NCBI RefSeq assembly: GCF_009789675.1
Contig: NZ_CP046915.1
Coordinates: 1,364,001 to 1,428,000 of the forward strand
From: Paraburkholderia acidisoli
GTDB lineage: Bacteria > Pseudomonadota > Gammaproteobacteria > Burkholderiales > Burkholderiaceae
Direction: 5' to 3'
DNA: 64,000 bases
Of the stretch, positions 1-64,000 are shown one piece after another; the stretch's first letter is position 1; each line of letters opens with the position of its first letter. The notes below the pieces were generated by a model. The model searched no databases, was not told where the DNA came from, and was given only the letters and a program-made list of their open reading frames with translations. Both the position numbers and the translations under genes were made by a program.

Positions 1-276
1 ACGTTTCGCGGCTACGTCGCCCGATACCTGGAAACGCATCCCCTCGTTCATCGCGAGATGACGTGCATGGTGCGCCAGTTGCCGGCCGATGCCGAAGGCG
101 TACCGATCGAGCTGTATTGCTTCACGACCACGACGAGCTGGGCCGAATACGAAACCATCCAGGCGGATCTGTTCGATCACCTGATCGCGATGCTGCCGGA
201 GTTCGGCTTGCGCGTGTACCAGCGGCCAACGGGGTTCGACCTGCAATCCGGCCTCGCGGTATCACGCGAAGCTTGA
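1..276 (+). CDS. MscS-family mechanosensitive channel (YbdG-like), C-terminal fragment
   Basis: The frame is open from base 1 to TGA at 274-276, so the gene begins upstream of the window. The visible 91 residues (TFRGYVARYLETHP, then MVRQL, IELYCF, WAEYE and FDHL) resemble the cytoplasmic C-terminus of YbdG/MscM-type MscS-family channels, which release osmolytes from the inner membrane under hypo-osmotic shock. No membrane segment is in view because the pore lies before base 1. The assignment rests on recalled family resemblance of this C-terminal motif order, so the broad family is fairly secure and the exact subfamily less so. It is convergent with the GntR gene. Confidence 0.7.
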   Translation, partial: TFRGYVARYLETHPLVHREMTCMVRQLPADAEGVPIELYCFTTTTSWAEYETIQADLFDHLIAMLPEFGLRVYQRPTGFDLQSGLAVSREA

Positions 277-357
277 CGGGCGGAGTCGTGGCGGGCGCTC
301 AGTGTTCCGCCAGGCGCGCGAGGCTGGCTGTCGCACCCTATGACGCGACGCGAGGGC

Positions 358-1062
358 TCAGAGGCTGACGGTCGAATCGCGGCGCTCGAGAATGTCGAGC
401 AGGAAATCGAACGAGAGACGAATGTCGCGCTCCATCGCTTCGCGCGCCGCCGCCGCGTCGTGACGCTCCATCGCCGCGACCACCACGTGATGAAGGTCCG
501 TGCCGGCCGTGTTGTACGGCACGGTTTCGTTGCGCTCCACTTCCTGCGTGATCACACGCATGTACGGACCGCATTGAAGCCATACCGTTTCGATCAGTTG
601 CGGCAGCACCGCCGAACCCGAGAGCTGATAAATCAGGAAGTGGAATTCCTGATTCTTCACGAGGCTTTCGTGAATGCCGTCGTGCTGGATGGCCAGTTCG
701 TGCTCGCCAATCAAGCGCTTGAGGCGGCGGATCGAGGCGTCGTCCACGCGCTCGGCGGCCATTTCCGTTGCGCGGCCTTCGAGCGCGATGCGCGCGTTGC
801 AGAGGTCGAGCAGCCGCGCCTTGCTCACTTCGGGCACCTGGATCGTGCCATTGGCCAGCGCGATCAAACCGTTTTCGACGACAAGCTGGCGCAGCGCCTC
901 GCGCACCGGCATCGCGCTGGAACCGAAGCCGTCGGCCAGCGAGGCCACCGTCAACTGCGTGCCCGGCTCGAAGCGCCCCTGCATCAGCGAGGTGCGCAGC
1001 TGGGCGTAGATCGACTCCTGCATCGTCGAGCGCTTCACCACGCGCTTGATCTGTTCGCTCAT
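358..1062 (-). CDS. GntR-family transcriptional regulator, FCD subfamily
   Basis: A 234-residue regulator. Residues 12-70 form a GntR winged helix, with the family motif MPVREALRQL at 51-60. Residues about 85-220 form the all-helical FCD effector domain, where the FHFLIY segment (His141) and the His191-His192 pair are the expected metal or ligand positions. FCD regulators usually repress catabolic genes until an organic-acid-type ligand binds. A perfect inverted repeat, TTGATCG-TT-CGATCAA, lies 10 bp upstream of its start. The same TTGATCAA core occurs before the porin and in the divergent promoter near 8.9-9.05 kb, so it probably represses itself and this whole locus. Confidence 0.9.
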   Translation of the reverse strand: MSEQIKRVVKRSTMQESIYAQLRTSLMQGRFEPGTQLTVASLADGFGSSAMPVREALRQLVVENGLIALANGTIQVPEVSKARLLDLCNARIALEGRATEMAAERVDDASIRRLKRLIGEHELAIQHDGIHESLVKNQEFHFLIYQLSGSAVLPQLIETVWLQCGPYMRVITQEVERNETVPYNTAGTDLHHVVVAAMERHDAAAAREAMERDIRLSFDFLLDILERRDSTVSL

Positions 1063-1071
1063 CTTCGTTCC

Positions 1072-1094
1072 TTGATCGTTCGATCAAATTGATC
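1072..1094 (-). promoter_or_regulatory. Probable GntR operator upstream of gntR
   Basis: Bases 1072-1087 read TTGATCGTTCGATCAA, a perfect 7-2-7 inverted repeat. A second overlapping repeat, GATCAA-A-TTGATC, spans 1082-1094. It lies directly before the GntR gene and shares the GATCAA half-site with the operators at 1207, 8907 and 9032. Autoregulation is inferred. Confidence 0.7.
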
Positions 1095-1163
1095 CCGCAT
1101 TGTAGCAGCGCCACGCTGCCATCGCTCGGTGTTGCCTGCGGGACGCGCCAGGGTCGGTGCGCC

Positions 1164-1192
1164 TTGACAAACAATATTGGCGAAAAAAGAAT
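1164..1192 (+). promoter_or_regulatory. Candidate sigma-70 promoter of the porin gene
   Basis: TTGACA at 1164-1169 is a consensus -35. With a 17-bp spacer, AAGAAT at 1187-1192 is a partial -10. The GntR-type operator lies just downstream, where a bound repressor would block initiation. Confidence 0.5.
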
Positions 1193-1206
1193 TCGGTCAT
1201 CAATTG

Positions 1207-1224
1207 ATTATTTGATCAAATGAT
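1207..1224 (+). promoter_or_regulatory. GntR-type operator before the porin gene
   Basis: This 18-bp stretch contains the perfect 12-bp palindrome ATTTGATCAAAT at 1210-1221. It is identical over all 18 bases to 9032-9049, in front of the DUF3830 gene nearly 8 kb away. That identity in non-coding DNA argues for a shared regulator, most simply the GntR protein encoded here. Confidence 0.75.
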
Positions 1225-1332
1225 ACGAAGCATGCCGAAAAGCCGAACCGCCGCGTCGCCGCTTCCCGGCGCATGACCCGGTCGCGCGATCTTTTTTGGC
1301 GGCGTCCATCATCCGTTACTGTCATCACCTCT

Positions 1333-2457
1333 ATGTCCAGACGATTCCTCTCACGCCCACCTTCGCCGCGCCGCCGACTCGCCGCCGCGTGCCTGTCCGC
1401 CTGCGTCGCGCTCGGCGCGGGCGCCGCGCACGCCCAAAGCGCCGTCACGCTCTACGGCATCGTCGATGCCGGTATCGGCTACGTCAGCAATGTCGGCGGC
1501 AAGACCCAGGTGCTCGCCACCAACTCGATCATGCAGGCGAACCGGCTGGGCTTTCGCGGCAGCGAAGACCTGGGCGGCGGCACCAAGGCGATCTTCACGC
1601 TCGAAAACGGCTACAGCACCACCACGGGCGCGCTCGGACAAGGCGGCAAGCTGTTCGGGCGCCAGGCGTTCGTCGGCCTGAAAGACGACCGCTACGGCAC
1701 GCTCACGCTCGGCAACCAGTACGACTTCATGGGCTTGACGCTCGGCATGTACGAAACGTCCACGTGGTTGCTCGGCCAATATTCCGACCACCCGTTCGCG
1801 AACGACCGCGCGAACTCGCTGCGCCTCACCAACTCCGTGCAGTACCTCACCCCGGTATGGTCGGGCTTCCAGTTCGGGGCAATGTACGGCTTCTCGAACC
1901 TGCCCGGCGACATCAACGGCGACGGCCGCGCATACAGCTTTTCCGCGACCTACGCCGCGGGACCGTTGAACGTCGCGGCGGCCTATACCGAAGTCGCGGG
2001 CACGAGTTCGGTGCTCGATATCTCGACGCTGTTCGGGCGGCCCGCGGGCACGGTCCAGATCGGCGGCAGCTATCTGCGCACGTTCGGCGTGGCGACGAGC
2101 TACCGCTTCGCCAAAACCTTCGTCTATGCGATGTACACGCAGGCGCTGTATGCGGGCGTGCGCGGCCAGAACGTGCAGAACGCGCTGTTCCGCAACGGCG
2201 AACTCGGCCTGACCTACTCGCTCACGCCCTATGTCACGGCAGGCGCGGGTTACACACTCACCACGCTCGGCTCGACCAAACTGCATCAGGTCAGCACCAC
2301 GCTCGACTACGCCTTCTCCAAGCGTACGGACGTCTACGCGATGTTCCTCGCCGAACACGCGCAAGGCAACAGCGTGCACGCCTCCATCATCGGCATCGGC
2401 GGCTCGTCGAGCCCGAACCAGCTGGTTGCCGACATCGGCATTCGCCACAAGTTCTGA
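1333..2457 (+). CDS. Outer-membrane porin (Gram-negative porin, OmpC-like family)
   Basis: A 374-residue general diffusion porin of the beta-proteobacterial type. A Sec signal peptide ends at AHA (residues 32-34), and the mature protein opens with QSAVTLYGIVDAG, the usual first strand. Later landmarks are NRLGFRG, GGGTKAIFTLE, GRQAFVGL and the C-terminal HKF ending in Phe, as expected for BAM-dependent insertion. The Met at 1333 was chosen because it gives a compact signal peptide; an in-frame ATG at 1273 adds 20 residues, and neither has a clear ribosome site. The shared GntR-type operator upstream suggests it admits the substrate of the adjoining catabolic operon. Confidence 0.92.
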   Translation: MSRRFLSRPPSPRRRLAAACLSACVALGAGAAHAQSAVTLYGIVDAGIGYVSNVGGKTQVLATNSIMQANRLGFRGSEDLGGGTKAIFTLENGYSTTTGALGQGGKLFGRQAFVGLKDDRYGTLTLGNQYDFMGLTLGMYETSTWLLGQYSDHPFANDRANSLRLTNSVQYLTPVWSGFQFGAMYGFSNLPGDINGDGRAYSFSATYAAGPLNVAAAYTEVAGTSSVLDISTLFGRPAGTVQIGGSYLRTFGVATSYRFAKTFVYAMYTQALYAGVRGQNVQNALFRNGELGLTYSLTPYVTAGAGYTLTTLGSTKLHQVSTTLDYAFSKRTDVYAMFLAEHAQGNSVHASIIGIGGSSSPNQLVADIGIRHKF

Positions 2458-2480
2458 TCGTTTCCCCGTAACGCGCAACG

Positions 2481-2518
2481 AAACAGGCCGGCAAGATTCA
2501 TCACCTTCCGGCCTGTTT
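2481..2518. terminator. Hairpin terminator between convergent porin and aminotransferase genes
   Basis: Arms AAACAGGCCGG (2481-2491) and CCGGCCTGTTT (2508-2518) are perfectly complementary over 11 bp with a 16-nt loop. T-rich bases follow on both strands. Its place between two convergent stop codons fits a bidirectional rho-independent terminator. Confidence 0.8.
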
Positions 2519-2546
2519 ATTTCGGATTCCGAATAATCGATAAAGC

Positions 2547-3716
2547 TCAGGCAAGCGCGTCGAAAAAGCGCTTCATGCGCGTCATGGCTTCGGCAATACG
2601 CGCCTTCGAATCCGAACCGAAACAGACGCGCAAGTGCCCTTCGCCCGCCGCGCCATAGAAGCTGCCCGCCTCCACCACCACGCGCGCTTCCACCAGCAGA
2701 CGCTCCGCACAATGCTGCGCTGAAAGTCCCGTCGCGCGGATATCGGCGAACGCGTAGATCGTGCCTTCGGGCGCGCGGCACGTTACGCCGCGCATGCCAT
2801 TGAGGCTTTCCACGACGAGATCGCGCTTCGCGCGATCTTCGTCCACCAGCGTTTGCAGCATCGCGCGCGGCCCCGTGACCGCCGCGAGCGCACCGGCCTG
2901 AATGAAGGTGTTCACGTGCGTGACGTCGTTGGCCGTGATCTTGAGCAGCGCGGGCATCACCTCGGGCGGCGCCGTCATGAAGCCGAGACGCCAGCCGTCC
3001 ATGGCATACGACTTGGTGAACGCGAGCATCGTGATCGTGCGCTCGCGCATGCCCGGCAGCGAGGCAAGGCTGATATGACGGGCCGCGTCGTAGACGATGG
3101 CTTCGTACACTTCGTCCGAGATCACCACGAGATCGTGGCGAATCGCGACATCGGCGAGTGCCTCGAGTTCGGCGCGGCTGTACACGCGGCCCGTGGGATT
3201 CGCGGGATTGACGAGCACGATAGCTTTGGTGCGCGGCGTGATGGCGGCTTCGATCGCGCTCGCGTCGATCGAGAAACCGTGGTCGCGATCGAGATCGACG
3301 ATCACGGGCTTGCCGCCCGCCAACTCGATCTTGCCCACGTGCTGCGGATAAAACGGCGCGAGCAGAATCACTTCGTCGCCTTCATCGATCAGCGAGAAAA
3401 ATGCCGCGAACGAGGCATGCGTGAGGCCGCTCGTGACGAGCACGTCGTCTTCGGTCACGTCGAGGGCGTTGTCCTCGCGCAGCTTGGCCGCAAGCGCGCG
3501 ACGCAGCGCGGGAATGCCGCGCATGTCGCTGTAGTGCACGTCTCCCGCGAGCAAGGCGTCGATGGTGGCCTGCTTGATCGGCAGCGGCGTGTCGGCATGA
3601 GGACGGCCGAGTTCGAGATGGATGAGGTCGGACGTGTCGCCCGGCAGCCGCGCCGCCTGGTCGTACATGCCATAGGATTTTTTCGAAGTTTCGGTGATGC
3701 GTTTGGCGAGTTTCAT
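2547..3716 (-). CDS. PLP-dependent class I/II aminotransferase
   Basis: A 389-residue fold-type I aminotransferase of the aspartate-aminotransferase superfamily. Visible landmarks are NPANPTG (170-176), DEVYEA (201-206), the Schiff-base lysine K235 in AFTKSYAMDGWRLGF, and a C-terminal LRVCFG carrying the carboxylate-binding arginine. It would exchange an amino group between an amino acid and a 2-oxo acid in the cytoplasm; the substrate cannot be read from sequence. It is the last gene of the five-gene minus-strand run that starts with the MFS transporter, 21 bp downstream of the hydrolase gene. A role in degrading an amino compound released by the upstream hydrolases is inferred. Confidence 0.88.
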   Translation of the reverse strand: MKLAKRITETSKKSYGMYDQAARLPGDTSDLIHLELGRPHADTPLPIKQATIDALLAGDVHYSDMRGIPALRRALAAKLREDNALDVTEDDVLVTSGLTHASFAAFFSLIDEGDEVILLAPFYPQHVGKIELAGGKPVIVDLDRDHGFSIDASAIEAAITPRTKAIVLVNPANPTGRVYSRAELEALADVAIRHDLVVISDEVYEAIVYDAARHISLASLPGMRERTITMLAFTKSYAMDGWRLGFMTAPPEVMPALLKITANDVTHVNTFIQAGALAAVTGPRAMLQTLVDEDRAKRDLVVESLNGMRGVTCRAPEGTIYAFADIRATGLSAQHCAERLLVEARVVVEAGSFYGAAGEGHLRVCFGSDSKARIAEAMTRMKRFFDALA

Positions 3717-3737
3717 CGTGAGTGAGAAAGGCGGAGA

Positions 3738-5720
3738 TCAGACGATATGGAACGGATCGGCGGCGCGGTCGAGTCGCGCTTCGAGTTGCTGCACGTCGCT
3801 CGCGAGCATGAGGCGCCCAGCGGCCAGTTCATACGCGGCAGCCAGCAATGCCACGCGCCACGCCTCGGGCGAAGCGTAGCGCTGCTCGAACGGGGCGCGC
3901 CGGTCGCCGTCGAGCATGGCATCGGCTGCGCGCGCGAACGGCACGTACGAGCCATACACGCTGTACAGCGCGCCTTCCGCATAGCCCGGCGCACGTAGCG
4001 CCCAGCCTGCGTGCGTGCCGAGCGGCGCCGCCACGAACGGTGGCCGGATGCCCGCAATGCCGTTGCCGTCGACATCCACGGCGGGCACGAACACCGGATA
4101 CGGCGCGCCTTCATGCGGCGGCACGCTCGAATGATCGAGCAGGCGCAACGCATTCAAGACGCGCGGACCAACGAGCCCCGTGGCGGATTCGAAGCGTTCG
4201 ACGAACCGGTCGAGCGGCCACCACGTGCCCTCCGCATGCGACGGAAAGCGGCTTTCGGGCGGCTCGACGCCTTCGTCCACCCACGCGCGCATCGCCACGA
4301 ACAGCGCGCGTAGCGGCGCGCCATAGGTCAGCGGATTCGTCGCATAGCGCACGACCGGCGTACTCGCCGCATTCGGCAGCGGATAGTCGCCATGCGGCAC
4401 GCCCGTGGCGAGATAGAAACGCACATCGGGATCGGCGGGCAAATCCTTGCCCTCGCAATCCGTCACCACCAGCGAAGCGCGCGCCGACCAGACTTCGGAG
4501 TCGGTATCCAGATGCATCAGCCGGGGCGCCGTATTCGAAGCACGCGCGCGCGCGAGCACGCCATCCGTCTTGCCGCTGACAGGATCGTGCAGCGTTGCAT
4601 AGGCGAAGGGAAACTGATCGCCGAGAAAGCCATGGTCTTCGTGCTGACGCGAGTAACGGCCCGGCTGCGAGAACGGCGCGTTGACCCACGCCTTGCGCGA
4701 GCCCGCGATGATCGGCACGGCCGCGTCGAATACACGCCCGCCCTCGAGACTTTCGTTGAAGCCTTGCCACAGGAAGTCGCGCAGCACACGGCCGCTTTGC
4801 GAGAGACCGAAACCGAGCGCGCGTGCGGGCGGTTTGTCGTCGGCCAGCGCGAGCGGGTTCGGTGTGCCATGCGTGTCGTGTTTCGCGTGCTTGAGGAAGG
4901 CGATCACGTCGCGCACGCTCGCATAACCGAGCCCCATCACGACCGGATCGCGCGCGTCGTAGACGAATTCGACAATCGCGCCGCGGTCGAGCGTGCACGC
5001 GGGCAGGCGCTCGATCTCGATACGTTGCGCGTCGAGATACCGCCACGCGAAGCCCGCTTGCGTGGCATCGAGGCGCGCGTCGCGCTCGTGCTGACGAACG
5101 CTCAAACGCGCGCGCGACACGTCGAGGTCCGCCGCGGGGTACGAGAGCGTGAGCACACAGCGTTGCGCGTCGAGTTCCTGCACGATGGCGCCGCGTATCG
5201 AATCGGGCGCGTCGAGCACGAACTCTTCCCAGCCCTTGCCGACGATAGGCGCGCCCGCGCGCGTGGCCACCGGGAACTGCGCTAGCATGCGGCCGCCGCC
5301 CGGCTCGACATTGCCTTGCCACGCCGTCCAGACGATCGAATAGCCCTCGTGCATGAGAAAGCCGTTGCCGATCTCGTCCGCGCGCGTGGGCAGCGCCACG
5401 ACCGGCGCGTTGTTGATGCGCACGATGCCGCGCTGCGTGCCGCGATTGAGGTATTCGTAGAACAGCCAGTCGTTGCCGCGCGCAAGATCGACGGGCTTGT
5501 AGATATGAAAATCGACGCGGTATTCGACCAGCCCCTGTGCATTGCGCGGCGCATGCTCGATCAGCGCGATCTCGCGATTGAGCGCATGGGCGGGATCGAG
5601 CGCGCCATGCGCCAGGCCCGACAGCAGTTCGTACTCGCCCACCGCGCCGTTTTCGCCGAAGCGCATGCCGTCGAACACCGGCTGGCGCGACAATACCTCG
5701 AAACGAGTGATGCCGGTCAT
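3738..5720 (-). CDS. Large alpha/beta-hydrolase-domain protein, probable esterase
   Basis: A 660-residue protein resembling the long alpha/beta hydrolase family (Abhydrolase_10-like). GFGLSQSGR (303-311) is a nucleophile elbow, with Ser307 or Ser309 the likely nucleophile. Other landmarks are WLFYEYLNRG (85-94) and GYSIVWTAWQGN (126-137). There is no evident signal peptide, so a cytoplasmic location is likely. Its start overlaps the stop of the preceding deacylase gene as ATGA (5717-5720), which implies translational coupling and a shared task. It probably cleaves an ester or related acyl bond in the compound handled by the locus; substrate unknown. Confidence 0.78.
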   Translation of the reverse strand: MTGITRFEVLSRQPVFDGMRFGENGAVGEYELLSGLAHGALDPAHALNREIALIEHAPRNAQGLVEYRVDFHIYKPVDLARGNDWLFYEYLNRGTQRGIVRINNAPVVALPTRADEIGNGFLMHEGYSIVWTAWQGNVEPGGGRMLAQFPVATRAGAPIVGKGWEEFVLDAPDSIRGAIVQELDAQRCVLTLSYPAADLDVSRARLSVRQHERDARLDATQAGFAWRYLDAQRIEIERLPACTLDRGAIVEFVYDARDPVVMGLGYASVRDVIAFLKHAKHDTHGTPNPLALADDKPPARALGFGLSQSGRVLRDFLWQGFNESLEGGRVFDAAVPIIAGSRKAWVNAPFSQPGRYSRQHEDHGFLGDQFPFAYATLHDPVSGKTDGVLARARASNTAPRLMHLDTDSEVWSARASLVVTDCEGKDLPADPDVRFYLATGVPHGDYPLPNAASTPVVRYATNPLTYGAPLRALFVAMRAWVDEGVEPPESRFPSHAEGTWWPLDRFVERFESATGLVGPRVLNALRLLDHSSVPPHEGAPYPVFVPAVDVDGNGIAGIRPPFVAAPLGTHAGWALRAPGYAEGALYSVYGSYVPFARAADAMLDGDRRAPFEQRYASPEAWRVALLAAAYELAAGRLMLASDVQQLEARLDRAADPFHIV

Positions 5721-6844
5721 GGCTGAGTTCCGCGCGGCGCGTTTTGCACGGCGGCGAGCTTCGCCACGCAATCGAACGGCCTGACGAGGCGATTCAGCGT
5801 GCGGCCGTAGAGCAAGCCGCCTTTCGTCGCCACGATGGGCGTGCGCGCCCGCGCGGGATCGTCGGCGTCGGGGTCGACGATCTCGGCGATCACCGTGCCG
5901 GGCTCGACGATCGCGCCCACCTCGTAGCGGTACACGACCACGCCGCATACGGGCGTGCGCACGAATTCAATGGCTTCGTGCGGCGTGAGTTCGCCCTGCC
6001 ACGCAATGGCCGCGAGCGGTTCCGTGCTGGCGATGATCTCGCGCCGTTGCAGGAAACGCACGAGCGCGGCGGCATCGCCCTGCGCGGTTTCATCGTCGAC
6101 ATCGGTCACGCCGCGCATCTCCAGCGTCGCGCCCACGCAGGCCTGCGGCACCGGCTTGTGCGCGCCCACGTGCCGCGCGAGATCGAACCACGGGCGGCTG
6201 CACACCGTGTCGAACAGCGCGGGCGTGTCGGTCACGTGCACCATGCGCGGATCGAGTTCGGCGATGAAGTCGGCGAGCGGCGCCTGCGTCCACGGCGCGA
6301 CCACGAGGCACACGCACGCTTCGAGTTCGGTGTGCAGGTCGAACACGTAGTCGGCGTCGATGGCAAGACGCATGAGCGTCTTTTGCAGCGACTTGAATTC
6401 GTTCACGGGCTGCTGCGCGTCCACGAGCGCGACGAGCGTTTCGCGCACGAGTTGCGTGTTCGCCTCGGTGTTATCGCCCAGCTGGTCGGCCACGCGCGCG
6501 ATCAGTTGCGGCGCGAGATCGGGAAAGCCGCGATTGAAATTGCCGTTGCCGTCGAGCGCTTCGCGCCCGATCTGCGTGCCGAGGATGTTCTCCGAAAGCC
6601 CGATGGGATTCGCGAACGGCACCACGACCACTTCGCCGCGAATGCGCCCCGCGCGATCGGCTTCCTGCAGTTGCGCGACGAGATGATGCGCGATCAGAAG
6701 GCCTGGCGTTTCGTTCGCATGCAAGGCGGCCTGCACATAGACCTTCGGCCGTGCCCCAGCCTCGCCAAAACGGTGGACCTTGAGATGACGCGCCGCGCCG
6801 GGGCTCGAACGCATCAGGGGCAGGTGCTCGATCGTGTGTGCCAT
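5717..6844 (-). CDS. Succinylglutamate desuccinylase/aspartoacylase-family (M14-like) zinc hydrolase
   Basis: A 375-residue AstE/AspA-type member of the M14 zinc carboxypeptidase fold. The zinc ligands are visible as H42-A-N-E45 (LHANETPG) and H171 in DLHTE, and the general base is probably E242 in ATLEMRG. The segment at about 290-350 (GVVVYRYEVGAIVEPGT) resembles the C-terminal beta domain of this family. Members remove acyl groups from N-acyl amino acids or related amides. The gene overlaps the hydrolase downstream by 4 bp. An N-acylated amino compound as substrate is inference. Confidence 0.85.
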   Translation of the reverse strand: MAHTIEHLPLMRSSPGAARHLKVHRFGEAGARPKVYVQAALHANETPGLLIAHHLVAQLQEADRAGRIRGEVVVVPFANPIGLSENILGTQIGREALDGNGNFNRGFPDLAPQLIARVADQLGDNTEANTQLVRETLVALVDAQQPVNEFKSLQKTLMRLAIDADYVFDLHTELEACVCLVVAPWTQAPLADFIAELDPRMVHVTDTPALFDTVCSRPWFDLARHVGAHKPVPQACVGATLEMRGVTDVDDETAQGDAAALVRFLQRREIIASTEPLAAIAWQGELTPHEAIEFVRTPVCGVVVYRYEVGAIVEPGTVIAEIVDPDADDPARARTPIVATKGGLLYGRTLNRLVRPFDCVAKLAAVQNAPRGTQP

Positions 6845-6919
6845 GCTGGTTCCTTCTTTGTGACGGTTGATACGAAAACGTTCAGGAAAACGAACAGACG
6901 GCAGGTGCCGTCCGGGTGC

Positions 6920-7549
6920 TCAATCGGGTTGATCGACGAACCGTAGATACGGTCGCAACACGTCCACGCCGCCGGGGTACATCGCTTCGGCCGTGTCCTG
7001 CGCGAGCGAGGGCGGCAGCATCACGCGCCCGCCTTCCCGCCATGTGGCAGGCGTCGCGACGCGGCGCGCCGCCGTGAGTTGCACGGCCTTCACGATGCGC
7101 AGCAATTCGTCGAAGTTGCGACCGTTCGTGACGGTGTAAGTGAGCGAGACCGCCACGCGCGCATCGGGCCCGACGAGCAAGGCCGTGCGTAGCAGCGCGG
7201 GCGGCGCGGCGGTTTCATCGACGAACCCGAGTGCGCGCGGCACCTCGCCGCTCGCGTCGTTGACGAGCGCGAAGCTCGGCGTGCAAGCGAACATGGCCTG
7301 CAAATCGGCCAGCCATGCGGCCACGCTCGGCTCGCTATCGATCGACACGCCAAGCACCTTCGTGCCGCATGCCACGAATTGCGGCATCAAGGTTTCGAGC
7401 GCGGCGAATTCGGTGCTGCAGGTCGGCGACATCGACTTGAAGGCGAACACGAGCGACCAGCCTCGTGCGTGCCATTCGTGAAAGCGCAGCGCGCCCGTGC
7501 TCGCGTTCGCGGTGAAGTCGGGGCAAAGACTGCCGACGGGAAGCGTCAT
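6920..7549 (-). CDS. Peroxiredoxin, Prx6 (1-Cys) type
   Basis: A 209-residue thiol peroxidase. The peroxidatic cysteine is C44 in SPTCSTE, matching the PxxxT/S-C pattern with Thr43 nearby, and TVTNGRNFDELLR is the Prx6-type segment with the active-site Arg. The long C-terminal extension (YPGGVDVLRPYLRFV) is also typical. It would reduce H2O2 or organic peroxides in the cytoplasm. An AAAGGA ribosome site stands 8 bases before the ATG. Its place in the same locus as an FAD oxidoreductase of the D-amino-acid or glycine-oxidase type suggests it clears peroxide made during catabolism; that link is inferred. Confidence 0.88.
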   Translation of the reverse strand: MTLPVGSLCPDFTANASTGALRFHEWHARGWSLVFAFKSMSPTCSTEFAALETLMPQFVACGTKVLGVSIDSEPSVAAWLADLQAMFACTPSFALVNDASGEVPRALGFVDETAAPPALLRTALLVGPDARVAVSLTYTVTNGRNFDELLRIVKAVQLTAARRVATPATWREGGRVMLPPSLAQDTAEAMYPGGVDVLRPYLRFVDQPD

Positions 7550-7576
7550 GCTGTGATTCCTTTTTCGTGACGGATT

Positions 7577-8863
7577 TCAGGCGTTTTCCTGCGAACTCAC
7601 GCCCCACGCCGAGCCCGCTTTCGGGTGCGCCACACCCGGGCGCGCGGCGTCGAAGCGCGGGTAACGGCCGAGCGTGAGCAGCATGCCCGAACCGACCAAC
7701 ACGACCGCCGCCGTCGCGAACAGCAACGTGTGGTAGCTGTGCGTGAGCGCGAAGGTCTTGCTGAAGGTCACCGGGCCGAAGCCCGCGCCGAACGCGAAGC
7801 CGATGAAGATGCTGCCGTACACGGCGCTATAGGCACGCATGCCGAAATAGCGCGAGACGAGATACGCGAGCGCGTCGTATTCCACGCCCGAAGCCGAGCC
7901 GACAAGGAACACCATCAGCATGGCGACCGGCACCGAACTCACGCCGCCCGCGAGCACGATGAACGTGATCATCGTCGGAATCATGAGGAGGAACACCACA
8001 CCCGGCGCCCACATGCGGTCGAGGCAAAAGCCCGTGATCAGGCGCCCCACCACGATGCCGATGCCATACCACGCCGCAATGCGCACGGCCGTCGCGAGAT
8101 CGAAACCCGAAGTGGTGAGAAAGCGTTCGAGGTTCGGCGCGATGCCCGAAATGGCGAGCGAGAGCAGAAAGAAACTCGCCGAGAGAATCCAGAACGCGCG
8201 CGTGCGCAGCGCTTCGCGCAAACCGAGACCGGCTTCGGGAGCGATGCCGGGCGCCTGGGCGGACGTATCGAGCGCGCGGCGCGGCTCGCGGAAAAAGAAG
8301 AACGTGATCGGCAGGGTCACGCACAGCACGAACGCGCCGATGCAGACGTACGCGAGACGCCAGCCAATCGCGCTCATCACATAGAACGCGTAGAGCTTGA
8401 TCAGCGCGCCGAAGAGCCCCGTGCCGATCAGGCAGATGCCGAGCGCGAGCCCGCGCCGCTCGCTGAAGTTCGCGATCACGCTTTTCGTCCACGTGACGGG
8501 CAGCGTGCCCGCGCCGCACAGCGTGAGTATCGTGAAGGTCGCGTAGAAGATCGCGATGGAGCCGGTGTTGAGCGCGAGCAGCGCCCAGGCGCAACCCATG
8601 CCGATCACCGAGCCGAGCGCCACGCGGCGCGCGCCGATGCGATCGGTGAGCGCGCCCACGTACGGCCCGACCACGCTCGAGCCGAGCAGCACGATCGTGA
8701 TCGCCACCATGACCTGCGAGTCGCTCCAGCCGAAGGTTTTGGTCAGCGAAGGCACGAACACGCCCATCGTGTAGAAAACCATCGTCGTGAGCCCCGTGCC
8801 GATCCCGACCGTTGCCGCGAGGATCAGCCGCCATCCCCGTTTGAATTCACCCCATCCCGCCAC
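7577..8863 (-). CDS. MFS transporter (monocarboxylate/oxalate-formate antiporter-like)
   Basis: A 428-residue, 12-helix major facilitator protein. The N-terminal half shows the family loop DRIGARR between helices 2 and 3, followed by the long central loop near residues 190-220 (RRALDTSAQAPG). The overall pattern resembles monocarboxylate or oxalate/formate-type MFS carriers. The start is GTG at 8863, chosen for the GAGGTG ribosome site 5 bases upstream. It heads the minus-strand run of MFS, peroxiredoxin, deacylase, hydrolase and aminotransferase, directly downstream of the operator at 8907-8928, so it most likely imports the compound that induces the locus. Confidence 0.85.
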   Translation of the reverse strand: MAGWGEFKRGWRLILAATVGIGTGLTTMVFYTMGVFVPSLTKTFGWSDSQVMVAITIVLLGSSVVGPYVGALTDRIGARRVALGSVIGMGCAWALLALNTGSIAIFYATFTILTLCGAGTLPVTWTKSVIANFSERRGLALGICLIGTGLFGALIKLYAFYVMSAIGWRLAYVCIGAFVLCVTLPITFFFFREPRRALDTSAQAPGIAPEAGLGLREALRTRAFWILSASFFLLSLAISGIAPNLERFLTTSGFDLATAVRIAAWYGIGIVVGRLITGFCLDRMWAPGVVFLLMIPTMITFIVLAGGVSSVPVAMLMVFLVGSASGVEYDALAYLVSRYFGMRAYSAVYGSIFIGFAFGAGFGPVTFSKTFALTHSYHTLLFATAAVVLVGSGMLLTLGRYPRFDAARPGVAHPKAGSAWGVSSQENA

Positions 8864-8906
8864 GATTCACCTCGTTCGAATGTGCCACCGACGCCGCGCG
8901 CCTTGA

Positions 8907-8928
8907 ATTGATCAAATAATAATTTGAT
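8907..8928 (-). promoter_or_regulatory. GntR-type operator before the MFS-led operon
   Basis: The segment holds TTGATCAA at 8908-8915 and an inverted repeat ATCAAAT-AATA-ATTTGAT at 8911-8928. On the minus strand a consensus -35 TTGACA lies upstream at 8965-8960. The operator therefore sits downstream of the likely promoter, a repressing position. Confidence 0.65.
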
Positions 8929-9008
8929 GGGATCGCAGTGTTGTGTGACCAAATTTCGTTGTCAAGCGCAGATTTTCACGGACCTCTGGCGATGGCCCAA
9001 AGGTTTGA

Positions 9009-9036
9009 TTCGACATCTTGCTAGATTTTTTATTAT
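9009..9036 (+). promoter_or_regulatory. Candidate promoter of the DUF3830/FAD oxidoreductase operon
   Basis: TTCGAC at 9009-9014 and TATTAT at 9031-9036 are separated by 16 bp. The -10 overlaps the operator at 9032-9049, so repressor and polymerase should compete. Spacing and matches are imperfect. Confidence 0.4.
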
Positions 9037-9049
9037 TTGATCAAATGAT
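9032..9049 (+). promoter_or_regulatory. GntR-type operator before the DUF3830 gene
   Basis: It contains the palindrome ATTTGATCAAAT at 9035-9046 and is identical over 18 bp to 1207-1224. With the site at 8907-8928 it gives the divergent promoter two operators. Confidence 0.75.
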
Positions 9050-9075
9050 CGCACTGTCTATCGGGTGGAGAACCT

Positions 9076-9564
9076 ATGAGCACGAAAACCTTGTTGTTGA
9101 CCGAAGCACGTAGCGGCCTGCGCGCCCGTTTTCATCTGCTGGAGCGCGAAGCTCCCGAGAGCACCGCGTTTCTATGGGAACTGATGGCCGAGTCGAGGGA
9201 AATGCCGGCGATTCACGCGATCTGGACCGGCCCCGAGATTTCGTGCCCGATTCCCACGGCGCAGATCGACCCCGCGCGCAACGCCCGCCCGCTCGCGCCG
9301 GAGAATGCGACGATCACCCCGCAAGCAGGCGACCTGGTGCTCGCCTACGTACCCGCGAAGATGTGGGGCGGCAACCCCGAGCCGGTATTCGATCTCGGCG
9401 TGTTCTACGCCGGAGGCGCGCGCATGCTGTTCCCTATCGGCTGGCTGGCCGGCAACGTGGTCGCGCGGGTCGATGCCGCCGACCGCGACGCGCTCGCCGA
9501 GCGCTGCAACGCGATCCGCCGCGCCGGGGCTTGCACGTTCGTGTGGTCGCGGGAGGAACAATGA
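9076..9564 (+). CDS. DUF3830 family protein (cyclophilin-like fold)
   Basis: A 162-residue cytoplasmic protein matching the DUF3830 family by its landmarks GPEISCPIP (residues 54-62), NPEPVFDLGVFY, GGARMLFPIGWL and GNV. DUF3830 members are small cyclophilin-like proteins of unknown biochemical role that often lie in amino-acid or amide catabolic clusters. A GGTGGAG ribosome site precedes the ATG by 5 bases. The stop overlaps the next gene's start as ATGA, so it is probably made together with the FAD oxidoreductase. Family confidence is good; the function is unknown. Confidence 0.82.
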   Translation: MSTKTLLLTEARSGLRARFHLLEREAPESTAFLWELMAESREMPAIHAIWTGPEISCPIPTAQIDPARNARPLAPENATITPQAGDLVLAYVPAKMWGGNPEPVFDLGVFYAGGARMLFPIGWLAGNVVARVDAADRDALAERCNAIRRAGACTFVWSREEQ

Positions 9565-10859
9565 GCGCGGCGCCGCTCGAACGCTGGTATTGGCCCACGG
9601 TCGTGGGCGCGGCGCGCGCGTATGCGCCGCTGGAAGGCGATGCCGACTGCGATGTGGCCGTGGTGGGAGCGGGACTGATGGGCTTGAGTTGCGCGCTCGC
9701 GCTCGCGCAGCAGGGCGCGCGCGTGACCGTTGTCGAAGCGGGACAACCTGGCGACGGCGCCTCGGGGCGTAACGGCGGCCTCGTGGTGCCGAGCCTGCCG
9801 CGCGTCGGTCCCGCGGACGTGCTGCGGTTGCTCGGCGCCACCCACGGCGCGCAACTCAATGCGCTCGTTGCCGAGGGCGCGCAAACGGTGTTCGACCTGA
9901 TTCGCCGGCACGACATGCAATGCGACGCGGTACAAGGCGGCTGGCTCAATCCGGCGCACGCGCGCGAACTGGTCGGCGGCCTGCAGGCGCGCGTGGCCGC
10001 CTGGCGCGACGCGGGTTCGCGCGCTCAATGGCTCGACGCGGGCGAAACCCAGGCGCGCATCGGCAGTCGCGCTTTTCACGGCGCGCTGTTCGATGCTTCC
10101 GGCGGTCACGTCAATCCGTACGCGTACACCCAGGAACTCGCGCGCGTGGCGAGCGCGAGCGGCGCGCGCATTCATGGCGCCTCCCCGGTCGTGCGCATCG
10201 CGCGCGACGGCGCGCGCTATTTCGTCCACACCTCGCAGGGCGTGCTGCGCGCGCAAACGGTCATTCAATGCACGAACGCGTTGCATGGCGGACAGTTGCC
10301 GCTCGCGCCCGAAGTCTCGCGCAGCTTCGTGCCGCTCACCGTTTTTCAGCTTGCCACGCGTGTGCTCACGGCGGAGGAACGCCGGCTCGTACTGCCGGGC
10401 AATGAAGCCTTGTCGGACACGCGCAACAATCTTTTCGCGGTACGTTATACCGCCGACGGCCGCATGGTGACGGGCGGCATGGCGCCGCTCACGTTATGGC
10501 GCGCGGCGCCGCGCCTGCTGCGCGCACTGGCGTTGCGGCTGGAGCGCATTCTGCCCGCGCTCGGCCAGATTCGCTTCGACTACATCTGGCGCGGCGAAGC
10601 GGCGCTCACGCCCGACTTTTTGCCGCGCCTGTTCGAAGTCGACAAGAACTGGTTCGCGCCGCTCGGCTGCAACGGCCGCGGCATTGCAATGGCGACGTCG
10701 CTCGGTCAATGCCTCGGCGAGTTCGTCGCGCGGCGTGACGCGCGCGTGCTGCCACTGCCGATCCGCCGCGCCGATCCGATCCGCGCGCATACGCTCGCGC
10801 GCTACGCGCCACAGGTGTTGCTGCCGGTCGGCATGATGCAGGACGCGCTGCGGAAATAA
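9561..10859 (+). CDS. FAD-dependent oxidoreductase (DadA/glycine-oxidase family)
   Basis: A 432-residue DAO-family flavoprotein. The dinucleotide-binding motif VAVVGAGLMGLSCALALAQ lies at residues 32-50 (GxGxxG at 36-41), followed by the acidic strand end VVEA at 57-60 and GASGRNGG. GCNGRGIAMATSLG near the C-terminus is the second FAD-contact segment. Such enzymes oxidise secondary or D-amino acids, passing electrons to O2 or quinone. The ATG at 9561 overlaps the preceding stop by 4 bp. The nearby Prx6-type peroxidase in the same operator-defined locus fits an H2O2-forming oxidase, but this is inferred. Confidence 0.87.
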   Translation: MSAAPLERWYWPTVVGAARAYAPLEGDADCDVAVVGAGLMGLSCALALAQQGARVTVVEAGQPGDGASGRNGGLVVPSLPRVGPADVLRLLGATHGAQLNALVAEGAQTVFDLIRRHDMQCDAVQGGWLNPAHARELVGGLQARVAAWRDAGSRAQWLDAGETQARIGSRAFHGALFDASGGHVNPYAYTQELARVASASGARIHGASPVVRIARDGARYFVHTSQGVLRAQTVIQCTNALHGGQLPLAPEVSRSFVPLTVFQLATRVLTAEERRLVLPGNEALSDTRNNLFAVRYTADGRMVTGGMAPLTLWRAAPRLLRALALRLERILPALGQIRFDYIWRGEAALTPDFLPRLFEVDKNWFAPLGCNGRGIAMATSLGQCLGEFVARRDARVLPLPIRRADPIRAHTLARYAPQVLLPVGMMQDALRK

Positions 10860-11025
10860 GCGCGTTCGCGCGCCGCGGCCAGTGCGCGAACGGTGCTGCG
10901 CTTCGGCTTGCATGATCACCGCGAAAAATCCCGCCTCGCCTCTCGCGCCCTTACGCCTCGTGCGGAATCCCTTCGATCGGACACGCCGCCGTGCCACGCG
11001 CGAAGCGCCGCGCCCGGCGCGCGGC

Positions 11026-11430
11026 TCAATCGTCCGCCGCGCGCTCCGCCGGGGCATTGCCCGGTCCCGCCGATGCCGTCATGGACGACCGGATGCACCG
11101 CTGCACGTCGCTCAAATAGCGTGCGGGCGCGGCTCTGCGCTCGAAGTATTCGATCGAGGTGCCGTTGGACCGGCGCTGCAAGCGCGCGCCCACGGGCACG
11201 CCCTTGAAGTACGAGACGGCGCTGATGCGGATCGTGCCGCCCGACGCGACCACGCGAAAATCGCGCGCCGACAGCTTCCAGTTCGCCTTGATGCAACGCC
11301 CGACCTCCGAGGCACGCACGGGCGCGAACGTGCTGAACACCGGCGACAGCGAGAATACGCCGCTGCCGCGCGTGCATGAAATCAGCACGAGTACGGCGAG
11401 CAGCAGCGTGACGCCTTGAATTGCTTTCAC
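11026..11430 (-). CDS. Small putative lipoprotein, unknown function
   Basis: A 134-residue protein. The N-terminus MKAIQGVTLLLAVLVLISC is a hydrophobic signal ending in a lipobox-like LISC (Cys19), so lipid attachment in the envelope is likely. The remainder contains short beta-prone stretches (RISAVSYFKGVPVGARL) and a further cysteine in the VQRCIRSSM segment. I do not recognise a family. It stands alone between the FAD oxidoreductase gene and another small secreted protein, with opposite orientation to both neighbours. Codon use resembles the surrounding genes, which supports a real gene. Confidence 0.6.
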   Translation of the reverse strand: MKAIQGVTLLLAVLVLISCTRGSGVFSLSPVFSTFAPVRASEVGRCIKANWKLSARDFRVVASGGTIRISAVSYFKGVPVGARLQRRSNGTSIEYFERRAAPARYLSDVQRCIRSSMTASAGPGNAPAERAADD

Positions 11431-11734
11431 ATCGGCTCCTGATCGGTCGGCGGCGTGCGCCGGATGCTATTCAGAGGGGACGAGCGAGCGTCGACCGCGG
11501 GTGCGCCGCCGCGCTCGCGCCGGCCCGAATGCGTGTGCACACATCCCCAGGCGGCCGGTTCTTCGCTACACTGCGACTTCTTCGATACCCGAATTGCCCT
11601 CGGGCTCGTCACCGCATTCGGCATACTGTGACATAAGCGGCTTGCAAAAGGCGAACAGCGCGCCCACTCGCGCGCCGAGCCCATGTCCGCATGTGCCGGG
11701 TGGTCCGGGGCGAGTTCGCGCAGCCTTCTCCATC
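11431..11734. other. 304-bp divergent intergenic region, no gene seen
   Basis: The interval separates the putative lipoprotein gene from the small secreted-protein gene. It should hold both promoters, but I see no clear -35/-10 pair, operator or RNA gene. Confidence 0.4.
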
Positions 11735-12061
11735 ATGAAACAAACCCTTTTTTCGCTTCTGCTGGCCGTCGGCGTGACTTCCGCGCACGCGCAATCGTGC
11801 CCGCACGGCGCCCCGGTACGGGTGACCGGCGACGTGCCCGCCGCGATCAGCTACGACGTGTTCAGCCATCTCTATCCGCTCAAGGCCGACGTGCTCGCGC
11901 GCATGACGGCGGCGCAGCAAGTCACGATGATCCCCAACGGCACGGTGGTGTGCACGATCACCGACGACGGCGTGCCGAATCCGGGCGCGGTGCTCGTGGC
12001 CGGCCCGCAAGGCCGCATGAACTACTGGCTCTCCAGCGCATCGGTGCAGCCGGTCCGCTGA
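11735..12061 (+). CDS. Small secreted protein, unknown function
   Basis: A 108-residue protein. MKQTLFSLLLAVGVTSAHA is a standard Sec signal peptide cleaved after AHA at residue 19, leaving a mature periplasmic protein that opens with QSCPHGAPVRV. Two cysteines (CPHG and VVCTITDDG) could form a disulfide. The end (MNYWLSSASVQPVR) is short and polar. I do not recognise a family. The start was chosen for the signal peptide; longer in-frame openings upstream have no such feature. It precedes the FtsI-like gene by 65 bp on the same strand. Confidence 0.65.
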   Translation: MKQTLFSLLLAVGVTSAHAQSCPHGAPVRVTGDVPAAISYDVFSHLYPLKADVLARMTAAQQVTMIPNGTVVCTITDDGVPNPGAVLVAGPQGRMNYWLSSASVQPVR

Positions 12062-12126
12062 GCCGCCGCACGGGCCCGCTTGGCCCACGCGGTTCCCCAC
12101 GCTAGCAGGGAGACGAATCCAGCCGG

Positions 12127-13875
12127 ATGTCGAAAGCACGCAAGTATCTGAGTTTCAGCCGTCACGACCTGAGCCGCCACGGCTTTCAGCGCGGACGCTC
12201 CCGTTTCGCGGGCTTTTTGTTCGCCGGCGCCTTCCTCGCGCTGATCGCGCGCGCGGCGTGGGTGCAGTGCGTCGAAGACGACTTCTACCAGCACCAGGGC
12301 GAAATCCGCCAGGTCAGCGACATCGACCTGTCCGCCTCGCGCGGCCGCATCACCGACCGCGACGGCCGCCCGCTCGCGCTCAACCTGCCCACCCGCACGC
12401 TGTGGCTCGACGCCCAGGCGCCCGGCTCGCCCGCTTCGCCCTCGCAGATCGACGCGCTCGCTCACGTGCTGCAAATCGACCCCGATCTCGTCACGCGTGC
12501 CTATGCCTCGCACCGGCGCTTCGTGTATCTGAGCCGCCAGGTCGATCCCGATCTCGCCGAACGCGCCATGCGGCTCGACCTGCCCGGCGTCTACGCGAGC
12601 AAGGGGTATCGGCGCTTCTATCCCGAAGCGGCGGTGGCGTCCAACGTGGTGGGCTTCACGGGTATCGACGGGCGCGGCCAGGAAGGCATCGAACGCGCGG
12701 CCAACGCCCGGCTCTCCGGCGTGGACGGCTGGCGCCGCGCGCTGCACGACGCGCGCGGCAACGTCATCGCCACGCTCGCGCAGGCCGCGCCGCGCGACGG
12801 CACGGACATCGGCCTCTCACTCGATTCGCCCGTGCAGTTCGCCGCGTATCGCGCGTTGCAGAACGCGGTGCAGCGTTTCGACGCGCGTTCGGGTTCCGCC
12901 ATCGTGCTCGACGCGCATACGGGCGAGGTGCTGGCCATGGCGAACTGGCCGAGCTTCGACCCGAACACCCGCGCGCGCACGAGCGGCCTCGCCATGCGCA
13001 ACCGCGCCGTCACCGACGTGTTCGAACCGGGCTCGGTGATGAAGCCGCTCACCATCGCGCTGGCCTTGCAGCAAGGGCGCGTGACGCCCGACTCGATCGT
13101 GACCACGGGGCACGGCCGCATTCGCCTGGACGGCGCCACGATTCACGACGACGCCGATTTCGGCACGCTCACGGTGGCCGGCGTGATCGAAAAATCGAGC
13201 AACGTGGGCACGACCAAGATCGCGCTGATGATGCCCGCGCAAGACATGTGGCAGAACTTCCACCGCCTCGGTCTCGGCCAGGCGCCGCGCGCGGGCCTGC
13301 CCGGCGAAGCGCGCGGCAACGTACGCCCGTGGAAGCACTGGCGCCGCATCGAACAGGCGACGATGGGCTACGGCTACGGTCTTTCCGCCTCGTTGCTGCA
13401 ACTCGCGCAGGCCTACACGGCGTTCGCCAACGACGGCGTGATGGTACCCGCCACGTTGCATCGGCTGAGCGCGCCGCCCGCCGGCCGCCGCCTCTATTCC
13501 GCCCGCACCGCGCGCGAAGTGCGCATGATGATGGAGCGCGTGGTCAGCCCCGACGGCACCGCGCCCGACGCCGTGGTGAACGGCTTCACGGTCGCGGGCA
13601 AGACCGGCACCGCCTACCGCTGGACGCCGCACGGCTACGACCGCAGCCACTATCGCGCGTCGTTCGTCGGCATCATTCCGGCGGCGCATCCGCGCGTGAT
13701 CATCGCCGTGTCCGTCGACAATCCGCGCAAGGGCTCGCACTTCGGCGGCGCCGTGGCCGGGCCCGCCTTCGTCGACATCGCCACGCAGACCATGCAACTG
13801 CTGAGTGTTCAGCCCGACAAGCCCGCCATTAACGATACCGGCGCCACCCACGCGCCGAAATTTCCGGCCACGTGA
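12127..13875 (+). CDS. ftsI: FtsI-type penicillin-binding protein (peptidoglycan D,D-transpeptidase), accessory copy
   Basis: A 582-residue class B penicillin-binding protein. One N-terminal membrane helix (about 26-46) is followed by a PBP dimer domain starting with [11 protein letters not shown] (70-80) and a transpeptidase domain with all three active-site motifs: SVMK (303-306), SSN (357-359) and KTGT (492-495). It would cross-link septal peptidoglycan in the periplasm. The usual ftsI lies within the dcw division cluster; here no division or murein gene is adjacent, so this is probably a second copy with a conditional or specialised role. Family assignment is firm; the accessory status is inferred from context. 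Confidence 0.9.
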
Positions 13876-13948
13876 GTTTCGCGGCGCGATCGCGGCCGTT
13901 GCCGCCGCGATCGCACTGAAATCGGGGCAATATCCGCCACGCATCAAC

Positions 13949-13968
13949 GCAAACAATTCTCATTTACT
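13949..13968 (+). promoter_or_regulatory. Candidate Fur box upstream of the fecI-type sigma factor gene
   Basis: The bases GCAAACAATTCTCATTTACT read on the other strand as AAATGAGAATTGTTTGC, which matches one half of a Fur box (AATGAGAAT) well and the other half poorly. Its place about 70-90 bp before a FecI-FecR-receptor operon fits iron control. Confidence 0.5.
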
Positions 13969-14039
13969 TGACTGGAATCTGCGTGTAAGCTTCCCGGCCA
14001 TCTCGTCCCTCGGCGCGTGGCACCCGCGTGAACAGACGC

Positions 14040-14543
14040 ATGACCGCCCTTCCTTCTCCCGTTCATCTGGAAATCGAGGCGCTTTACCGCGCCCATCACG
14101 GCTGGCTGCATGGCTGGCTGCGGCGCAAGCTCGGCTGCACGCATCGCGCGAGCGATCTCGCGCACGACACCTTTGCGCGCCTGCTGGATCGCGAGGAACC
14201 GGTGGAGGCGCGCGAGCCCCGCGCGTTGCTCACCACGGTCGCGCAACGCGTGCTCTACAACCACTGGCGGCGCGAGCAGGTCGAGCGGGCTTACCTCGAA
14301 GCGCTCGCGCAGACGCCCGAGCCGCTCGCGCCGTCGCCCGAGGAACAGGCGCTGATGCTCGAGGCGCTGTACGAGATCGACCGCCTGCTCGACGGTCTGC
14401 CGGTCGTCGTCAAGCGCGCGTTCCTGATGGCGCAGCTCGACGGCGCCACGCATGCCGAGATTGGCGACGCGCTCGGCATCTCGCTGGCCACGGTGAAGCG
14501 TCACCTCGCGAAAGCGGCCGCGCAGTGCTTCTTCGCGCTGTGA
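14040..14543 (+). CDS. ECF RNA polymerase sigma factor, FecI type
   Basis: A 167-residue extracytoplasmic-function sigma factor. Region 2 is visible as [18 protein letters not shown] followed by [11 protein letters not shown], and region 4 as a helix-turn-helix in [19 protein letters not shown]. It is short, as FecI-type factors are. An in-frame GTG at 14028 is a possible alternative start. The stop overlaps the GTG start of the FecR-type gene (GTGA at 14540-14543), and a TonB receptor with a signalling domain follows, giving the standard FecI-FecR-receptor surface-signalling order. It probably directs transcription of the receptor, with iron control through the Fur-like site upstream. Confidence 0.88.
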
Positions 14544-15541
14544 ACGAACGCATCGTGCCGCCGCCCAGGGTGCCCCCCGACGTCGCGCAACGCGCCGTGC
14601 AATGGTGGCTCGACCTGAGCAACGGCGGCTTCACGCCCGCGCAGCGCGAGGCGCTGGCCGCATGGCGCGCCGCGCATGCGGACCACGAACGCGCGTGGCG
14701 GCACATCGAAGCGGTCTCGCAAGGCTTCCAGGCGCTGGGCGCGCGCGGCAACGCCACGGCCGCGCGCGCCGCCCTCGTGCGCGCCGAGGCCCGGCCCGCC
14801 AACCAGCGCCGTGCGGCGGTCAAGGCGCTTGCCGTGCTGCTGTTCGCGGGCGGCGCGACGTGGACCTTGCGCGACCGTGCCGCATGGCCGGGCTGGACCG
14901 CCGACCTGCACACCGCCACGGGCGAGCAGCGCGCGGTCACGCTCGCGGACGGCACCACGCTCACGCTCAACACGGACTCGGCCGTGGATATTCGCTACAC
15001 GGACACCGAGCGCCGCCTCGTCCTGCGGCGCGGCGAGATCATGGTCGCGACCGGCCACCGCGACGGCAACGCCCCGCGCCCCTTCGTGGTCGCGACCGCG
15101 CAAGGCACGGCCGTGCCGCTCGGCACGCGTTTTTCGGTTCGCGAGACCGGCGGCGCCACGCGGCTCGGCGTGTTCGAAGGCGCGGTGCGCATCACGCCGC
15201 GCGAGGCGCCGGGCCAGGCGCATACGCTGCACGCGGGCCAAAGCGCGCAGTTCGACGCGAGCGCGATCCTTGCCGTGGCGCCGCTCCCCGAAGCCGCGGC
15301 GGCGTGGACGCGCGGCATGCTCGTGGCCAGCAACGAGCGGCTCGCCGATTTCATCGCGGAACTGGGCCGCTACCGGCCCGGCGTGCTGCGCTGCGACCCG
15401 CGTGTGGCCGCGCTGCGGCTCTCCGGCACCTATCGTCTTGCCGATACCGATCTCGTGCTCGATACGCTCACGCGTGCGCTGCCGCTGCGTGTCGAGTTCG
15501 TCACGCGCTACTGGGTCACGGTGCGGCCCGCGCCAGGCTGA
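14540..15541 (+). CDS. FecR-family anti-sigma/sigma regulator
   Basis: A 333-residue protein that starts at GTG, overlapping the sigma-factor stop. The N-terminal DUF4880-like part (residues about 12-60: [12 protein letters not shown] and [16 protein letters not shown]) is the cytoplasmic sigma-binding region. A single hydrophobic segment lies near 91-106 ([17 protein letters not shown]). The periplasmic FecR domain follows ([53 protein letters not shown]). The protein would relay a signal from the occupied outer-membrane receptor to the FecI-type factor. Gene order and overlap support this directly. Confidence 0.9.
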
Positions 15542-15647
15542 CACCGCCGCGCGCAAAAAAATTATCGAAAAGGTGAGCTGTTTCGGCGTCTCGCGTGACA
15601 AGGCAGATGAGACCTCTCGTTCATCACCTTTGCCGAGTTTCCGAACC

Positions 15648-18164
15648 ATGCATCCATTCGTCAGCGCCGCGCCCGCGCGCCTCCACCGACCTCGCCATCG
15701 ACCGCCGTGCGCCCACGAGCCCGCGCCGCAGCGTCGGCGTCACTGGATCGGGGCCGCGGCACTCGCGCTGTTCGCGGCCGCCGCGACACCGGTCGCGCAG
15801 GCGGCCAGCGCGGCAAGCACCGACCCGGCGCCCGCGGGCGCCACCGTCGCGCGCGAACACTACGACATTCCGGCCGGTCCGCTCGAAGGCGCGCTGAACC
15901 AGTTCGGGCTGAAGGCCGGCGTGACGATCTCGTTCGCGGGCGCGCTCGCCGCGAACCGCGCGAGCGCGGGCTTGCACGGCGACTACACCGCCGACGAAGG
16001 CCTTGCACGGCTGTTGCGCAACACGGGCGTGAGCGCGCGCGTGCAGACCAACGGCAGCTACACGCTCGGCGAAGACACGGGAAACGCCTCGCCCGCTGAC
16101 GCCACCGTGTTGCCCGCCGTCAAGGTCAATTCGCGGGCGATCAAGGCGGGCAGCTACCGCGCGCCCTCCGAGGCCAACATCACGCGCTCCGACGCGCGCG
16201 TGATCGACACGCCGCAGGCCATCGACGTGGTGCCCGCGCAGGTGCTCAAGGACCAGCGCCCGCGCAACCTCGACGACGCGCTCGCGAACGTGAGCGGCAT
16301 CGTGCAGGGCAACACGCTCGCGGGCACCCAGGACACGCTCCTCAAGCGCGGCTTCGGCGGCAACCGCGACGGCTCGATCATGGAAAACGGCATGCCGCTC
16401 GTGCAAGGACGCGCGCTCAACGACGCCGTGGATAGCGTCGAAGTGCTCAAAGGCCCGACCTCGCTGCTCTACGGCATCATGGACCCGGGCGGCGTGGTCA
16501 ACGTCGTCAGCAAGCAGCCGCTGCTCACGCCGTATCACGCGATCTCGCTGGGCGGCTCGACCTACGGCCACGGCCGCAACGGCGGCGACGCGTCGGTCGA
16601 CCTCTCCGGCCCCGTCGGCGATTCCGGGCTCGCGTACCGGCTCGTGATCGACCAGACCAGCGAGCAGTACTGGCGCAATTTCGGCGAGCACCGCGAAACG
16701 CTCGTCGCGCCCTCGCTCGCCTGGTATGGCCGCGACACGCAGATCGTGCTCTCGTACCAGTACCGCAAGTTCCTGTATCCGTTCGATCGCGGCACGGCGC
16801 TCGACCCAAAGACCAACGAACCGCTGGCGATTCCCGCGCGCGAACGGCTCGACGAACCGTTCAACCAGATGAGCGGCGAGTCGCATCTGATCCAGTTGCA
16901 GGCCGATCACGCGTTCAATGCCGACTGGAAGGCGCACCTCGGCTATAGCTACAACCGCGAGACCTACGACGCCAACCAGTTGCGCGTGCAAGGCATCAAC
17001 AGCACGACGGGCGCGGTGTCGCGCAGCAACGACGCGACCCACGGCGCGCTCAGCACCGACAGCTATGCGATCGCCTATGTGGACGGTCACTTCGACATCG
17101 CGGGCCTGCGCAACGACGTGCAGATCGGCGCGGACGACGAATACCGCCGCATCTATCGCGCCGACCTGCTGCGCCAGACCACGCAATACACGTTCAACTA
17201 TCTCAATCCCGTCTATGGGCTGGAAAGCCCGTCGAGCACGGTCTCGGCGAGCGACAGCGATCAGACCGACACGCTGCACGACACCTCGGCGTTCGTGCAG
17301 GACAGCCTGCATCTCGGCGAGAAGTGGATACTCGTGGGCGGCATGCGTTTTCTTTCGTACAACCAGGTAGCAGGCAAAGGCCGCCCTTTCGTGGCGAACA
17401 CCAATCTAAACGGCACGAAGTGGCTGCCGCGCGCGGGCGTCGTCTACAAATGGACCGACACCGTGTCGCTCTACGGCAGCTACACCAAGTCGCTCAAACC
17501 CACTTCGACGATCGCGCCGCTTTCCACGGGCGTGGTGGTCGACTCGTCGGTGCTGCCCGAAGAGGCCACCTCGTGGGAACTGGGCGCGAAGATCGCGATG
17601 CCCGCGGGCCTCACCGGCACGCTCGCGCTCTTCAACATCGACAAGTCGAACGTGCTCGTCTCGCAGTACAACGACACGACCAAACAAACCGACTGGCGCA
17701 CCTCGGGCAAGGCGCGCTCGCGCGGCGTCGAGCTGGACGTGTCGGGCCAGATCGGCGAGCACTGGAGCGTGATCGCGAGCTACGCCTATATCGACGCGAA
17801 AACCACCGAAGACCCGCTGTACGCGGGCAACCAGCTCTGGAATGTCGCGCAGAACACGGCCTCGCTGGCGGCGGTGTACGACTTCGGCGCGCTGTTCGGC
17901 GGCGACCAGTTGCGCGTGGGCGCGGGCGCGCATTACGTGGGGCGCCGCCCCGGCGATTCGGCAAACAGCTTCACGCTGCCCGCGTACACCGTGTGCGATG
18001 CGTTCGCGACCTACGACACGAAATGGGGCAAACGTCCCGTGTCGTTTCAGCTGAACGTGAAGAATCTGTTCAACAAGACTTACTACCCGTCGAGCGCGAA
18101 CCGGTACTTCGTGGCCGTGGGCGACGCGCGCCAGGTCTCGTTGCAGGGCACGCTCGAATTTTGA
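15648..18164 (+). CDS. TonB-dependent siderophore receptor with N-terminal signalling (STN) domain
   Basis: An 838-residue outer-membrane receptor. A long signal region ends near AQAASAAS. The secretin/TonB N-terminal (STN) domain spans about 65-140 (YDIPAGPLEGALNQFG, VTISFAGALAA). A plug domain follows, with DTPQAIDVVPAQVLKDQ, GIVQGNTLAGTQDTLLKRG and the GPTSLLYGIMDPGGVVNVVSK core, then a 22-strand-type barrel ending in FNKTYYPS and LQGTLEF with terminal Phe. It would import an Fe(III)-siderophore using TonB energy and signal occupancy to the FecR-type protein. The siderophore cannot be named from sequence. The ATG at 15648 was chosen because coding features begin there, although the frame stays open further upstream. 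Confidence 0.9.
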   Translation: MHPFVSAAPARLHRPRHRPPCAHEPAPQRRRHWIGAAALALFAAAATPVAQAASAASTDPAPAGATVAREHYDIPAGPLEGALNQFGLKAGVTISFAGALAANRASAGLHGDYTADEGLARLLRNTGVSARVQTNGSYTLGEDTGNASPADATVLPAVKVNSRAIKAGSYRAPSEANITRSDARVIDTPQAIDVVPAQVLKDQRPRNLDDALANVSGIVQGNTLAGTQDTLLKRGFGGNRDGSIMENGMPLVQGRALNDAVDSVEVLKGPTSLLYGIMDPGGVVNVVSKQPLLTPYHAISLGGSTYGHGRNGGDASVDLSGPVGDSGLAYRLVIDQTSEQYWRNFGEHRETLVAPSLAWYGRDTQIVLSYQYRKFLYPFDRGTALDPKTNEPLAIPARERLDEPFNQMSGESHLIQLQADHAFNADWKAHLGYSYNRETYDANQLRVQGINSTTGAVSRSNDATHGALSTDSYAIAYVDGHFDIAGLRNDVQIGADDEYRRIYRADLLRQTTQYTFNYLNPVYGLESPSSTVSASDSDQTDTLHDTSAFVQDSLHLGEKWILVGGMRFLSYNQVAGKGRPFVANTNLNGTKWLPRAGVVYKWTDTVSLYGSYTKSLKPTSTIAPLSTGVVVDSSVLPEEATSWELGAKIAMPAGLTGTLALFNIDKSNVLVSQYNDTTKQTDWRTSGKARSRGVELDVSGQIGEHWSVIASYAYIDAKTTEDPLYAGNQLWNVAQNTASLAAVYDFGALFGGDQLRVGAGAHYVGRRPGDSANSFTLPAYTVCDAFATYDTKWGKRPVSFQLNVKNLFNKTYYPSSANRYFVAVGDARQVSLQGTLEF

Positions 18165-18242
18165 GCGGCGCGCCCTGGTCGCGCCGGAACGCCGGAGCGC
18201 TGCAACACGCATGCGCATTCACCTTCGCTCTCACAGAATCTC

Positions 18243-19004
18243 ATGACCGACCGAAATCTCACTCGCGCGAAACTGACTCCGTCTCTGCCATTGAAGCCTC
18301 GCCGTCGCAAACTGCTCGGCGGCATGGCGCTGCTCGCCGCCGTCGGCGCCTCATCCGGGGCCAGCGGTGCCGCTGAAAACCCCGCGCGCGGCACGGTCGT
18401 CATGGTGGTGCAAATGGACGGCCCGCACATGGCCGCGGACCGGCTGATCGCCGCGCGCCTGCAAACGCGCGGCTACACCGTGCGGCTCGTGCATCAGAAC
18501 TTCGATCCCGCCGATGCGCGCGACGCCCGGCTCGTCGTGATCTCGTCCACGGTTTCGGCGAAGGACGTGCCGGCCGGCTGGCGCGAACTGCCCGTGCCGC
18601 TGCTCACGTGGGAAAACGATCTGCTCGACGATCTCGCGATGAGCGGCAAACGCCATGACGTCGACTTCGGCGAAACCGGCAAGGAGCGCTACCTGTGGCT
18701 CGTGAACGCGCCGCATCCGGCCGGCGCGGGACTCGCCGCGGGTGTCGCCAACGTCTTCGCCAGACAGGCGCCGATGAGTTGGGGCAAGCCCGGACTCGGC
18801 GCCTCGATCATCGCGACCGTCTACGGCCAGCCGGAACAGGCCGCGATCTTCGTCTACGAACGCGGCGCGACCATGGACTACGAGGCGCTCGCGCCCGCCC
18901 GCCGCACGATGTTCTTCATGGACAACGACAGCTTCCCGAACCTCTCGGACGCTGGCTTGCGCCTGTTCGACGCGACTATCGACTGGACCGCGGGCCATCG
19001 CTAA
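18243..19004 (+). CDS. Secreted protein of unknown function next to the siderophore receptor
   Basis: A 253-residue protein. The N-terminus carries a basic run followed by a hydrophobic stretch (KPRRRKLLGGMALLAAVGA), a Sec or twin-arginine-like signal. The mature part has alternating beta and alpha segments (TVVMVVQMDGPHMAADRL, GYTVRLVHQNFD, ARLVVISSTV, LPVPLLTWEN) that suggest a flavodoxin- or ThuA-like alpha/beta fold. YLWLVNAPHP and TMFFMDNDSFPNL are further landmarks. I cannot assign a family firmly. It follows the receptor gene by 78 bp on the same strand and may belong to the same iron-responsive unit. Confidence 0.6.
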   Translation: MTDRNLTRAKLTPSLPLKPRRRKLLGGMALLAAVGASSGASGAAENPARGTVVMVVQMDGPHMAADRLIAARLQTRGYTVRLVHQNFDPADARDARLVVISSTVSAKDVPAGWRELPVPLLTWENDLLDDLAMSGKRHDVDFGETGKERYLWLVNAPHPAGAGLAAGVANVFARQAPMSWGKPGLGASIIATVYGQPEQAAIFVYERGATMDYEALAPARRTMFFMDNDSFPNLSDAGLRLFDATIDWTAGHR

Positions 19005-19114
19005 GGACACCTGACGCCGCGATCGTTCAATCCGCAGCAAGAGTCATTTGCACGATTTGCGCTATCGCCGGGCGACCGATGCGCCGAAGATGACTCGCGT
19101 TACCGGAGAACGCG

Positions 19115-19417
19115 ATGAAACGCATCAAGCCCTTGTTCCATGCGCTGGCGTGCGCCGCTACGCTGGCCAGTCCCGCCGTGTTCGCCGCGCCGCCCGACGC
19201 GGGTTATGACACGTCCATCCAGTTGTCGGGCGGAAAGACGTTGCGGTGCGGCGTCAACGAGGCGCCGCCGCCCGGCCACGCGGCCGTATTGACGCGCCGC
19301 GAGCAGAACGAAGCGGACGTGCTCGCGACCCAGCGCTTGCGTCTGCTGACCGGGCCGGCCTCGCCCTGGCCTTCCGCCGAAACCGCGCCGAGCGTGGCCT
19401 GCGTCGACGCGAGTTGA
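19115..19417 (+). CDS. Small secreted protein, unknown function
   Basis: A 100-residue protein with a clear Sec signal peptide (MKRIKPLFHALACAATLASPAVFA as two halves, cleaved after VFA near residue 24). The mature part has two cysteines (LRCGVNEAPP and VACVDAS) that could pair, and otherwise polar, low-complexity sequence. A CGGAGAA ribosome site lies 5 bases before the ATG. No family is recognised. It stands between the siderophore locus and the convergent porin gene. Confidence 0.6.
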   Translation: MKRIKPLFHALACAATLASPAVFAAPPDAGYDTSIQLSGGKTLRCGVNEAPPPGHAAVLTRREQNEADVLATQRLRLLTGPASPWPSAETAPSVACVDAS

Positions 19418-19440
19418 GACGAATCGAAACCACCGTGACC

Positions 19441-19469
19441 GGATGCGTCCCCGCCCGAGGGGCGCATCC
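19441..19469. terminator. Hairpin between convergent genes at 19.4 kb
   Basis: GGATGCG (19441-19447) pairs with CGCATCC (19463-19469), and CCCC with GGGG inside, with one bulged T and a six-base loop. It lies 24 bp after the small secreted gene and just beyond the convergent porin's stop. No U-tract follows, so termination is probable but unproved. Confidence 0.55.
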
Positions 19470-19481
19470 CGGTCGCGGCGT

Positions 19482-20606
19482 TTAGAAGCGCGTGCGGATA
19501 CCCGTGGTCAGCTCGAGCTGATTGCTCGCGCCGTAGGTGGTGCTGACCGTGTAGCCGCCATGCAGGCGCATGTAGTCGCCCGCGAGGTAGAGTTCGGTGC
19601 GCTTCGAAAGGTGGTAGAAGATCGAGCCATAGAGCGTTTCCTTGAAGCCGTCATGCAGCCCGCTGGCCGGATCGTACACGCCGATATTGGCATTCGGAAT
19701 GTCGCCGTCGATGGTGTAAGCCGCGTTGTGCGTGCGCATTTGCTGATAGCCGAGTTCGTAGTCGAGCGCGCCCTTCGGCGCGAGCTTGAGCGATACCGTC
19801 CACGCGTTATCCTGGCGCTGCCCCAGCGAGCCCTGGTTGCCCCAGTAACGGAAATAACCCGCATTGGCACGCAGAATCCCGAAGCGGTAATTACCGCCCA
19901 CCGAAAACGCCTGGTTGGTATTGCCGTCGCGGTTCACGTGGTTATAGAACGTCGAAGCGGTCCATGACGGGCCGTTGTAGCCCAGCGCCACCTGGTAGTT
20001 CGCGTTGTTGCCGAAGCTCGTGGAATTGCCGAACGCGTAGCCCGCCGCCGCAAAAATGCCGTTGCTGAACACCTTCTTCCACGCGACGCTGTTGTCGTAA
20101 CGGGTACCCGTTGCGCTCGCCGCATAGAAAATCATCTGCTTGAAGTTGTTCGTGTTGGTCCAGCCGCCCTCCTCGGTGGTCAACTTCGCGCTGCCGTACG
20201 GATCGCCGTAAATGGCCGAGGCATCGCGGGCGATGGTGTTCTGGAAGCCCGCAGTGATCTTGCCGTAGGTCTGGTCCTCGATACCCACCCACGCGTCACG
20301 GTCGAAGATCTGTCCGTTGTCTTCCATCTGACCGTCGCTCACGCGGTACTCGCTTTCGAGCCGGAAGATCACCTTGGTGCCGCCGCCAATGTCTTCCGCG
20401 CCCTTCAAGCCCCAACGGCTGCCGCTGAACCACGGCTCGCCGCCCACGCCCATTCCCACCACGTGATTGCCCTTCGCGTCCGCATGCGACTGGTACGACG
20501 GCACGCTCAGGTCGATGAGGCCATAGAGCTGCACGCTCGACTGCGCGTGTGCGCCGGTCGCCAGCAATGCGCCCGCGGCCGCGAGTGAAAGATGTGTTCT
20601 CTTCAA
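19482..20606 (-). CDS. Outer-membrane porin, TTG start
   Basis: A 374-residue Gram-negative porin of the same family as the one at 1.3 kb. The start is the TTG at 20606: it follows an AGGAGAC ribosome site by 4 bases and opens a standard signal peptide (LKRTHLSLAAAGALLATGAHA, initiator included). The mature protein starts QSSVQLYGLIDLS. Later landmarks are SRWGLKGAED, GGGTKVIFRLE and FDRDAWVGI, with a C-terminal TRF ending in Phe. It lies 183 bp beyond the response-regulator gene on the same strand, after the ABC transporter and two-component genes, so it may supply outer-membrane entry for the same substrate. Confidence 0.9.
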   Translation of the reverse strand: MKRTHLSLAAAGALLATGAHAQSSVQLYGLIDLSVPSYQSHADAKGNHVVGMGVGGEPWFSGSRWGLKGAEDIGGGTKVIFRLESEYRVSDGQMEDNGQIFDRDAWVGIEDQTYGKITAGFQNTIARDASAIYGDPYGSAKLTTEEGGWTNTNNFKQMIFYAASATGTRYDNSVAWKKVFSNGIFAAAGYAFGNSTSFGNNANYQVALGYNGPSWTASTFYNHVNRDGNTNQAFSVGGNYRFGILRANAGYFRYWGNQGSLGQRQDNAWTVSLKLAPKGALDYELGYQQMRTHNAAYTIDGDIPNANIGVYDPASGLHDGFKETLYGSIFYHLSKRTELYLAGDYMRLHGGYTVSTTYGASNQLELTTGIRTRF

Positions 20607-20789
20607 GATCGTCTCCTGGAATTCTGCGTTGAAGTTTTCATGGACCCGCGCGCGTTGCCTGCTCTCCGAGCGCGGCAACCTCCTGTGCGGGTGAGACGAA
20701 TGTTAAAGAAGGCATTCCTTCACCACTCTTTCATGACCACCTTGTACTCCTAAGTAAATTCACTAGTATCGAACGCGCCGGAAAGCGGC

Positions 20790-21470
20790 TCAAACCGGCA
20801 GGACTTCTTTGACGCGCAGAATATAGCCGAGCCCGCGCAGTGTCGTGATCTGCACGTTCGACGTGGCGAGATGCTTGCGTAGCCGGTGAATATAAATGTC
20901 GATGGCATCTACGCTGGTTTCGTCGCTCAAGCCGCGAATCCGTTCGAGCAGCGTATGTTTGGGCACGGCCTTGCCCTGCCGCAAGATGAGCGCTTCGAGG
21001 ATCGAATGCTCGCGCCGTCGCAACGTCAGCGGTGCGTCCTTGTGCAGAAACTCGCGCGTATTGGAGAGGTATTGCAGGTCGCCGCAAGTCAGGCAGCCCG
21101 ACTTTTCGCCCGACTGCCGCCGTATCAGCGCCTTGATGCGCGCGACCAGCTCGCGGCTGTCGAACGGCTTCACCACGTAGTCGTCGGCGCCCGCGCCGAA
21201 GCAGGCCACCTTGTCGTCGATCGAACCGTGCGCGGTCAGCATCATGACGGGCACGTTGTCGCGCCTGCGCCGCAACCGGTTGAGGACGTCCTTGCCGCTC
21301 AGGCGCGGCAGCCGCATGTCGAGCAGCACGAGATCGTAGCGCTGCGTCAGCAGCACCGTGTCGGCCGACTCGCCGTCGGCCACGCAATCCACGATGAAAT
21401 TCTCGACACGCAACAGGTTGACGATCCAGTGCGCCAGTTCGGCATTGTCTTCGACCAGCAGCAATTTCAT
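20790..21470 (-). CDS. OmpR-family response regulator, TctD-like
   Basis: A 226-residue regulator. The receiver has the acidic pair at E7-D8, phospho-acceptor D51 (YDLVLLDMRLP), Thr79 region LTAHG and Lys101 in VVKPFD. The winged-helix output domain spans about 125-222 (LTLRRREHSILEAL, DAIDIYIHRLRKHL, TTLRGLGYIL). The CLTCGDLQYL segment between the domains is typical of TctD-like regulators. It follows the sensor kinase gene by 28 bp and so is probably its partner, controlling the adjacent ABC transporter and porin. Confidence 0.9.
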   Translation of the reverse strand: MKLLLVEDNAELAHWIVNLLRVENFIVDCVADGESADTVLLTQRYDLVLLDMRLPRLSGKDVLNRLRRRRDNVPVMMLTAHGSIDDKVACFGAGADDYVVKPFDSRELVARIKALIRRQSGEKSGCLTCGDLQYLSNTREFLHKDAPLTLRRREHSILEALILRQGKAVPKHTLLERIRGLSDETSVDAIDIYIHRLRKHLATSNVQITTLRGLGYILRVKEVLPV

Positions 21471-21498
21471 CAGGATTCCTTCGTGCGTGTCCTGCGCA

Positions 21499-22875
21499 TC
21501 ATGGCCGCCACGCGGGCAGGCGGACCGTCGCGACCAGACCCACCTGCTCCGCGCCCGGCGCCACCTTCACGCTGCCGCCGTGCGAGCGCGCGACCTGATG
21601 CACGATGGCGAGCCCGAGGCCCGATCCCTCGGGGTCCGTCGCGACCCGATAGAAGCGCTCGAACACGTGCATACGCGCCTCGGCGGGAATGCCGGGACCG
21701 TTGTCGGCCACCTCGATCGTGATCTCGTCGCGATCGCGCCGGCACCGGGCCGTGACGCAGCCGCCGGCCTGGGTGTAGCGAATGGCGTTGTCGATCAGGT
21801 TCGCGACCAGCGAAGCGAGCAGGCCCGCATTGCCGCCCACGTAGACGTGCTCGTCCAACTCCGCGCCCAGATCGATATCGCGTTGCTCGGCCGCCTGCAC
21901 CCGCTCCTCGAGCACCGACGAGATCAGTTCCGCGAGATCGACGCGCGTGGTGACCGGCGCCGACGACGCCATCGACTCCGCTTGCGCGAGCAGCAGTAAT
22001 TGGCTCGTGAGTTCCGCCAGTTTCCGGCTGGTGCGGTGCACGCCGTTCAGCGCATCGCGCAGCGCGGGATCGCGCGCGTCGCATTGACTCGCGAACTGCG
22101 TTTGCGTCGTGAGGAGCGCGAGCGGCGTGCGCAGTTGATGTGCCGCGTCCGCGATGAACTGGCGTTGCATCGCGGCGTGGATCTTGAGTCGCGCGATGCA
22201 TTGATTGATCGCGTCCACGATGGGCCTCAATTCGGACGGCAACGGGTCGGGGCAGATCGGCTCCAGTTGCGCGGGCTCGCGGTCGGCCACCTCTTCCTTG
22301 AGTTTCATGAGCGGCCGCAATTCGAGCGTGAGCCCCAGCGGCACGAGCAACCCGACGAGCGCCAGCATGAGCCACTGGCGCAGGAGTTGAGGCCGCCACA
22401 AACTCGCGATCATCGCCTCCCGCGATGCCCGGGTCTTGCCGACGATCACGGTTACCCGCTCCGCGCGGCCCGAGTCGTAGAGCCGCCGCTCATAGGCCAC
22501 CGCGCGTATGGGCTCGCCGCCATAGGTGCTGTCGTAGAACACGGGCGTGGCGGCGTCGTTCGCGGCGGGCGACGGCAAGTCCGGCACGCCGCCCAGCAGC
22601 CGGCCGCGGCTCGTGACCACCTTGTAGAAGACATGATCTTTCCACGGCGACTCGAACAGCTCCAGCGCGGCCGGCGGAATGTTGGCGCTGAGCGCGCCGC
22701 CGTCCCAGTCCACGTCTTCGATGATCGTGCGCGCGGAATTGAGCAGCGCGTGGTCCTGCACGAGGTCGGCGGTGCGGCGCGCCGCGTCGTAAGACACGCC
22801 GCTCGTCACGACCACGAACACCGCGAGCGGCCCCAGCAGCCACAACAGCAAACGCGCACGCAAGCTATGCACCAT
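21499..22875 (-). CDS. Sensor histidine kinase, TctE-like
   Basis: A 458-residue membrane kinase. Membrane helices lie near 8-28 and 165-185, flanking a periplasmic sensor domain of about 135 residues (2CSK_N-like; FYKVVTSRGRLLGG, PVFYDSTYGGEPIRAVAY). The phospho-acceptor is H246 in ADAAHQLRTPLALL. The ATPase core shows NLIDNAIRYT, DNGPGIP and GSGLGLAIV. The Met at 22875 was chosen because the signal-anchor helix starts right after it. The kinase precedes the regulator in the operon, the reverse of the usual tctD-tctE order. Confidence 0.9.
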   Translation of the reverse strand: MVHSLRARLLLWLLGPLAVFVVVTSGVSYDAARRTADLVQDHALLNSARTIIEDVDWDGGALSANIPPAALELFESPWKDHVFYKVVTSRGRLLGGVPDLPSPAANDAATPVFYDSTYGGEPIRAVAYERRLYDSGRAERVTVIVGKTRASREAMIASLWRPQLLRQWLMLALVGLLVPLGLTLELRPLMKLKEEVADREPAQLEPICPDPLPSELRPIVDAINQCIARLKIHAAMQRQFIADAAHQLRTPLALLTTQTQFASQCDARDPALRDALNGVHRTSRKLAELTSQLLLLAQAESMASSAPVTTRVDLAELISSVLEERVQAAEQRDIDLGAELDEHVYVGGNAGLLASLVANLIDNAIRYTQAGGCVTARCRRDRDEITIEVADNGPGIPAEARMHVFERFYRVATDPEGSGLGLAIVHQVARSHGGSVKVAPGAEQVGLVATVRLPAWRP

Positions 22876-22964
22876 GTCACGCTCTCTCAGACGCGCGGCC
22901 GTCCCGCGGTTCACGCAGGACGGCCGCACGAAGACTCGACGATCCGGCGATCCGGCGATGCCGC

Positions 22965-23825
22965 TCAGAACGCGGCGGGCCGCCATTTGAGCAGCCGCTT
23001 TTCGAGGGCGCTGAGCAGGTAGTCGGTGGACAATGCGACCACGGCGAGCACGATCATCGCCGCGAACACCCCGCTCGCGTTGAACGCGCCCTGGGCCGTG
23101 GAAATCAGCAAGCCGATCCCCTGCTTCGAGCCGAGGAATTCGCCCACCACGGCGCCCACCAGCGCGAAGCCGAAGCTCACGTGCAGGCTCGCGAGAATCC
23201 ACGAGAGCGCCGAGGGGATCACGACCGAAGTCGTCACCTGGCGGCGCGACGCGCCCAGGATCTGCGCGTTCGCGATCATGTAGCGGTCCGCTTCGCGCAC
23301 GCCCTGGAACGCATTGCCGAACACCACGAAGAACACCATCACGACCGCGAGCGCCACCTTCGACGCCATGCCGAGGCCGAGCGCGATCACGAACACCGAG
23401 CCCAACACCACGCGCGGAATCGAATTCGCGATCTTGATGTAGAGGCTGAAGACGTCGGAGAGCAGTTTGTTGCGGCCGAGCAGCACGCCGCACACCACGC
23501 CGCCCACCGCGCCGATCAAGAAGCCCAGCACCGTTTCTTCGAGCGTGACCCAGACCTGCACGAGCAGCGGCCCCTGCGAGGTGCCGTTCTGCAACCAGTC
23601 GACGATCTGCAGCAGGATGAGCGACGGCATCGAGAAGAAGAACGGATCGATCCACTGCTCGCGTCCCGCGACTTCCCAGCCGCCGAGCACGACTACGAGC
23701 ACGAGCACGCGCAGGAAAATGACCAGCGCGTGGCGCTGCCGGATGCGGGTTCGCGCATGGCGCTCGGCCTGCGCGAGCGACTTGCCGTCGAGTGCGGGGT
23801 TGGCGGGCGGAGTTTGCGGCGTCAT
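22965..23825 (-). CDS. ABC transporter permease, SsuC/TauC type
   Basis: A 286-residue inner-membrane permease of the nitrate/sulfonate/taurine family. Six hydrophobic segments are visible. The EAA-type cytoplasmic loop for contact with the ATPase is AQILGASRRQVTTSVVIPSA near 200-220. The start at 23825 follows the ATPase gene by 25 bp. It forms the membrane channel for the substrate delivered by the binding protein encoded at 24.75 kb. The substrate is not determined; members of this family carry sulfonates, thiamine precursors, nitrate and aromatic acids. Confidence 0.9.
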   Translation of the reverse strand: MTPQTPPANPALDGKSLAQAERHARTRIRQRHALVIFLRVLVLVVVLGGWEVAGREQWIDPFFFSMPSLILLQIVDWLQNGTSQGPLLVQVWVTLEETVLGFLIGAVGGVVCGVLLGRNKLLSDVFSLYIKIANSIPRVVLGSVFVIALGLGMASKVALAVVMVFFVVFGNAFQGVREADRYMIANAQILGASRRQVTTSVVIPSALSWILASLHVSFGFALVGAVVGEFLGSKQGIGLLISTAQGAFNASGVFAAMIVLAVVALSTDYLLSALEKRLLKWRPAAF

Positions 23826-23850
23826 GGTCGGTTTCCGGAATTCGAGCGTT

Positions 23851-24648
23851 TCAGGCAATTTGCACCTCCTCGCGCAGGTCATGCCAGATATCGCGCGAGA
23901 TTTCGATAAAGCGGGGTTCGTAGCGGATTTCGGACGTGATACGAGGACGCGGCAGGTCGATCTCATAGACCTTCTTGAGCGTCGCCGGCCGCGCCGTCAG
24001 CACGAATACGCGGTCCGCGAGCGCGATCGCCTCCTCGAGATCGTGCGTGACGAACACGACCGATCCGGTACCGCCCCACAGTTGCAGCAACTCGTCCTGC
24101 ATCAGCGTGCGGGTCTGCATGTCAAGCGCCGAGAAGGGCTCGTCCATCAGCAGGATTTCGGGCTTGTTGATGAAGGTCTGGGCCAGTGCCACGCGCTTGC
24201 GCATGCCGCCCGAAAGCTGATGCGGATAATGCTTGCCGAACTTCTCGAGACCCACGCGCCGCAGCCAGTCGTTCGCCTCGTCGTAGGCCGCGCTTTTCGA
24301 GCGGCCCCGGTAGAGCGGCCCCGCCGCGACGTTGTCGAGCACCGAGCGCCACGGAAATACGGCATCGGCCTGAAACACGAAGCCGATACGCGGGTCGATG
24401 CCGCTGACCGGCGCGCCCATCACATGAACCTCGCCCGCAGTGGGTTTGAGCAGGCCGGTAATCATGCTCAGCGTCGTGGACTTGCCGCAGCCGGTCGGCC
24501 CGACAATGGCGACGAACTCCCCCTGGGCGACAGCCATGCTGAAGTCGCTCAGGGCGACGGTCGCCTTGCCGTCGGGCGAAATGAACCGGCACGACACGGA
24601 GCGGAACTCGATGGCGGGCACCGCGGTTCGGGTTTGAGCTTGCTTCAT
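23851..24648 (-). CDS. ABC transporter ATP-binding protein, SsuB/TauB type
   Basis: A 265-residue ATPase subunit. Walker A is GPTGCGKST (50-58), the Q-loop is FVFQADAVFPW, the signature LSGGMRKRV, Walker B LLMDEPFSALD, and the switch His is in FVTHDLEEA. The C-terminal tail (RPRITSEIRYEPRF) is typical of nitrate/sulfonate/taurine importers. It acts on the inner face of the cytoplasmic membrane with the permease encoded just downstream. It is the second gene of the run binding protein, ATPase, permease, kinase, regulator. Confidence 0.93.
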   Translation of the reverse strand: MKQAQTRTAVPAIEFRSVSCRFISPDGKATVALSDFSMAVAQGEFVAIVGPTGCGKSTTLSMITGLLKPTAGEVHVMGAPVSGIDPRIGFVFQADAVFPWRSVLDNVAAGPLYRGRSKSAAYDEANDWLRRVGLEKFGKHYPHQLSGGMRKRVALAQTFINKPEILLMDEPFSALDMQTRTLMQDELLQLWGGTGSVVFVTHDLEEAIALADRVFVLTARPATLKKVYEIDLPRPRITSEIRYEPRFIEISRDIWHDLREEVQIA

Positions 24649-24749
24649 CTAAAGACATCTCACGATTGATCGGGCGCAGTTGCGGGGCGCCGTTGCGGAG
24701 AAAGACACGGCGCGCGGTGCGAACGACTGCGCGCCGCGCGCCTGCAACA

Positions 24750-25769
24750 TCACTTCGCGCTGACGTAGTCGTTGGAATACGTGCGGCTCAAATCCACGTG
24801 CTTGCCTTTCACCGAAGGATTGAAGCTCGCCAGCACCTTGAGCACGGTTGCGGGACCGTCGGCGGGCATCTTGCCGTCGGCGGTGTACATCGGCAGCGAG
24901 GCCTTGAGCGCACTCACGTAGAGCGCCTTGTCCTTCTGATAGTCCGCTGGCATCTTCGCCGCGATCTCCTCCGCGCTGTGCGTGTGAATGAACTGCATGG
25001 TGCGCACGAAGGCATGCGCGAGTTTCGCGGCCTGGGCTTTATGCGTGGCGACCCACGAATCTTGCACATAGAGGCTCGCGGCCGGATAGGTGCCACCGAG
25101 CGCCGCGCGCGTGCCGTCCACCGTGCGCATGTCGACCAGCACCTTTGCGTCGCCCGTTTTCTGCAACGCGGAGACCGTGGGCTCGGTCGTCATGCCCGCG
25201 TCGATACGCCCTTGCTTGATGGCGGCGACGAAACTCGCATCCGCGCCGACCGGCAACATGCTGTAAGCCGTCGAGGGAATGCCATGCTGGCTCGCGAGAT
25301 ACTGCGTGAGAAAGCTCGTGGAGGAGCCGAGCCCCGTTACGCCGAGCGTCTTGCCCTTCACGTCGGCCATGGACTTGAGCGTGTCCGCGGCCTTCGAGGA
25401 AACCATCTCCACTTCGCCGGGCACCTGGCCGAACACGACGATCGCTTTGACATCCTTACCTTTGGTCTGGAGATCGATCGTGTGATCGTAAAAACCCACC
25501 ACGCCCTGCACAGCGCCTGCCAGCAGTTCGTTCTCCGCGTCGACGCCCGCGGGTTGCGAGAGCAACTCGACATTCAGGCCTTCGTCCTTGAAGTAACCGA
25601 GTTCCTCGGTGAGTCGCGCCGGAAGATAAATCAGCTTGGTGATGCCGCCGACCATGATGGTAATTTTTTCGCTGGCGTCGTCGGCGGCGTGTGCGCATTG
25701 AATACCGGCGAAGCACAACAGGCTCGCAGCAAAGGCGATCGGGCGCAACGCGCGCAAAGTGAATGGCAT
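24750..25769 (-). CDS. ABC transporter substrate-binding protein (NMT1/SsuA-like)
   Basis: A 339-residue periplasmic binding protein. The signal peptide is MPFTLRALRPIAFAAS with cleavage near CAHA (residue 28). The mature domain matches NMT1/SsuA-type type II binding proteins: KITIMVGGITKLIYLPARL, ELGYFKDEGLNVELLS, GVVGFYDHTID, and the hinge-lobe segment GKTLGVTGLGSSTSFLTQYL. A GGAGACA ribosome site precedes the start. It is the first gene of the transporter operon. The ligand is unknown; an aromatic or sulfonated organic acid would fit the TctDE-like regulation but is only a guess. Confidence 0.9.
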   Translation of the reverse strand: MPFTLRALRPIAFAASLLCFAGIQCAHAADDASEKITIMVGGITKLIYLPARLTEELGYFKDEGLNVELLSQPAGVDAENELLAGAVQGVVGFYDHTIDLQTKGKDVKAIVVFGQVPGEVEMVSSKAADTLKSMADVKGKTLGVTGLGSSTSFLTQYLASQHGIPSTAYSMLPVGADASFVAAIKQGRIDAGMTTEPTVSALQKTGDAKVLVDMRTVDGTRAALGGTYPAASLYVQDSWVATHKAQAAKLAHAFVRTMQFIHTHSAEEIAAKMPADYQKDKALYVSALKASLPMYTADGKMPADGPATVLKVLASFNPSVKGKHVDLSRTYSNDYVSAK

Positions 25770-26133
25770 CGACTGTCTCCTTGAATAGGGGCAGACTGCG
25801 CCATGCCGTCCGCCTCGTTTGATTTGAGGCGATTCTAGCCAGGCCAACCCTTCCCGAAGCTTTCACGAACGCCAGTAAAATCTACGGGATTTCCATGATC
25901 GGAGGCACCGCGCAACTCACTCTTCGGCGTGAATAAAAGTCGTTTCTATTCAGGATTTCCAGTGTGAATTCACTCGCTTGATGTGACCTGGTATCGTTTA
26001 AAAACGTAGCTATTTCTATGCTGATCGTTCGCTTAAGAACGCTCGCCGTTACAAAATAAATAGTTCTCTAGTTTTGGAAAGTTTCTCCGATAAACCGTAC
26101 GCCTTCTACGGCATTTATTCGGGAGAATCATTC
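25770..26133. other. 364-bp AT-enriched divergent promoter region
   Basis: No gene is seen. It holds a perfect palindrome GTGAATTCAC (25964-25973) and an inverted repeat CGTTC-GCTTAA-GAACG (26026-26041), plus CGTTTAAAAACG near 25995-26006. These may be operators for the ABC transporter operon on one side and the small Ser/Thr-rich protein on the other. Base composition is lower in GC than the flanking genes. Confidence 0.45.
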
Positions 26134-26427
26134 ATGGCAATTCAGGCTATTTCCAGTCAACTTTCCAGCACGGCACCGGCAAATACGGGCACGCAGTCGG
26201 CGAGCGCGACGCCCTCCTCCAGCGGAACGGATAGCAAGGCCACAACGCCTTCGACGTCCACCACGACCACCGCGCAACCGTCCACCACGGTTACGATCAG
26301 CAGCGCGGCACGCGCCGCATTGGCCGAAGCCACCGAAACCTCGGTGCAGACCGCGAAGGAAGCGAGCGGCGGCGACCGCCAGGCGCAACGTCTGCTCGCC
26401 AAGGAGCAAGCGAACAAGCTGAGCTGA
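26134..26427 (+). CDS. Small Ser/Thr/Ala-rich protein, unknown function
   Basis: A 97-residue protein with no signal peptide. Residues about 5-70 are rich in Ser, Thr and Ala and look disordered. The C-terminal part (TVTISSAARAALAEATET, then GDRQAQRLLAKEQANKL) is predicted helical and is the only ordered-looking segment. The start at 26134 is set by a GGGAGA ribosome site; an upstream in-frame ATG at 26074 lacks one. I recall similar short proteins in Burkholderiaceae but no assigned function. A strong hairpin follows the stop. Confidence 0.6.
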   Translation: MAIQAISSQLSSTAPANTGTQSASATPSSSGTDSKATTPSTSTTTTAQPSTTVTISSAARAALAEATETSVQTAKEASGGDRQAQRLLAKEQANKLS

Positions 26428-26434
26428 TGAAATG

Positions 26435-26472
26435 GCGCGCAGCCAACGCCGCGCTGGGCGCTGGCTGCGCGC
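26435..26472. terminator. Strong GC hairpin between convergent small genes
   Basis: GCGCGCAGCCA (26435-26445) and TGGCTGCGCGC (26462-26472) pair perfectly over 11 bp, with a further four pairs inside. It starts 7 bases after the upstream stop and lies before the convergent DUF4148 gene's stop. No U-tract is present, so the terminator role is inferred from position and stability. Confidence 0.65.
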
Positions 26473-26493
26473 GTCAGCCTGCGGAATTCGGAA

Positions 26494-26778
26494 TCAACGT
26501 CCCTTATCGCGCGGCACCGTTTGCGCGGCGGCGGTTCGAGCGGCAACGGCCTCCGCATGCTGAATGTCGTCGGGGTAGTGAACGTCGCTCGCAACGGGGA
26601 GAAAACCGGCGCGCTCGACACGCACGAGATCGGCCCGGACTTCGGCGCGAGTGAGTTCGCCGTGGTTCGCATTCGACGCTTGCGCGGCCGGGGTCGGGGT
26701 TGGGTTCGGTTGTGCAAACGCCGCGATGGGCGCGACCAGTGTGCTCGTTATGAATATCGACAAAACCCGCGCTTTCAT
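26494..26778 (-). CDS. DUF4148-type small secreted protein
   Basis: A 94-residue protein. The signal peptide MKARVLSIFITSTLVAPIA continues to AFA (residue 22). The mature part has the DUF4148 signature LTRAEVRADLVRVERAGF followed by VHYPDDIQHAE. DUF4148 proteins are short periplasmic or secreted proteins, numerous in Burkholderiaceae and of unknown function. A second member lies at 53.6 kb in this window. It is convergent with the Ser/Thr-rich gene, and a GAGGAGA-like ribosome site precedes the start. Confidence 0.8.
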   Translation of the reverse strand: MKARVLSIFITSTLVAPIAAFAQPNPTPTPAAQASNANHGELTRAEVRADLVRVERAGFLPVASDVHYPDDIQHAEAVAARTAAAQTVPRDKGR

Positions 26779-27078
26779 GATCTCCTCCTTGATAAAAAAG
26801 GCCGCTGCGTCAACGCTGACGCAACTTCAGCCCGCCCTCGATCCGTGTTAGCGGGCTGCATCCATTGTTGCCGTCCACTGTTGACCGCGACCTGACGCGC
26901 GCATGACGAGTGTGTTATTCGCGCGGGTAGCCGGTATCGGAAACGCCCCCCGAAGCAGAAAAAGGCAATCAAGCGCTCCGCTCCTCAGCGTTCCTTAATC
27001 TTCGCGCTGCTATCGTCACCCGCGCGCGACCCGTCCTGCGCGCTTTCGTAATCTCCCTTCTTTGCAACGTCGATCTTC
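26779..27078. other. 300-bp divergent intergenic region, nothing specific seen
   Basis: It separates the DUF4148 gene from the beta-propeller protein gene and should contain both promoters. I see no operator repeat, hairpin terminator or RNA gene. Confidence 0.4.
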
Positions 27079-28131
27079 ATGCGCTCTCTCACACGCAGTC
27101 TCGCGGCAACGGCTTTGTCGATCATGACGATCGCCGCTTTCGGCAAACCGGCCCGGTCCGTCGACACTGTCGTTATTCCGGGCGCGCCGCTCGAGAGCTT
27201 CGACATCGGTTATGCGAGCCACGGCCTCTATGCGCTGGCCGATCGCTCGAATGCCGCCGTGGATCTGATCGATACGCGCACGCATCGTTTCGCGGGGAGA
27301 GTGGCCGGTTTCACGGGCGCGCAACAGTCGGGCGCGGCCGGTCCGAACGGCATCGTCGTGGTCGGCAATCGGCTATGGGCCGGTGACGGCCTGAGCGACG
27401 TCAAGCTCATCGACCTCTCTTCCCGGCGCACGCTCGCGACGATCTCCACGGGCGGCAAACACCGCGTCGACGAACTGGCCTACGACGCGCGCGACCAGCT
27501 TGTCGTTGCCGCGAACAATGCCGACGATCCACCATTCGTGTCGTTCATTGCCGCCACGCCGCCCTACGCGGTGATGCGCAAATTGCCCCTGCCGCAAGCA
27601 ACGAATGGTATCGAACAGCCGGTATGGGACGCGCAAACGCAAACGCTCTTGCTCGCCGTCCCCGTGCTCGACGGTCACAAGGACGACGGCGGCATTGCGG
27701 TCATCGACCCCGCCACGGCCACGCTCACGCGCATGATGCATGTCTCGCAGTGCATGCCCGCGGGTCTCGCCGCCGGTCCCGATCACCAGCTTCTGGTCGG
27801 ATGCAGCGACGACGCCGTCGACGCCGGATTCGCCGCGAAGTCGCTATTGCTCGACGCGCGCACCGGCCACGTGACCGCAACCTTCGCCCAGGTGGGCGGC
27901 TCGGACGAAGTCTGGTACGACGCGGCATCCGGCCGTTATGCGCTGGCCGCCGTGGCGAATCCGGGCGGCCCGGTCCTCGGCTTGATCGACGCAAAAGGCA
28001 AGCGCTGGCTCGGCAACATCCACACCGGCAAGGGCGCCCATTCCGTGGCCGCGGAAGACCGGCAATATTTCGCACCGGTCGCGGCAGGCGACGCCGATTG
28101 CCCGCGCGGCTGCGTGAAGATCATGCGATAA
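27079..28131 (+). CDS. Secreted beta-propeller-like protein (YncE-type), unknown function
   Basis: A 350-residue protein with a probable signal peptide (MRSLTRSLAATALSIMTIAA). The body consists of repeated blades of about 40-45 residues containing patterns such as NAAVDLIDTRTHRFAGRV, SDVKLIDLSSRRTLATI and GGIAVIDPATATLTRMM, the D-P/T-x-T-x-x-V blade motif of YncE/YVTN-type propellers. Two cysteine pairs occur (QCMPAG, GCSDD and DCPRGC). Propellers of this kind act as periplasmic binding or scaffold proteins; the ligand is unknown. It precedes an MlaA lipoprotein gene by about 105 bp with a hairpin between them. Confidence 0.7.
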   Translation: MRSLTRSLAATALSIMTIAAFGKPARSVDTVVIPGAPLESFDIGYASHGLYALADRSNAAVDLIDTRTHRFAGRVAGFTGAQQSGAAGPNGIVVVGNRLWAGDGLSDVKLIDLSSRRTLATISTGGKHRVDELAYDARDQLVVAANNADDPPFVSFIAATPPYAVMRKLPLPQATNGIEQPVWDAQTQTLLLAVPVLDGHKDDGGIAVIDPATATLTRMMHVSQCMPAGLAAGPDHQLLVGCSDDAVDAGFAAKSLLLDARTGHVTATFAQVGGSDEVWYDAASGRYALAAVANPGGPVLGLIDAKGKRWLGNIHTGKGAHSVAAEDRQYFAPVAAGDADCPRGCVKIMR

Positions 28132-28161
28132 CGACGGCGCGCGGCGCCTTGCACGCCGTCG
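28132..28161 (+). terminator. Hairpin after the beta-propeller gene
   Basis: CGACGGCG (28132-28139) pairs with CGCCGTCG (28154-28161), loop 14 nt, directly after the TAA. It probably ends or attenuates transcription before the MlaA gene. There is no T-run. Confidence 0.5.
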
Positions 28162-28236
28162 ATCCTGTCGTGAATGCACATCAACAAGAAACGCCACACG
28201 CTCAACGAGCACACCACACAAAACGGGGAATTCACG

Positions 28237-28953
28237 ATGTATCGAACCACAGCGATGCCGCTACTCGCGGCACTCCTGCTCGGCGGCCTGAGCGGCTGCG
28301 CGAGCGTTTCCGACCAGCAGGCCGGCGATCCGCTCGCGCGGGTCAACCGCGTCGTGTTCTCGTTCAACGAGAACGCCGATCACTATGTCGTCAAGCCCGT
28401 CGCGACCGCCTACACGCACACGGTGCCCTCGCCGGCCCGCACGGCGGTGCGCAACTTCTTTTCCAATCTCGGCGATATCGGCAATGTCGCCAATGAAATT
28501 CTCCAGCTCAAAGGCACGGCCGCGACTCAGGACATCATGCGGCTCGCGTTCAATTCCACCTTCGGTCTCGGCGGTCTGATCGACTGGGCGACGCCGGCGG
28601 GCTTGCCGAAGCATCACGAGGACTTCGGTCTCACGCTCGCGCACTATGGCGTGCCGATGGGTCCGTATCTGATGCTGCCGTTGCTCGGGCCCAGCAGCGT
28701 GCGTGACAGCACGGATTTCGCGGTGGAAAGCCTGATCAATCCGTTCTCGTATGCCTCGACGGTCACCCAGTTGTCGGTGGATGCGACTCGCGTCGTGAGC
28801 AAACGCGCCGACCTGATGGCGGCGTCCGACCTGCTTTCCGCGGCGGCCATCGACCGGTACGCGTTCGTTCGCAGCCTCTACATGGCGAATCGCAAGAATG
28901 AAAGCGGCGACAACGGTGAAACCGATCTGCCCAACTACGGCAATCCGCAATAA
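28237..28953 (+). CDS. mlaA: MlaA (VacJ) family outer-membrane lipoprotein
   Basis: A 238-residue lipoprotein. The signal ends in LSGCAS (lipobox Cys at residue 21). Family landmarks are DPLARVNRVVFSFNENAD, the VPSPARTAVRNFFSNLGD helix, EDFGLTLAHYGVPMGPYL and the hydrophobic ring segment LPLLGPSSVRDSTDF. MlaA sits in the inner leaflet of the outer membrane and removes mislocalised phospholipid for retrograde transport by the Mla system. The Met at 28237 has a GGGGAA ribosome site; a longer start at 28174 would bury the signal. No other mla gene is adjacent, so it is a stand-alone copy. Confidence 0.88.
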   Translation: MYRTTAMPLLAALLLGGLSGCASVSDQQAGDPLARVNRVVFSFNENADHYVVKPVATAYTHTVPSPARTAVRNFFSNLGDIGNVANEILQLKGTAATQDIMRLAFNSTFGLGGLIDWATPAGLPKHHEDFGLTLAHYGVPMGPYLMLPLLGPSSVRDSTDFAVESLINPFSYASTVTQLSVDATRVVSKRADLMAASDLLSAAAIDRYAFVRSLYMANRKNESGDNGETDLPNYGNPQ

Positions 28954-28956
28954 AAA

Positions 28957-28981
28957 CGACCGCCGTGCATCACGGCGGTCG
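28957..28981. terminator. Bidirectional hairpin terminator between mlaA and the convergent lipoprotein gene
   Basis: CGACCGCCGTG (28957-28967) and CACGGCGGTCG (28971-28981) form a perfect 11-bp stem with a 3-base loop. AAAAA at 28952-28956 gives a U-tract for transcripts arriving from the minus strand. It lies 4 bp after the mlaA stop codon. Confidence 0.82.
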
Positions 28982-29011
28982 CTTGACTGTGCGGCTTTAC
29001 GGCTGGCGCGC

Positions 29012-30736
29012 TCAGAACTTCGGCACGATCGCGACGCCGCGCAGCGCCTGCCCGTAGGGTGCCGTCTGCATCACGCTGAAGCCGGTTGCGGAACTGACGG
29101 TCGAGCCCGCCACGCTAACGGTGATCTTCACCAGTTGGTTCGAGTCGGCGCCCGCATCGAATGCGCTACCGAGGCTCGCACCGATCGTGGAGGTTGTGGC
29201 GTACACCGTGAAGCTGCCGTCGCTGTTGGTCTGACCGGTGATCTGGCGCAGGCCGTCCGGCGTCGTGGTGTAGCTCGCGCCCTTCGACCCGTAGGTACCG
29301 GCGGCGTCGGTGATCGTGTAGGCCGTGCCGAGGTTCAGCCCAGCCGTGAGATGGCCGATGGGCGCCCACGTGCCGCTCGTCTTCTGGTAGACCCACAGGC
29401 CGCCGCTGCCGGAGATCTGGTCGCCCGCGACGCCGTCGCCTTCGTCGGCAACGAACATGAGCGACGGGTTGGACGCGGGAATCCACATGCCGAACGGATA
29501 GACCGTGCCGGTCACCTGGCTCGGCGAAGTGAGGTTGGTCAGGTTCGTGGCCAGCGCGGTGGGAAAGCCCGGCACGATGGTGATGGCCGCGTTCTGCGGC
29601 AGCGTGCCGCCGTTGGCGAGCGCGCCCGCCGCGCCAACCTGGTAGACCGTGTTCACGCCGTTGCCGCCGCTGCCCTTCGACGTGTACATCGTGCCGTCCG
29701 GGCCTACGTAGAGACCGCGGAAGTTGTCGTCCTTGCCGGTCTTGTCGGCGGCCGTACCGAGGCTCGCGAGCGAGAAGCCGAACTGGTCGCCGGTGCTGCT
29801 GCCGTTGGCGATCGTGCCGATCGACGCGAGCGAGCATGCCGTGCCCGCCGGGGCAACCGTGTAGGTGCCGGTACCCGTGCCCGACTGGAACGCGCCGATC
29901 ACCTGGGTATAGGCACACTTGCTGCCCGGCGCGATGCTCTGCACGCCCGAGGAGGTCGTGAGCATGTCGAGCAAGGCGGTGGTGGGTTTGGGGTTCTTGC
30001 CCGAGTTACCCGCATTGCCGACGATGTAGTACATGCCGTTGGCGAGCACGGCGGCGCGGCCGTTGTTGCCCGCATACGCATTCGTGTTGGTGAACGCGAG
30101 GCTGCTGTCGGCGAAATTCATCTGGCCGACGGTGCGATACGTTGCCGTTGCCACGTCGGTATTGGTCGTGTCGACAATACCGGGCGTATTCGAATTCGAA
30201 ATATCGAGTTGATCGACGCCGGTGTTGTAGCCCACGAACGTCACCGACTTGCTGTCGAGCGAAATGTTGAGCGCCAGTTCCGATTTCGAGGCGAAACTCG
30301 TGGAAAACGCATTGCCGAGTTTGGCGGCCAGGGCCGTGATATCCATCGTTTGCGCGGCGGCGCTCGCGCCCGGCGCCCACTGGTCGATATAGGCTTCCGA
30401 GGTCACGCCGAAGTTGGCGTCGTTGGCGTCGTTCGTGAATACGTTCGGGAACGTGCCCGGCGACACGGCGCTCACGGGCGCGCTGTTGGTGGTGGTCGGC
30501 GTGGCGTTATAGGGCAGCACGCCCGTCGCGCTGAACGCGGGGTCGTAGGCCGTACGGGAAACCAGCAGATTGCCCGGCGCAAACGCGCTCGCCGGCGTGC
30601 TCGAGGGCGTGCCCGTGGTCGTGGAATTGCCCGGCGTGGAGGTCGTGGTCGACGCGCTGCCGTTCGAATGACCGCCGCAAGCTGCGAGCGCAGAGACGAC
30701 TGCCGTAATGGGAAGTAAGCGGAGCTTCGCGTGCAT
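29012..30736 (-). CDS. Large secreted lipoprotein, beta-propeller-like, unknown function
   Basis: A 574-residue protein. MHAKLRLLPITAVVSALAAC is a lipoprotein signal (lipobox LAAC, Cys20), followed by a Ser/Thr/Gly-rich linker to about residue 45. The body contains SKSELALNISLDSKSVTFVGY, DVSNSNTPG-like and NNGRAAVLANGMYYIVGNAG segments, then DDNFRGLYVGPDGTMYTSKG, GGNGVNTVYQVG, YPFGMWIP, FVADEGDG and a late PYGQALRGV. These look like blades of an uncharacterised propeller family. It is divergent from a TonB receptor across a 466-bp promoter region, which suggests a surface or periplasmic partner in the same uptake process. Confidence 0.65.
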   Translation of the reverse strand: MHAKLRLLPITAVVSALAACGGHSNGSASTTTSTPGNSTTTGTPSSTPASAFAPGNLLVSRTAYDPAFSATGVLPYNATPTTTNSAPVSAVSPGTFPNVFTNDANDANFGVTSEAYIDQWAPGASAAAQTMDITALAAKLGNAFSTSFASKSELALNISLDSKSVTFVGYNTGVDQLDISNSNTPGIVDTTNTDVATATYRTVGQMNFADSSLAFTNTNAYAGNNGRAAVLANGMYYIVGNAGNSGKNPKPTTALLDMLTTSSGVQSIAPGSKCAYTQVIGAFQSGTGTGTYTVAPAGTACSLASIGTIANGSSTGDQFGFSLASLGTAADKTGKDDNFRGLYVGPDGTMYTSKGSGGNGVNTVYQVGAAGALANGGTLPQNAAITIVPGFPTALATNLTNLTSPSQVTGTVYPFGMWIPASNPSLMFVADEGDGVAGDQISGSGGLWVYQKTSGTWAPIGHLTAGLNLGTAYTITDAAGTYGSKGASYTTTPDGLRQITGQTNSDGSFTVYATTSTIGASLGSAFDAGADSNQLVKITVSVAGSTVSSATGFSVMQTAPYGQALRGVAIVPKF

Positions 30737-31202
30737 TGTTTTGAACCGTTGGTATGAGTGGAAAGACCTGAATCGACCCGGAGTGCTGCGCAACGGAAGA
30801 TAGAGACACGGCAAGACCGCACGGTGAACGAAATCTTACATAGATAATTTCGAGTAAGTTTTTCCAGCAAGTTATTTACGCCGATCATTGATTGCAAGTC
30901 ATTCTTGTTCAAGACGCGAATCAAAAAACAATTCACTGCCATGATCCTGAAAATTTCACACGTTAGATCGAGATGTAAGCGTTGCTACATCAAGCTGAAA
31001 TAGTCGCGCTGGAACATCCTCCCTTTGCTTTTAAACGCGTGGAAGACCACGGCATTTCCAGTGAGTTTTCGCGCCTGAATCAGACCGGTCCGGTTCGGCT
31101 TAACTTCGTAAGATAGCCATCACGATCGATTAATTCCGTGTCCCTACGATTGCGGCAATTTCCACGCAAGACTGTCACTCGACAAAGCAAGGACACCTAC
31201 GG
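30737..31202. other. 466-bp AT-enriched divergent promoter region
   Basis: No gene is seen. It contains an inverted repeat CTTAC (30835-30839) with GTAAG (30854-30858) near the lipoprotein start, and CTTA-N6-TAAG at 31099-31112 near the receptor start. Both are possible operators for the two-component regulator encoded at 36.9 kb, but that is conjecture. An AAGGA ribosome site precedes the receptor ATG. Confidence 0.45.
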
Positions 31203-33375
31203 ATGGCACACCTCAAGATGCGGCTGCGCAGAAAGCCGCTGGCCCAGCTCATTTTTGCATCGCTTTGCAGCACGAGCGCACCGGCCGTTTTCGCGCAGGT
31301 CAGCGGCGACCTGGGATCGGTTCAGAGTTCGGCCACGGCCACCGCCGCCAACGGCTCGGCCCAGGCCAGCCGCGCGCAAACCGCGCCCGCCCAGGCGCCC
31401 ACGCAAGGCTCGCTCACGGCCGCGGAGCCCAAGTCGATCATCAACAAGAACTACATCCAGAACAGTACGGCGCCCACCGCCAACTACAGCGACATTCTCC
31501 AGATCGCGCCGAGCGTCTCCAGTATCAATCCGAACGGCCCCGGCTTGATGGAAACGCAGAGCCTCTCGATTCGCGGCTTTCAGGACGGCCAGTACAACGT
31601 GACGTTCGACGGTATTCCCTTCGGCGACTCGAACGATTTCACGCACCATTCGACCTCGTTTTTCACGGCGCAGAATATTGGCGGCATCGCGGTCGACCGC
31701 GGTCCCGGCGACGCCTCGCAAATTGGCTTCGCGACGTTCGGCGGCACGGTGGGCATCACGTCGATCGAGCCGTCGCTCACGCCGGCCTTCTCCGTGCTGG
31801 GTTCCTATGGCAGCTGGAATACCTGGGTCACGGGCGCCACGCTCAATACGGGCGACCTCGAAAAATGGGGCGACGCGCGCGCCGTGGTCGGCTACACGCA
31901 TTCGAGCAGCGACGGCTATCTGAACGACGTGGGCCAGCGCCGCGACAATGTGTTTTTCAAACTGGAAAAGCCGCTCGGCAACGACACGCTGCTCACGTTC
32001 TACGCCGACTACAACAAGATTTTCCAGAACACTTCGCTCGGCGCCACGGCCGATCAGATCCGCAAGTATGGTCCCGACTTCGCGCTGAATAACGACCCCA
32101 CGAGCCAGTCGTTTGCCGGCTACAACTTCGACCGCATCAATACGGACTTCGAATATATCGGTCTGCAGACGGAGCTAGGCGGCTGGAAGCTCGATAACAA
32201 GCTCTACACCTACGGCTATTACCACGACGGCTTCAACGGCATGGACCCGAACGGCGAGACGCCCAACGGCACCAGCTTCGGCGCGACCAACGTGCCCGGC
32301 ACGCAGATGGCCAACAACTACCGCGCGTTCGGCGACGTCTTCAGCGCGGAAAAGACGCTCGGGCCCGGCACCCTGAAGCTGGGCGGCTGGCTCACGCATC
32401 AATCGAACTTCCGCGACAACATGAACGTGGACGACTCGCTGAACTTCGCGCTCAAGCAGCTGAACTTCACGATGCACGACACATTCCTCACGTTCGAGCA
32501 CGTACGTGCAATACGCGTGGAAGCTGCCGTACGGCCTCACGCTCACACCGGGCGTGAAGTACGTCTCGTTCGAGCGCAACCTGAATTCGCCGCTGAACCA
32601 GAAGTCGGGCACGGCCGCCGACTTCAGCCATACGTGGACGAAGGTGCTGCCTTCGCTCACGCTGCACGAACAGATCAATCACGACTGGAGCGCCTATGCG
32701 CAATACGCGCAGGGCTTTCTCGCCCCGAACCTGAACGTGTTCTACGTGCCGAACGCCTCGGTATCGGGCCAGCCTTCGCCGGAGCAGACGGATAACTACC
32801 AGCTCGGCACCACCTACAAGACCGACCGCCTGACCATTTCGGCCGACCTCTACTACATCAACTTCCGCAACGCGGTGACGAGCACGACCGTGGGCGGCAA
32901 CACGGTGTTCTCGAACGCGGGCGGCGCCGTCTACAAGGGCTTCGAAACCGAAGCGACCTTCTACGCGGGCTATGGGTTCAGCCTGTACGGCAACCTCACG
33001 TTCAACTCGGCGAAGCAGAAAGATACCGGCGACTGGATGCCCAACGCGCCGCGTCAAACGGCGGCGCTCGGCGTGATCTACGAGCGCGGGCCGCTGCACG
33101 GTTCGCTGATCTCGAAGTTCGTGGGGCACCAGTTCGGCGACACCGGCGACCAGCAGCCGATCGGCGGCTTCATGGTCACCAACCTCGCCGCGGCCTACAC
33201 CATCAAGTCGCCCACGACCTGGATGCGCAACACGCGCGTCGGGCTCGAAGTGGACAACCTGTTCAACCGCACGAGCATCGACGGTCTCGCCGGCTACACC
33301 GCGCAGGACAACACCCCGCTCTACTGGACGATTCCCGGCCGCGCCGTATTCGCGACCGTGTCGACCGACTTCTAA
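31203..33375 (+). pseudogene. TonB-dependent receptor, frameshifted by an ACGT duplication
   Basis: Two overlapping frames make one receptor of about 720 residues. The first (31203 to about 32503) holds the signal peptide (QLIFASLCSTSAPAVFA), a plug with YSDILQIAPSVSSINPNG, SLSIRGFQDGQYNVTFDG and IAVDRGPGDASQIGFATFGG, and the first half of the barrel. The second (about 32506-33375) completes the barrel: GLTLTPGVKYVSFERN, YAQYAQGFLAPNL, TDNYQLGTTYK and VDNLFNRTS, ending VSTDF. The break is at ACGTACGT, 32500-32507; removing one ACGT restores EHVQYAW in frame. Without correction, translation runs 97 codons further to a stop at 32795. It may be a real null allele or a sequence error. Confidence 0.8.
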
Positions 33376-33396
33376 CCGCTACTGGAGTTTCCTCAC

Positions 33397-34083
33397 ATGA
33401 CTGCCGATACCCTGATGCATTACGCGCGCGACTCGGGCGGCGTGCTGTACGTCATCGCGGCCATGCTGTTCGTGGCGCTGACCGTGATTCTCGAACGCAG
33501 CTGGTTCCTGCAGCGGCTCGGCGCGAGCGGCCGCACGGCGCTCGCGCAGCTCGACCGGCTCGATCGTGTCGATGCGGGCGCGCTGTCGAATCTCGCGGCG
33601 CGCCACGCCAACCTGCCCACCGGACGCGTGCTCGCGCTGGCCGCGCGCCTGAGCGGCCAGCGCAACCGCGAGCAGATCGCGGCGCAGCTCGACGAAATGA
33701 TCCTGCGCGAGGCGCCGGGCATCGACCGCTTCCTGTGGGTGCTCGACACCATCGTCACGCTCGCGCCGCTGCTCGGGCTGTTCGGCACGATCGTCGGCAT
33801 GTTCCACGCGTTCCAGGTGCTCTCCGATCCGGGCAACGCGCCCACCCAGGTCACGGGCGGCGTGGCCGAGGCGCTGGTCGCGACCGCCTCGGGGTTGTTC
33901 GTGGCGATGATCGGGCTGCTGTTCTTCAACGGTCTGCACAACCGCGTGCGGCTCGCGGCGCATCAGCTGGAAACGCTCAAGGCGGCGCTCGTGAACCGGC
34001 TGAGCGGCGCCGCGCACGAACCGGCCGCCACGGCGCATAGCGGCGCCGCCAGCGTTGCCGCACTCGCCTCGCAAGGAGCGTGA
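33397..34083 (+). CDS. exbB: ExbB/TolQ-family proton channel
   Basis: A 228-residue inner-membrane protein. Three hydrophobic helices are visible, at about 18-32, 118-140 (VTLAPLLGLFGTIVGMFHAFQ) and 155-180 (GGVAEALVATASGLFVAMIGLL). Helices 2 and 3 carry the ExbB/MotA signature LGLFGTIVGM. With ExbD it uses the proton-motive force to energise TonB. The gene starts 21 bp after the receptor stop and leads an ExbB-ExbD-TonB set reserved for this locus, so it probably powers the neighbouring receptor. Confidence 0.9.
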   Translation: MTADTLMHYARDSGGVLYVIAAMLFVALTVILERSWFLQRLGASGRTALAQLDRLDRVDAGALSNLAARHANLPTGRVLALAARLSGQRNREQIAAQLDEMILREAPGIDRFLWVLDTIVTLAPLLGLFGTIVGMFHAFQVLSDPGNAPTQVTGGVAEALVATASGLFVAMIGLLFFNGLHNRVRLAAHQLETLKAALVNRLSGAAHEPAATAHSGAASVAALASQGA

Positions 34084-34085
34084 CG

Positions 34086-34484
34086 ATGAAGTACTTCGAG
34101 GCCCGCAAGGCGCGCATCGAGATCATCCCGATGATCGACATCATGTTCTTCCTGCTGGTGTTCTTCATCATGATCACGCTGCACATGATCCCGAACGCCG
34201 GTCTCGCCACACGCTTGCCGTCGAGTTCGAGCACGCAGCCCTTGCCGCCCGCGCGGCTCACCGTGACGCTCGCCGACGACGGTTCGCTCTCGGTCGAAGG
34301 CGGCAAGCTCACGCCCACCCAGCTCACGGCGCGTCTGGCCGCGCTGCCCGACGCCGCGCATGCGGCGGTGACGATCGCCGGAGCGAGCGGCGCGCGCCTG
34401 CAATATCTCGTCTCGACGATGGATGCGTGCCGCGCCGCCGGGGTCTCGCAAATCGCGCTCGCGGCGCAACCCGCGGCGAACTGA
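34086..34484 (+). CDS. exbD: ExbD/TolR-family protein
   Basis: A 132-residue protein with one membrane helix (about 12-36: IEIIPMIDIMFFLLVFFIM) that carries the essential proton-carrying aspartate, D18, and a periplasmic C-terminal domain. An AAGGAG site 8 bases upstream supports ATG at 34086; a GTG at 34080 overlapping the exbB stop is less likely because it is too close to that site. It partners ExbB in the proton-driven TonB motor. Confidence 0.9.
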   Translation: MKYFEARKARIEIIPMIDIMFFLLVFFIMITLHMIPNAGLATRLPSSSSTQPLPPARLTVTLADDGSLSVEGGKLTPTQLTARLAALPDAAHAAVTIAGASGARLQYLVSTMDACRAAGVSQIALAAQPAAN

Positions 34485-34485
34485 G

Positions 34486-35235
34486 ATGGCCAGCCTGACT
34501 ACCGCCACGCCGCGCGAGGGGCCGCGTCTTTACATGGCGGCCGCGCTCGCACTGGTCATCGAGGCCGCGCTGTTCGCCGTCGTGCTGACGCGCTTCGCGC
34601 AGCGCGACGCGGTGCCGCCGCCGGTCCGGCCGCCCACGCTACTGGCGCTGGCCACGGCCGCGCCGGCGCCGCGAGCGCCAGCGTTGCCCGCTTCGCCGGT
34701 TAAACCGCAACCGCAGCCGCGCGCGCCACGGCCCGTGCCGCCGCAACGCGAGACGCGCCCCGTGCCGGAAGTAACGAGACACGTGGCGCCGCACCTCGCG
34801 CCACCGAAAGCACCGCCCGCTCCACCAGCGCCACCGGCCACACCAGCGGCACCGGCCGCGCCTTCGGCTCCCGCGCCGAGCGCGGCCACGCCGCCCGTGC
34901 ATGCGCCGCCACCCGAGCGCGCCGCGCCCGCCGCGCCTTCGGCGCCGAGCCCGAATTTCGCGGGCGAACTGCGCGCCGCCATCGAGGCCGCGCTGCGCTA
35001 CCCGGAATCCGCCCGCATGGCGGGCATCTCGGGCCGCACGCGCGTGGCGTTCTCGTATCGCGACGGCGTCGCGTCCGACGCCACCGTGCTCGTGTCCAGC
35101 GGCGTGGCGCTGCTCGACCGGGCCGCGCTCGCCGCGGTGCGCGACGCGCGCTACCCCAAACCCGACCCCGCTTTCGCGGGCAAAACGCTTACCGAACAAC
35201 TATGGGTCAACTTCAATCTCGACGCGCAGGAATGA
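34486..35235 (+). CDS. tonB: TonB-family protein
   Basis: A 249-residue energy transducer. One N-terminal membrane anchor (about 16-38: YMAAALALVIEAALFAVVL) is followed by a long Pro/Ala-rich periplasm-spanning region (about 45-160) and a C-terminal TonB domain (about 165-245) with ALRYPESARMAGISGRTRVAF and SSGVALLDRAALAAVRDARYP. It would carry force from ExbB-ExbD to the outer-membrane receptor encoded upstream. The start at 34486 lies just after the exbD stop codon. The stop overlaps the phosphodiesterase start by ATGA. Confidence 0.9.
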   Translation: MASLTTATPREGPRLYMAAALALVIEAALFAVVLTRFAQRDAVPPPVRPPTLLALATAAPAPRAPALPASPVKPQPQPRAPRPVPPQRETRPVPEVTRHVAPHLAPPKAPPAPPAPPATPAAPAAPSAPAPSAATPPVHAPPPERAAPAAPSAPSPNFAGELRAAIEAALRYPESARMAGISGRTRVAFSYRDGVASDATVLVSSGVALLDRAALAAVRDARYPKPDPAFAGKTLTEQLWVNFNLDAQE

Positions 35236-36869
35236 GCCGTTCTTTCCCCGCGCGGCTTACTGCGCTGTGCGCCGCCTTCGCGCTGAGCGCAGCAGCGTGC
35301 GCATCGGCCGCCGCCGCGCTGCCGTCCCACGCCCCCGTGCAGCACGTGCTGCTGGTGAGCGTCGATGGCCTGCACGCCAACGATCTCGCGCGCTACGTCG
35401 CGGCGCATCCCGCCAGCGCGCTGGCGCAACTGGCCGCGCAAGGCATCGACTACACGAACGCGCACACCGTCTCGCCCGCCGACTCGTTCCCGGGCCTGCT
35501 CGCGCTCGTGACGGGCGGCACGCCCGCCGCGACCGGCGTGTATTACGACGACTCGTACGACCGCGCACTGGCGCCGCCCGGCAGCGCCTGCCGCCGCACC
35601 GGCGCGCGCGTGCGCTTCGACGAATCGCTCGACAAGGACGACGGCCACGGCCACACCGTGCTCGACGCCGCGAAGCTGCCGCGCGACCCCCGGCACGGCT
35701 GCGCGCCGGTGTATCCGCATGACTACTTGCGCGTGAACACGGCGTTCGAGGCGGTGCGCGACGCGGGCGGCTACACCGCGTGGACCGACAAGCATCCCAC
35801 CTACGAGCTGATCGAAGGGCCTTCGGGGCACGGCGTGGACGACCTGTTCCTGCCCGAGATCGGCGGCAATTACGAAGGGCTCAACAAGGGCTTGAGCACG
35901 CCGCGAGGCCCCACCGGAGGACCGGAGCGGGCGAGCGCGCAGACGCACGAAATCACGGGCTCGCTCGCGCGCACCGAAGCCTACGACGACACGAAAGCGC
36001 GCGCCGTCATCAACGAGATCGACGGCCGCACGCACGCGGGCGACGCCGCCGCCGCGGTGCCGAACCTGTTCGGCCTGAACCTGCAGTCGGTCAACGTCGC
36101 GCAAAAGCTCTACGGCTACCGCGACGCCGAAGGCGCGCTGACGCCGGGTCTCGACGACGCCATCGGCCATATCGACGCGCTGCTGGGCAGCTTCGTGGCC
36201 GAACTGGATCGCCAGCACCTGCGCGACGACACGCTCGTGATCGTCACGGCCAAGCACGGCAACGGGCCAATCGATCCCGCGCGGCTGCGCAAGATCGACG
36301 AGGCGCGGCTCGTCCGCGCGATCGACCAGGCGGCGCCCGGACAGCTCGCGCAACTCACGACCGACCACGGCGCGCTCGTGTGGCTGCGCGACGCCCGCGC
36401 GACGGAACGCGTGGCGGCCGCGTTGCGCGCCCGGTCCGACACGCTCGGCATTGCCGACGTATTGAGCGGCGAACCCCTCGCGTTGCGCTTTCCGTCTCCC
36501 GAGCGCGACAGCCGCACGCCCGACCTCGTGATCGTCTCGCGCGACGGCGTGATCTACGCGCGGCCGAACGACGGCAAGCTCGCCGAGCACGGCGGCTTTC
36601 ACGACGACGACACCCACGTGGCGCTGCTCGTCGCTTCGCCAAAGCTGGCCGGCGCGGGGCGCAGCGTGAGCTGGCCCGTCTCGACCACCCAGGTCGCGCC
36701 CACGCTGCTCGCCGCGCTCGGCCTGCCGCCGGACGCGCTGCAAGCGGTCAGGCTCGAAGGCACCGCCGTGCTGCCCGATCTCGACTGGCCGGCGGCGAAT
36801 GCGCCCGCCCGGGCCGCACAAGCCGCACAAGCCCTGCACGTCGCGCCCGCCGCACCCGCCGCGCACTGA
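35232..36869 (+). CDS. Type I phosphodiesterase/alkaline phosphatase-superfamily protein
   Basis: A 545-residue secreted enzyme with a signal peptide (ARLTALCAAFALSAAACASA). It belongs to the nucleotide pyrophosphatase/phosphodiesterase fold. Metal and active-site landmarks are LLVSVDGLHANDL (first Asp), SPADSFPGLLALVTGG (nucleophile probably Ser in DSFPG), DDAIGHIDALLG, VIVTAKHGNGPID and EHGGFHDDDTH (metal His). It would hydrolyse a phosphodiester or phosphomonoester in the periplasm. Translational coupling to tonB suggests its product or substrate enters through the TonB receptor of this locus. The substrate is unknown. Confidence 0.85.
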   Translation: MSRSFPARLTALCAAFALSAAACASAAAALPSHAPVQHVLLVSVDGLHANDLARYVAAHPASALAQLAAQGIDYTNAHTVSPADSFPGLLALVTGGTPAATGVYYDDSYDRALAPPGSACRRTGARVRFDESLDKDDGHGHTVLDAAKLPRDPRHGCAPVYPHDYLRVNTAFEAVRDAGGYTAWTDKHPTYELIEGPSGHGVDDLFLPEIGGNYEGLNKGLSTPRGPTGGPERASAQTHEITGSLARTEAYDDTKARAVINEIDGRTHAGDAAAAVPNLFGLNLQSVNVAQKLYGYRDAEGALTPGLDDAIGHIDALLGSFVAELDRQHLRDDTLVIVTAKHGNGPIDPARLRKIDEARLVRAIDQAAPGQLAQLTTDHGALVWLRDARATERVAAALRARSDTLGIADVLSGEPLALRFPSPERDSRTPDLVIVSRDGVIYARPNDGKLAEHGGFHDDDTHVALLVASPKLAGAGRSVSWPVSTTQVAPTLLAALGLPPDALQAVRLEGTAVLPDLDWPAANAPARAAQAAQALHVAPAAPAAH

Positions 36870-36900
36870 GGCCGACGCAACGAACCGCCGCACAAAAGCC

Positions 36901-37626
36901 ATGACGCCGATGTCTTGCCAACCCGCCAGCCGTTTTCGCATTCTCGTCGTCGAGGACGACCCCGGCGCGAGCCTGGAAGTGCGCGCCGCGCTCGAAGACC
37001 ACGGCTTCGAGGTGGAGTGCGTGCCCACCGGCTTCGAGGGGCTGCTGCGCGCGACCAACGGCGAGTTCGACGCCGTCGTGCTGGATCGCATGCTGCCGGA
37101 TCTCGACGGTCTCTCGATCCTCGCGACGCTGCGCAATATCGGCAAACGTACTCCCGTGCTGATCCTGAGCGCGCTCGACGCCGTGGACGAACGCATTCGC
37201 GGCTTGCGCGCGGGCGGCGACGACTATCTCGTCAAGCCGTTCGACGGGCTGGAACTCATTGCGCGGCTCAATGCGCAACTGCGGCGCAGCGGCGCCGCCG
37301 CGAACGGCGCGCGCGGCGAGGCGGTGCTGCGCATCGGCGACCTCACGCTCGACACGCGCACGCGCGCGGTCGAGCGCGCGGGCGAAACCGTCGATCTCAA
37401 ACCGCGCGAATACAGCCTGCTCGAATTCCTGATGCGGCACGCGGGCGAGATCGTCACCCGCACGATGCTGCTCGAATCGGTCTGGAACTACCACTTCAAC
37501 TCGCCGACCAACGCCATCGACATGCACGTGAGCAATCTGCGGCGCAAATTGAGTCTGGGCGGGCGGCTCTCGCCGCTGATCGTCACGGTTCGCAACTCGG
37601 GGTATCTGATCCATGCGTGCCCGTAA
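36901..37626 (+). CDS. OmpR-family response regulator
   Basis: A 241-residue regulator. The receiver covers about 12-125 (ILVVEDD at 14-20, phospho-acceptor D62 in VVLDRMLP, LILSALD and LVKPFDG). The winged-helix domain covers about 140-238 (LKPREYSLLEFLMRHAG, SNLRRKLS, VTVRNSGYLI). It starts 31 bp after the phosphodiesterase stop on the same strand and overlaps the kinase gene by 14 bp, so it forms a two-component pair with it. The pair is well placed to control the receptor-ExbBD-TonB-phosphodiesterase unit. Confidence 0.92.
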   Translation: MTPMSCQPASRFRILVVEDDPGASLEVRAALEDHGFEVECVPTGFEGLLRATNGEFDAVVLDRMLPDLDGLSILATLRNIGKRTPVLILSALDAVDERIRGLRAGGDDYLVKPFDGLELIARLNAQLRRSGAAANGARGEAVLRIGDLTLDTRTRAVERAGETVDLKPREYSLLEFLMRHAGEIVTRTMLLESVWNYHFNSPTNAIDMHVSNLRRKLSLGGRLSPLIVTVRNSGYLIHACP

Positions 37627-38983
37627 CTGGCGGCCGCGTCTGGGCGGCGTGGGCTGGCTGCTCCTTGTGTTCGCGGGTTCCGCATGCGTGCTGTTCGCGT
37701 TGCTCTACTGGCTCACGAGCGGCTATCTGCTGCACGAAGTGGACGAGCGCCTGCGCGGCGAGTTCGCCGAGTTCCACTCGCTCGACCGCGAGAAGGCCAT
37801 CGCCACGATCGACGCGCTGAGCCGTCGCGACATCGCGGCCACGCGCCCGTATGGCGTGTTCGAGGCGAACGGCACGCGGCTCGCGGGCAACGTTTCCGTG
37901 CTCTCGCACGAACACGACCGCACGCCGTTCGAATACACGGAAACCTTGCATGACGGCAACCCGCCGCGCGTCGCGCATTATCGCGGGATCGTGATCCCCA
38001 CCCGCTCGGGTCTGCGCATCGTCGTGGGTCATTCCATCGACGAAATCCGCCGCTTCGACGCCACGCTGCTCAAGACGCTCGGCGCGGGCGTCGCGCTCGC
38101 CAGCCTGCTCGCGTTCGCGTGCGGCGCCGCGTTGCATCGCCTCTCGAACCGCCGCATCGCGGCGCTCGGCGAAACGGCGCGCGAGATCATGGCGGGCAAG
38201 CTCAACCGCCGCCTGCCCTTGCGCGGAACGAGCGACGATCTCGACCGTCTCGCCGTCATCGTCAACACCATGCTGGACGAGATCGAGCGCCTCGTCGACG
38301 AGGTACGCGGCGTTTGCGCGGGCGTCGCGCACGACCTGCGCACGCCCATGACTTCGCTGCGCGCGGGGCTCGAACGCGCGCGGCGGCGCGGCGGCGGTAC
38401 GGGCCCGCTCGAACAGGCGATCAACGTGGCAATGGGTCAGGCCGACATCGTGCTCAACCGCTTCAGCGCGCTGCTGCGCATCGCCGAGATCGAATCGGGC
38501 AGCCGCCGCGCGAGCTTTCGCGCGGTGTCGCTCGACGCGGTGCTGCGCGACGTGGTCGAACTCTACGAGCCGCTGGCCGAGCACAACGCGCTCGCGCTCC
38601 GTCTGGCCAGCGGGCCGCCCATTTACGTGAGCGGCGACGTGGATCTGCTGTTCGGCGCGATCGACAATCTGCTCGACAACGCGCTCAAGTTCACGCCGGC
38701 CGGCGGCGCGGTCACCGTGAGCGCGACGCTCGACGGCGGCCGCCCGCTGCTCGTGGTGGCCGACAGCGGGCCCGGCATCGCGCCAGCCGAGCGCGGCGCC
38801 GTGCTGCGCATGTTCTACCGCGGCCGGTCGTTCGAACACTCCACGCCGGGTCACGGCCTCGGCCTGAGTCTCGTTGCGGCGATCGCGCGCGTGCACGACG
38901 CGACGCTCGAGATTCTCGACAACGCGCCGGGCTGCCGCCTGCACATGCGCTTCGAGCGCGGTCTCGAAGCGCCGCCGGTTTAG
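37613..38983 (+). CDS. Sensor histidine kinase
   Basis: A 456-residue membrane kinase. Membrane helices lie at about 14-34 and 155-172, flanking a periplasmic domain of about 120 residues (ATRPYGVFEANGTRLAG, PFEYTETLHDG). A HAMP-like segment follows, then the phospho-acceptor H240 in CAGVAHDLRTPMTSLR. The ATPase core shows NLLDNALKFTPAGG, VADSGPGIAP and GHGLGLSLVAAI. It overlaps the regulator gene. The signal it senses is unknown; phosphate or phosphoester availability would suit the context but is inferred. Confidence 0.92.
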   Translation: MRARNWRPRLGGVGWLLLVFAGSACVLFALLYWLTSGYLLHEVDERLRGEFAEFHSLDREKAIATIDALSRRDIAATRPYGVFEANGTRLAGNVSVLSHEHDRTPFEYTETLHDGNPPRVAHYRGIVIPTRSGLRIVVGHSIDEIRRFDATLLKTLGAGVALASLLAFACGAALHRLSNRRIAALGETAREIMAGKLNRRLPLRGTSDDLDRLAVIVNTMLDEIERLVDEVRGVCAGVAHDLRTPMTSLRAGLERARRRGGGTGPLEQAINVAMGQADIVLNRFSALLRIAEIESGSRRASFRAVSLDAVLRDVVELYEPLAEHNALALRLASGPPIYVSGDVDLLFGAIDNLLDNALKFTPAGGAVTVSATLDGGRPLLVVADSGPGIAPAERGAVLRMFYRGRSFEHSTPGHGLGLSLVAAIARVHDATLEILDNAPGCRLHMRFERGLEAPPV

Positions 38984-39010
38984 GGCGGCGCCCGGGCCGG
39001 ATCGCGCGGC

Positions 39011-42000
39011 TCAACCCGCGAGATCGGCGGCGTGCGGGGGCGCGCGTCGGGAACGCGTCAGCCGATGAAACGCGAGATACACCACCGGCGTCGTGAACAG
39101 CGTGAGCAACTGCGACACCGCCAGCCCGCCCACGATCGAGATGCCGAGCGGCACGCGCAACTCCGCGCCCGCGCCGTAACCGAGCGCGAGCGGCAGCGCG
39201 CCGAACATCGCCGCGAGCGTGGTCATCATGATCGGGCGAAAGCGCAGCACACACGCCTCGCGAATCGCGTCGCGCGGGCGCATGCCCTGCTCGCGTTCGG
39301 CCGCCAGCGCGAAATCGATCATCATGATCGCGTTCTTCTTGACGATGCCGATCAGCAGAATGATGCCGATCATGCCCATGATCGACAGATCCTGGCCGCA
39401 CAGCATCAACGCGAGCAGCGCGCCCAGGCCCGCCGAAGGCAGCGTGGAGATGATCGTGAGCGGATGAATCGGGCTTTCGTACAGCACGCCGAGCACGAGG
39501 TACACCACCACGAGCGCCGCCGCGATCAGATACGGTTCGCTCGCGAGCGACGCCTGGAACGCCTGCGCCGTGCCCTGGAATGTGCCCGTGAGCGTGGATG
39601 GCATGCCCGCCGCCGCCTCGGCGCGATGAATCGCGGTCACCGCATTGCCGAGCGACTGGCCCGGCGCGAGATTGAACGTGATCGTCACCGCCGGGAACAG
39701 GCCTTGATGATTCACCGCGATGGGCGCGACCGCGTCTTCCACGTGCGCGAGCACGCTGAGCGGCACGAGCGCCTGGGTGAGCGGCGAGCGCACGTAGAGA
39801 TGCGCGAGCGAATCGGTCGTCATGCGAAAGCGCGAGCCGACTTCCTCGATAACGTGGTACTGGTTCAGTTGCGTGAACATCGTGGCGATCTGGCGCTGGC
39901 CGAACGCGTCGTAGAGCGTGTCGTCGATCATCTGCGCGGTGATGCCGAAACGCGCGGCGGTATCGCGGTCGATCACGAGCGTCGCGCTCGTCGCCGAGGC
40001 CTGCAAGTCCGAGGACACATCGGCGAGTTGCGGCAGCTTCGACAAGCGCTGCGTGAGCGTGCGCGCCCACTGCGACAACTCGGCCACGTTCGGGTCCTGC
40101 AACGTGTACTGATACTGCGCCGCGCTCATGCGCCCGCCCACCTGGATGTCCTGGCGCACCTGCATCGAGAGCGCGGCCCCGGCAACGGCCGGCGCGGTAC
40201 GCGTGCGCAGGCGCGCGAGCACGGCGGCCGCGCTGGCGCTGCGCTGCCCGAACGGCTTCAGGTTGATCATCATGTGGCCCTGGCTGATGGTCGGCGTGGG
40301 ACCGGTCCAGTAGTACACGTTGTCGACGGCCGGATCGGCCATGACGATGTCGCCGATACGTTGCATCTTCGTGGCCATCGCCGCGGGCGAGATGTCGGGC
40401 GCCGCCTGGATCAGGCCGATGATCAGCCCCGAATCCTCCTGCGGGAAAAAGCCCTTGGGGATGGCGTAGAACAGCGCGCCCGTCGCGGCCACCGTCAACG
40501 CCATGACCGCGAGCAGCGCGCGCTGGCGCGCGAGCGCCCAGTCGAGCGCGCGCTCGTAGTGCCGCTCCGTCCACAGGAACACGCGCTCCAGACGCTGTTC
40601 GACGCGGCGCAGGCGCGACGGCTTCGCGTTGGCGGCATGATCGAGCGGACGAATCAGCCAGCCGCACAGCATGGGCGTGATCAGCAGCGAAACGATCGCG
40701 GATACCACGATGGCGACGCTCACCGTCACCGCGAATTCGCGAAACAGCCGCCCGACGATACCGCCCATCAGCAGGATGGGAATGAACACGGCGATCAGCG
40801 AGATCGTCATGGAGACGATCGTGAAGCGCACTTCCATCACGCCCGCGAGCGCCGCGCGCATGGGCGCCACGCCGCGCTCCACGTGCCGCATGACGTTCTC
40901 GATCACCACGATCGCGTCGTCGACGACAAAACCGACCGCGATCGTGAGCCCCATGAGCGAGAGATTGTCGAGACTGTAGCCGAGCACGTCCATCACGCCG
41001 AAGGTGCCGACGATCGACAGCGGGATCGTCAGGCTCGGGATCACGGTCGCCCGCACGTTGCGCAGGAACGCGAAGATCACCATGACCACGAGCGCCACCG
41101 TGAGCATGAGCGTGAACTGCACGTCGCGCACCGCGGCGTCGATCGTCTGCGTGCGGTCGCCGACGATACTCACGTGCACGGAAGCGGGCAACCCGGCTTC
41201 GAGCGCGGGCAGACGCGCCTCGATATTGCGGATGGTTTGCACGACGTTGTAACCGGGCTGCTTGTGGATGTCGAGCACGATACCGCGCTGCTTTTGCAGC
41301 CACGCCGTCTGGAACAAGTCCTCGGGCGCGCTCACCACGGTGCCGAGATCGCCGATACGCACCGCCGCGCCGTTCTTGTAGGCGACCACGAGCGACGCAT
41401 ACTGCCGCGCCGCCGTGAGTTGATCGGTCGCGTTCAGGATCACGGTGCGCGCGGGGCCGTTGAGCGTGCCCTTGGGCGCGTTGACCGTCTGCACGCCCAC
41501 GATCGAGCGCACGTCCTCCAGCGTGATGCCGCGCGCCGCGAGCTTGTCGGGGTCGAGCTGCACGCGCAAGGCGGGACGCTGCTGCCCATGAAAGTCGACG
41601 AGACCGACGCCCGGCATCTGCGAGATCTGCTGCGCGAGGAAGTCTTCGGCATAGCTGTCGAGTTGCGTGAGCGGCACCGTGGGCGACGTCAGCGCGATCG
41701 ACATGATCGTGAAATCGGCGGGATTGGTTTTCTCGTAGGTGGGCGGATTCGGCAGATTCTTCGGCAGCGTGCCGCCCGCCGCGTTGATCGCGGTCTGCAC
41801 GTCTTGCGCGGCGCCGTTGATGTCGCGCGACAGGTCGAACTGGATCGCGATGCTGGTGAGCCCGAGCGAACTCGACGAGGTCATCTGCGTGACGCCCGAG
41901 ATGTTCGAGAGCTGGCGTTCGAGCGGCGTGGCCACCGAGGTCGCCATGGTTTCCGCGCTCGCGCCCGGCAGGACGGCGCGCACCTGGATGGTGGGAAAAT

Positions 42001-42121
42001 CCACTTGCGGCAGCGGCGCGACCGGCAACCTGAAGTACGCGACGAGCCCCACGAGCACGATGGCGATGGCGAGAAAGGAGGTCGCGACGCGACGCTGAAT
42101 GAGCAGTGCGATCAGGTTCAT
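39011..42121 (-). CDS. RND efflux permease, MdtB/MdtC-like (HAE1 family)
   Basis: A 1036-residue inner-membrane pump subunit. The N-terminal helix (IALLIQRRVATSFLAIAIVL) is followed by the porter motif LPVAPLPQVDFPTIQV. The proton-relay pair is in helix 4 (TIAVGFVVDDAIVVIENVMRH). Later landmarks are FAVTVSVAIVVSAIVSLLITPM and SAGLGALLALMLCGQDLSIMGMIGIILLIGIVKKNA shown here as two adjoining segments. It exports drugs or other amphipathic compounds by proton antiport. ATG at 42121 overlaps the adaptor's stop by one base; a GTG at 42124 gives one more residue. It is the last gene of the run OMP, adaptor, permease. Confidence 0.93.
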   Translation of the reverse strand: MNLIALLIQRRVATSFLAIAIVLVGLVAYFRLPVAPLPQVDFPTIQVRAVLPGASAETMATSVATPLERQLSNISGVTQMTSSSSLGLTSIAIQFDLSRDINGAAQDVQTAINAAGGTLPKNLPNPPTYEKTNPADFTIMSIALTSPTVPLTQLDSYAEDFLAQQISQMPGVGLVDFHGQQRPALRVQLDPDKLAARGITLEDVRSIVGVQTVNAPKGTLNGPARTVILNATDQLTAARQYASLVVAYKNGAAVRIGDLGTVVSAPEDLFQTAWLQKQRGIVLDIHKQPGYNVVQTIRNIEARLPALEAGLPASVHVSIVGDRTQTIDAAVRDVQFTLMLTVALVVMVIFAFLRNVRATVIPSLTIPLSIVGTFGVMDVLGYSLDNLSLMGLTIAVGFVVDDAIVVIENVMRHVERGVAPMRAALAGVMEVRFTIVSMTISLIAVFIPILLMGGIVGRLFREFAVTVSVAIVVSAIVSLLITPMLCGWLIRPLDHAANAKPSRLRRVEQRLERVFLWTERHYERALDWALARQRALLAVMALTVAATGALFYAIPKGFFPQEDSGLIIGLIQAAPDISPAAMATKMQRIGDIVMADPAVDNVYYWTGPTPTISQGHMMINLKPFGQRSASAAAVLARLRTRTAPAVAGAALSMQVRQDIQVGGRMSAAQYQYTLQDPNVAELSQWARTLTQRLSKLPQLADVSSDLQASATSATLVIDRDTAARFGITAQMIDDTLYDAFGQRQIATMFTQLNQYHVIEEVGSRFRMTTDSLAHLYVRSPLTQALVPLSVLAHVEDAVAPIAVNHQGLFPAVTITFNLAPGQSLGNAVTAIHRAEAAAGMPSTLTGTFQGTAQAFQASLASEPYLIAAALVVVYLVLGVLYESPIHPLTIISTLPSAGLGALLALMLCGQDLSIMGMIGIILLIGIVKKNAIMMIDFALAAEREQGMRPRDAIREACVLRFRPIMMTTLAAMFGALPLALGYGAGAELRVPLGISIVGGLAVSQLLTLFTTPVVYLAFHRLTRSRRAPPHAADLAG

Positions 42122-43326
42122 CACGGCAGGTCCGTGCTGACGGTAGCGGACGCCACGGCCGCGGCCTGCGCGCTTTGCCGCGTGAGCGCCACGCGCGCGC
42201 CCGGATTCAGGCGGCTCTGACCGTCGAACACGACGGTTTCGCCCGCCTTCAGGCCGCTCGCGATCGCGGTCATGCCGCCCGCGCTCACGCCGCTTTTGAC
42301 CGGCCGCAGCGCGACCGTCCCATCAGGCGCGACAACATACAACTGGTCGCCGTCCTGCGTGTGCATGATCGCGTTCGCGGGCACCGCCACCTGATTCGCC
42401 TCGGTGCGCAGCAGCACGCTCGCGTTGACGAACTGCCCCGGCCACAAGGCGCGGTCGGCGTTGCCGAAGCGCGCCTTGAGCAGCACCTGGCCGTTGGCGG
42501 CGTCCACACGACTGTCGATGAAGCGCAGCGTGCCGTGGGCAATGGCCGCGCCGCCCGCCTGCGGCGTCACGTCCACCGCCACGGCCGCGCGCTGCTGCCC
42601 CGCCAGCAGCGCGGGCAGCACGTCTTGCGGCACGGAGAACTGCACGTCGATCGGCGCCATCTGCGTGACGGTGACGATGCCGGTCGCGTCGGTGGGATGC
42701 ACGATCGCGCCGAGACTGGCCTCGCGCGCGCCGGTGCGGCCGTCGAACGGCGCGACGAGCGTGGTGAAGCCCAGTTGCAGACGGTCGCTCTGCACCAGCG
42801 CGCGGTCGGCCGCCACGGCCGCCTGGCTTTCGTCGACTTTGGCGCGCGCCGCATCGACCGCCTGCTGCGTGGCCGCGCCGATGGGCGCGAGCTTCACGTA
42901 GCGCTGCAAGTCGAGCTGCGCGTTCCGCAACGTCGCGGCGTCCTTGCCTAGCGTGGCGCTGGCCTGGTCGAGCTGCGCCTTGAGCGGTCCCTGATCGAGC
43001 TGTGCGAGCATCTGCCCCGCCTTCACGTCCTGGCCTTCGGTGAACGCGATGCGCGCCAGTTGTCCGTCCACCCGCACCTTGACGTCGGTGACGTTGACGG
43101 GCTGCACGCTGCCCACGGCCTGCACGCGCACCGGGAAGTCGCGCTGCACGGCTTGCCCGGCGTTCACGGGCACGGCGGCGGCGGGCGCAGGCGCGGCCGC
43201 ATGCGGCCAGCAGCGCCACACCAGCAGCGCGCCGATCACTAGCACGCCGCCCGCGATCCCGGCGGCGCGATGCCGCTTGCGGCGCGCCGCGAGACGCGTG
43301 TTCACGGCTTCTGATACCTGATTCAT
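42121..43326 (-). CDS. RND efflux periplasmic adaptor, MdtA-like
   Basis: A 401-residue membrane-fusion protein. One N-terminal anchor helix (about 22-42: AAGIAGGVLVIGALLVWRC) is followed by biotinyl-lipoyl half motifs (VKVRVDGQLARIAFTEGQDV; LVAPFDGRTGAREASLGAIV), a helical hairpin (about 115-165), and a beta-barrel domain (VDVTPQAGGAAIAHGTLRFID). It links the permease with the outer-membrane channel in the periplasm. ATGA overlaps join it to the channel gene upstream and the permease gene downstream, so all three are translated as one unit. Confidence 0.92.
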   Translation of the reverse strand: MNQVSEAVNTRLAARRKRHRAAGIAGGVLVIGALLVWRCWPHAAAPAPAAAVPVNAGQAVQRDFPVRVQAVGSVQPVNVTDVKVRVDGQLARIAFTEGQDVKAGQMLAQLDQGPLKAQLDQASATLGKDAATLRNAQLDLQRYVKLAPIGAATQQAVDAARAKVDESQAAVAADRALVQSDRLQLGFTTLVAPFDGRTGAREASLGAIVHPTDATGIVTVTQMAPIDVQFSVPQDVLPALLAGQQRAAVAVDVTPQAGGAAIAHGTLRFIDSRVDAANGQVLLKARFGNADRALWPGQFVNASVLLRTEANQVAVPANAIMHTQDGDQLYVVAPDGTVALRPVKSGVSAGGMTAIASGLKAGETVVFDGQSRLNPGARVALTRQSAQAAAVASATVSTDLP

Positions 43327-44957
43327 CGTGCGAGCGGTTCCGTAAAACGAGGCGAGGCCCCGGAGGCAAGTTCGGACGATGGCGCGAGCGGCGCGTCCTT
43401 CGTGTTCTGGGCGCTCGTCTCGTTCTCGGCGCCTTTTACGTTCTGCGGATTAGGCGGGTTCTGCGAGTCCTGCGGGTTCTGCGCGAGACAGCCGTTCGAG
43501 ACGCAGCCGCCGCCGAACGCGCGAAAGAGACCGACCGACGCTTGCAGCCGCGCGAGATGCGCCTGGACGAGCGCGTCCTCGGACTGATAGCGCGTGCGCT
43601 GCGCATCGAGCACGGTGAGAAAGTCGACCGTACCGGCGCCGTAGGACGCCTGCGCAAGCCCCGCTGCTTTGGCGGCGGCCTCGGCGGCCTGCGCCTCGGA
43701 GGCTTCGGCGAGAGCCTGCTGCGCGGACGCGCTCAATGCGTCCTCGACGTCCTGCAAGGCGGTCAGCACCGTTTGCCGATAGCCCGCCGCGGCCTCGCGC
43801 ACGAGCGCCTCGTTTATCGCCAGCTGGCCGCTCAATGCACCGCCCTCGAACAGCGGCGCGCTCAGCGAAGCCGCGACATAGCCAAGCGGATTGGCCAGGA
43901 AATGCGCGAGCGAGGGACTGCCGAAGCCGCCGTCGGCGGTCAGCGCGAGATTGGGCAAAAAGGCCGCGCGCGCCGCGCCAATATCGAAGTTCGCCGCCTT
44001 GAGCCGCGCTTCCTGCGCGCGAATGTCGGGACGCATATCGAGCAGCGCGGCGGGCAGGTTCGCCCGCGCCTGCGGCACCGCGATCGACTCGATCGGCGTG
44101 GTTGCCGTGCCCGGCGTGGCCGCCGTTCCGGGCGGCTCGCCCAGCAAGGTCGCGAGCAGGTGCGCGTTTTGATCCTGCTGCGTTTGCAGGACCGGCACCG
44201 CCGCCTCGAACGTGGCCAGCGCATTGCGCTGTTGCTGGACCTGCAATTCCGTCGCGACGCCCGCCGCCTGCTGGGCGACGAGCAACGCGAGCAGTTGCCG
44301 CGCGTCGTCCGCCACGGATTGGGCGAGCGCCACGCGGCGGCGCAGCGACTGCAACTGAAAATACGTGTCGACGACGGAGGCCGTGAGCGTGAGCGCCGCC
44401 GTATCGCGATCGAACGCGGAGGCCTCGGCCCGCATGGCGGCCGAATCCGCATTCGCGCGATGCAGCCCCCAGAAGTCGATCTCGTAGCTCGCCTGCGCGA
44501 ACAGCGACTGCTTGTGCGCACTCGAATTGCTGGTCGGGCTGTGGCCGCGATCGACGCTGCCGTTGAGCGTGAGCGCGGGCAGCAAGGGCGCACCGGCCAC
44601 GCGGGCGTTCGCGCGCGCGGCGTCCACGGTCGCCACGGCCTGCGCCAGCGTGAAGTTGTGGGCGAGCGCGCGGACCACGAGCGTGTCGAGCGCCGGGTCG
44701 CCATAGGCACGCCACCATTGGCTTTCGACCGGCACCGTCGCCGAAAGCGCCGTGCCAGCGGGCGCCGTGCCAGCGGGCCTCTTGCTGTCGGGCGCGGGCC
44801 ATTGCGCGGGCAGCGGCACCGCCGGGCGTTGCCACGCGGGAACGAACGAACAAGCCGCGAGCGAGCCGGCTATCGACAACGTCACGAACAACGTCACGGA
44901 TAACTTCGCGAACAACTTCGCGGATAACTTCGCGGCCAGAGCGAACCAGCGCGCCAT
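43323..44957 (-). CDS. RND efflux outer-membrane lipoprotein, NodT family
   Basis: A 544-residue TolC-like channel. The signal region ends in a lipobox SLAACS. Two OEP repeats follow: DTLVVRALAHNFTLAQAVATV, NGSVDRGHSP, SYEIDFWGLHRANADSAAM, and in the second half LLDMRPDIRAQEARLKAAN and GGFGSPSLAHFLANP. The Met at 44957 was preferred because it gives a compact lipoprotein signal and leaves room for the promoter box at 45042-45058; an ATG at 45026 would add 23 residues. The hydrophobic core of the signal peptide is encoded by a 12-bp tandem repeat. It heads the operon. Confidence 0.85.
   Translation of the reverse strand: MARWFALAAKLSAKLFAKLSVTLFVTLSIAGSLAACSFVPAWQRPAVPLPAQWPAPDSKRPAGTAPAGTALSATVPVESQWWRAYGDPALDTLVVRALAHNFTLAQAVATVDAARANARVAGAPLLPALTLNGSVDRGHSPTSNSSAHKQSLFAQASYEIDFWGLHRANADSAAMRAEASAFDRDTAALTLTASVVDTYFQLQSLRRRVALAQSVADDARQLLALLVAQQAAGVATELQVQQQRNALATFEAAVPVLQTQQDQNAHLLATLLGEPPGTAATPGTATTPIESIAVPQARANLPAALLDMRPDIRAQEARLKAANFDIGAARAAFLPNLALTADGGFGSPSLAHFLANPLGYVAASLSAPLFEGGALSGQLAINEALVREAAAGYRQTVLTALQDVEDALSASAQQALAEASEAQAAEAAAKAAGLAQASYGAGTVDFLTVLDAQRTRYQSEDALVQAHLARLQASVGLFRAFGGGCVSNGCLAQNPQDSQNPPNPQNVKGAENETSAQNTKDAPLAPSSELASGASPRFTEPLAR
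44881..44940. repeat. 12-bp tandem repeat encoding a signal-peptide core
   Basis: Five 12-base units alternate between the forms (G/T)TC(A/G)CGAACAAC and (G/T)TC(A/G)CGGATAAC, the last unit diverging. Read on the minus strand they encode a run alternating K/T-L with F/S-A/V in the signal peptide of the NodT-type lipoprotein. Because each unit is 12 bp, copy-number changes would stay in frame and alter only signal-peptide length. Confidence 0.75.
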
Positions 44958-45041
44958 CGGCGGATTCAAATCGGACGACTCCAGATCAGCGGCGCGGCCC
45001 GGATTGGCGGGCACCGTCGCGGACATTCTGGCCGACGCTGA

Positions 45042-45058
45042 CTTAGCTAACGCTTAAT
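45042..45058 (-). promoter_or_regulatory. TAAG-N7-TAAG regulator box upstream of the NodT-adaptor-permease operon
   Basis: On the minus strand the site reads ATTAAGCGTTAGCTAAG, two TAAG half-sites starting 11 bp apart. The same pattern lies upstream of the COG4705-like gene, the methyltransferase gene and the orphan regulator gene. It resembles a PmrA/QseB-type box (TTAAG-N6-TTAAG). It lies 85-101 bp before the chosen start. Confidence 0.65.
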
Positions 45059-45216
45059 AACGCGCGAATCTAACGGACCAGGCACGCTGCGTAGATAACG
45101 AATCTGTAATCGGCCGATCACCGAACGGCAAAGCGCGCCGCCGCAGAATGCGCACTTCCGCCCGCTTTCCGTGCGACTCGCGAGAGCCGCGCCTCACTCC
45201 GTCAAACAGGTTCGTT

Positions 45217-48200
45217 ATGTGGATCGTCCGGCTTGCCTTGCGCCGCCCATACACCTTCGCCGTTCTCGCCATCCTGATCTTGATCGCCGGCCCGCTCGCG
45301 ATCCTGCGCACGCCCACGGACATCTTTCCGAATATCGATATCCCGGTGGTGAGCATCGTCTGGTCGTACAACGGCTTTTCGGCGCAGGACATGGCGCAGC
45401 GCATCACCTCGAACTACGAGCGCGCGTTGACTTCCGACGTGGACGACATCGAGCACATCGAGTCGCAGTCGCTCAACGGCGTGTCGGTCATCAAGGTGTT
45501 CTTCCATCCCGGCGCCGATATCAATCGCGCGATCGCGCAGGCGGCAAGCAATTCCGCCTCGATCCTGCGCGTGCTGCCGCCGGGCACGCTGCCGCCGAAC
45601 ATCATCACGTATAGCGCTTCGACAGTGCCGATCCTGCAACTGGGCCTGTCGAGCGCGACGCTCGCCGAACAGCAGCTCTACGACCTCGGCAACAGCTTCA
45701 TCCGCACCCAGCTCGCCACCGTGCAAGGCGCTTCGGTGCCGTTGCCGTTCGGCGGCAAGGTTCGCCAGATCATGGTCGACATCGACCCGCGCGCGTTGCA
45801 GGCCAAGGGGCTCGCGCCGCTCGACGTGGTCAACGCGATCAACGCGCAGAACCTGATTCTGCCGGGGGGCACCGCGAAGATCGGCGCGCGCGAATACAAC
45901 GTGCAGATGAACGGCAGCACCGACACCATCGCGGCGCTCAACAATCTGCCGGTCAAGACCGCGAACGGCGGCGTGGTCTACGTGCGCGACGTGGCGCAGG
46001 TGCGCGACGGCTACGCGCCGCAAACCAATATCGTGCGCAGCGACGGCAAACGTGCCGCGCTGCTCACGGTCGAGAAAACCGGCAACACCTCCACGCTCTC
46101 GATCATCGGCCAGGTGAAGTCGCTGCTGCCGCCTATCGCGGCGGGCTTGCCGAAGGCGCTCGCGATCACGCCGCTCGGCGACCAGTCGGTGTTCGTGAAG
46201 GCGGCGATCGGCGGCGTGGTGCGCGAGGCGTTGATCGCCGCGTGCCTCACGGCGCTCATGATCCTGCTCTTTCTCGGCAGCTGGCGCGCCACGCTCATCA
46301 TCGCCGTGTCGATCCCGCTCGCGGTGTTGACCTCGATCCTCGCGCTCTCCGCGCTCGGGCAGACGATCAACATCATGACGCTCGGCGGCCTCGCGCTCGC
46401 GGTGGGCATACTCGTCGACGACGCCACCGTGGCGATCGAAAACATCACGCATCACCTGGAAAACGGCGAGCCGCTCTACGACGCCATTCTCAACGGCTCG
46501 GGCGAGATCGCGGTGCCGACCTTCGTCTCCACGCTGTCGATCTGCATCGTGTTCGCGCCGATGTTCCTGCTCACCGGCGTCGCGCATTATCTGTTCGTGC
46601 CGATGGCCGAAGCGGTCATCTTCGCGATGGCCGCGTCGTACTTCTTCTCGCGCACGCTGGTGCCCACGCTGGCGCTCTATCTGCTGAAAGCGCGCCCGGT
46701 GCGCGCGGCGGCCCGGAACGCTTTCGTCGCACGGCTCATGCGGTTCCAGACCGCCTTCGAAGCGCGTTTCGAAGCGCTGCGCCTGCGTTACCGGCAAACG
46801 CTCGCGCGAGCGATCGCGGGACGCCGCCGCTTCGTGCCGCTGTTTCTCGCCGGTTGCGCGGCGTCGCTCGCGCTGCTGGCGTTCACGGGCCGCGACTTCT
46901 TCCCGAGTGTCGATACGGGCGAGATCCGCCTGCATTTGCGCGCGCCCACCGGCACGCGTATCGAACAGACCGCGCGCCTCACCGACCAGGTGGAAGCGGC
47001 GATCCGCAAGACCATTCCGGGCACGGAGCAAGGCGCGGTGCTCGACAACATCGGCCTGCCTGTGAGCGGCATCAATCTCACCTACGACTCGTCGGACCCG
47101 ATCGGCACCGAAGACGCCGACGTGATGGTGTCGCTCAAGCCCAACCATCACCCCACGGCCGCGTATGTCGCCGCGTTGCGCCAGAAGCTTCCGCAAGCGT
47201 TCCCCGGCGTGACGTTCGCGTTCCTGCCCGCCGACATCGTGAGCCAGATTCTCAACTTCGGCCTGCCCGCGCCGCTCGACATTCAGATCGTCGGCAACCA
47301 GCTCGACGCGAACCGCGCCGTCGCCAACGACCTGCTCGCGAAGCTGCGCCAGGTGCGCGGGCTCGTCGACGCGCGCATCCAGCAGCCCGGCGACGAACCC
47401 GCGATCAACGTGAACGTCGACCGCACCAAGGCCATCCAGGCGGGCCTGCTGCAACGCGACGTTGCGCAGAACCTGCTGATTTCGCTCTCGGGCAGCTCGC
47501 AAACCACGCCCAACTTCTGGCTCGATCCGAAGAACGGCGTGAGCTACCCGTTGATGGTGATGATGCCGCAGTACGACGTGAATTCGCTGCAGGCGCTCGC
47601 CAACCTGCCGCTCACCGGCGCGAACGCCAATGCCAATACCGGCGCCAACGGCGCCGCGCACGCGCAAAACCTGCTCGGCTCGCTGGGCTCGTTCTCGCGC
47701 GCGTCGCAGCAGGCCGTCGTCTCGCACTACAACGTGCAGCCGGTGCTCGACATCTTCGGCTCCGTGCAGGGGCGCGATCTCGGCGCGGTCGCGAGCGACG
47801 TGCAAACCGTTGTCGATCAGGAGCGCGCCAAACTGCCGGCCGGCTCCGCCATCGTCGTGCGCGGCCAGGTGCAGGCCATGCACGAAGCGTTCTCGGGCTT
47901 GCTGAGCGGGCTCGTGCTCGCGGTGGCGCTGGTCTATCTGCTGATGGTCGTGAACTTCCAGTCGTGGCTCGATCCGCTCGTGATTCTCAGCGGCCTGCCC
48001 GCGTCGCTCGCGGGCATTGCGTGGCTGCTGTTCGCCACGCACACCACGCTGAGCGTGCCGGCGCTCACCGGCACGATTCTCTGCATCGGCATCGCGACCG
48101 CGAACAGCATTCTCGTCGTGACCGCCGCGCGCGAACGCCTCGCGGCAGGCCTGTCTCCCGTGGAAGCGGCGGAACAGGCGGGCTTCTCGCGCTTTCGCCC

Positions 48201-48462
48201 AGTGATGATGACGGCGCTCGCCATGCTCATCGGCATGTTGCCGATGGCGCTCGGTCTCGGCGACGGCGGCGAGCAGAACGCGCCGCTGGGCCGCGCCGTG
48301 ATCGGCGGTCTCGCCTGCGGCACGCTTTCCACGCTGATGTTCGTGCCGGTCGTGTTCGGCATCGCCCACGACTGGCTCGCGCGGCGCCGCGCCCGCGCGC
48401 GCGAACGCGAACGCGCACTCGATCGCGCACTCGAGCGCGAAGCGGCCGGTTCCGGACACTGA
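45217..48462 (+). CDS. RND efflux permease (HAE1 family), second system
   Basis: A 1081-residue inner-membrane pump subunit. The start at 45217 places MWIVRLALRRPYTF at the first helix; an in-frame ATG 69 bp earlier adds only polar sequence. Landmarks are ILRTPTDIFPNIDIPVVSIV, SYNGFSAQDMAQRITSNYE, helix 4 GLALAVGILVDDATVAIEN with the essential Asp pair, GRDFFPSVDTGEIRLHLRAP and GIATANSILVVTAARERL. It is longer than usual because of a Gly/Ala/Asn-rich insert (about residues 808-832, GANANANTGANGAA) and an Arg-rich C-terminal tail. It begins an operon divergent from the first RND system; the substrate is unknown. Confidence 0.92.
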   Translation: MWIVRLALRRPYTFAVLAILILIAGPLAILRTPTDIFPNIDIPVVSIVWSYNGFSAQDMAQRITSNYERALTSDVDDIEHIESQSLNGVSVIKVFFHPGADINRAIAQAASNSASILRVLPPGTLPPNIITYSASTVPILQLGLSSATLAEQQLYDLGNSFIRTQLATVQGASVPLPFGGKVRQIMVDIDPRALQAKGLAPLDVVNAINAQNLILPGGTAKIGAREYNVQMNGSTDTIAALNNLPVKTANGGVVYVRDVAQVRDGYAPQTNIVRSDGKRAALLTVEKTGNTSTLSIIGQVKSLLPPIAAGLPKALAITPLGDQSVFVKAAIGGVVREALIAACLTALMILLFLGSWRATLIIAVSIPLAVLTSILALSALGQTINIMTLGGLALAVGILVDDATVAIENITHHLENGEPLYDAILNGSGEIAVPTFVSTLSICIVFAPMFLLTGVAHYLFVPMAEAVIFAMAASYFFSRTLVPTLALYLLKARPVRAAARNAFVARLMRFQTAFEARFEALRLRYRQTLARAIAGRRRFVPLFLAGCAASLALLAFTGRDFFPSVDTGEIRLHLRAPTGTRIEQTARLTDQVEAAIRKTIPGTEQGAVLDNIGLPVSGINLTYDSSDPIGTEDADVMVSLKPNHHPTAAYVAALRQKLPQAFPGVTFAFLPADIVSQILNFGLPAPLDIQIVGNQLDANRAVANDLLAKLRQVRGLVDARIQQPGDEPAINVNVDRTKAIQAGLLQRDVAQNLLISLSGSSQTTPNFWLDPKNGVSYPLMVMMPQYDVNSLQALANLPLTGANANANTGANGAAHAQNLLGSLGSFSRASQQAVVSHYNVQPVLDIFGSVQGRDLGAVASDVQTVVDQERAKLPAGSAIVVRGQVQAMHEAFSGLLSGLVLAVALVYLLMVVNFQSWLDPLVILSGLPASLAGIAWLLFATHTTLSVPALTGTILCIGIATANSILVVTAARERLAAGLSPVEAAEQAGFSRFRPVMMTALAMLIGMLPMALGLGDGGEQNAPLGRAVIGGLACGTLSTLMFVPVVFGIAHDWLARRRARARERERALDRALEREAAGSGH

Positions 48463-48505
48463 TGCGAACCGCCTTTCTTGTTGCCCTTCCGCCCGGACTT
48501 CGACC

Positions 48506-49747
48506 ATGAACGATTTCGACTCCCCCGACGACACCGGCGCGCCGCACGCCACGCCTGCCGCGCCGCCCGTGCGTAGCCGTGGCCGTGGCAAAACCGGCTT
48601 CGTCCTCGCCGCGCTCGCGCTGGCGCTGCTCGCGGCCGGTGTCGTGCCGCGCCTGCACGCCAGCCGCGCGCTCGCCGCGCAAACCGCGCAGCAGGCCACG
48701 CTCGCCGTGTCGGTCGTGCAGCCGCAGCCCGCGCCCGCCGAGCAGGAACTCGTGCTGCCCGGCGCGGCCACGCCCTACGCCGACGCCGCGATCTACGCGC
48801 GCACCACGGGCTATGTCGCGCACTGGTACACCGACATCGGCACGCATGTGACAGCCGGTCAGGTGCTCGCCGATATCGCCGCGCCCGACCTGAACGCGCA
48901 GCTCGATGCCGCGCGCGCCGACGCCGCCCAGGCGGCCGCCGCCTACGCGTACGCGAAGTCCACGGCGGCGCGCTGGCAGACGATGTTGCAGAGTCAGTCG
49001 GTGGCGCAGCAGGACGCGGACGCCAAGACCAGCGACATGCAAACGAAGCAGGCCGCGCTGGCCGCCGCGCAGGCCAACGTCGCGCGTCTCGCCCAACTCG
49101 TCTCGTTCGAGAAGATCACGGCGCCGTTCGACGGCGTGGTGACCGCGCGCGATGTGGACGTGGGCGCGCTCGTCACGGCGGGCGGCACGCCCGGGTCGGC
49201 ATCGGCGGCCAACGAGCTGTTTCATGTGTCGCAGACGCAAACCCTGCGTGTGTTCGTCGACGTGCCTCAGGACGCCGCGCCGCAAGCCACGCCCGCCGCC
49301 CAGGTCTGGCTCACGACGCAGCAGTATCCGGGGCGCCGTTTTGCCGCCCGCGTCGCGCGCAACGCGGGCGCGATCGACCCGGTGAGCCGCACCTTGCGCG
49401 TGGAGATCGACGTCGACAATGCGGCGGGCGCGCTGCTGCCGGGCGCCTACGTGCAGGCGCATCTCGCGCTGAAAACGGCCGCGCCCGCGCTCGAAGTGCC
49501 CGCGAGCACGCTGCTGTTCCGGCCCGATGGCGTCGCGGTCGCCACCGTCGACGGCCGCGGCCGGGTGCGGCTCAAGCTCGTGCACCTGGGCCGCGATTTC
49601 GGCACGCGCGTCGAAGTCGCGTCGGGGCTCGTCGCGAGCGATCGCGTCATCGACAATCCCGGCGACAGCATCGTGGATGGCGAAGCGGTTTCCATCGCCG
49701 CCACGACCGGCGCGCCGCAAGACGCGGCGAAGGCGGCGCACTCATGA
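48506..49747 (+). CDS. RND efflux periplasmic adaptor, second system
   Basis: A 413-residue membrane-fusion protein. A polar N-terminus (about 1-28) precedes one anchor helix (about 30-46: GFVLAALALALLAAGVV). The lipoyl halves are IYARTTGYVAHWYTDIGTHV and ITAPFDGVVTARDVDVGALV, with a helical hairpin rich in Ala between them (about 130-195). The barrel and membrane-proximal domains follow. Gene order permease, adaptor, channel is reversed compared with the divergent system. The stop overlaps the channel gene start by ATGA. Confidence 0.92.
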   Translation: MNDFDSPDDTGAPHATPAAPPVRSRGRGKTGFVLAALALALLAAGVVPRLHASRALAAQTAQQATLAVSVVQPQPAPAEQELVLPGAATPYADAAIYARTTGYVAHWYTDIGTHVTAGQVLADIAAPDLNAQLDAARADAAQAAAAYAYAKSTAARWQTMLQSQSVAQQDADAKTSDMQTKQAALAAAQANVARLAQLVSFEKITAPFDGVVTARDVDVGALVTAGGTPGSASAANELFHVSQTQTLRVFVDVPQDAAPQATPAAQVWLTTQQYPGRRFAARVARNAGAIDPVSRTLRVEIDVDNAAGALLPGAYVQAHLALKTAAPALEVPASTLLFRPDGVAVATVDGRGRVRLKLVHLGRDFGTRVEVASGLVASDRVIDNPGDSIVDGEAVSIAATTGAPQDAAKAAHS

Positions 49748-51210
49748 GCCCGTTGCGCTTTCCGACCTGTCCGAGGCGTGCGCTCGTCGTCGCACTCGGC
49801 GCGGCGCTGACCGCGTGCTCGAGCGCCCCGGCGTACCGGCCGCCGTCGGTGGATGTTCCCGCGCACTACGCGGGCGCGGGCACCGGCACCGAAGCGACCC
49901 CGGCCACCAGCTGGACCGCCGCCGCGCCCGCCGCCGACGCGCCGCGCGGCGCGTGGTGGCGCGTTTTCGGCGACACGCAGCTGAACGCGCTCGAAGCGCG
50001 TGTGGACGTGTCGAATCAGAGCGTGCGCAAGGCGCTCGCCGATCTCGACGCGGCTCGCGCCATGACCGACTTCCAGCGCGCGGGCTTGCTGCCCACGCTC
50101 ACGGCGGGCGCCGCGCAGTCGCGCTATCGCACCTCCGCCAACAAGCAGGGGGCCTCGCTCGCGGGCAAGACCGTGCCCGACTACGCGATCGGGGCGACCG
50201 CGACGTGGGAACCGGACGTGTTCGGCCGCCTGCGCGATGAAGTGGATTCGGCCCGCGCGAACGCCCAGGCGAGCGCCGCCGACCTCGAAGCCGTGCGCCT
50301 TGCCGTGACCGCGCAACTCGCCGCCGACTATTTCGACTTGCGCTCGCTCGACGCGCAAAAGCGCCTGCTCGACGACAGCGTGCGCGGCTATGCGAGCGCG
50401 TTGCGCATCGTGCAGAACCAGCAGCGCAACGGCGCGATCGATGCTTCGGCGGTCGCGCAGGCGCAAACCCAGCTCGACAGCACGCGCACCCAGGCGCGCG
50501 ACATCGACGTCAATCGGGCCCAGCTCGAACACGCCATCGCCACCTTGACCGGCGAACCCGCGTCGAACTTCTCGCTGCCGCCCGCGCCCGCCGACTACCG
50601 CGTGCCCGCGATTCCCGCGGGCCTGCCTTCGCAACTGATGGAGCGTCGCCCCGACATTGCCGCCGCGCAACGCCGCGTGGCGGCCGCCAATGCCGAGATC
50701 GGCGCCGCGCGCGCGGCGTTCTTCCCGAACCTCGTGCTGAGCGCGTCGGCGGGTCTGGAAAGCTCGTTCTTCGCGCCGTGGCTCAGTGCGCCGAGCCTGT
50801 TCTGGTCGCTGGGCCCGCAACTCGTCGGCACGCTGTTCGACGGCGGCAAGCGCAGCGCGACGTTGCGCGCGAAGACGGCGCAATACGACGGCACCGTGGC
50901 GCAGTATCGGCAAACCGTGCTCGGCGCGTTCGAGCAGGTCGAGAATCAACTCTCGGCGCTGCAGGCGCTCGCCGACGAATCGGCCACGCAGCAACGCGCG
51001 GCGCAAGCGGCCCAGCAGGCGCTGTCCCTCACCACCCGCCGCTACGACGCGGGCGCCGTGAGTTATCTCGATGTCGTGACCTCGCAGACCATTGCGCTGA
51101 CCAACGAGCGCGACGCCGTGGTGATCGAAGGCCGGAGAATGGCCGCGTGCGTGCGCCTGATCGAAGCCCTCGGCGGCACGTGGGACGCGCCTGAGTCGAA
51201 AAACGAGTGA
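49744..51210 (+). CDS. RND efflux outer-membrane lipoprotein, NodT family, second system
   Basis: A 488-residue TolC-like channel. The signal MSPLRFPTCPRRALVVALG ends in the lipobox LTACSS. Typical landmarks are WWRVFGDTQLNALEARV, ATWEPDVFGRLRDEVDSARA, LMERRPDIAAAQRRVAAANA, IGAARAAFFPNLVLSA and RRYDAGAVSYLDVVTSQ. It completes the second tripartite pump and is coupled to the adaptor by a 4-bp overlap. It is followed by an 11-bp triple repeat and the convergent IrlS-like kinase gene. Confidence 0.92.
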   Translation: MSPLRFPTCPRRALVVALGAALTACSSAPAYRPPSVDVPAHYAGAGTGTEATPATSWTAAAPAADAPRGAWWRVFGDTQLNALEARVDVSNQSVRKALADLDAARAMTDFQRAGLLPTLTAGAAQSRYRTSANKQGASLAGKTVPDYAIGATATWEPDVFGRLRDEVDSARANAQASAADLEAVRLAVTAQLAADYFDLRSLDAQKRLLDDSVRGYASALRIVQNQQRNGAIDASAVAQAQTQLDSTRTQARDIDVNRAQLEHAIATLTGEPASNFSLPPAPADYRVPAIPAGLPSQLMERRPDIAAAQRRVAAANAEIGAARAAFFPNLVLSASAGLESSFFAPWLSAPSLFWSLGPQLVGTLFDGGKRSATLRAKTAQYDGTVAQYRQTVLGAFEQVENQLSALQALADESATQQRAAQAAQQALSLTTRRYDAGAVSYLDVVTSQTIALTNERDAVVIEGRRMAACVRLIEALGGTWDAPESKNE

Positions 51211-51211
51211 T

Positions 51212-51244
51212 GCGTGGATCCAGCGTGGATGAAGCGTGGATCCC
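51212..51244. repeat. Three 11-bp tandem repeats after the NodT-type gene
   Basis: GCGTGGAT occurs at 51212, 51223 and 51234 with an 11-bp period. The units end CCA, GAA and CCC. They lie just after the stop of the second RND operon and 40 bp before the convergent kinase gene. Function unknown; short slippage product is the simplest reading. Confidence 0.7.
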
Positions 51245-51285
51245 GCGCGCACGAGGTGTGAACGCGCGCGGCGAGCGCGACGCGA

Positions 51286-52782
51286 TTATGGGCGCGGCGG
51301 GAACGTGAGCACGAAGCGCGTACCGCGCGCGTCGCTGCTTGCGCGGGCGTGGCCGCCATGCAGCTCCATCACGGTACGCACGATCGCGAGGCCGAGGCCC
51401 GCCGAGGCGCCCGCTCCCGTGCTCGCCGGCGCGTTCGTGCGCGAGGGATCGGCGCGATAGAAGCGCTCGAAAATCCGCTCGATATGCTGGGCCGGAATGG
51501 GCGTGCCGGGATTCTCGACGCTGACCTCGAGCGCCCCGCGCGCCGGGTTCTCCGCTTCGTTCGACGCCGTTCGCGCGGTAAGCGTGATGGTGCCGCCGCG
51601 CGGCGTGTAGCGCAGCGCATTCGCGAGCAGATTGCCCAGCGCGCGGCGAAACAGCTCGACGTCGGCCTGCAGCACACCGCCGCCCTGCACGTTGATGGCG
51701 AGCCCGGCCTCTTCCGCGAGCCCTTCGAAATATTCGGCGATCCGTTCGAGTTCCTCGCGTACGTCGAACGCGCGCTGCCGGGTTTCGAAGCGTGGATGCT
51801 CCGCGCGCGCGAGAAAAATCACGTTCTCGATCATGCGCGAAAGCCGGTCGCATTCCTCCAGATTGGACGCCAGCACGGTCACATAGTCTTCGGCGTCGCG
51901 CGGCCGGGCGAGCGCGATTTCCGTCGCCCCACGCAGATTGCCGAGCGGCGTACGCATGTCGTGCGCGAGGTCGGCGGTGAATTGCGACAAGTGCTGAAAG
52001 CCCGCGTGCAAACGCGCGAGCATGGCGTTCAGCGACGCCACCAGCGTGGCCAGTTCGTGCGGGACGTGCTTGACGCGGATCGGCTGATCGAGACGATGCG
52101 CCGTGACCTCGCGCGCCTGATCCGCGATCTGCCGCAGCGGCCGCAGCGCCAGCCGGATCAGCAGGTAACCGCCGAGCAACGCCACGAGCGTGCCGAGCGT
52201 GCCCGCGAACGTGAGCGTGTCGCGATACGAATCGAGCAGATCCAGCGGACCCCGCATGTCGCGCGCGATGAACACGCGCACGGTGGCGCCGTCGCGCAAC
52301 GTGACGGCGAAATCGAGACTGCGCATGGGAACGCCGCGTGCCGTGCGCCACTCGCGGATGGCCGTATCGACGAGACGCGCATCGGGCGCCAGCACGAGTG
52401 CGCCGGCGCGTTGCGACGGGCCCGCGAGCTCGTTCGCGCGCACCGCGTCGCTCATGGGCACGGGCGGTTCGTCGAAGGTCTCGCCTTCGTCGTGCGCGAC
52501 GAGCGTGTTGCCCCCGGGGCCCGCGATCAGCAGGGTCAGCGCGGGATTGCCGAGCACGGCGCTCGCGAGGCGCGGCGCGTGCGTGCGGGCATCGGCAACG
52601 GAACCCAGTTCGGCGACGAGACGGCGCACGTGGCGCGCGGCGAGCACGACGTCCTGGTCGTCACGCGTGCGCACCTGGTGCGCGAGCGCGACATAGAGAT
52701 ACCAGCCGACGCACACGAACACGAGCAAGGTGGTCGCGCCGAACACGGCCGCCAGGGTGGCCGCGAGCGAGCGGCGCATCAT
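51286..52782 (-). CDS. Heavy-metal-type sensor histidine kinase, IrlS/CusS-like
   Basis: A 498-residue membrane kinase. Membrane helices lie at about 12-34 and 188-210, flanking a periplasmic domain of about 150 residues with the [20 protein letters not shown] segment common to CusS-like sensors. A HAMP domain follows ([19 protein letters not shown]), then H274 in [18 protein letters not shown]. The ATPase core has [23 protein letters not shown] and [18 protein letters not shown]. It is coupled by ATGA to the regulator gene. CusS-like kinases sense copper or silver ions; the adjacent RND operon at 45-51 kb may be the target, which is inferred. Confidence 0.9.
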
Positions 52783-53459
52783 TCGCCCGCGTCCTTTTCT
52801 TCCATGACGTAGCCCACGCCGCGCACCGTGTGAATGAGCCTGTTCGGCCAGGCTTCGTCGATCTTGGCGCGCAAACGGCGAATCGCGACCTCGACCACGT
52901 TGGTGTCGCTGTCGAAATTCATGTCCCATACGAACGACGCGATCTGCGTGCGGCTCAACACCTCGCCCTGGCGGCGCGCGAGCAATTGCAGCAGCGAAAA
53001 TTCGCGAGGTGTGAGGTCGATGCGCGTCGTGCCGCGTTTGACGCGGCGCCGGATCACGTCGATTTCGAGGTCCGCGACCCGCATGATCTCGGCTTCGCGC
53101 GGCGGCCCGCGGCGCGCCAGCGTGCGCACCCGCGCGAGCAACTCCACGAACGCGAACGGCTTGACCAGATAGTCGTCGCCGCCGAGTTCGAGCCCCTGCA
53201 CGCGGTCGGCCACGTCGTCGCGCGCCGTGAGGAACAGCACGGGCGTGGGTTTCGTCGCGCGCAGGCGCTTGAGCACCGCCCAGCCGTCGAGCACCGGCAG
53301 CATGACGTCGAGCACGATCACGTCGTACTCCTCCTCCTGGGCGAGCAACAGCCCCTGAGCGCCGTCTACCGCGAGGTCCACGCTACAGCCCGACTCCTCG
53401 AGCCCTTTCTTGACGTAAGTACCCGTCTTCGGCTCGTCTTCGATCACGAGGATCCGCAT
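52779..53459 (-). CDS. Heavy-metal-type response regulator, IrlR/CusR-like
   Basis: A 226-residue OmpR-family regulator. The receiver shows EDE at 7-9, phospho-acceptor D51 ([14 protein letters not shown]), FLTARDD and YLVKPFAF. The output domain shows [21 protein letters not shown] split over two helices, [17 protein letters not shown] and [10 protein letters not shown]. This pattern is standard for IrlR/CusR-type metal regulators. The gene precedes and overlaps the kinase gene by 4 bp. It probably responds to metal or envelope stress sensed by that kinase. Confidence 0.92.
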
Positions 53460-53624
53460 GCGCTCTCTCCCGCTTCCCTTAAGCGGTCAATTCTAGCGCG
53501 CGCGGGCTCGTCCGCAGGATGGCCGGTACATGACATTTTCGACATCTTCGCCGGCCGATCTTTGGAGGCGCGCTGCGGGAGCCGTGGGATCTCGTGCGAG
53601 TCGATCCGTGAACTCACTCACGAG

Positions 53625-53936
53625 TCAGTGATGCTCGTATAACTGCGCGGTGTCGCCCGCCTGCGAGGCCGAGCCGGATTGCCAACGCACACGCACACCG
53701 GCCTGCGAGTGGCCTTGCGGCGACGCGCCATAGCCGCTGTCGTTTTGCGCGGGCGCATTGGCGCTCGCCATGCCGTCCGGGTAGTGCGTGTTCGACGGAT
53801 GCAACGTGCCGTTGCGCTCCGCCTGAACCAGTTGCGCCTTCACTTCGGCGCGCGTCACATCGTGTGTCTGGGCCCAGGCCATGCCAGGAAGCAGCGACAC
53901 CAGGGCGAGTGCACCGATCCATTGCTTTGCGTTCAT
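53625..53936 (-). CDS. DUF4148-type small secreted protein
   Basis: A 103-residue protein. The signal peptide MNAKQWIGALALVSLLPGM ends AWA (residue 22). The DUF4148 motif follows directly (HDVTRAEVKAQLVQAERNG, then HYPDG), and the tail is Ser/Gly-rich. The start at 53936 was chosen over an in-frame ATG 27 bp upstream because it begins the signal peptide. It is the second DUF4148 member of the window. It is divergent from the COG4705-like membrane gene across 309 bp. Confidence 0.8.
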   Translation of the reverse strand: MNAKQWIGALALVSLLPGMAWAQTHDVTRAEVKAQLVQAERNGTLHPSNTHYPDGMASANAPAQNDSGYGASPQGHSQAGVRVRWQSGSASQAGDTAQLYEHH

Positions 53937-54065
53937 GGTTTCATCCTCCGTTTGATCAAGCATTCAGGCTGGCGCGACATGCACTCGCGCTGTGCGGCCT
54001 TCTCGTGCAAGAAGGTGAGCCCATTGTGGGGATCGCCGCCTTAAGGGAGTCTGAATGGAACGGAT

Positions 54066-54083
54066 GATGACGAATTTGTCATC
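54066..54083. promoter_or_regulatory. Inverted repeat GATGAC-N6-GTCATC
   Basis: The 6-bp arms match perfectly around GAATTT. A further TCATC follows at about 54090. It lies between divergent genes and may be an operator of unknown regulator. Confidence 0.4.
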
Positions 54084-54154
54084 GGCGCGTCATCTCAGTG
54101 TTTTGAATCTCACTCCATTGCGAGTTTCGTTGTCAGCCCGGTGTTAGCCAGAAA

Positions 54155-54174
54155 TCAGATAAGCGTCAGATAAG
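54155..54174 (+). promoter_or_regulatory. TAAG-N7-TAAG regulator box upstream of the COG4705-like gene
   Basis: The site is TCAGATAAGCGTCAGATAAG, a perfect 9-bp direct repeat with 11-bp period. It shares AAGCGT-AG--TAAG with the box at 45042-45058. Tandem half-sites one helical turn apart are the binding mode of OmpR-family regulators. It lies 72-91 bp before the start codon. Confidence 0.7.
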
Positions 54175-54245
54175 TTTGGATCGCTAAACTTTTCCCGAAC
54201 TCACTGCAAACAAACGCCCACCGCGTTCGATTCGACGGAGCCCTC

Positions 54246-55028
54246 ATGAACACCCCGTATCTGACTCGCACGATGCCAGCCAGCAACAAGGTTCCCGAAG
54301 TCACGCTGGCATTCTGGCTCATCAAGATTCTTTCCACGACCGTGGGAGAAACCGGCGCCGACTTTCTCGCCGTCAACCTCGGCCTCGGTCAGGGTTTCAC
54401 GATTCTGATCATGGGCGTATTGCTCGGCGCCGTGTGGATCGCGCAATTGCGCAGCCGGGACTGCGTGCTCTGGCTCTATTGGCTCGCGGTCGTGCTGGTG
54501 AGCATTGTCGGCACGCAGATCACCGACATCATGACCGACAAGCTCGGCATTCCGCTCGTACTCAGCGCGAGCGTTTTCGCGGCACTTCTCGTGGCGATCT
54601 TCGGCATCTGGTATCGGGTGGAAGGCACGCTCTCGATCCACACCATCGTGACGCGCCAACGCGAAGTCTTCTACTGGTCGGCCGTGCTCTGCACGTTCGC
54701 GCTCGGCACCGCCGCGGGCGACCTCGCCACGGAGGCGTGGGGACTCGGCTTCACGCGCGGTGTGCTGCTCTTCGGCACGCTGATCGCCATCACCTATATC
54801 GGCTTCCGGCGCGGCGCGAACGCCGTACTGACGTTCTGGGTCGCCTATGTGCTGACGCGGCCCTTCGGCGCATCGCTCGGCGACCTGTTGACGCAGTCCA
54901 CGAATTACGGCGGGCTCGGGCTCGGCGCGCTGTGGACGAGCGCGTTGTTTCTCTGCGCCATCGTGGGGCTCGTCGCGCTATGCCACCTCGCACCGAATTC
55001 CGCTTTCGTCAGTCGTACTCCGAAGTAA
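54246..55028 (+). CDS. Integral membrane protein, COG4705-like, unknown function
   Basis: A 260-residue, roughly eight-helix inner-membrane protein. An internal duplication is evident: [21 protein letters not shown] near residues 21-41 is echoed by [20 protein letters not shown] near 140-159 and [21 protein letters not shown] near 197-217, each a helix followed by a small-residue and Asp turn. These features match the COG4705 group of uncharacterised membrane-anchored proteins. It is followed 23 bp later by a small secreted-protein gene. The TAAG-type box upstream suggests regulator control shared with other genes here. Function is unknown. Confidence 0.75.
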
Positions 55029-55051
55029 TCTCACTCACTCAAGGAGCCGTC

Positions 55052-55504
55052 ATGCGCCTCAATCCATCGCTTCGCGTTTCGTCGCTCGTCATGCTGCTGG
55101 CCTTATCGAGCGTGACCGTCTTGGAAACGTCCCGCGCGCACGCGCAAAACGCGCCCGGCCGTACAGGAACCGCAGTACCCGTGGCGGTCGCGGCGCCGGC
55201 CAATGCGACCCACTCCGCACTCGGCGACCTGACGCCCTTTCGCAGCATTGCCGCCGACGTCTCGACCAAAGTCGATCAGGGCGATCTCGCGGGCGCCAAA
55301 ACGCGCATCAAGGATCTCGAACTCGACTGGGATGCCGCCGAAGCGGGCTTGAAGCCGCGCTCGCCGCGCGACTGGCATGTTGTCGATAAAGCGATCGACC
55401 GCGCTCTGGACGCCTTGCGCGCCCGTACGCCCTCTCCCGCCGATTGCAAAGCCGCGCTGCACGCGCTGCTCGATACCTTCGACACCTTGCCGCACAAAAG
55501 CTGA
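55052..55504 (+). CDS. Small periplasmic protein, unknown function, paired with the COG4705-like gene
   Basis: A 150-residue protein. The signal peptide runs [20 protein letters not shown] to RAHA (residue 31). The mature part is mostly helical: [57 protein letters not shown] and [13 protein letters not shown]. An AAGGAG site lies 5 bases before the ATG. Its closeness to the membrane-protein gene suggests one transcript and a shared envelope role. I do not recognise a named family. Confidence 0.7.
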
Positions 55505-55538
55505 AACCGCGCGTCGGCGCACGGCGTTTCGCCCGAAC

Positions 55539-56480
55539 TTAACACTCGCTCGCAAGCGGTTTGCGCGCCGAGAGGAACGCCATGCGATTCACGGAGAGCA
55601 GGTTTGTTTGACCGATGCGCGAGCGCATAACCTGCTCGAACAGCGCACGCTCTTCCGCATTGAATTGCTCGGCCATGACCGTACGCAACGTGGGCGCCCA
55701 GGGAAACGGCGTGCTGTCGAGCAGCGTGTCCCACGACTGATGTTGCGGCGGCCGCGTCACATCGACATGAAACTCCATGTGAATGGCTTCGAAACCGGCT
55801 TGCATCGCGAAACCGACCAGGTCGCGCTCGCTGAAACTGGTCATGGGAACGCGCGCCGCTTCGGCTTCCGTGTCGGGATACTGCGTGCGTTTCCAGCGAT
55901 ACATCAGCTCGAAAAAGCGATTTTCGGGCGCGGCGGCATTCATGGCAACGAGCGTGCGTAGCGAACAGACCTCGAACGCTTCGTCGCGGCGGATCGGTTC
56001 CGCCAACGAAATCCGGCCACCGGGCTTGAGCACGCGAAACATCTCCGCGAGCGCGGCGGTCTTGTCGGGCAAATAGCCGAGTACGGCGCGCGTGGTTACC
56101 GCATCCACGCAGGCATCCGGCACTCGCAGCGCCGGTAGCGAACTTCGAATCCACGCGCACTGCGCCTGCACGCCCGCTTCTTCGGCGCGCTGGATGGCGC
56201 GCGTAATCAGTCTGGGCGAGACATCGACCATCAACACGTCGAGTTCCGAGCCTATACGCTCGATCGCGCGCAACGCCACCGCGCCCTCGCCGCATCCGGC
56301 GTCGAGAAGCGTCATGCCGGCACGCAACGCCGCGGCGTCCAGCAGCCGGTCGATGTCGGCGTTCAGGGCCGCGCGCAGGGATCGTTCGACCTCGGCATCG
56401 TTCGAAAAGCGGTCCGACATCAGCCAGTCGGCCCAAAGATCCGCGTTAGCCGTGATGTCGGAAGCGCTCGCTATCGTCAT
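55539..56480 (-). CDS. SAM-dependent methyltransferase, class I
   Basis: A 313-residue cytoplasmic enzyme. Motif I is LLDAGCGEGAVALRAI (residues 58-73); the acidic end of strand 2 is LMVDVSP, motif post-I region AWIRSSLPALRVPDACVDAV, and motif III FRVLKPGGRISLAEP. The C-terminal part (about 190-300) is a substrate cap with FFELMYRWKRTQYPD and TSFSERDLVGFAMQAG. It may methylate a small molecule or a peptide; the acceptor is unknown. It is convergent with the small periplasmic gene and lies downstream of the orphan regulator gene on the same strand, with its own TAAG-type box. Confidence 0.85.
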   Translation of the reverse strand: MTIASASDITANADLWADWLMSDRFSNDAEVERSLRAALNADIDRLLDAAALRAGMTLLDAGCGEGAVALRAIERIGSELDVLMVDVSPRLITRAIQRAEEAGVQAQCAWIRSSLPALRVPDACVDAVTTRAVLGYLPDKTAALAEMFRVLKPGGRISLAEPIRRDEAFEVCSLRTLVAMNAAAPENRFFELMYRWKRTQYPDTEAEAARVPMTSFSERDLVGFAMQAGFEAIHMEFHVDVTRPPQHQSWDTLLDSTPFPWAPTLRTVMAEQFNAEERALFEQVMRSRIGQTNLLSVNRMAFLSARKPLASEC

Positions 56481-56528
56481 GCGATGAAAGGCGTGAGTGA
56501 GAGTTGACGCGACTGTAAGCGAGCGCGG

Positions 56529-56545
56529 CTTAGGGATTGATTAAG
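56529..56545 (-). promoter_or_regulatory. TAAG-N7-TAAG-like box upstream of the methyltransferase gene
   Basis: On the minus strand it reads CTTAATCAATCCCTAAG: TTAAT and CTAAG half-sites start 11 bp apart. It is the least conserved of the four boxes. It lies 49-65 bp before the start codon, a suitable activator position. Confidence 0.5.
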
Positions 56546-56578
56546 CGCCGCATCACCGTGCTATCGGGATGAGAGCGA

Positions 56579-57232
56579 TCAGCGCCTGAGCCGGTAACCC
56601 ACGCCGCGAACCGTCACGACGTCGTCCGTACCGAGTTTGCGGCGCAAGCTGTGCACATGCACATCCACCGACTTGAGGCTTTCGACTTGCCGAAACCCAC
56701 GAACCTGTTCAGCGAGTTCGGCCCGAGTAAACGCGCGTTGTGGCGCGCTCACGAGCAAGGCGAGAATGCGGAACTCGGCGGGCGTGAGCCGGATCTTCTC
56801 GTCGTTGACGTGAACCAGCCCGCTTTCCGCGTCGAGTGTCAACGACGTTTCCACGCGAAGCGGCCTGCGCGACGTCACCCGCATCGATTGCAGGCGAAGC
56901 CGCGCATGCAGATCCGCGACATCGAAGGGCTTGATCAGATAGTCGTCGGCGCCCGCATCGATCGCGGCCAGCGGCTCGCCCGACATCACGCGGCCCGTCA
57001 TGGCAATGACGCGCACGTGTCCGCCGTCGCGACGATAGCGCTTGAGCAATGCCAGTACGTCTATGCCGGCGAATTCCAGCGCCAGCAACACCACGTCGTA
57101 TTTGTCGCCGCGCAGCGAGAGTTCCACCTCGTAGGCGCTGCGGGCCCAATCCGCTTCGTGCCCCGCGCGGCGCAACGCTTCGGATAACGTATGAACGGTC
57201 GCTTCATCGTCTTCAATCACCAGCAAACGCAC
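56579..57232 (-). CDS. Orphan OmpR-family regulator with no phospho-acceptor aspartate
   Basis: A 217-residue protein with normal OmpR architecture: receiver (about 1-115) and winged helix (about 125-215: LTPAEFRILALLVSAPQRAF, SVDVHVHSLRRKLG, TVRGVGYRLRR). The receiver keeps the acidic pair (IEDDE, 6-10), T79 and K101 (LIKPFD). The position that should be the phospho-acceptor, D51, is alanine: YDVVLLALEFAG, codon GCG at 57082-57080. No kinase gene is adjacent. It is therefore probably an atypical regulator active without His-Asp phosphotransfer. A TAAG-type box stands 42-58 bp upstream, which suggests autoregulation. Confidence 0.85.
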   Translation of the reverse strand: MRLLVIEDDEATVHTLSEALRRAGHEADWARSAYEVELSLRGDKYDVVLLALEFAGIDVLALLKRYRRDGGHVRVIAMTGRVMSGEPLAAIDAGADDYLIKPFDVADLHARLRLQSMRVTSRRPLRVETSLTLDAESGLVHVNDEKIRLTPAEFRILALLVSAPQRAFTRAELAEQVRGFRQVESLKSVDVHVHSLRRKLGTDDVVTVRGVGYRLRR

Positions 57233-57273
57233 CTACGCCTCCCATGGTCAGAGGCGATTGTGGCAGTGACTGA

Positions 57274-57290
57274 CTTAGCTGAACCTTAAC
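57274..57290 (-). promoter_or_regulatory. TAAG-N7-TAAG box upstream of the orphan regulator gene
   Basis: On the minus strand it reads GTTAAGGTTCAGCTAAG, followed by TCAG as at 45 kb. The half-sites start 11 bp apart. The box overlaps the 3' end of the SerC-like gene. Confidence 0.65.
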
Positions 57291-58404
57291 AACGCCCACC
57301 GAAAGCCTTACACGCGAGTCGAAGCGAATTCGCGCAGCGTGTCGCACAGCGCCTGCACCGCCGGTTCCGTGACCGCGTTGTACAGCGATGCGCGATGCCG
57401 CCCACCGAACGATGGCCTTCGAGTCCGATCAGGCCCTTCGCTTCGCAAAGCGCCACGAACTCGCGGTCGCGCCCGGCACTGCCAAACGAAAATGCCACGT
57501 TCATGCGGGAACGCCACGGCGAGTGCGCATGAACGCGCACGAACTCGCCGAGCTGGTCGAGCGTTTCGTAGAGATTCGCGGCCTTGCGATCGTTGATGTC
57601 TTTCATGCGGTCGAGCCCGCCGATCTCCGTTTTCAGCCAGCGCGTCACCAGCGTCAGCACGTAGATCGCGAACACGGGCGGCGTGTTGTAGTTGGAACGA
57701 TGCGCAATGTGCGTGCGATAGTCGAGAATCGCCGGGAGACCGGCCGGAATGCGCTCGAGCCAGGCCCGCTTCACGATCGCGACCGTCACGCCGGAAGGCC
57801 CGAGATTCTTCTGTGCGTGCGCGTAGATCATCGCGAAGCGACCGGTATCCACGGGCTCGGAGAGAAAATCCGACGACATGTCCACCACCACGGGAACCGT
57901 GGCGGGCGCGTCCATCTGGCCGAACTGCAGCCCTTCGACGGTTTCGTTGGAAACGTAATGCAGGTACGCCGCCTCGCGAGGAATCTCGAGTTCGGACCAG
58001 CGCGGCAACGCGCGATATCCCGAAGCCGCGCCGTCCCAGATCACTTCGGCCGCGCCCACGCGCTTCGCCTCGGCGCTGGCGCGGCGGCTCCAGTAGCCGG
58101 AATCGACGTATTGCGGCGGCGCGAAGCCGGGGCCCGCGAAGTTCATCGGCACCATGGCGAATTGCAGGCTGCTGCCGCCCTGCATGAACGCAATCTCGTC
58201 GCCCTCGCCGAGACCGAGCAGCGCCCGCAGGTTATTGCTGGCTTCTTCCACGAGGTCGACGAACCAGGTCGAGCGGTGACTCATTCCGAGTACCGAGACG
58301 CCGGTTTCCGGCAACGCGCGAATCGCCTGCTGGGTCTGCTCCAGCACGCTCTCCGGCAACGCGCCCGGACCGCCCGAAAAGTTATGGATAGTCGGCACTT
58401 TCAT
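57286..58404 (-). CDS. SerC-like PLP aminotransferase, C-terminus frameshifted
   Basis: A 372-residue class V aminotransferase related to phosphoserine aminotransferase: IHNFSGGPGALPESVLEQTQ, SVLGMSHRS, MQGGSSLQF and the Schiff-base lysine in YAHAQKNLGPSGV. After GHRSVGGI the frame is wrong: the normal ending RASLYNAVTEP...REFASTRV lies in another frame and stops at 57308. One missing base near 57394 (ATCGCGC instead of ATCCGCGC on the coding strand) explains it. The lost segment includes the substrate-binding Arg of GG-x-RAS, so the product as read is probably impaired. The start overlaps the ATP-grasp gene stop by ATGA. As part of a peptide/ATP-grasp operon it is unlikely to be the housekeeping SerC. 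Confidence 0.75.
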   Translation of the reverse strand: MKVPTIHNFSGGPGALPESVLEQTQQAIRALPETGVSVLGMSHRSTWFVDLVEEASNNLRALLGLGEGDEIAFMQGGSSLQFAMVPMNFAGPGFAPPQYVDSGYWSRRASAEAKRVGAAEVIWDGAASGYRALPRWSELEIPREAAYLHYVSNETVEGLQFGQMDAPATVPVVVDMSSDFLSEPVDTGRFAMIYAHAQKNLGPSGVTVAIVKRAWLERIPAGLPAILDYRTHIAHRSNYNTPPVFAIYVLTLVTRWLKTEIGGLDRMKDINDRKAANLYETLDQLGEFVRVHAHSPWRSRMNVAFSFGSAGRDREFVALCEAKGLIGLEGHRSVGGIAHRCTTRSRNRRCRRCATRCANSLRLACKAFGGRC

Positions 58405-59654
58405 GGCTCAACTCGTCCTTCTCGTCCTTCTCGTGCCTTGCGGGTCACCATGGCGCAAAATGCGTCGAAATACTTTCGCATCTGCGGCGACTTATAGGGA
58501 AACATCTCCGGGTCGTCCATGTCGTGCACTACCATGGCCGTGGCCAGTTCGAAAATCACGAGGCGCCCATCGGGACTTTCCGCGCAATCCAGTCCCACGT
58601 AATCGAGTCCGGTCAACTCCGCTACGCGCGCGAGCGCGTTGCTGTGGCGGCGGGCGAAGTCCTGCTGGAACGCCGCCATGAATGCCGCTTCTTCGCTCCG
58701 CCGCTCCGGATGCGAGATCATTTCCTCGTAGGGATAGTGCACCATCCAATGCTGCGAGATACCCATATGACTGATATGCGCCTGGCCGTCGATCAACGCG
58801 ACACGGTACTTTCGATACAGCCCGTCGCGACTGCGATAGTCGATGAACGACGCCACGTAGAACGCATCGCTTGCCGACTTGTTGAGATACGCGCGCAGCT
58901 CGCCGCTATCGGCAATGCGCTCCAGTTCGCGACCGGCGTGCGAACCCACTGGCCGGATGATCGCCGGAAACGCGATGCCGGCCACGCAGTCCGTTGACGA
59001 CACGCTCGCGTGCGCGGCCAGTTCGGCGCGGCCCACGCGCTGCGTGTGCGCCACACAGATGCCCGCTTCCTCGCGCAACAGCGACCAGGCCGCTTCCCGG
59101 CTCGTGTACGGAATGCGCTCGGGCCGATTGATGACCGCAGCCGACAGCTGCGGGAGTTGCGCCGCCAGCGAGGCCAGCACGGCGCGGTTCTGGTCGAGCG
59201 CGCAGGGCGCGACGAGCAGCACGTCGTGCGGCGGCAACCGGCCGTTCAGGTCCAGCGTGGCGTCCACATAGAGCACGTCGATCTCGAGTTCCGAATGCTC
59301 AACGAGGCATTCGAACGGCGTGTTCGTCATCAAATCGCCATGCGCCTTGAGCACCAGCAATTTCACGCGGCCCGGTGTGGTGTTTTCCGCGTCGAGCCGG
59401 TACAGCCGCTTCGTTTCGATCGCGAGTTGTTGCACCGCGAGCGCCGAGGCGCGTTCGAATTTCAGTTCGAGCACCAGCGAGAGATCGAGCAAGGCCTCTG
59501 GTGCATAGTGCTTCCGCACATAGTCGAGAAGCCGCTCGCCGAGACCCGACATGTCGCTGCCGTTCGTGGCCATGCGAAGCAGTGCCGCAAGGCCGATGGG
59601 GCGATAGGGGGCTGACTCGAATCGGTCGCCGTTGCCCAGGTCACTGTGTTCCAT
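58401..59654 (-). CDS. ATP-grasp-like protein with helical N-terminal domain, unknown function
   Basis: A 417-residue protein. Residues about 20-90 are helical and TPR-like (LLDYVRKHYAPEALLDLSLV, LAVQQLAIETKRLYRL). A Rossmann-like part follows (VKLLVLKAHGDLMTNTPFE, HDVLLVAP). The C-terminal half resembles an ATP-grasp ligase: AIIRPVGSHAG, FYVASFIDYRS, YRKYRVALIDGQ, HWMVHYP and LDCAESPDGRLVIFELATAMV, with Asp and Glu at the magnesium positions but Ala where Asn is usual. Start 59654 has an AGAGGAAGG ribosome site; an ATG at 59684 adds 10 residues without one. A peptide gene lies upstream and an aminotransferase gene overlaps downstream. Confidence 0.7.
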   Translation of the reverse strand: MEHSDLGNGDRFESAPYRPIGLAALLRMATNGSDMSGLGERLLDYVRKHYAPEALLDLSLVLELKFERASALAVQQLAIETKRLYRLDAENTTPGRVKLLVLKAHGDLMTNTPFECLVEHSELEIDVLYVDATLDLNGRLPPHDVLLVAPCALDQNRAVLASLAAQLPQLSAAVINRPERIPYTSREAAWSLLREEAGICVAHTQRVGRAELAAHASVSSTDCVAGIAFPAIIRPVGSHAGRELERIADSGELRAYLNKSASDAFYVASFIDYRSRDGLYRKYRVALIDGQAHISHMGISQHWMVHYPYEEMISHPERRSEEAAFMAAFQQDFARRHSNALARVAELTGLDYVGLDCAESPDGRLVIFELATAMVVHDMDDPEMFPYKSPQMRKYFDAFCAMVTRKAREGREGRVEP

Positions 59655-59690
59655 ACCTTCCTCTACCGCATTTGAATCGGGCATCGCGCA

Positions 59691-59888
59691 CTATGCTTTG
59701 TCTACCGCGAGATCGCGGAGCAAGGGCAATTCGCCGATATAGCCGACTTCGGTTTCGAGAAACAGCGATGCGACCCGCTCCGGCTGGCTGGCAGGGTTGG
59801 CGGGCGTGGCGGGGGAAGGCGTGGGGATAGCGATCGTTTGCGCCGTGACGAGCGTCAAACGAGGGCGTGATGATGATGGCGTGCGCAA
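59691..59888 (-). CDS. 65-residue peptide, possible substrate or precursor of the ATP-grasp protein
   Basis: The start is TTG at 59888, supported by AAAGGA six bases upstream. Residues 1-20 are basic and polar (RTPSSSRPRLTLVTAQT), 21-38 are rich in Pro, Ser, Thr and Ala (IPTPSPATPANPASQ), and 39-65 form an acidic amphipathic tail (RVASLFLETEVGYIGELP, then LLRDLAVDKA). There is no signal peptide. The stop is 36 bp before the ATP-grasp gene. The size, modular composition and position resemble a ribosomally made peptide precursor or a carrier peptide, but no known core motif is recognised. It may equally be a small accessory protein. Confidence 0.6.
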   Translation of the reverse strand: MRTPSSSRPRLTLVTAQTIAIPTPSPATPANPASQPERVASLFLETEVGYIGELPLLRDLAVDKA

Positions 59889-60259
59889 GGCGAATCCTTT
59901 GTCTGCATCGGGACGATGCGTCCCGATCCTTCACCGGGCCATGGATCGAACTCCGGAGACAGCGACACAGTAGTTTCCCTTAACTGATGAAATGCTTAAG
60001 CACAGCCAATATCGAGTGAGATTCCGAAATATTGTGGAAATGTAATTAATATTGCACGAGTCAATTCACGCTGATTGAAAGAATCGCGGCTTAATAAATT
60101 AAATTAAACTAACTCGTCACTGTTGGCGTGCATACACGTACGTGGGCGGGAAGCCGACGTTGCTCGACTACGTGAAGAATTAATCGAGGCAAAGGGAGCC
60201 AGCAAAACGGACGCCGGCGGCGCCGGCATCCGCGGTTGGCGCGTCGCGTGGCTCCGCCG
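59889..60259. other. 371-bp AT-rich region with a possible gene remnant
   Basis: This is the most AT-rich stretch of the window (about 59990-60115). It holds CTTAAC (59979) and CTTAAG (59995) half-sites that resemble the TAAG-type boxes but with different spacing. Bases 60130-60183 encode AYTYVGGKPTLLDYVKN followed by TAA on the plus strand, which reads like the C-terminal end of a lost gene. The aroQ-side terminator closes the region at 60209-60231. No intact gene is seen. Confidence 0.5.
60209..60231 (-). terminator. Rho-independent terminator after aroQ
   Basis: GCCGGC (60213-60218) pairs with GCCGGC (60222-60227) and flanking GGA with TCC, loop 3 nt. On the minus strand a GTTTTGC U-tract follows. 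It lies 29 bp beyond the aroQ stop codon. Confidence 0.7.
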
Positions 60260-60712
60260 TTAGCCCTCCGCCTGGCCGCCCCACAGATCGTCGACGGCGC
60301 GGATCGCCAGCAAATACCCGTTCGCGCCGGCCCCGCAGATCACCGCCGTGGCCGCCACCGAGATCGTCGATTGACGGTATTCCTCGGAGCGCCGGTGAAT
60401 GTTGCTGATATGCACCTCCACCACGGGGCGCCGTACGAGCTTGACCGCGTCGAGCACCGGAATGCGCCCGAACGAAAACCCGGCCGGATTGATCACCAGC
60501 GCCGCGTCGTTCAGAAACGCCTCCTGAATCCAGTCGATCAGCTGGCTCTCGCTGTTGGTTTGACGGAACACGCCGTCGAACTTGAGGGCGTCGGCCAGCG
60601 TGAGGCAGTTCTGCTCGATATCCTTGAGCGTGGTGCTGCCATAGATATGCGGCTCTCGCACGCCAAGCATGTTCAGATTCGAGCCGTTGAGGATGTAGAG
60701 TTTTCGATTCAT
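60260..60712 (-). CDS. aroQ: Type II 3-dehydroquinate dehydratase, divergent active site
   Basis: A 150-residue enzyme of the dodecameric type II dehydroquinase family, which converts 3-dehydroquinate to 3-dehydroshikimate. Expected residues are present: GSNLNMLGVREPHIYG (R19, Y24), TNSESQLIDWI (E54), N75 and H101 in VEVHISNIHRR. The usual NPGAYTHTS-type segment is instead NPAGFSFGR, so the conserved histidine (His81 in the tuberculosis enzyme) is Phe. That may change activity or substrate. It follows the MHS transporter gene by 4 bp, which points to catabolism of an imported quinate/shikimate-like compound, not aromatic amino-acid synthesis. Confidence 0.85.
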   Translation of the reverse strand: MNRKLYILNGSNLNMLGVREPHIYGSTTLKDIEQNCLTLADALKFDGVFRQTNSESQLIDWIQEAFLNDAALVINPAGFSFGRIPVLDAVKLVRRPVVEVHISNIHRRSEEYRQSTISVAATAVICGAGANGYLLAIRAVDDLWGGQAEG

Positions 60713-60716
60713 GGTT

Positions 60717-62060
60717 TCAGTGGGTCGTACTGCGTTCCAGGGCGGTGTCCCGGGTTTCGCGCGATGTCGCGATCATGAGGAAGGAGAGCAGGTTCAGCGA
60801 GCCGCACACCACGACGATAGCCCATGGCGAACCGTGAAACGCGTTGAGCAAGGCCACGGCGACGATCGGCATCGGCCCGCCCGTCAGCAGATTGGCGCCG
60901 GAATACGAGAGCGCGGAGCCCGTGTAGCGCGTTTCGGTCGGGAACGACTCGGCGAACCACACGGGTTGAATGCCGCTCTGAAACTGCGTGAAGCCGAGGA
61001 ACGCGCCCATCACGGCCATCGTCATGCCGATCGAGTGCTGATTGAGAATCGGAAAGTAGATCAGGCAACACACGAGCGTGCAGAACGAGCCGATCAGCAA
61101 GGCGCGCTTGCGGCCGATCCGGTCGCTCAGATAGCCGCCCAGCAACGCCCCCGCCACCGCGCAGACATTCGCGATCATCAGCAGCATGAAGCCGGTCTGC
61201 TTCGGCACGCCGAGGTTTTTCGTCAGATAGCTCAGCGAAAACACCACGATCAGATAGAACAACGCCGCCGGGCCGCAGAAGAACAACGTCAGCCGCAACA
61301 CGGTGCGCCACTGGCGCGTGAAGACCACGCCCAGCGGATTGGCCGCGCGCACCGGCACGCCGCTCTTCTTGAGCGCCTCGAACGACGGCGTCTCGCTCAC
61401 TTTCATGCGGATATAGATGCCCAGCAGCACGAGCACGAAGCTCGCGAGGAACGGCACGCGCCAGCCCCACGATTCGAACTCGTCCGGGGAGAGCGACGTG
61501 GCCAGCGCGAACAGCGCGAAATTGGCGAGGATCTGGCTCAGCGGCGAGCAAATGCCTAGCAGTCCGGAATAAAATCCGCGCCGCGCCGCGGAGGCGTGTT
61601 CAACCGCCATCAATTGCGCGCCGGTCGACTCGCCGCCGAGCGCGAAACCCTGGACGATGCGCAACGAGACCAGCAGCGCGGGCGCCAGCATGCCGACTTG
61701 CTGGTAGGTGGGCAGCAGCCCCATCAGGAACGAGGAGGCGCCCATGACCGAAACCGTGATCAGCATGAGTTGGCGGCGCCCCCAGCGGTCGCCGAGCATG
61801 CCGCAGATCACCGCGCCGAGCGGGCGTGCCGCGAGCCCGGCCCAGAAACTCGCGAGCGACGCGAGCAAGGCCGCCGTGGGTTCGAGCGAGGGGAAGAACA
61901 GCTTGGGGAAAATCGTGGCCGCGACCACGCCATAGAGCGCGAAATCGAACCACTCCAGCGCCGTGCCGATAGTGGCGCCCGCCACCGCCCGGCGCGCCAT
62001 CCTGTGGCGGTCCGCGGCGTGCTCGCCCGCGATGAGATCGGAGTCAGCGAGAACTGACAT
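60717..62060 (-). CDS. MFS transporter, metabolite:H+ symporter (MHS) family, ShiA-like
   Basis: A 447-residue, 12-helix carrier. The MHS pattern is clear: GATIGTALEWFDFALYGVVA in helix 1, AARPLGAVICGMLGDRWGRR in the first loop, LRIVQGFALGGESTGAQLM, and GYLSDRIGRKRALL in the second half. Members import organic acids, including shikimate, by proton symport. An AGGAGACACCTC ribosome site precedes the ATG. It forms a two-gene operon with aroQ and is divergent from an IclR regulator gene. A cyclic polyol acid such as quinate, shikimate or dehydroshikimate is the likely cargo, inferred from aroQ. Confidence 0.88.
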   Translation of the reverse strand: MSVLADSDLIAGEHAADRHRMARRAVAGATIGTALEWFDFALYGVVAATIFPKLFFPSLEPTAALLASLASFWAGLAARPLGAVICGMLGDRWGRRQLMLITVSVMGASSFLMGLLPTYQQVGMLAPALLVSLRIVQGFALGGESTGAQLMAVEHASAARRGFYSGLLGICSPLSQILANFALFALATSLSPDEFESWGWRVPFLASFVLVLLGIYIRMKVSETPSFEALKKSGVPVRAANPLGVVFTRQWRTVLRLTLFFCGPAALFYLIVVFSLSYLTKNLGVPKQTGFMLLMIANVCAVAGALLGGYLSDRIGRKRALLIGSFCTLVCCLIYFPILNQHSIGMTMAVMGAFLGFTQFQSGIQPVWFAESFPTETRYTGSALSYSGANLLTGGPMPIVAVALLNAFHGSPWAIVVVCGSLNLLSFLMIATSRETRDTALERSTTH

Positions 62061-62192
62061 GAGGTGTCTCCTGATGTGTCGTTGTGATCGTTGTGATGGA
62101 ACCGCGTCGTCAAACCAATGCTATTGTTTGCGCTTTGAAAGCGCCTCGTTCCGGACCGGAACTGCGTTTCACATCACGAAAAACCCCCGCTC

Positions 62193-62978
62193 ATGTCGCT
62201 ACGGAACGGCCTGAAGATCCTCGATTTCCTCGCCTCGCAAGCCGAAGGCGCGGGCCTCGTGGCAATCGCCGACGCGCTCGGCTTGCCGCGCAGCACGTGC
62301 CACCGGGTGCTCGCCGAACTCATCGAAGGCGGCTACGTGCGGCAACTGGTCGATCACAGCCGCTACATCCTGACCATGCGCATGACGTCGAACGGGCTCG
62401 AATTCCTGAGCCTGACCGGCATTGCCGATATCGCCCAGCCGATCATCGAACGCGTGGCGGCGCAGACCGGCGAACTCGCGCGGCTTTCGCTGGTGGACGG
62501 CGAAGCCATCATCTGGGTCGGCAAAGCCGACGGTCATCGCACCGGGTTTCGCTACGACCCGGACATGGGCCAGGCGGCGCGGTTGTCCTGCACATCCACG
62601 GGACATGCATGGCTCATGACGATGAGCGACGAAGCGGCGGCCGCGCTCGTGCTGAAACAGGGCTTCGGGCAGCCCAACGAGTTCGGTCCCAACGCGCCCA
62701 CCACGCTCAAGACCCTGCTGGGCTTTCTGCATGCTGCGCGCGTGCGCGGCTACGCGATGATCGACGAGGTGTTCGCGCCGCGCATGTCGGCGGTGGCGGT
62801 GCCCGTGGTCAGCGGCTCGCGTTGCGTGGGCGTCATCAGCCTGGCCGGCCCGAAAGCACGGCTCACCATCGACAAGATTCACGCCCATTCGGCGCTGCTC
62901 TGCGCGGCGGCGAGCGAACTGGCGCAACTGAGCAACATGGCGGGCTTCCCGACCCGGCCGCCATTGGGCAAGGGCTAG
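62193..62978 (+). CDS. IclR-family transcriptional regulator
   Basis: A 261-residue regulator. The N-terminal winged helix covers about 1-65 (GLKILDFLASQAEGAGLVAI, LGLPRSTCHRVLAELIEGGY), and the IclR effector domain about 75-250 (VAAQTGELARLSLVDGEAII, SCTSTGHAWLMT, VFAPRMSAVAVPVVSG). IclR proteins often control aromatic and quinate/shikimate degradation. It is divergent from the MHS transporter-aroQ operon with a 132-bp shared promoter region and is probably its regulator. Confidence 0.92.
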   Translation: MSLRNGLKILDFLASQAEGAGLVAIADALGLPRSTCHRVLAELIEGGYVRQLVDHSRYILTMRMTSNGLEFLSLTGIADIAQPIIERVAAQTGELARLSLVDGEAIIWVGKADGHRTGFRYDPDMGQAARLSCTSTGHAWLMTMSDEAAAALVLKQGFGQPNEFGPNAPTTLKTLLGFLHAARVRGYAMIDEVFAPRMSAVAVPVVSGSRCVGVISLAGPKARLTIDKIHAHSALLCAAASELAQLSNMAGFPTRPPLGKG

Positions 62979-63035
62979 CCGGAGCGTTCGTGCCGATACG
63001 AGGCGGCGCGACGCCAACGCTTCGGTCGCCGCAGA

Positions 63036-63923
63036 TCAACCCGCACTGAGCAACGCCGCGAATTTGTCCGCCAGGGTGGGACGCGAGCGATGCGGCCAGA
63101 TCGCGCTGAGCTCGAACAGCGGCAGCGCATCGCCCTCGCGCACCTCGCACACGCGCACGCCTTCGAACTGGATCGCCTTGACCGACTGCGGCAGCAGCGA
63201 AGCGCCGCAGCCCGCGGCGACGCACGCGAGCACCGTCAACGACCGATTGGCGTCCTGGACGATGTTGGCCTCGCAGCCGAACTGGCGGAACGCGCTGAGA
63301 ATGCCCGCCCGCACCACCGGCAATTGCCCGTGCGGAAACCACACGAGCCCCATGCGCGCGAGATCCGCGAGGCCGAGCTTGCCGTCCTCGCCCAGCGGAT
63401 GCGACGCCTGCACGACCGCCTGCAAGCGCTCCTGCACGATCAGCTTCTCGCGCATGCGCCCGCGCACCGCCACCGGCGTATGCAGCAGGCCGATGTCGAT
63501 TTCGCCCGATTCGAGCGCGCTCGCCTGCTCCGCGTTGCTCATTTCGCGCAGCGTCAGCTCGACATTGGGGACCGCCGCGCGCAACGCCGCGATGGCTTTG
63601 GGCAGCACCTCGAACAGCGCCGCGGACACGAAGCCGATAGTCAGCCGTCCGCCCCGTTGCGCGCCGATGTCGCGCGCGCGCTTTTCCGCCGCCTCGATAC
63701 GCGCCACGCTCAGCCGGATATCCTCGGCGATCGCCTCGCCCGCGGGCGTGAGCGCGGCCCCGCGGCGCGTGCGCGCGAGCAGCTTCACCCCCAGATCCTT
63801 CTCGAGCCGCGTGAGCGCCTGACTCAGCGCGGGCTGCGCCATGCCGAGCTGGGCGGCCGCGCCGGTAACGCTCCCCGCGTCGACGATAGCGAGGAAATAC
63901 TTGAGCGTGCGGATCGACTCCAT
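63036..63923 (-). CDS. LysR-family transcriptional regulator
   Basis: A 295-residue regulator. The N-terminal HTH is standard (IRTLKYFLAIVDAGSVTGAA, AQPALSQALTRLEKDLGVKL). The C-terminal type II periplasmic-binding-like effector domain starts near residue 92 (GRLTIGFVSAALFEVLPKAI) and contains SGEIDIGLLHTP. It is convergent with the IclR gene, so its target is more likely to lie beyond the right edge of the window, across the divergent promoter at 63924-64000. Confidence 0.92.
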   Translation of the reverse strand: MESIRTLKYFLAIVDAGSVTGAAAQLGMAQPALSQALTRLEKDLGVKLLARTRRGAALTPAGEAIAEDIRLSVARIEAAEKRARDIGAQRGGRLTIGFVSAALFEVLPKAIAALRAAVPNVELTLREMSNAEQASALESGEIDIGLLHTPVAVRGRMREKLIVQERLQAVVQASHPLGEDGKLGLADLARMGLVWFPHGQLPVVRAGILSAFRQFGCEANIVQDANRSLTVLACVAAGCGASLLPQSVKAIQFEGVRVCEVREGDALPLFELSAIWPHRSRPTLADKFAALLSAG

Positions 63924-63943
63924 GTTCGGTTTTCCATATCACA

Positions 63944-63974
63944 ATGCTATGAATGAACAACATTTCCATAGTAT
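63944..63974. promoter_or_regulatory. Probable LysR-type binding site
   Basis: ATGCTATG (63944-63951) and CATAGTAT (63967-63974) form an inverted repeat matching at 7 of 8 positions with a 15-bp spacer, the T-N11-A style of LysR sites. It starts 21 bp upstream of the lysR start. Confidence 0.6.
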
Positions 63975-64000
63975 GCACGCAGTGATGGCTTTTCTAGAAT

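Follow-up and report, generated by a model that had tools for sequence, protein, structure and literature searches.

A small peptide gene co-conserved in Burkholderiaceae with the gene of an ATP-grasp ligase beside a SerC-like aminotransferase paralogue, and a possible link to flagellin modification

We found that a 65-codon peptide gene of Paraburkholderia acidisoli is a real gene and not a chance frame, and that it forms, with an ATP-grasp protein gene and a SerC-like aminotransferase gene, a cassette of three real genes, all on the minus strand. The reality of the peptide was the main gain of the analysis. The window, that is, the whole stretch of 64,000 nucleotides analysed, corresponds to C3:1364001-1428000 of a 7.9-Mb genome (G000). 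We tentatively propose, at a probability of roughly 0.42, that the cassette provides an amino-acid ligase pair for the modification of a protein, probably flagellin, and that the co-translated peptide is a partner or regulator which the pair can do without. The original prediction had favoured a RiPP or carrier-peptide layout; the likely role changed because of a flagellar context that is invisible from the window sequence. The features, in window positions, are the following:

59895..59900, minus strand: AAAGGA, likely ribosome site of the peptide gene (upstream sequence; six bases, then TTG)
59691..59888, minus strand: peptide gene, 65 codons, TTG start (open reading frame, family alignment A2, leave-one-out profile, same slot 5′ of the ATP-grasp gene in relatives)
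59730..59762, minus strand: peptide codons 43-53, FLETEVGYIGE, conserved motif (family consensus [WF]F..EVGY[IVL][GS]E; lowered non-synonymous change)
58401..59684, minus strand: ATP-grasp protein open reading frame, 427 aa from the first ATG (RimK/LysX-like domain plus helical TPR-like front)
57286..58404, minus strand: open reading frame of a SerC-like aminotransferase paralogue, PRK12462 type (NCBIfam match; follows the family only as far as model position 338)
57314..57412 (C3:1421314-1421412), minus strand: remaining SerC family sequence in another frame (second piece of the DNA-level match)
55539..56480, minus strand: downstream methyltransferase, with a response regulator gene between it and the cassette

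The layout agreed with the original prediction in most respects. A TTG start with a ribosome site was borne out by the sequence upstream of the peptide, the proposed gap of 36 bp fits a likely ATP-grasp start at the ATG of codon 11 (~59654), and the coordinates confirmed that the SerC-like frame begins within the ATP-grasp frame through an ATGA overlap. The methyltransferase was present as described (56480..55539), but the response regulator gene separated it from the cassette, and tblastn, run at E 1e-10 and 60% length coverage, detected it in none of 80 related loci.

When 5.8 billion proteins were searched by words with the peptide as query, the window's own frame was the only match, and relatives were therefore searched at the DNA level. 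An EVGY-type frame was located directly 5′ of the ATP-grasp gene in 12 of the 80 related loci, the L032 copy being split; the 11 unsplit relatives' peptides and the window peptide constituted alignment A2. When the profile was built without the window row, the peptide frame came out on top among the window's 1,095 frames (E 1.2e-5, runner-up 0.61), and it reached E 5.5e-6 when the window's two nearest kin were also left out.

Co-conservation of the peptide and the ATP-grasp gene, named as a check in the original prediction, was then found among 144 genomes of the genus: 13 carried both, one the peptide only, four the ATP-grasp gene only and 126 neither (Fisher P 3e-14, ignoring kinship and shared rows). 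The peptide occupied 15 places in 14 genomes, 10 of which were the window and loci already in the 80-locus set, while the new ones came from G148, G113, G139 and, twice, G138. ATP-grasp orthologues above 600 bits, a line set after inspecting the score table, were counted at 19 places, spread over 17 genomes. Such an orthologue adjoined the peptide at 14 of its 15 places, and the last one (G139, L111) had a downstream remnant of the ATP-grasp start, read by eye. Two of the ATP-grasp-only genomes (G084 and G068) turned out to have part of the peptide next to the ligase, undetected in the first search, and no peptide was found in the other two (G116 and G114). At the family level, 6 of 398 genomes carried the peptide, each time beside an ATP-grasp gene, and 19 carried the ATP-grasp gene at E 1e-120; three of those six overlapped the genus sample, two corresponded to L029 and L033, and one (G329) was new. 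Since few candidates were scored per genome (43 in most genomes in the genus search and 15 in the family search), copies that are weak or incomplete may escape these searches.

Phylogenetic analysis of 81 ATP-grasp proteins placed the 14 peptide-labelled loci, including L032 (split) and L053 (where a partial peptide remains), all within one clade of 20, mainly Burkholderiaceae, with support 100/99. A profile search of the 80 loci gave no meaningful copy beyond this clade (best other E 0.31), and the profile found none within flagellar genes. The unlabelled members of the clade (L021, L023, L026, L030, L036 and L039) imply at least four separate peptide losses if there was one gain; the L026 and L039 sequences start ~350 bases before the match, so that an unusually distant peptide start could escape detection. 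Five relatives retained SerC next to the ligase, and a peptide was not found anywhere in their genomes: G116 (L021), G192 (L023), G195 (L036), G205 (L039) and G227. ATP-grasp homologues consistently lacking the peptide, which the original prediction had named as a refutation, were thus found in part, since homologues outside the single clade have no detectable peptide and the search found none in these five relatives. No ATP-grasp column tracked peptide presence (12 versus 5 sequences). Some cassettes are decaying, because broken, partial or relic peptides were seen in G070, G084, G068 and G139, and the L030 SerC stretch has a stop (G097:C222).

The peptide, 63-77 residues long in its clade, had five invariant columns in A2 (M1, L11, P36, G49 and Y50), with E47 and V48 almost invariant. 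As judged from the aligned sequences, about 13 residues ([WF]F..EVGY[IV]GE.P) look to be under selection and the remainder looks nearly neutral. The 13-codon core, selected for this test after its conservation was seen, gave a pN/pS of 0.29 (9 synonymous and 11 non-synonymous changes) versus 0.93 elsewhere, over four pairs and with small numbers. Synonymous sites in the motif showed no slowing (pS 0.30 versus 0.24 elsewhere), so selection acts on the amino acids. When the peptide was taken as a whole, its true frame was not clearly ahead of the other two in two close pairs, and the core alone stood out. The frame is conserved in relatives, as called for in the original prediction, but its flanks look nearly neutral.

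This pattern could be that of a regulatory leader: as a nascent chain, or through translational coupling, the peptide would use its motif to adjust how the two downstream genes are translated. The peptide lies directly 5′ and on the same strand in the members seen, its constraint at the amino-acid level is confined to the motif, it is dispensable and it is predicted to be unstructured (model pLDDT 61.7). Leader peptides are generally shorter, ~65 residues being long for one; moreover, the motif-to-stop distance differs among members and Rfam gave no match up to E 1, and we consider a leader doubtful.

The ATP-grasp protein provided further clues about what the pair may do. Pfam gave no meaningful family, and its only NCBIfam matches were RimK, CofF, LysX and MptN, all far under cut-off (RimK TIGR00768 scored 21.4 bits against a curated cut-off of 143.4, which was not reached). 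The predicted structure places a RimK/LysX-like domain at residues about 107-419, preceded by four helices (residues 32-91) in a confidently modelled part, which is consistent with the TPR-like N-terminus noted in the original prediction, the name TPR being based on the helix pattern. Helical fronts of this kind are common among protein-binding enzymes. The best fold matches were LysX/ArgX, LysW-bound entries included, and RimK, with PsnB chains, which bear on the graspetide comparison, further down the Foldseek ranking (37 and 45); these lists were dominated by the ATP-grasp part of the protein, and the LysX-type match (E 0.0086) is one of fold level only, common to RimK and others. LysX/ArgX and RimK are enzymes that extend a carrier peptide or a protein with amino acids. 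The altered metal segment was likewise confirmed, since the window protein has E-x-A versus E-x-N in 18 of 18 matched segments of a paralogous TPR-ATP-grasp group, and the Asn two after the metal Glu was missing in 13 of 13 aligned members. Because this usual Asn is absent, ligase activity is not assured.

LysX acts on LysW and RimK on S6, and by analogy the ligase could attach an amino acid supplied by SerC to a Glu within EVGY[IV]GE, the loaded peptide being a product or intermediate. The best folds point in this direction, as do the occurrence of the peptide solely beside a ligase or ligase remnant and the near contact between peptide stop and ligase start in some members; a recurrent aldo/keto reductase could also be used by such a pathway. 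However, no invariant column of A2 was acidic, Ser, Thr or Lys: the Glu preceding VGY is replaced by Ser in L033 and the Glu following it by Ala in L025, and in two more peptide sequences outside A2, one of them a relic, the motif Tyr is replaced by Leu. No kinase, protease or transporter recurred with the peptide loci among the minority of neighbour clusters that were annotated, and five relatives do without a detectable peptide, as described above. Repeated peptide loss, near-neutral flanks and the lack of an invariant acceptor disfavour an obligatory carrier or precursor role, and we regard the loaded peptide as unlikely. What survives of the original prediction is the co-conservation, the conserved frame and the LysX/ArgX/RimK fold. 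A RiPP or carrier pathway in itself is not supported, and the case for a RiPP is weak.

Known systems were compared with the cassette. LysW has zinc-binding cysteines and a C-terminal EDWGE. The cassette shares with LysX/ArgX and LysW the ATP-grasp fold and the pairing of an amino-acid ligase gene with one for a small protein, but the zinc motif and EDWGE end are absent from its peptide (the window copy has no cysteine and ends in AVDKA, and the ends vary across A2), later pathway enzymes were not seen, and the peptide is lost while the ligase stays. The ligase itself differs from LysX in its altered metal segment and extra helical front, and from RimK in the same front, the missing metal-segment Asn and the SerC partner. 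Graspetide clusters share the layout of an ATP-grasp ligase and a precursor-like peptide, but the cassette peptide has no invariant acceptor or acidic core residue and the ligase matches only sub-cut-off RimK, CofF, LysX and MptN models; the main text of a graspetide survey (PMC8939145) contained no mention of SerC, phosphoserine, flagell- or Burkholderia. A PQQ-like Glu-Tyr spacing in the peptide was dropped as a candidate, its position not being conserved in A2.

The third gene, called SerC-like in the original prediction, indeed matched PRK12462 (NF009112) at 505.4 bits, short of the curated cut-off of 563, but it is frame-shifted close to its 3′ end in this assembly: the open reading frame covers the family model to position 338 only, and the rest lies in a different frame. 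The SHR and QKN motifs were kept in 33 of 33 SerC cluster members, window included, and the tail motif GHRS.GG.R.S in 32, the window alone being broken (out of frame); we take these three to be SerC active-site motifs. The tail motif was intact in the peptide-less loci L021, L023, L026, L036 and L039. Given the shifted frame, the cassette may be decaying in the window strain. A second, more distant SerC was found on C1 of the same genome (38% identity to the L039 query). A SerC gene lay near the ATP-grasp gene in 37 of 81 loci, window counted, and none at L025. Within the genus, a PRK12462-type gene exceeded the cut-off in 18 of 144 genomes, and 50 places were recorded at E 1e-110 or better, at least 35 of them within 3.5 kb of an ATP-grasp place; this proportion may be low because the list of 70 ATP-grasp places stops, apart from four, at E 1e-60. 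Many of the 35 pairs belonged to the distant paralogue group with the E-x-N metal segment, in which the loci L192, L194 and L199 adjoin a TPR/GT41-type protein. L208, the single SerC place examined among the 15 unpaired ones, had no ATP-grasp match near.

The surroundings of many relatives pointed to the flagellum. A flagellar gene was present in 35 of 81 family loci (tblastn E 1e-8; MotA, MotB and FliA excluded). Pfam, applied to one representative per cluster, supported as neighbours FlgA, FlgB/FlgC-type rod proteins, FlgD, FlgE, FlgN, FlgM, MotA/B, flagellins, FlgK, an FlgL-type protein, FliK, FliM, FliL, FliT, FliS, FliD and FlaG. Among loci of at least 17 kb, 23 of 46 had a flagellar gene versus none of 40 arbitrary 17-kb stretches (Fisher P 3e-8, ignoring kinship), the controls being drawn from 20 Burkholderiaceae-family genomes only and none from the Gallionella or Acetobacter genomes of the loci. 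Distant paralogue loci had flagellar genes in 0 of 20 cases. A flagellar gene was also missing from 11 of 14 peptide-labelled loci, including the window's own 16-kb stretch; the other three (L024, L027 and L029) and the family-sample locus L170 lay within about 6 kb of flagellin (L168 and L165 were not counted separately, being the contigs of L029 and L023).

Protein modification is the better guess for the pair because of this flagellar neighbourhood, the helical front and the RimK/LysX fold. According to our proposal, the SerC paralogue would make a phosphoserine-like amino acid, the helical front would recruit a protein, for which flagellin or some other flagellar protein is the likeliest candidate, and the ATP-grasp domain would activate a carboxylate and join the amino acid to it, or else to a group that the protein already carries. 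The peptide, made just before the ligase, may act through its [WF]F..EVGY[IV]GE motif as a dispensable partner, whether adaptor, decoy or regulator. If true, bacterial flagella would be decorated by a little-known route that pairs a SerC paralogue with a protein-recruiting amino-acid ligase, and testable roles would follow for genes whose present annotation stops at 'RimK family ligase' or 'phosphoserine transaminase'. A peptide with a short constrained motif that is lost repeatedly is also a good case to separate substrate, adaptor and regulator.

In 30 of 81 loci (clustering; L091 counted via a putative fused frame) the ligase was accompanied, instead of by SerC, by a group II PLP decarboxylase and/or a ~520-residue enzyme for which Pfam and NCBIfam gave no match and the PDB nothing useful. 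Such pairings, together with the lack of a flagellar neighbour at most peptide loci, would suit a small-molecule pathway in which SerC and the ATP-grasp protein make a free dipeptide-like metabolite and the flagellar linkage reflects shared island positions. We find this improbable, as varied flagellar neighbours recur across families and the helical front resembles those of protein-binding enzymes. Even less probable, in our view, is a new carrier system where SerC-supplied phosphoserine, or a close relative, would be loaded on EVGY[IV]GE and handed to flagellin or its glycan, peptide-less lineages loading flagellin directly.

ATP-grasp proteins have been listed among proved or likely flagellin-modification genes, namely SfmE of Shewanella (PMC3765264) and CDR20291_0245 of C. 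difficile (PMC5207246). As far as the descriptions consulted go, their partners are a NeuB-type synthase, a TPP enzyme, a reductase and a methyltransferase, or glycosyltransferases and others, and not a SerC or a peptide. FlmG-type TPR glycosyltransferases are modular protein modifiers with a TPR front and a catalytic domain (PMC7591256); the cassette ligase resembles them in this modular arrangement, with an ATP-grasp ligase in place of the glycosyltransferase. In the literature searched, mostly below full-text level, no description of the SerC-ligase pair or of the peptide was found.

Mimicry of flagellin by the peptide was considered and rejected. The motif aligned in one register to the C-terminal signature of three neighbouring flagellins, but shuffled motifs equalled the score in 18, 40 and 57 of 300 cases. 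A position-specific scan put the flagellin sites at fractions 0.0005 to 0.15 of 329,984 positions, and only in L023 did the site outscore every other position of its protein; in the reverse scan 30% to nearly 100% of 2,075 background small frames scored as high as the peptides. Regarding other neighbours, the aldo/keto reductase recurred near four peptide loci (L024, L027, L028 and L029), and a TPR/GT9-like protein adjoined the L027 cassette.

In the window, the minus-strand SerC-like frame (57286-58404) departed from the family sequence near its 3′ end in this assembly. The tail motif located close to the SerC C-terminus (GHRS.GG.R.S) was intact in 32 out of 33 cluster members and relatives presented unbroken copies. 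The departure is either a genuine frameshift or an assembly error. Among the related loci, the peptide genes of L032 (genome G070), L053 (G084), L111 (G139) and L181 (G068) were broken, partial or relic, indicating repeated decay of the cassette.

A DUF347 gene (window 54246-55028) was likewise found downstream of the cassette in P. tropica (L019) and near the ATP-grasp gene in L080. Since this gene is common to the three loci, the cassette may occupy one site in the window and L019.

Regarding other neighbours, L027 encoded a TPR and GT9-like protein (5610-7532) whose architecture resembles that of the TPR glycosyltransferase FlmG; its gene has flagellin on one side and the peptide cassette on the other. 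An aldo/keto reductase gene was a recurrent neighbour, at most some 6 kb from the cassette, in L024, L027, L028 and L029, and also in L052 and L059. In Undibacterium-type loci, the gene represented by L070:3147-4118, whose product weakly matched a zinc metallopeptidase family (below the cut-off), adjoined FlaG and a PLP decarboxylase. Downstream of the ATP-grasp gene, L085 (9203-10765) and its relatives (23 loci) encoded an enzyme of ~520 residues without Pfam, NCBIfam or useful PDB matches, which looks PLP-dependent when judged by eye.

L189-L203 carried a distinct pair, a SerC paralogue and a TPR-ATP-grasp protein whose E-x-N metal segment was intact. No flagellar genes were found near this pair, and a TPR/GT41-type protein adjoined it in L192, L194 and L199.
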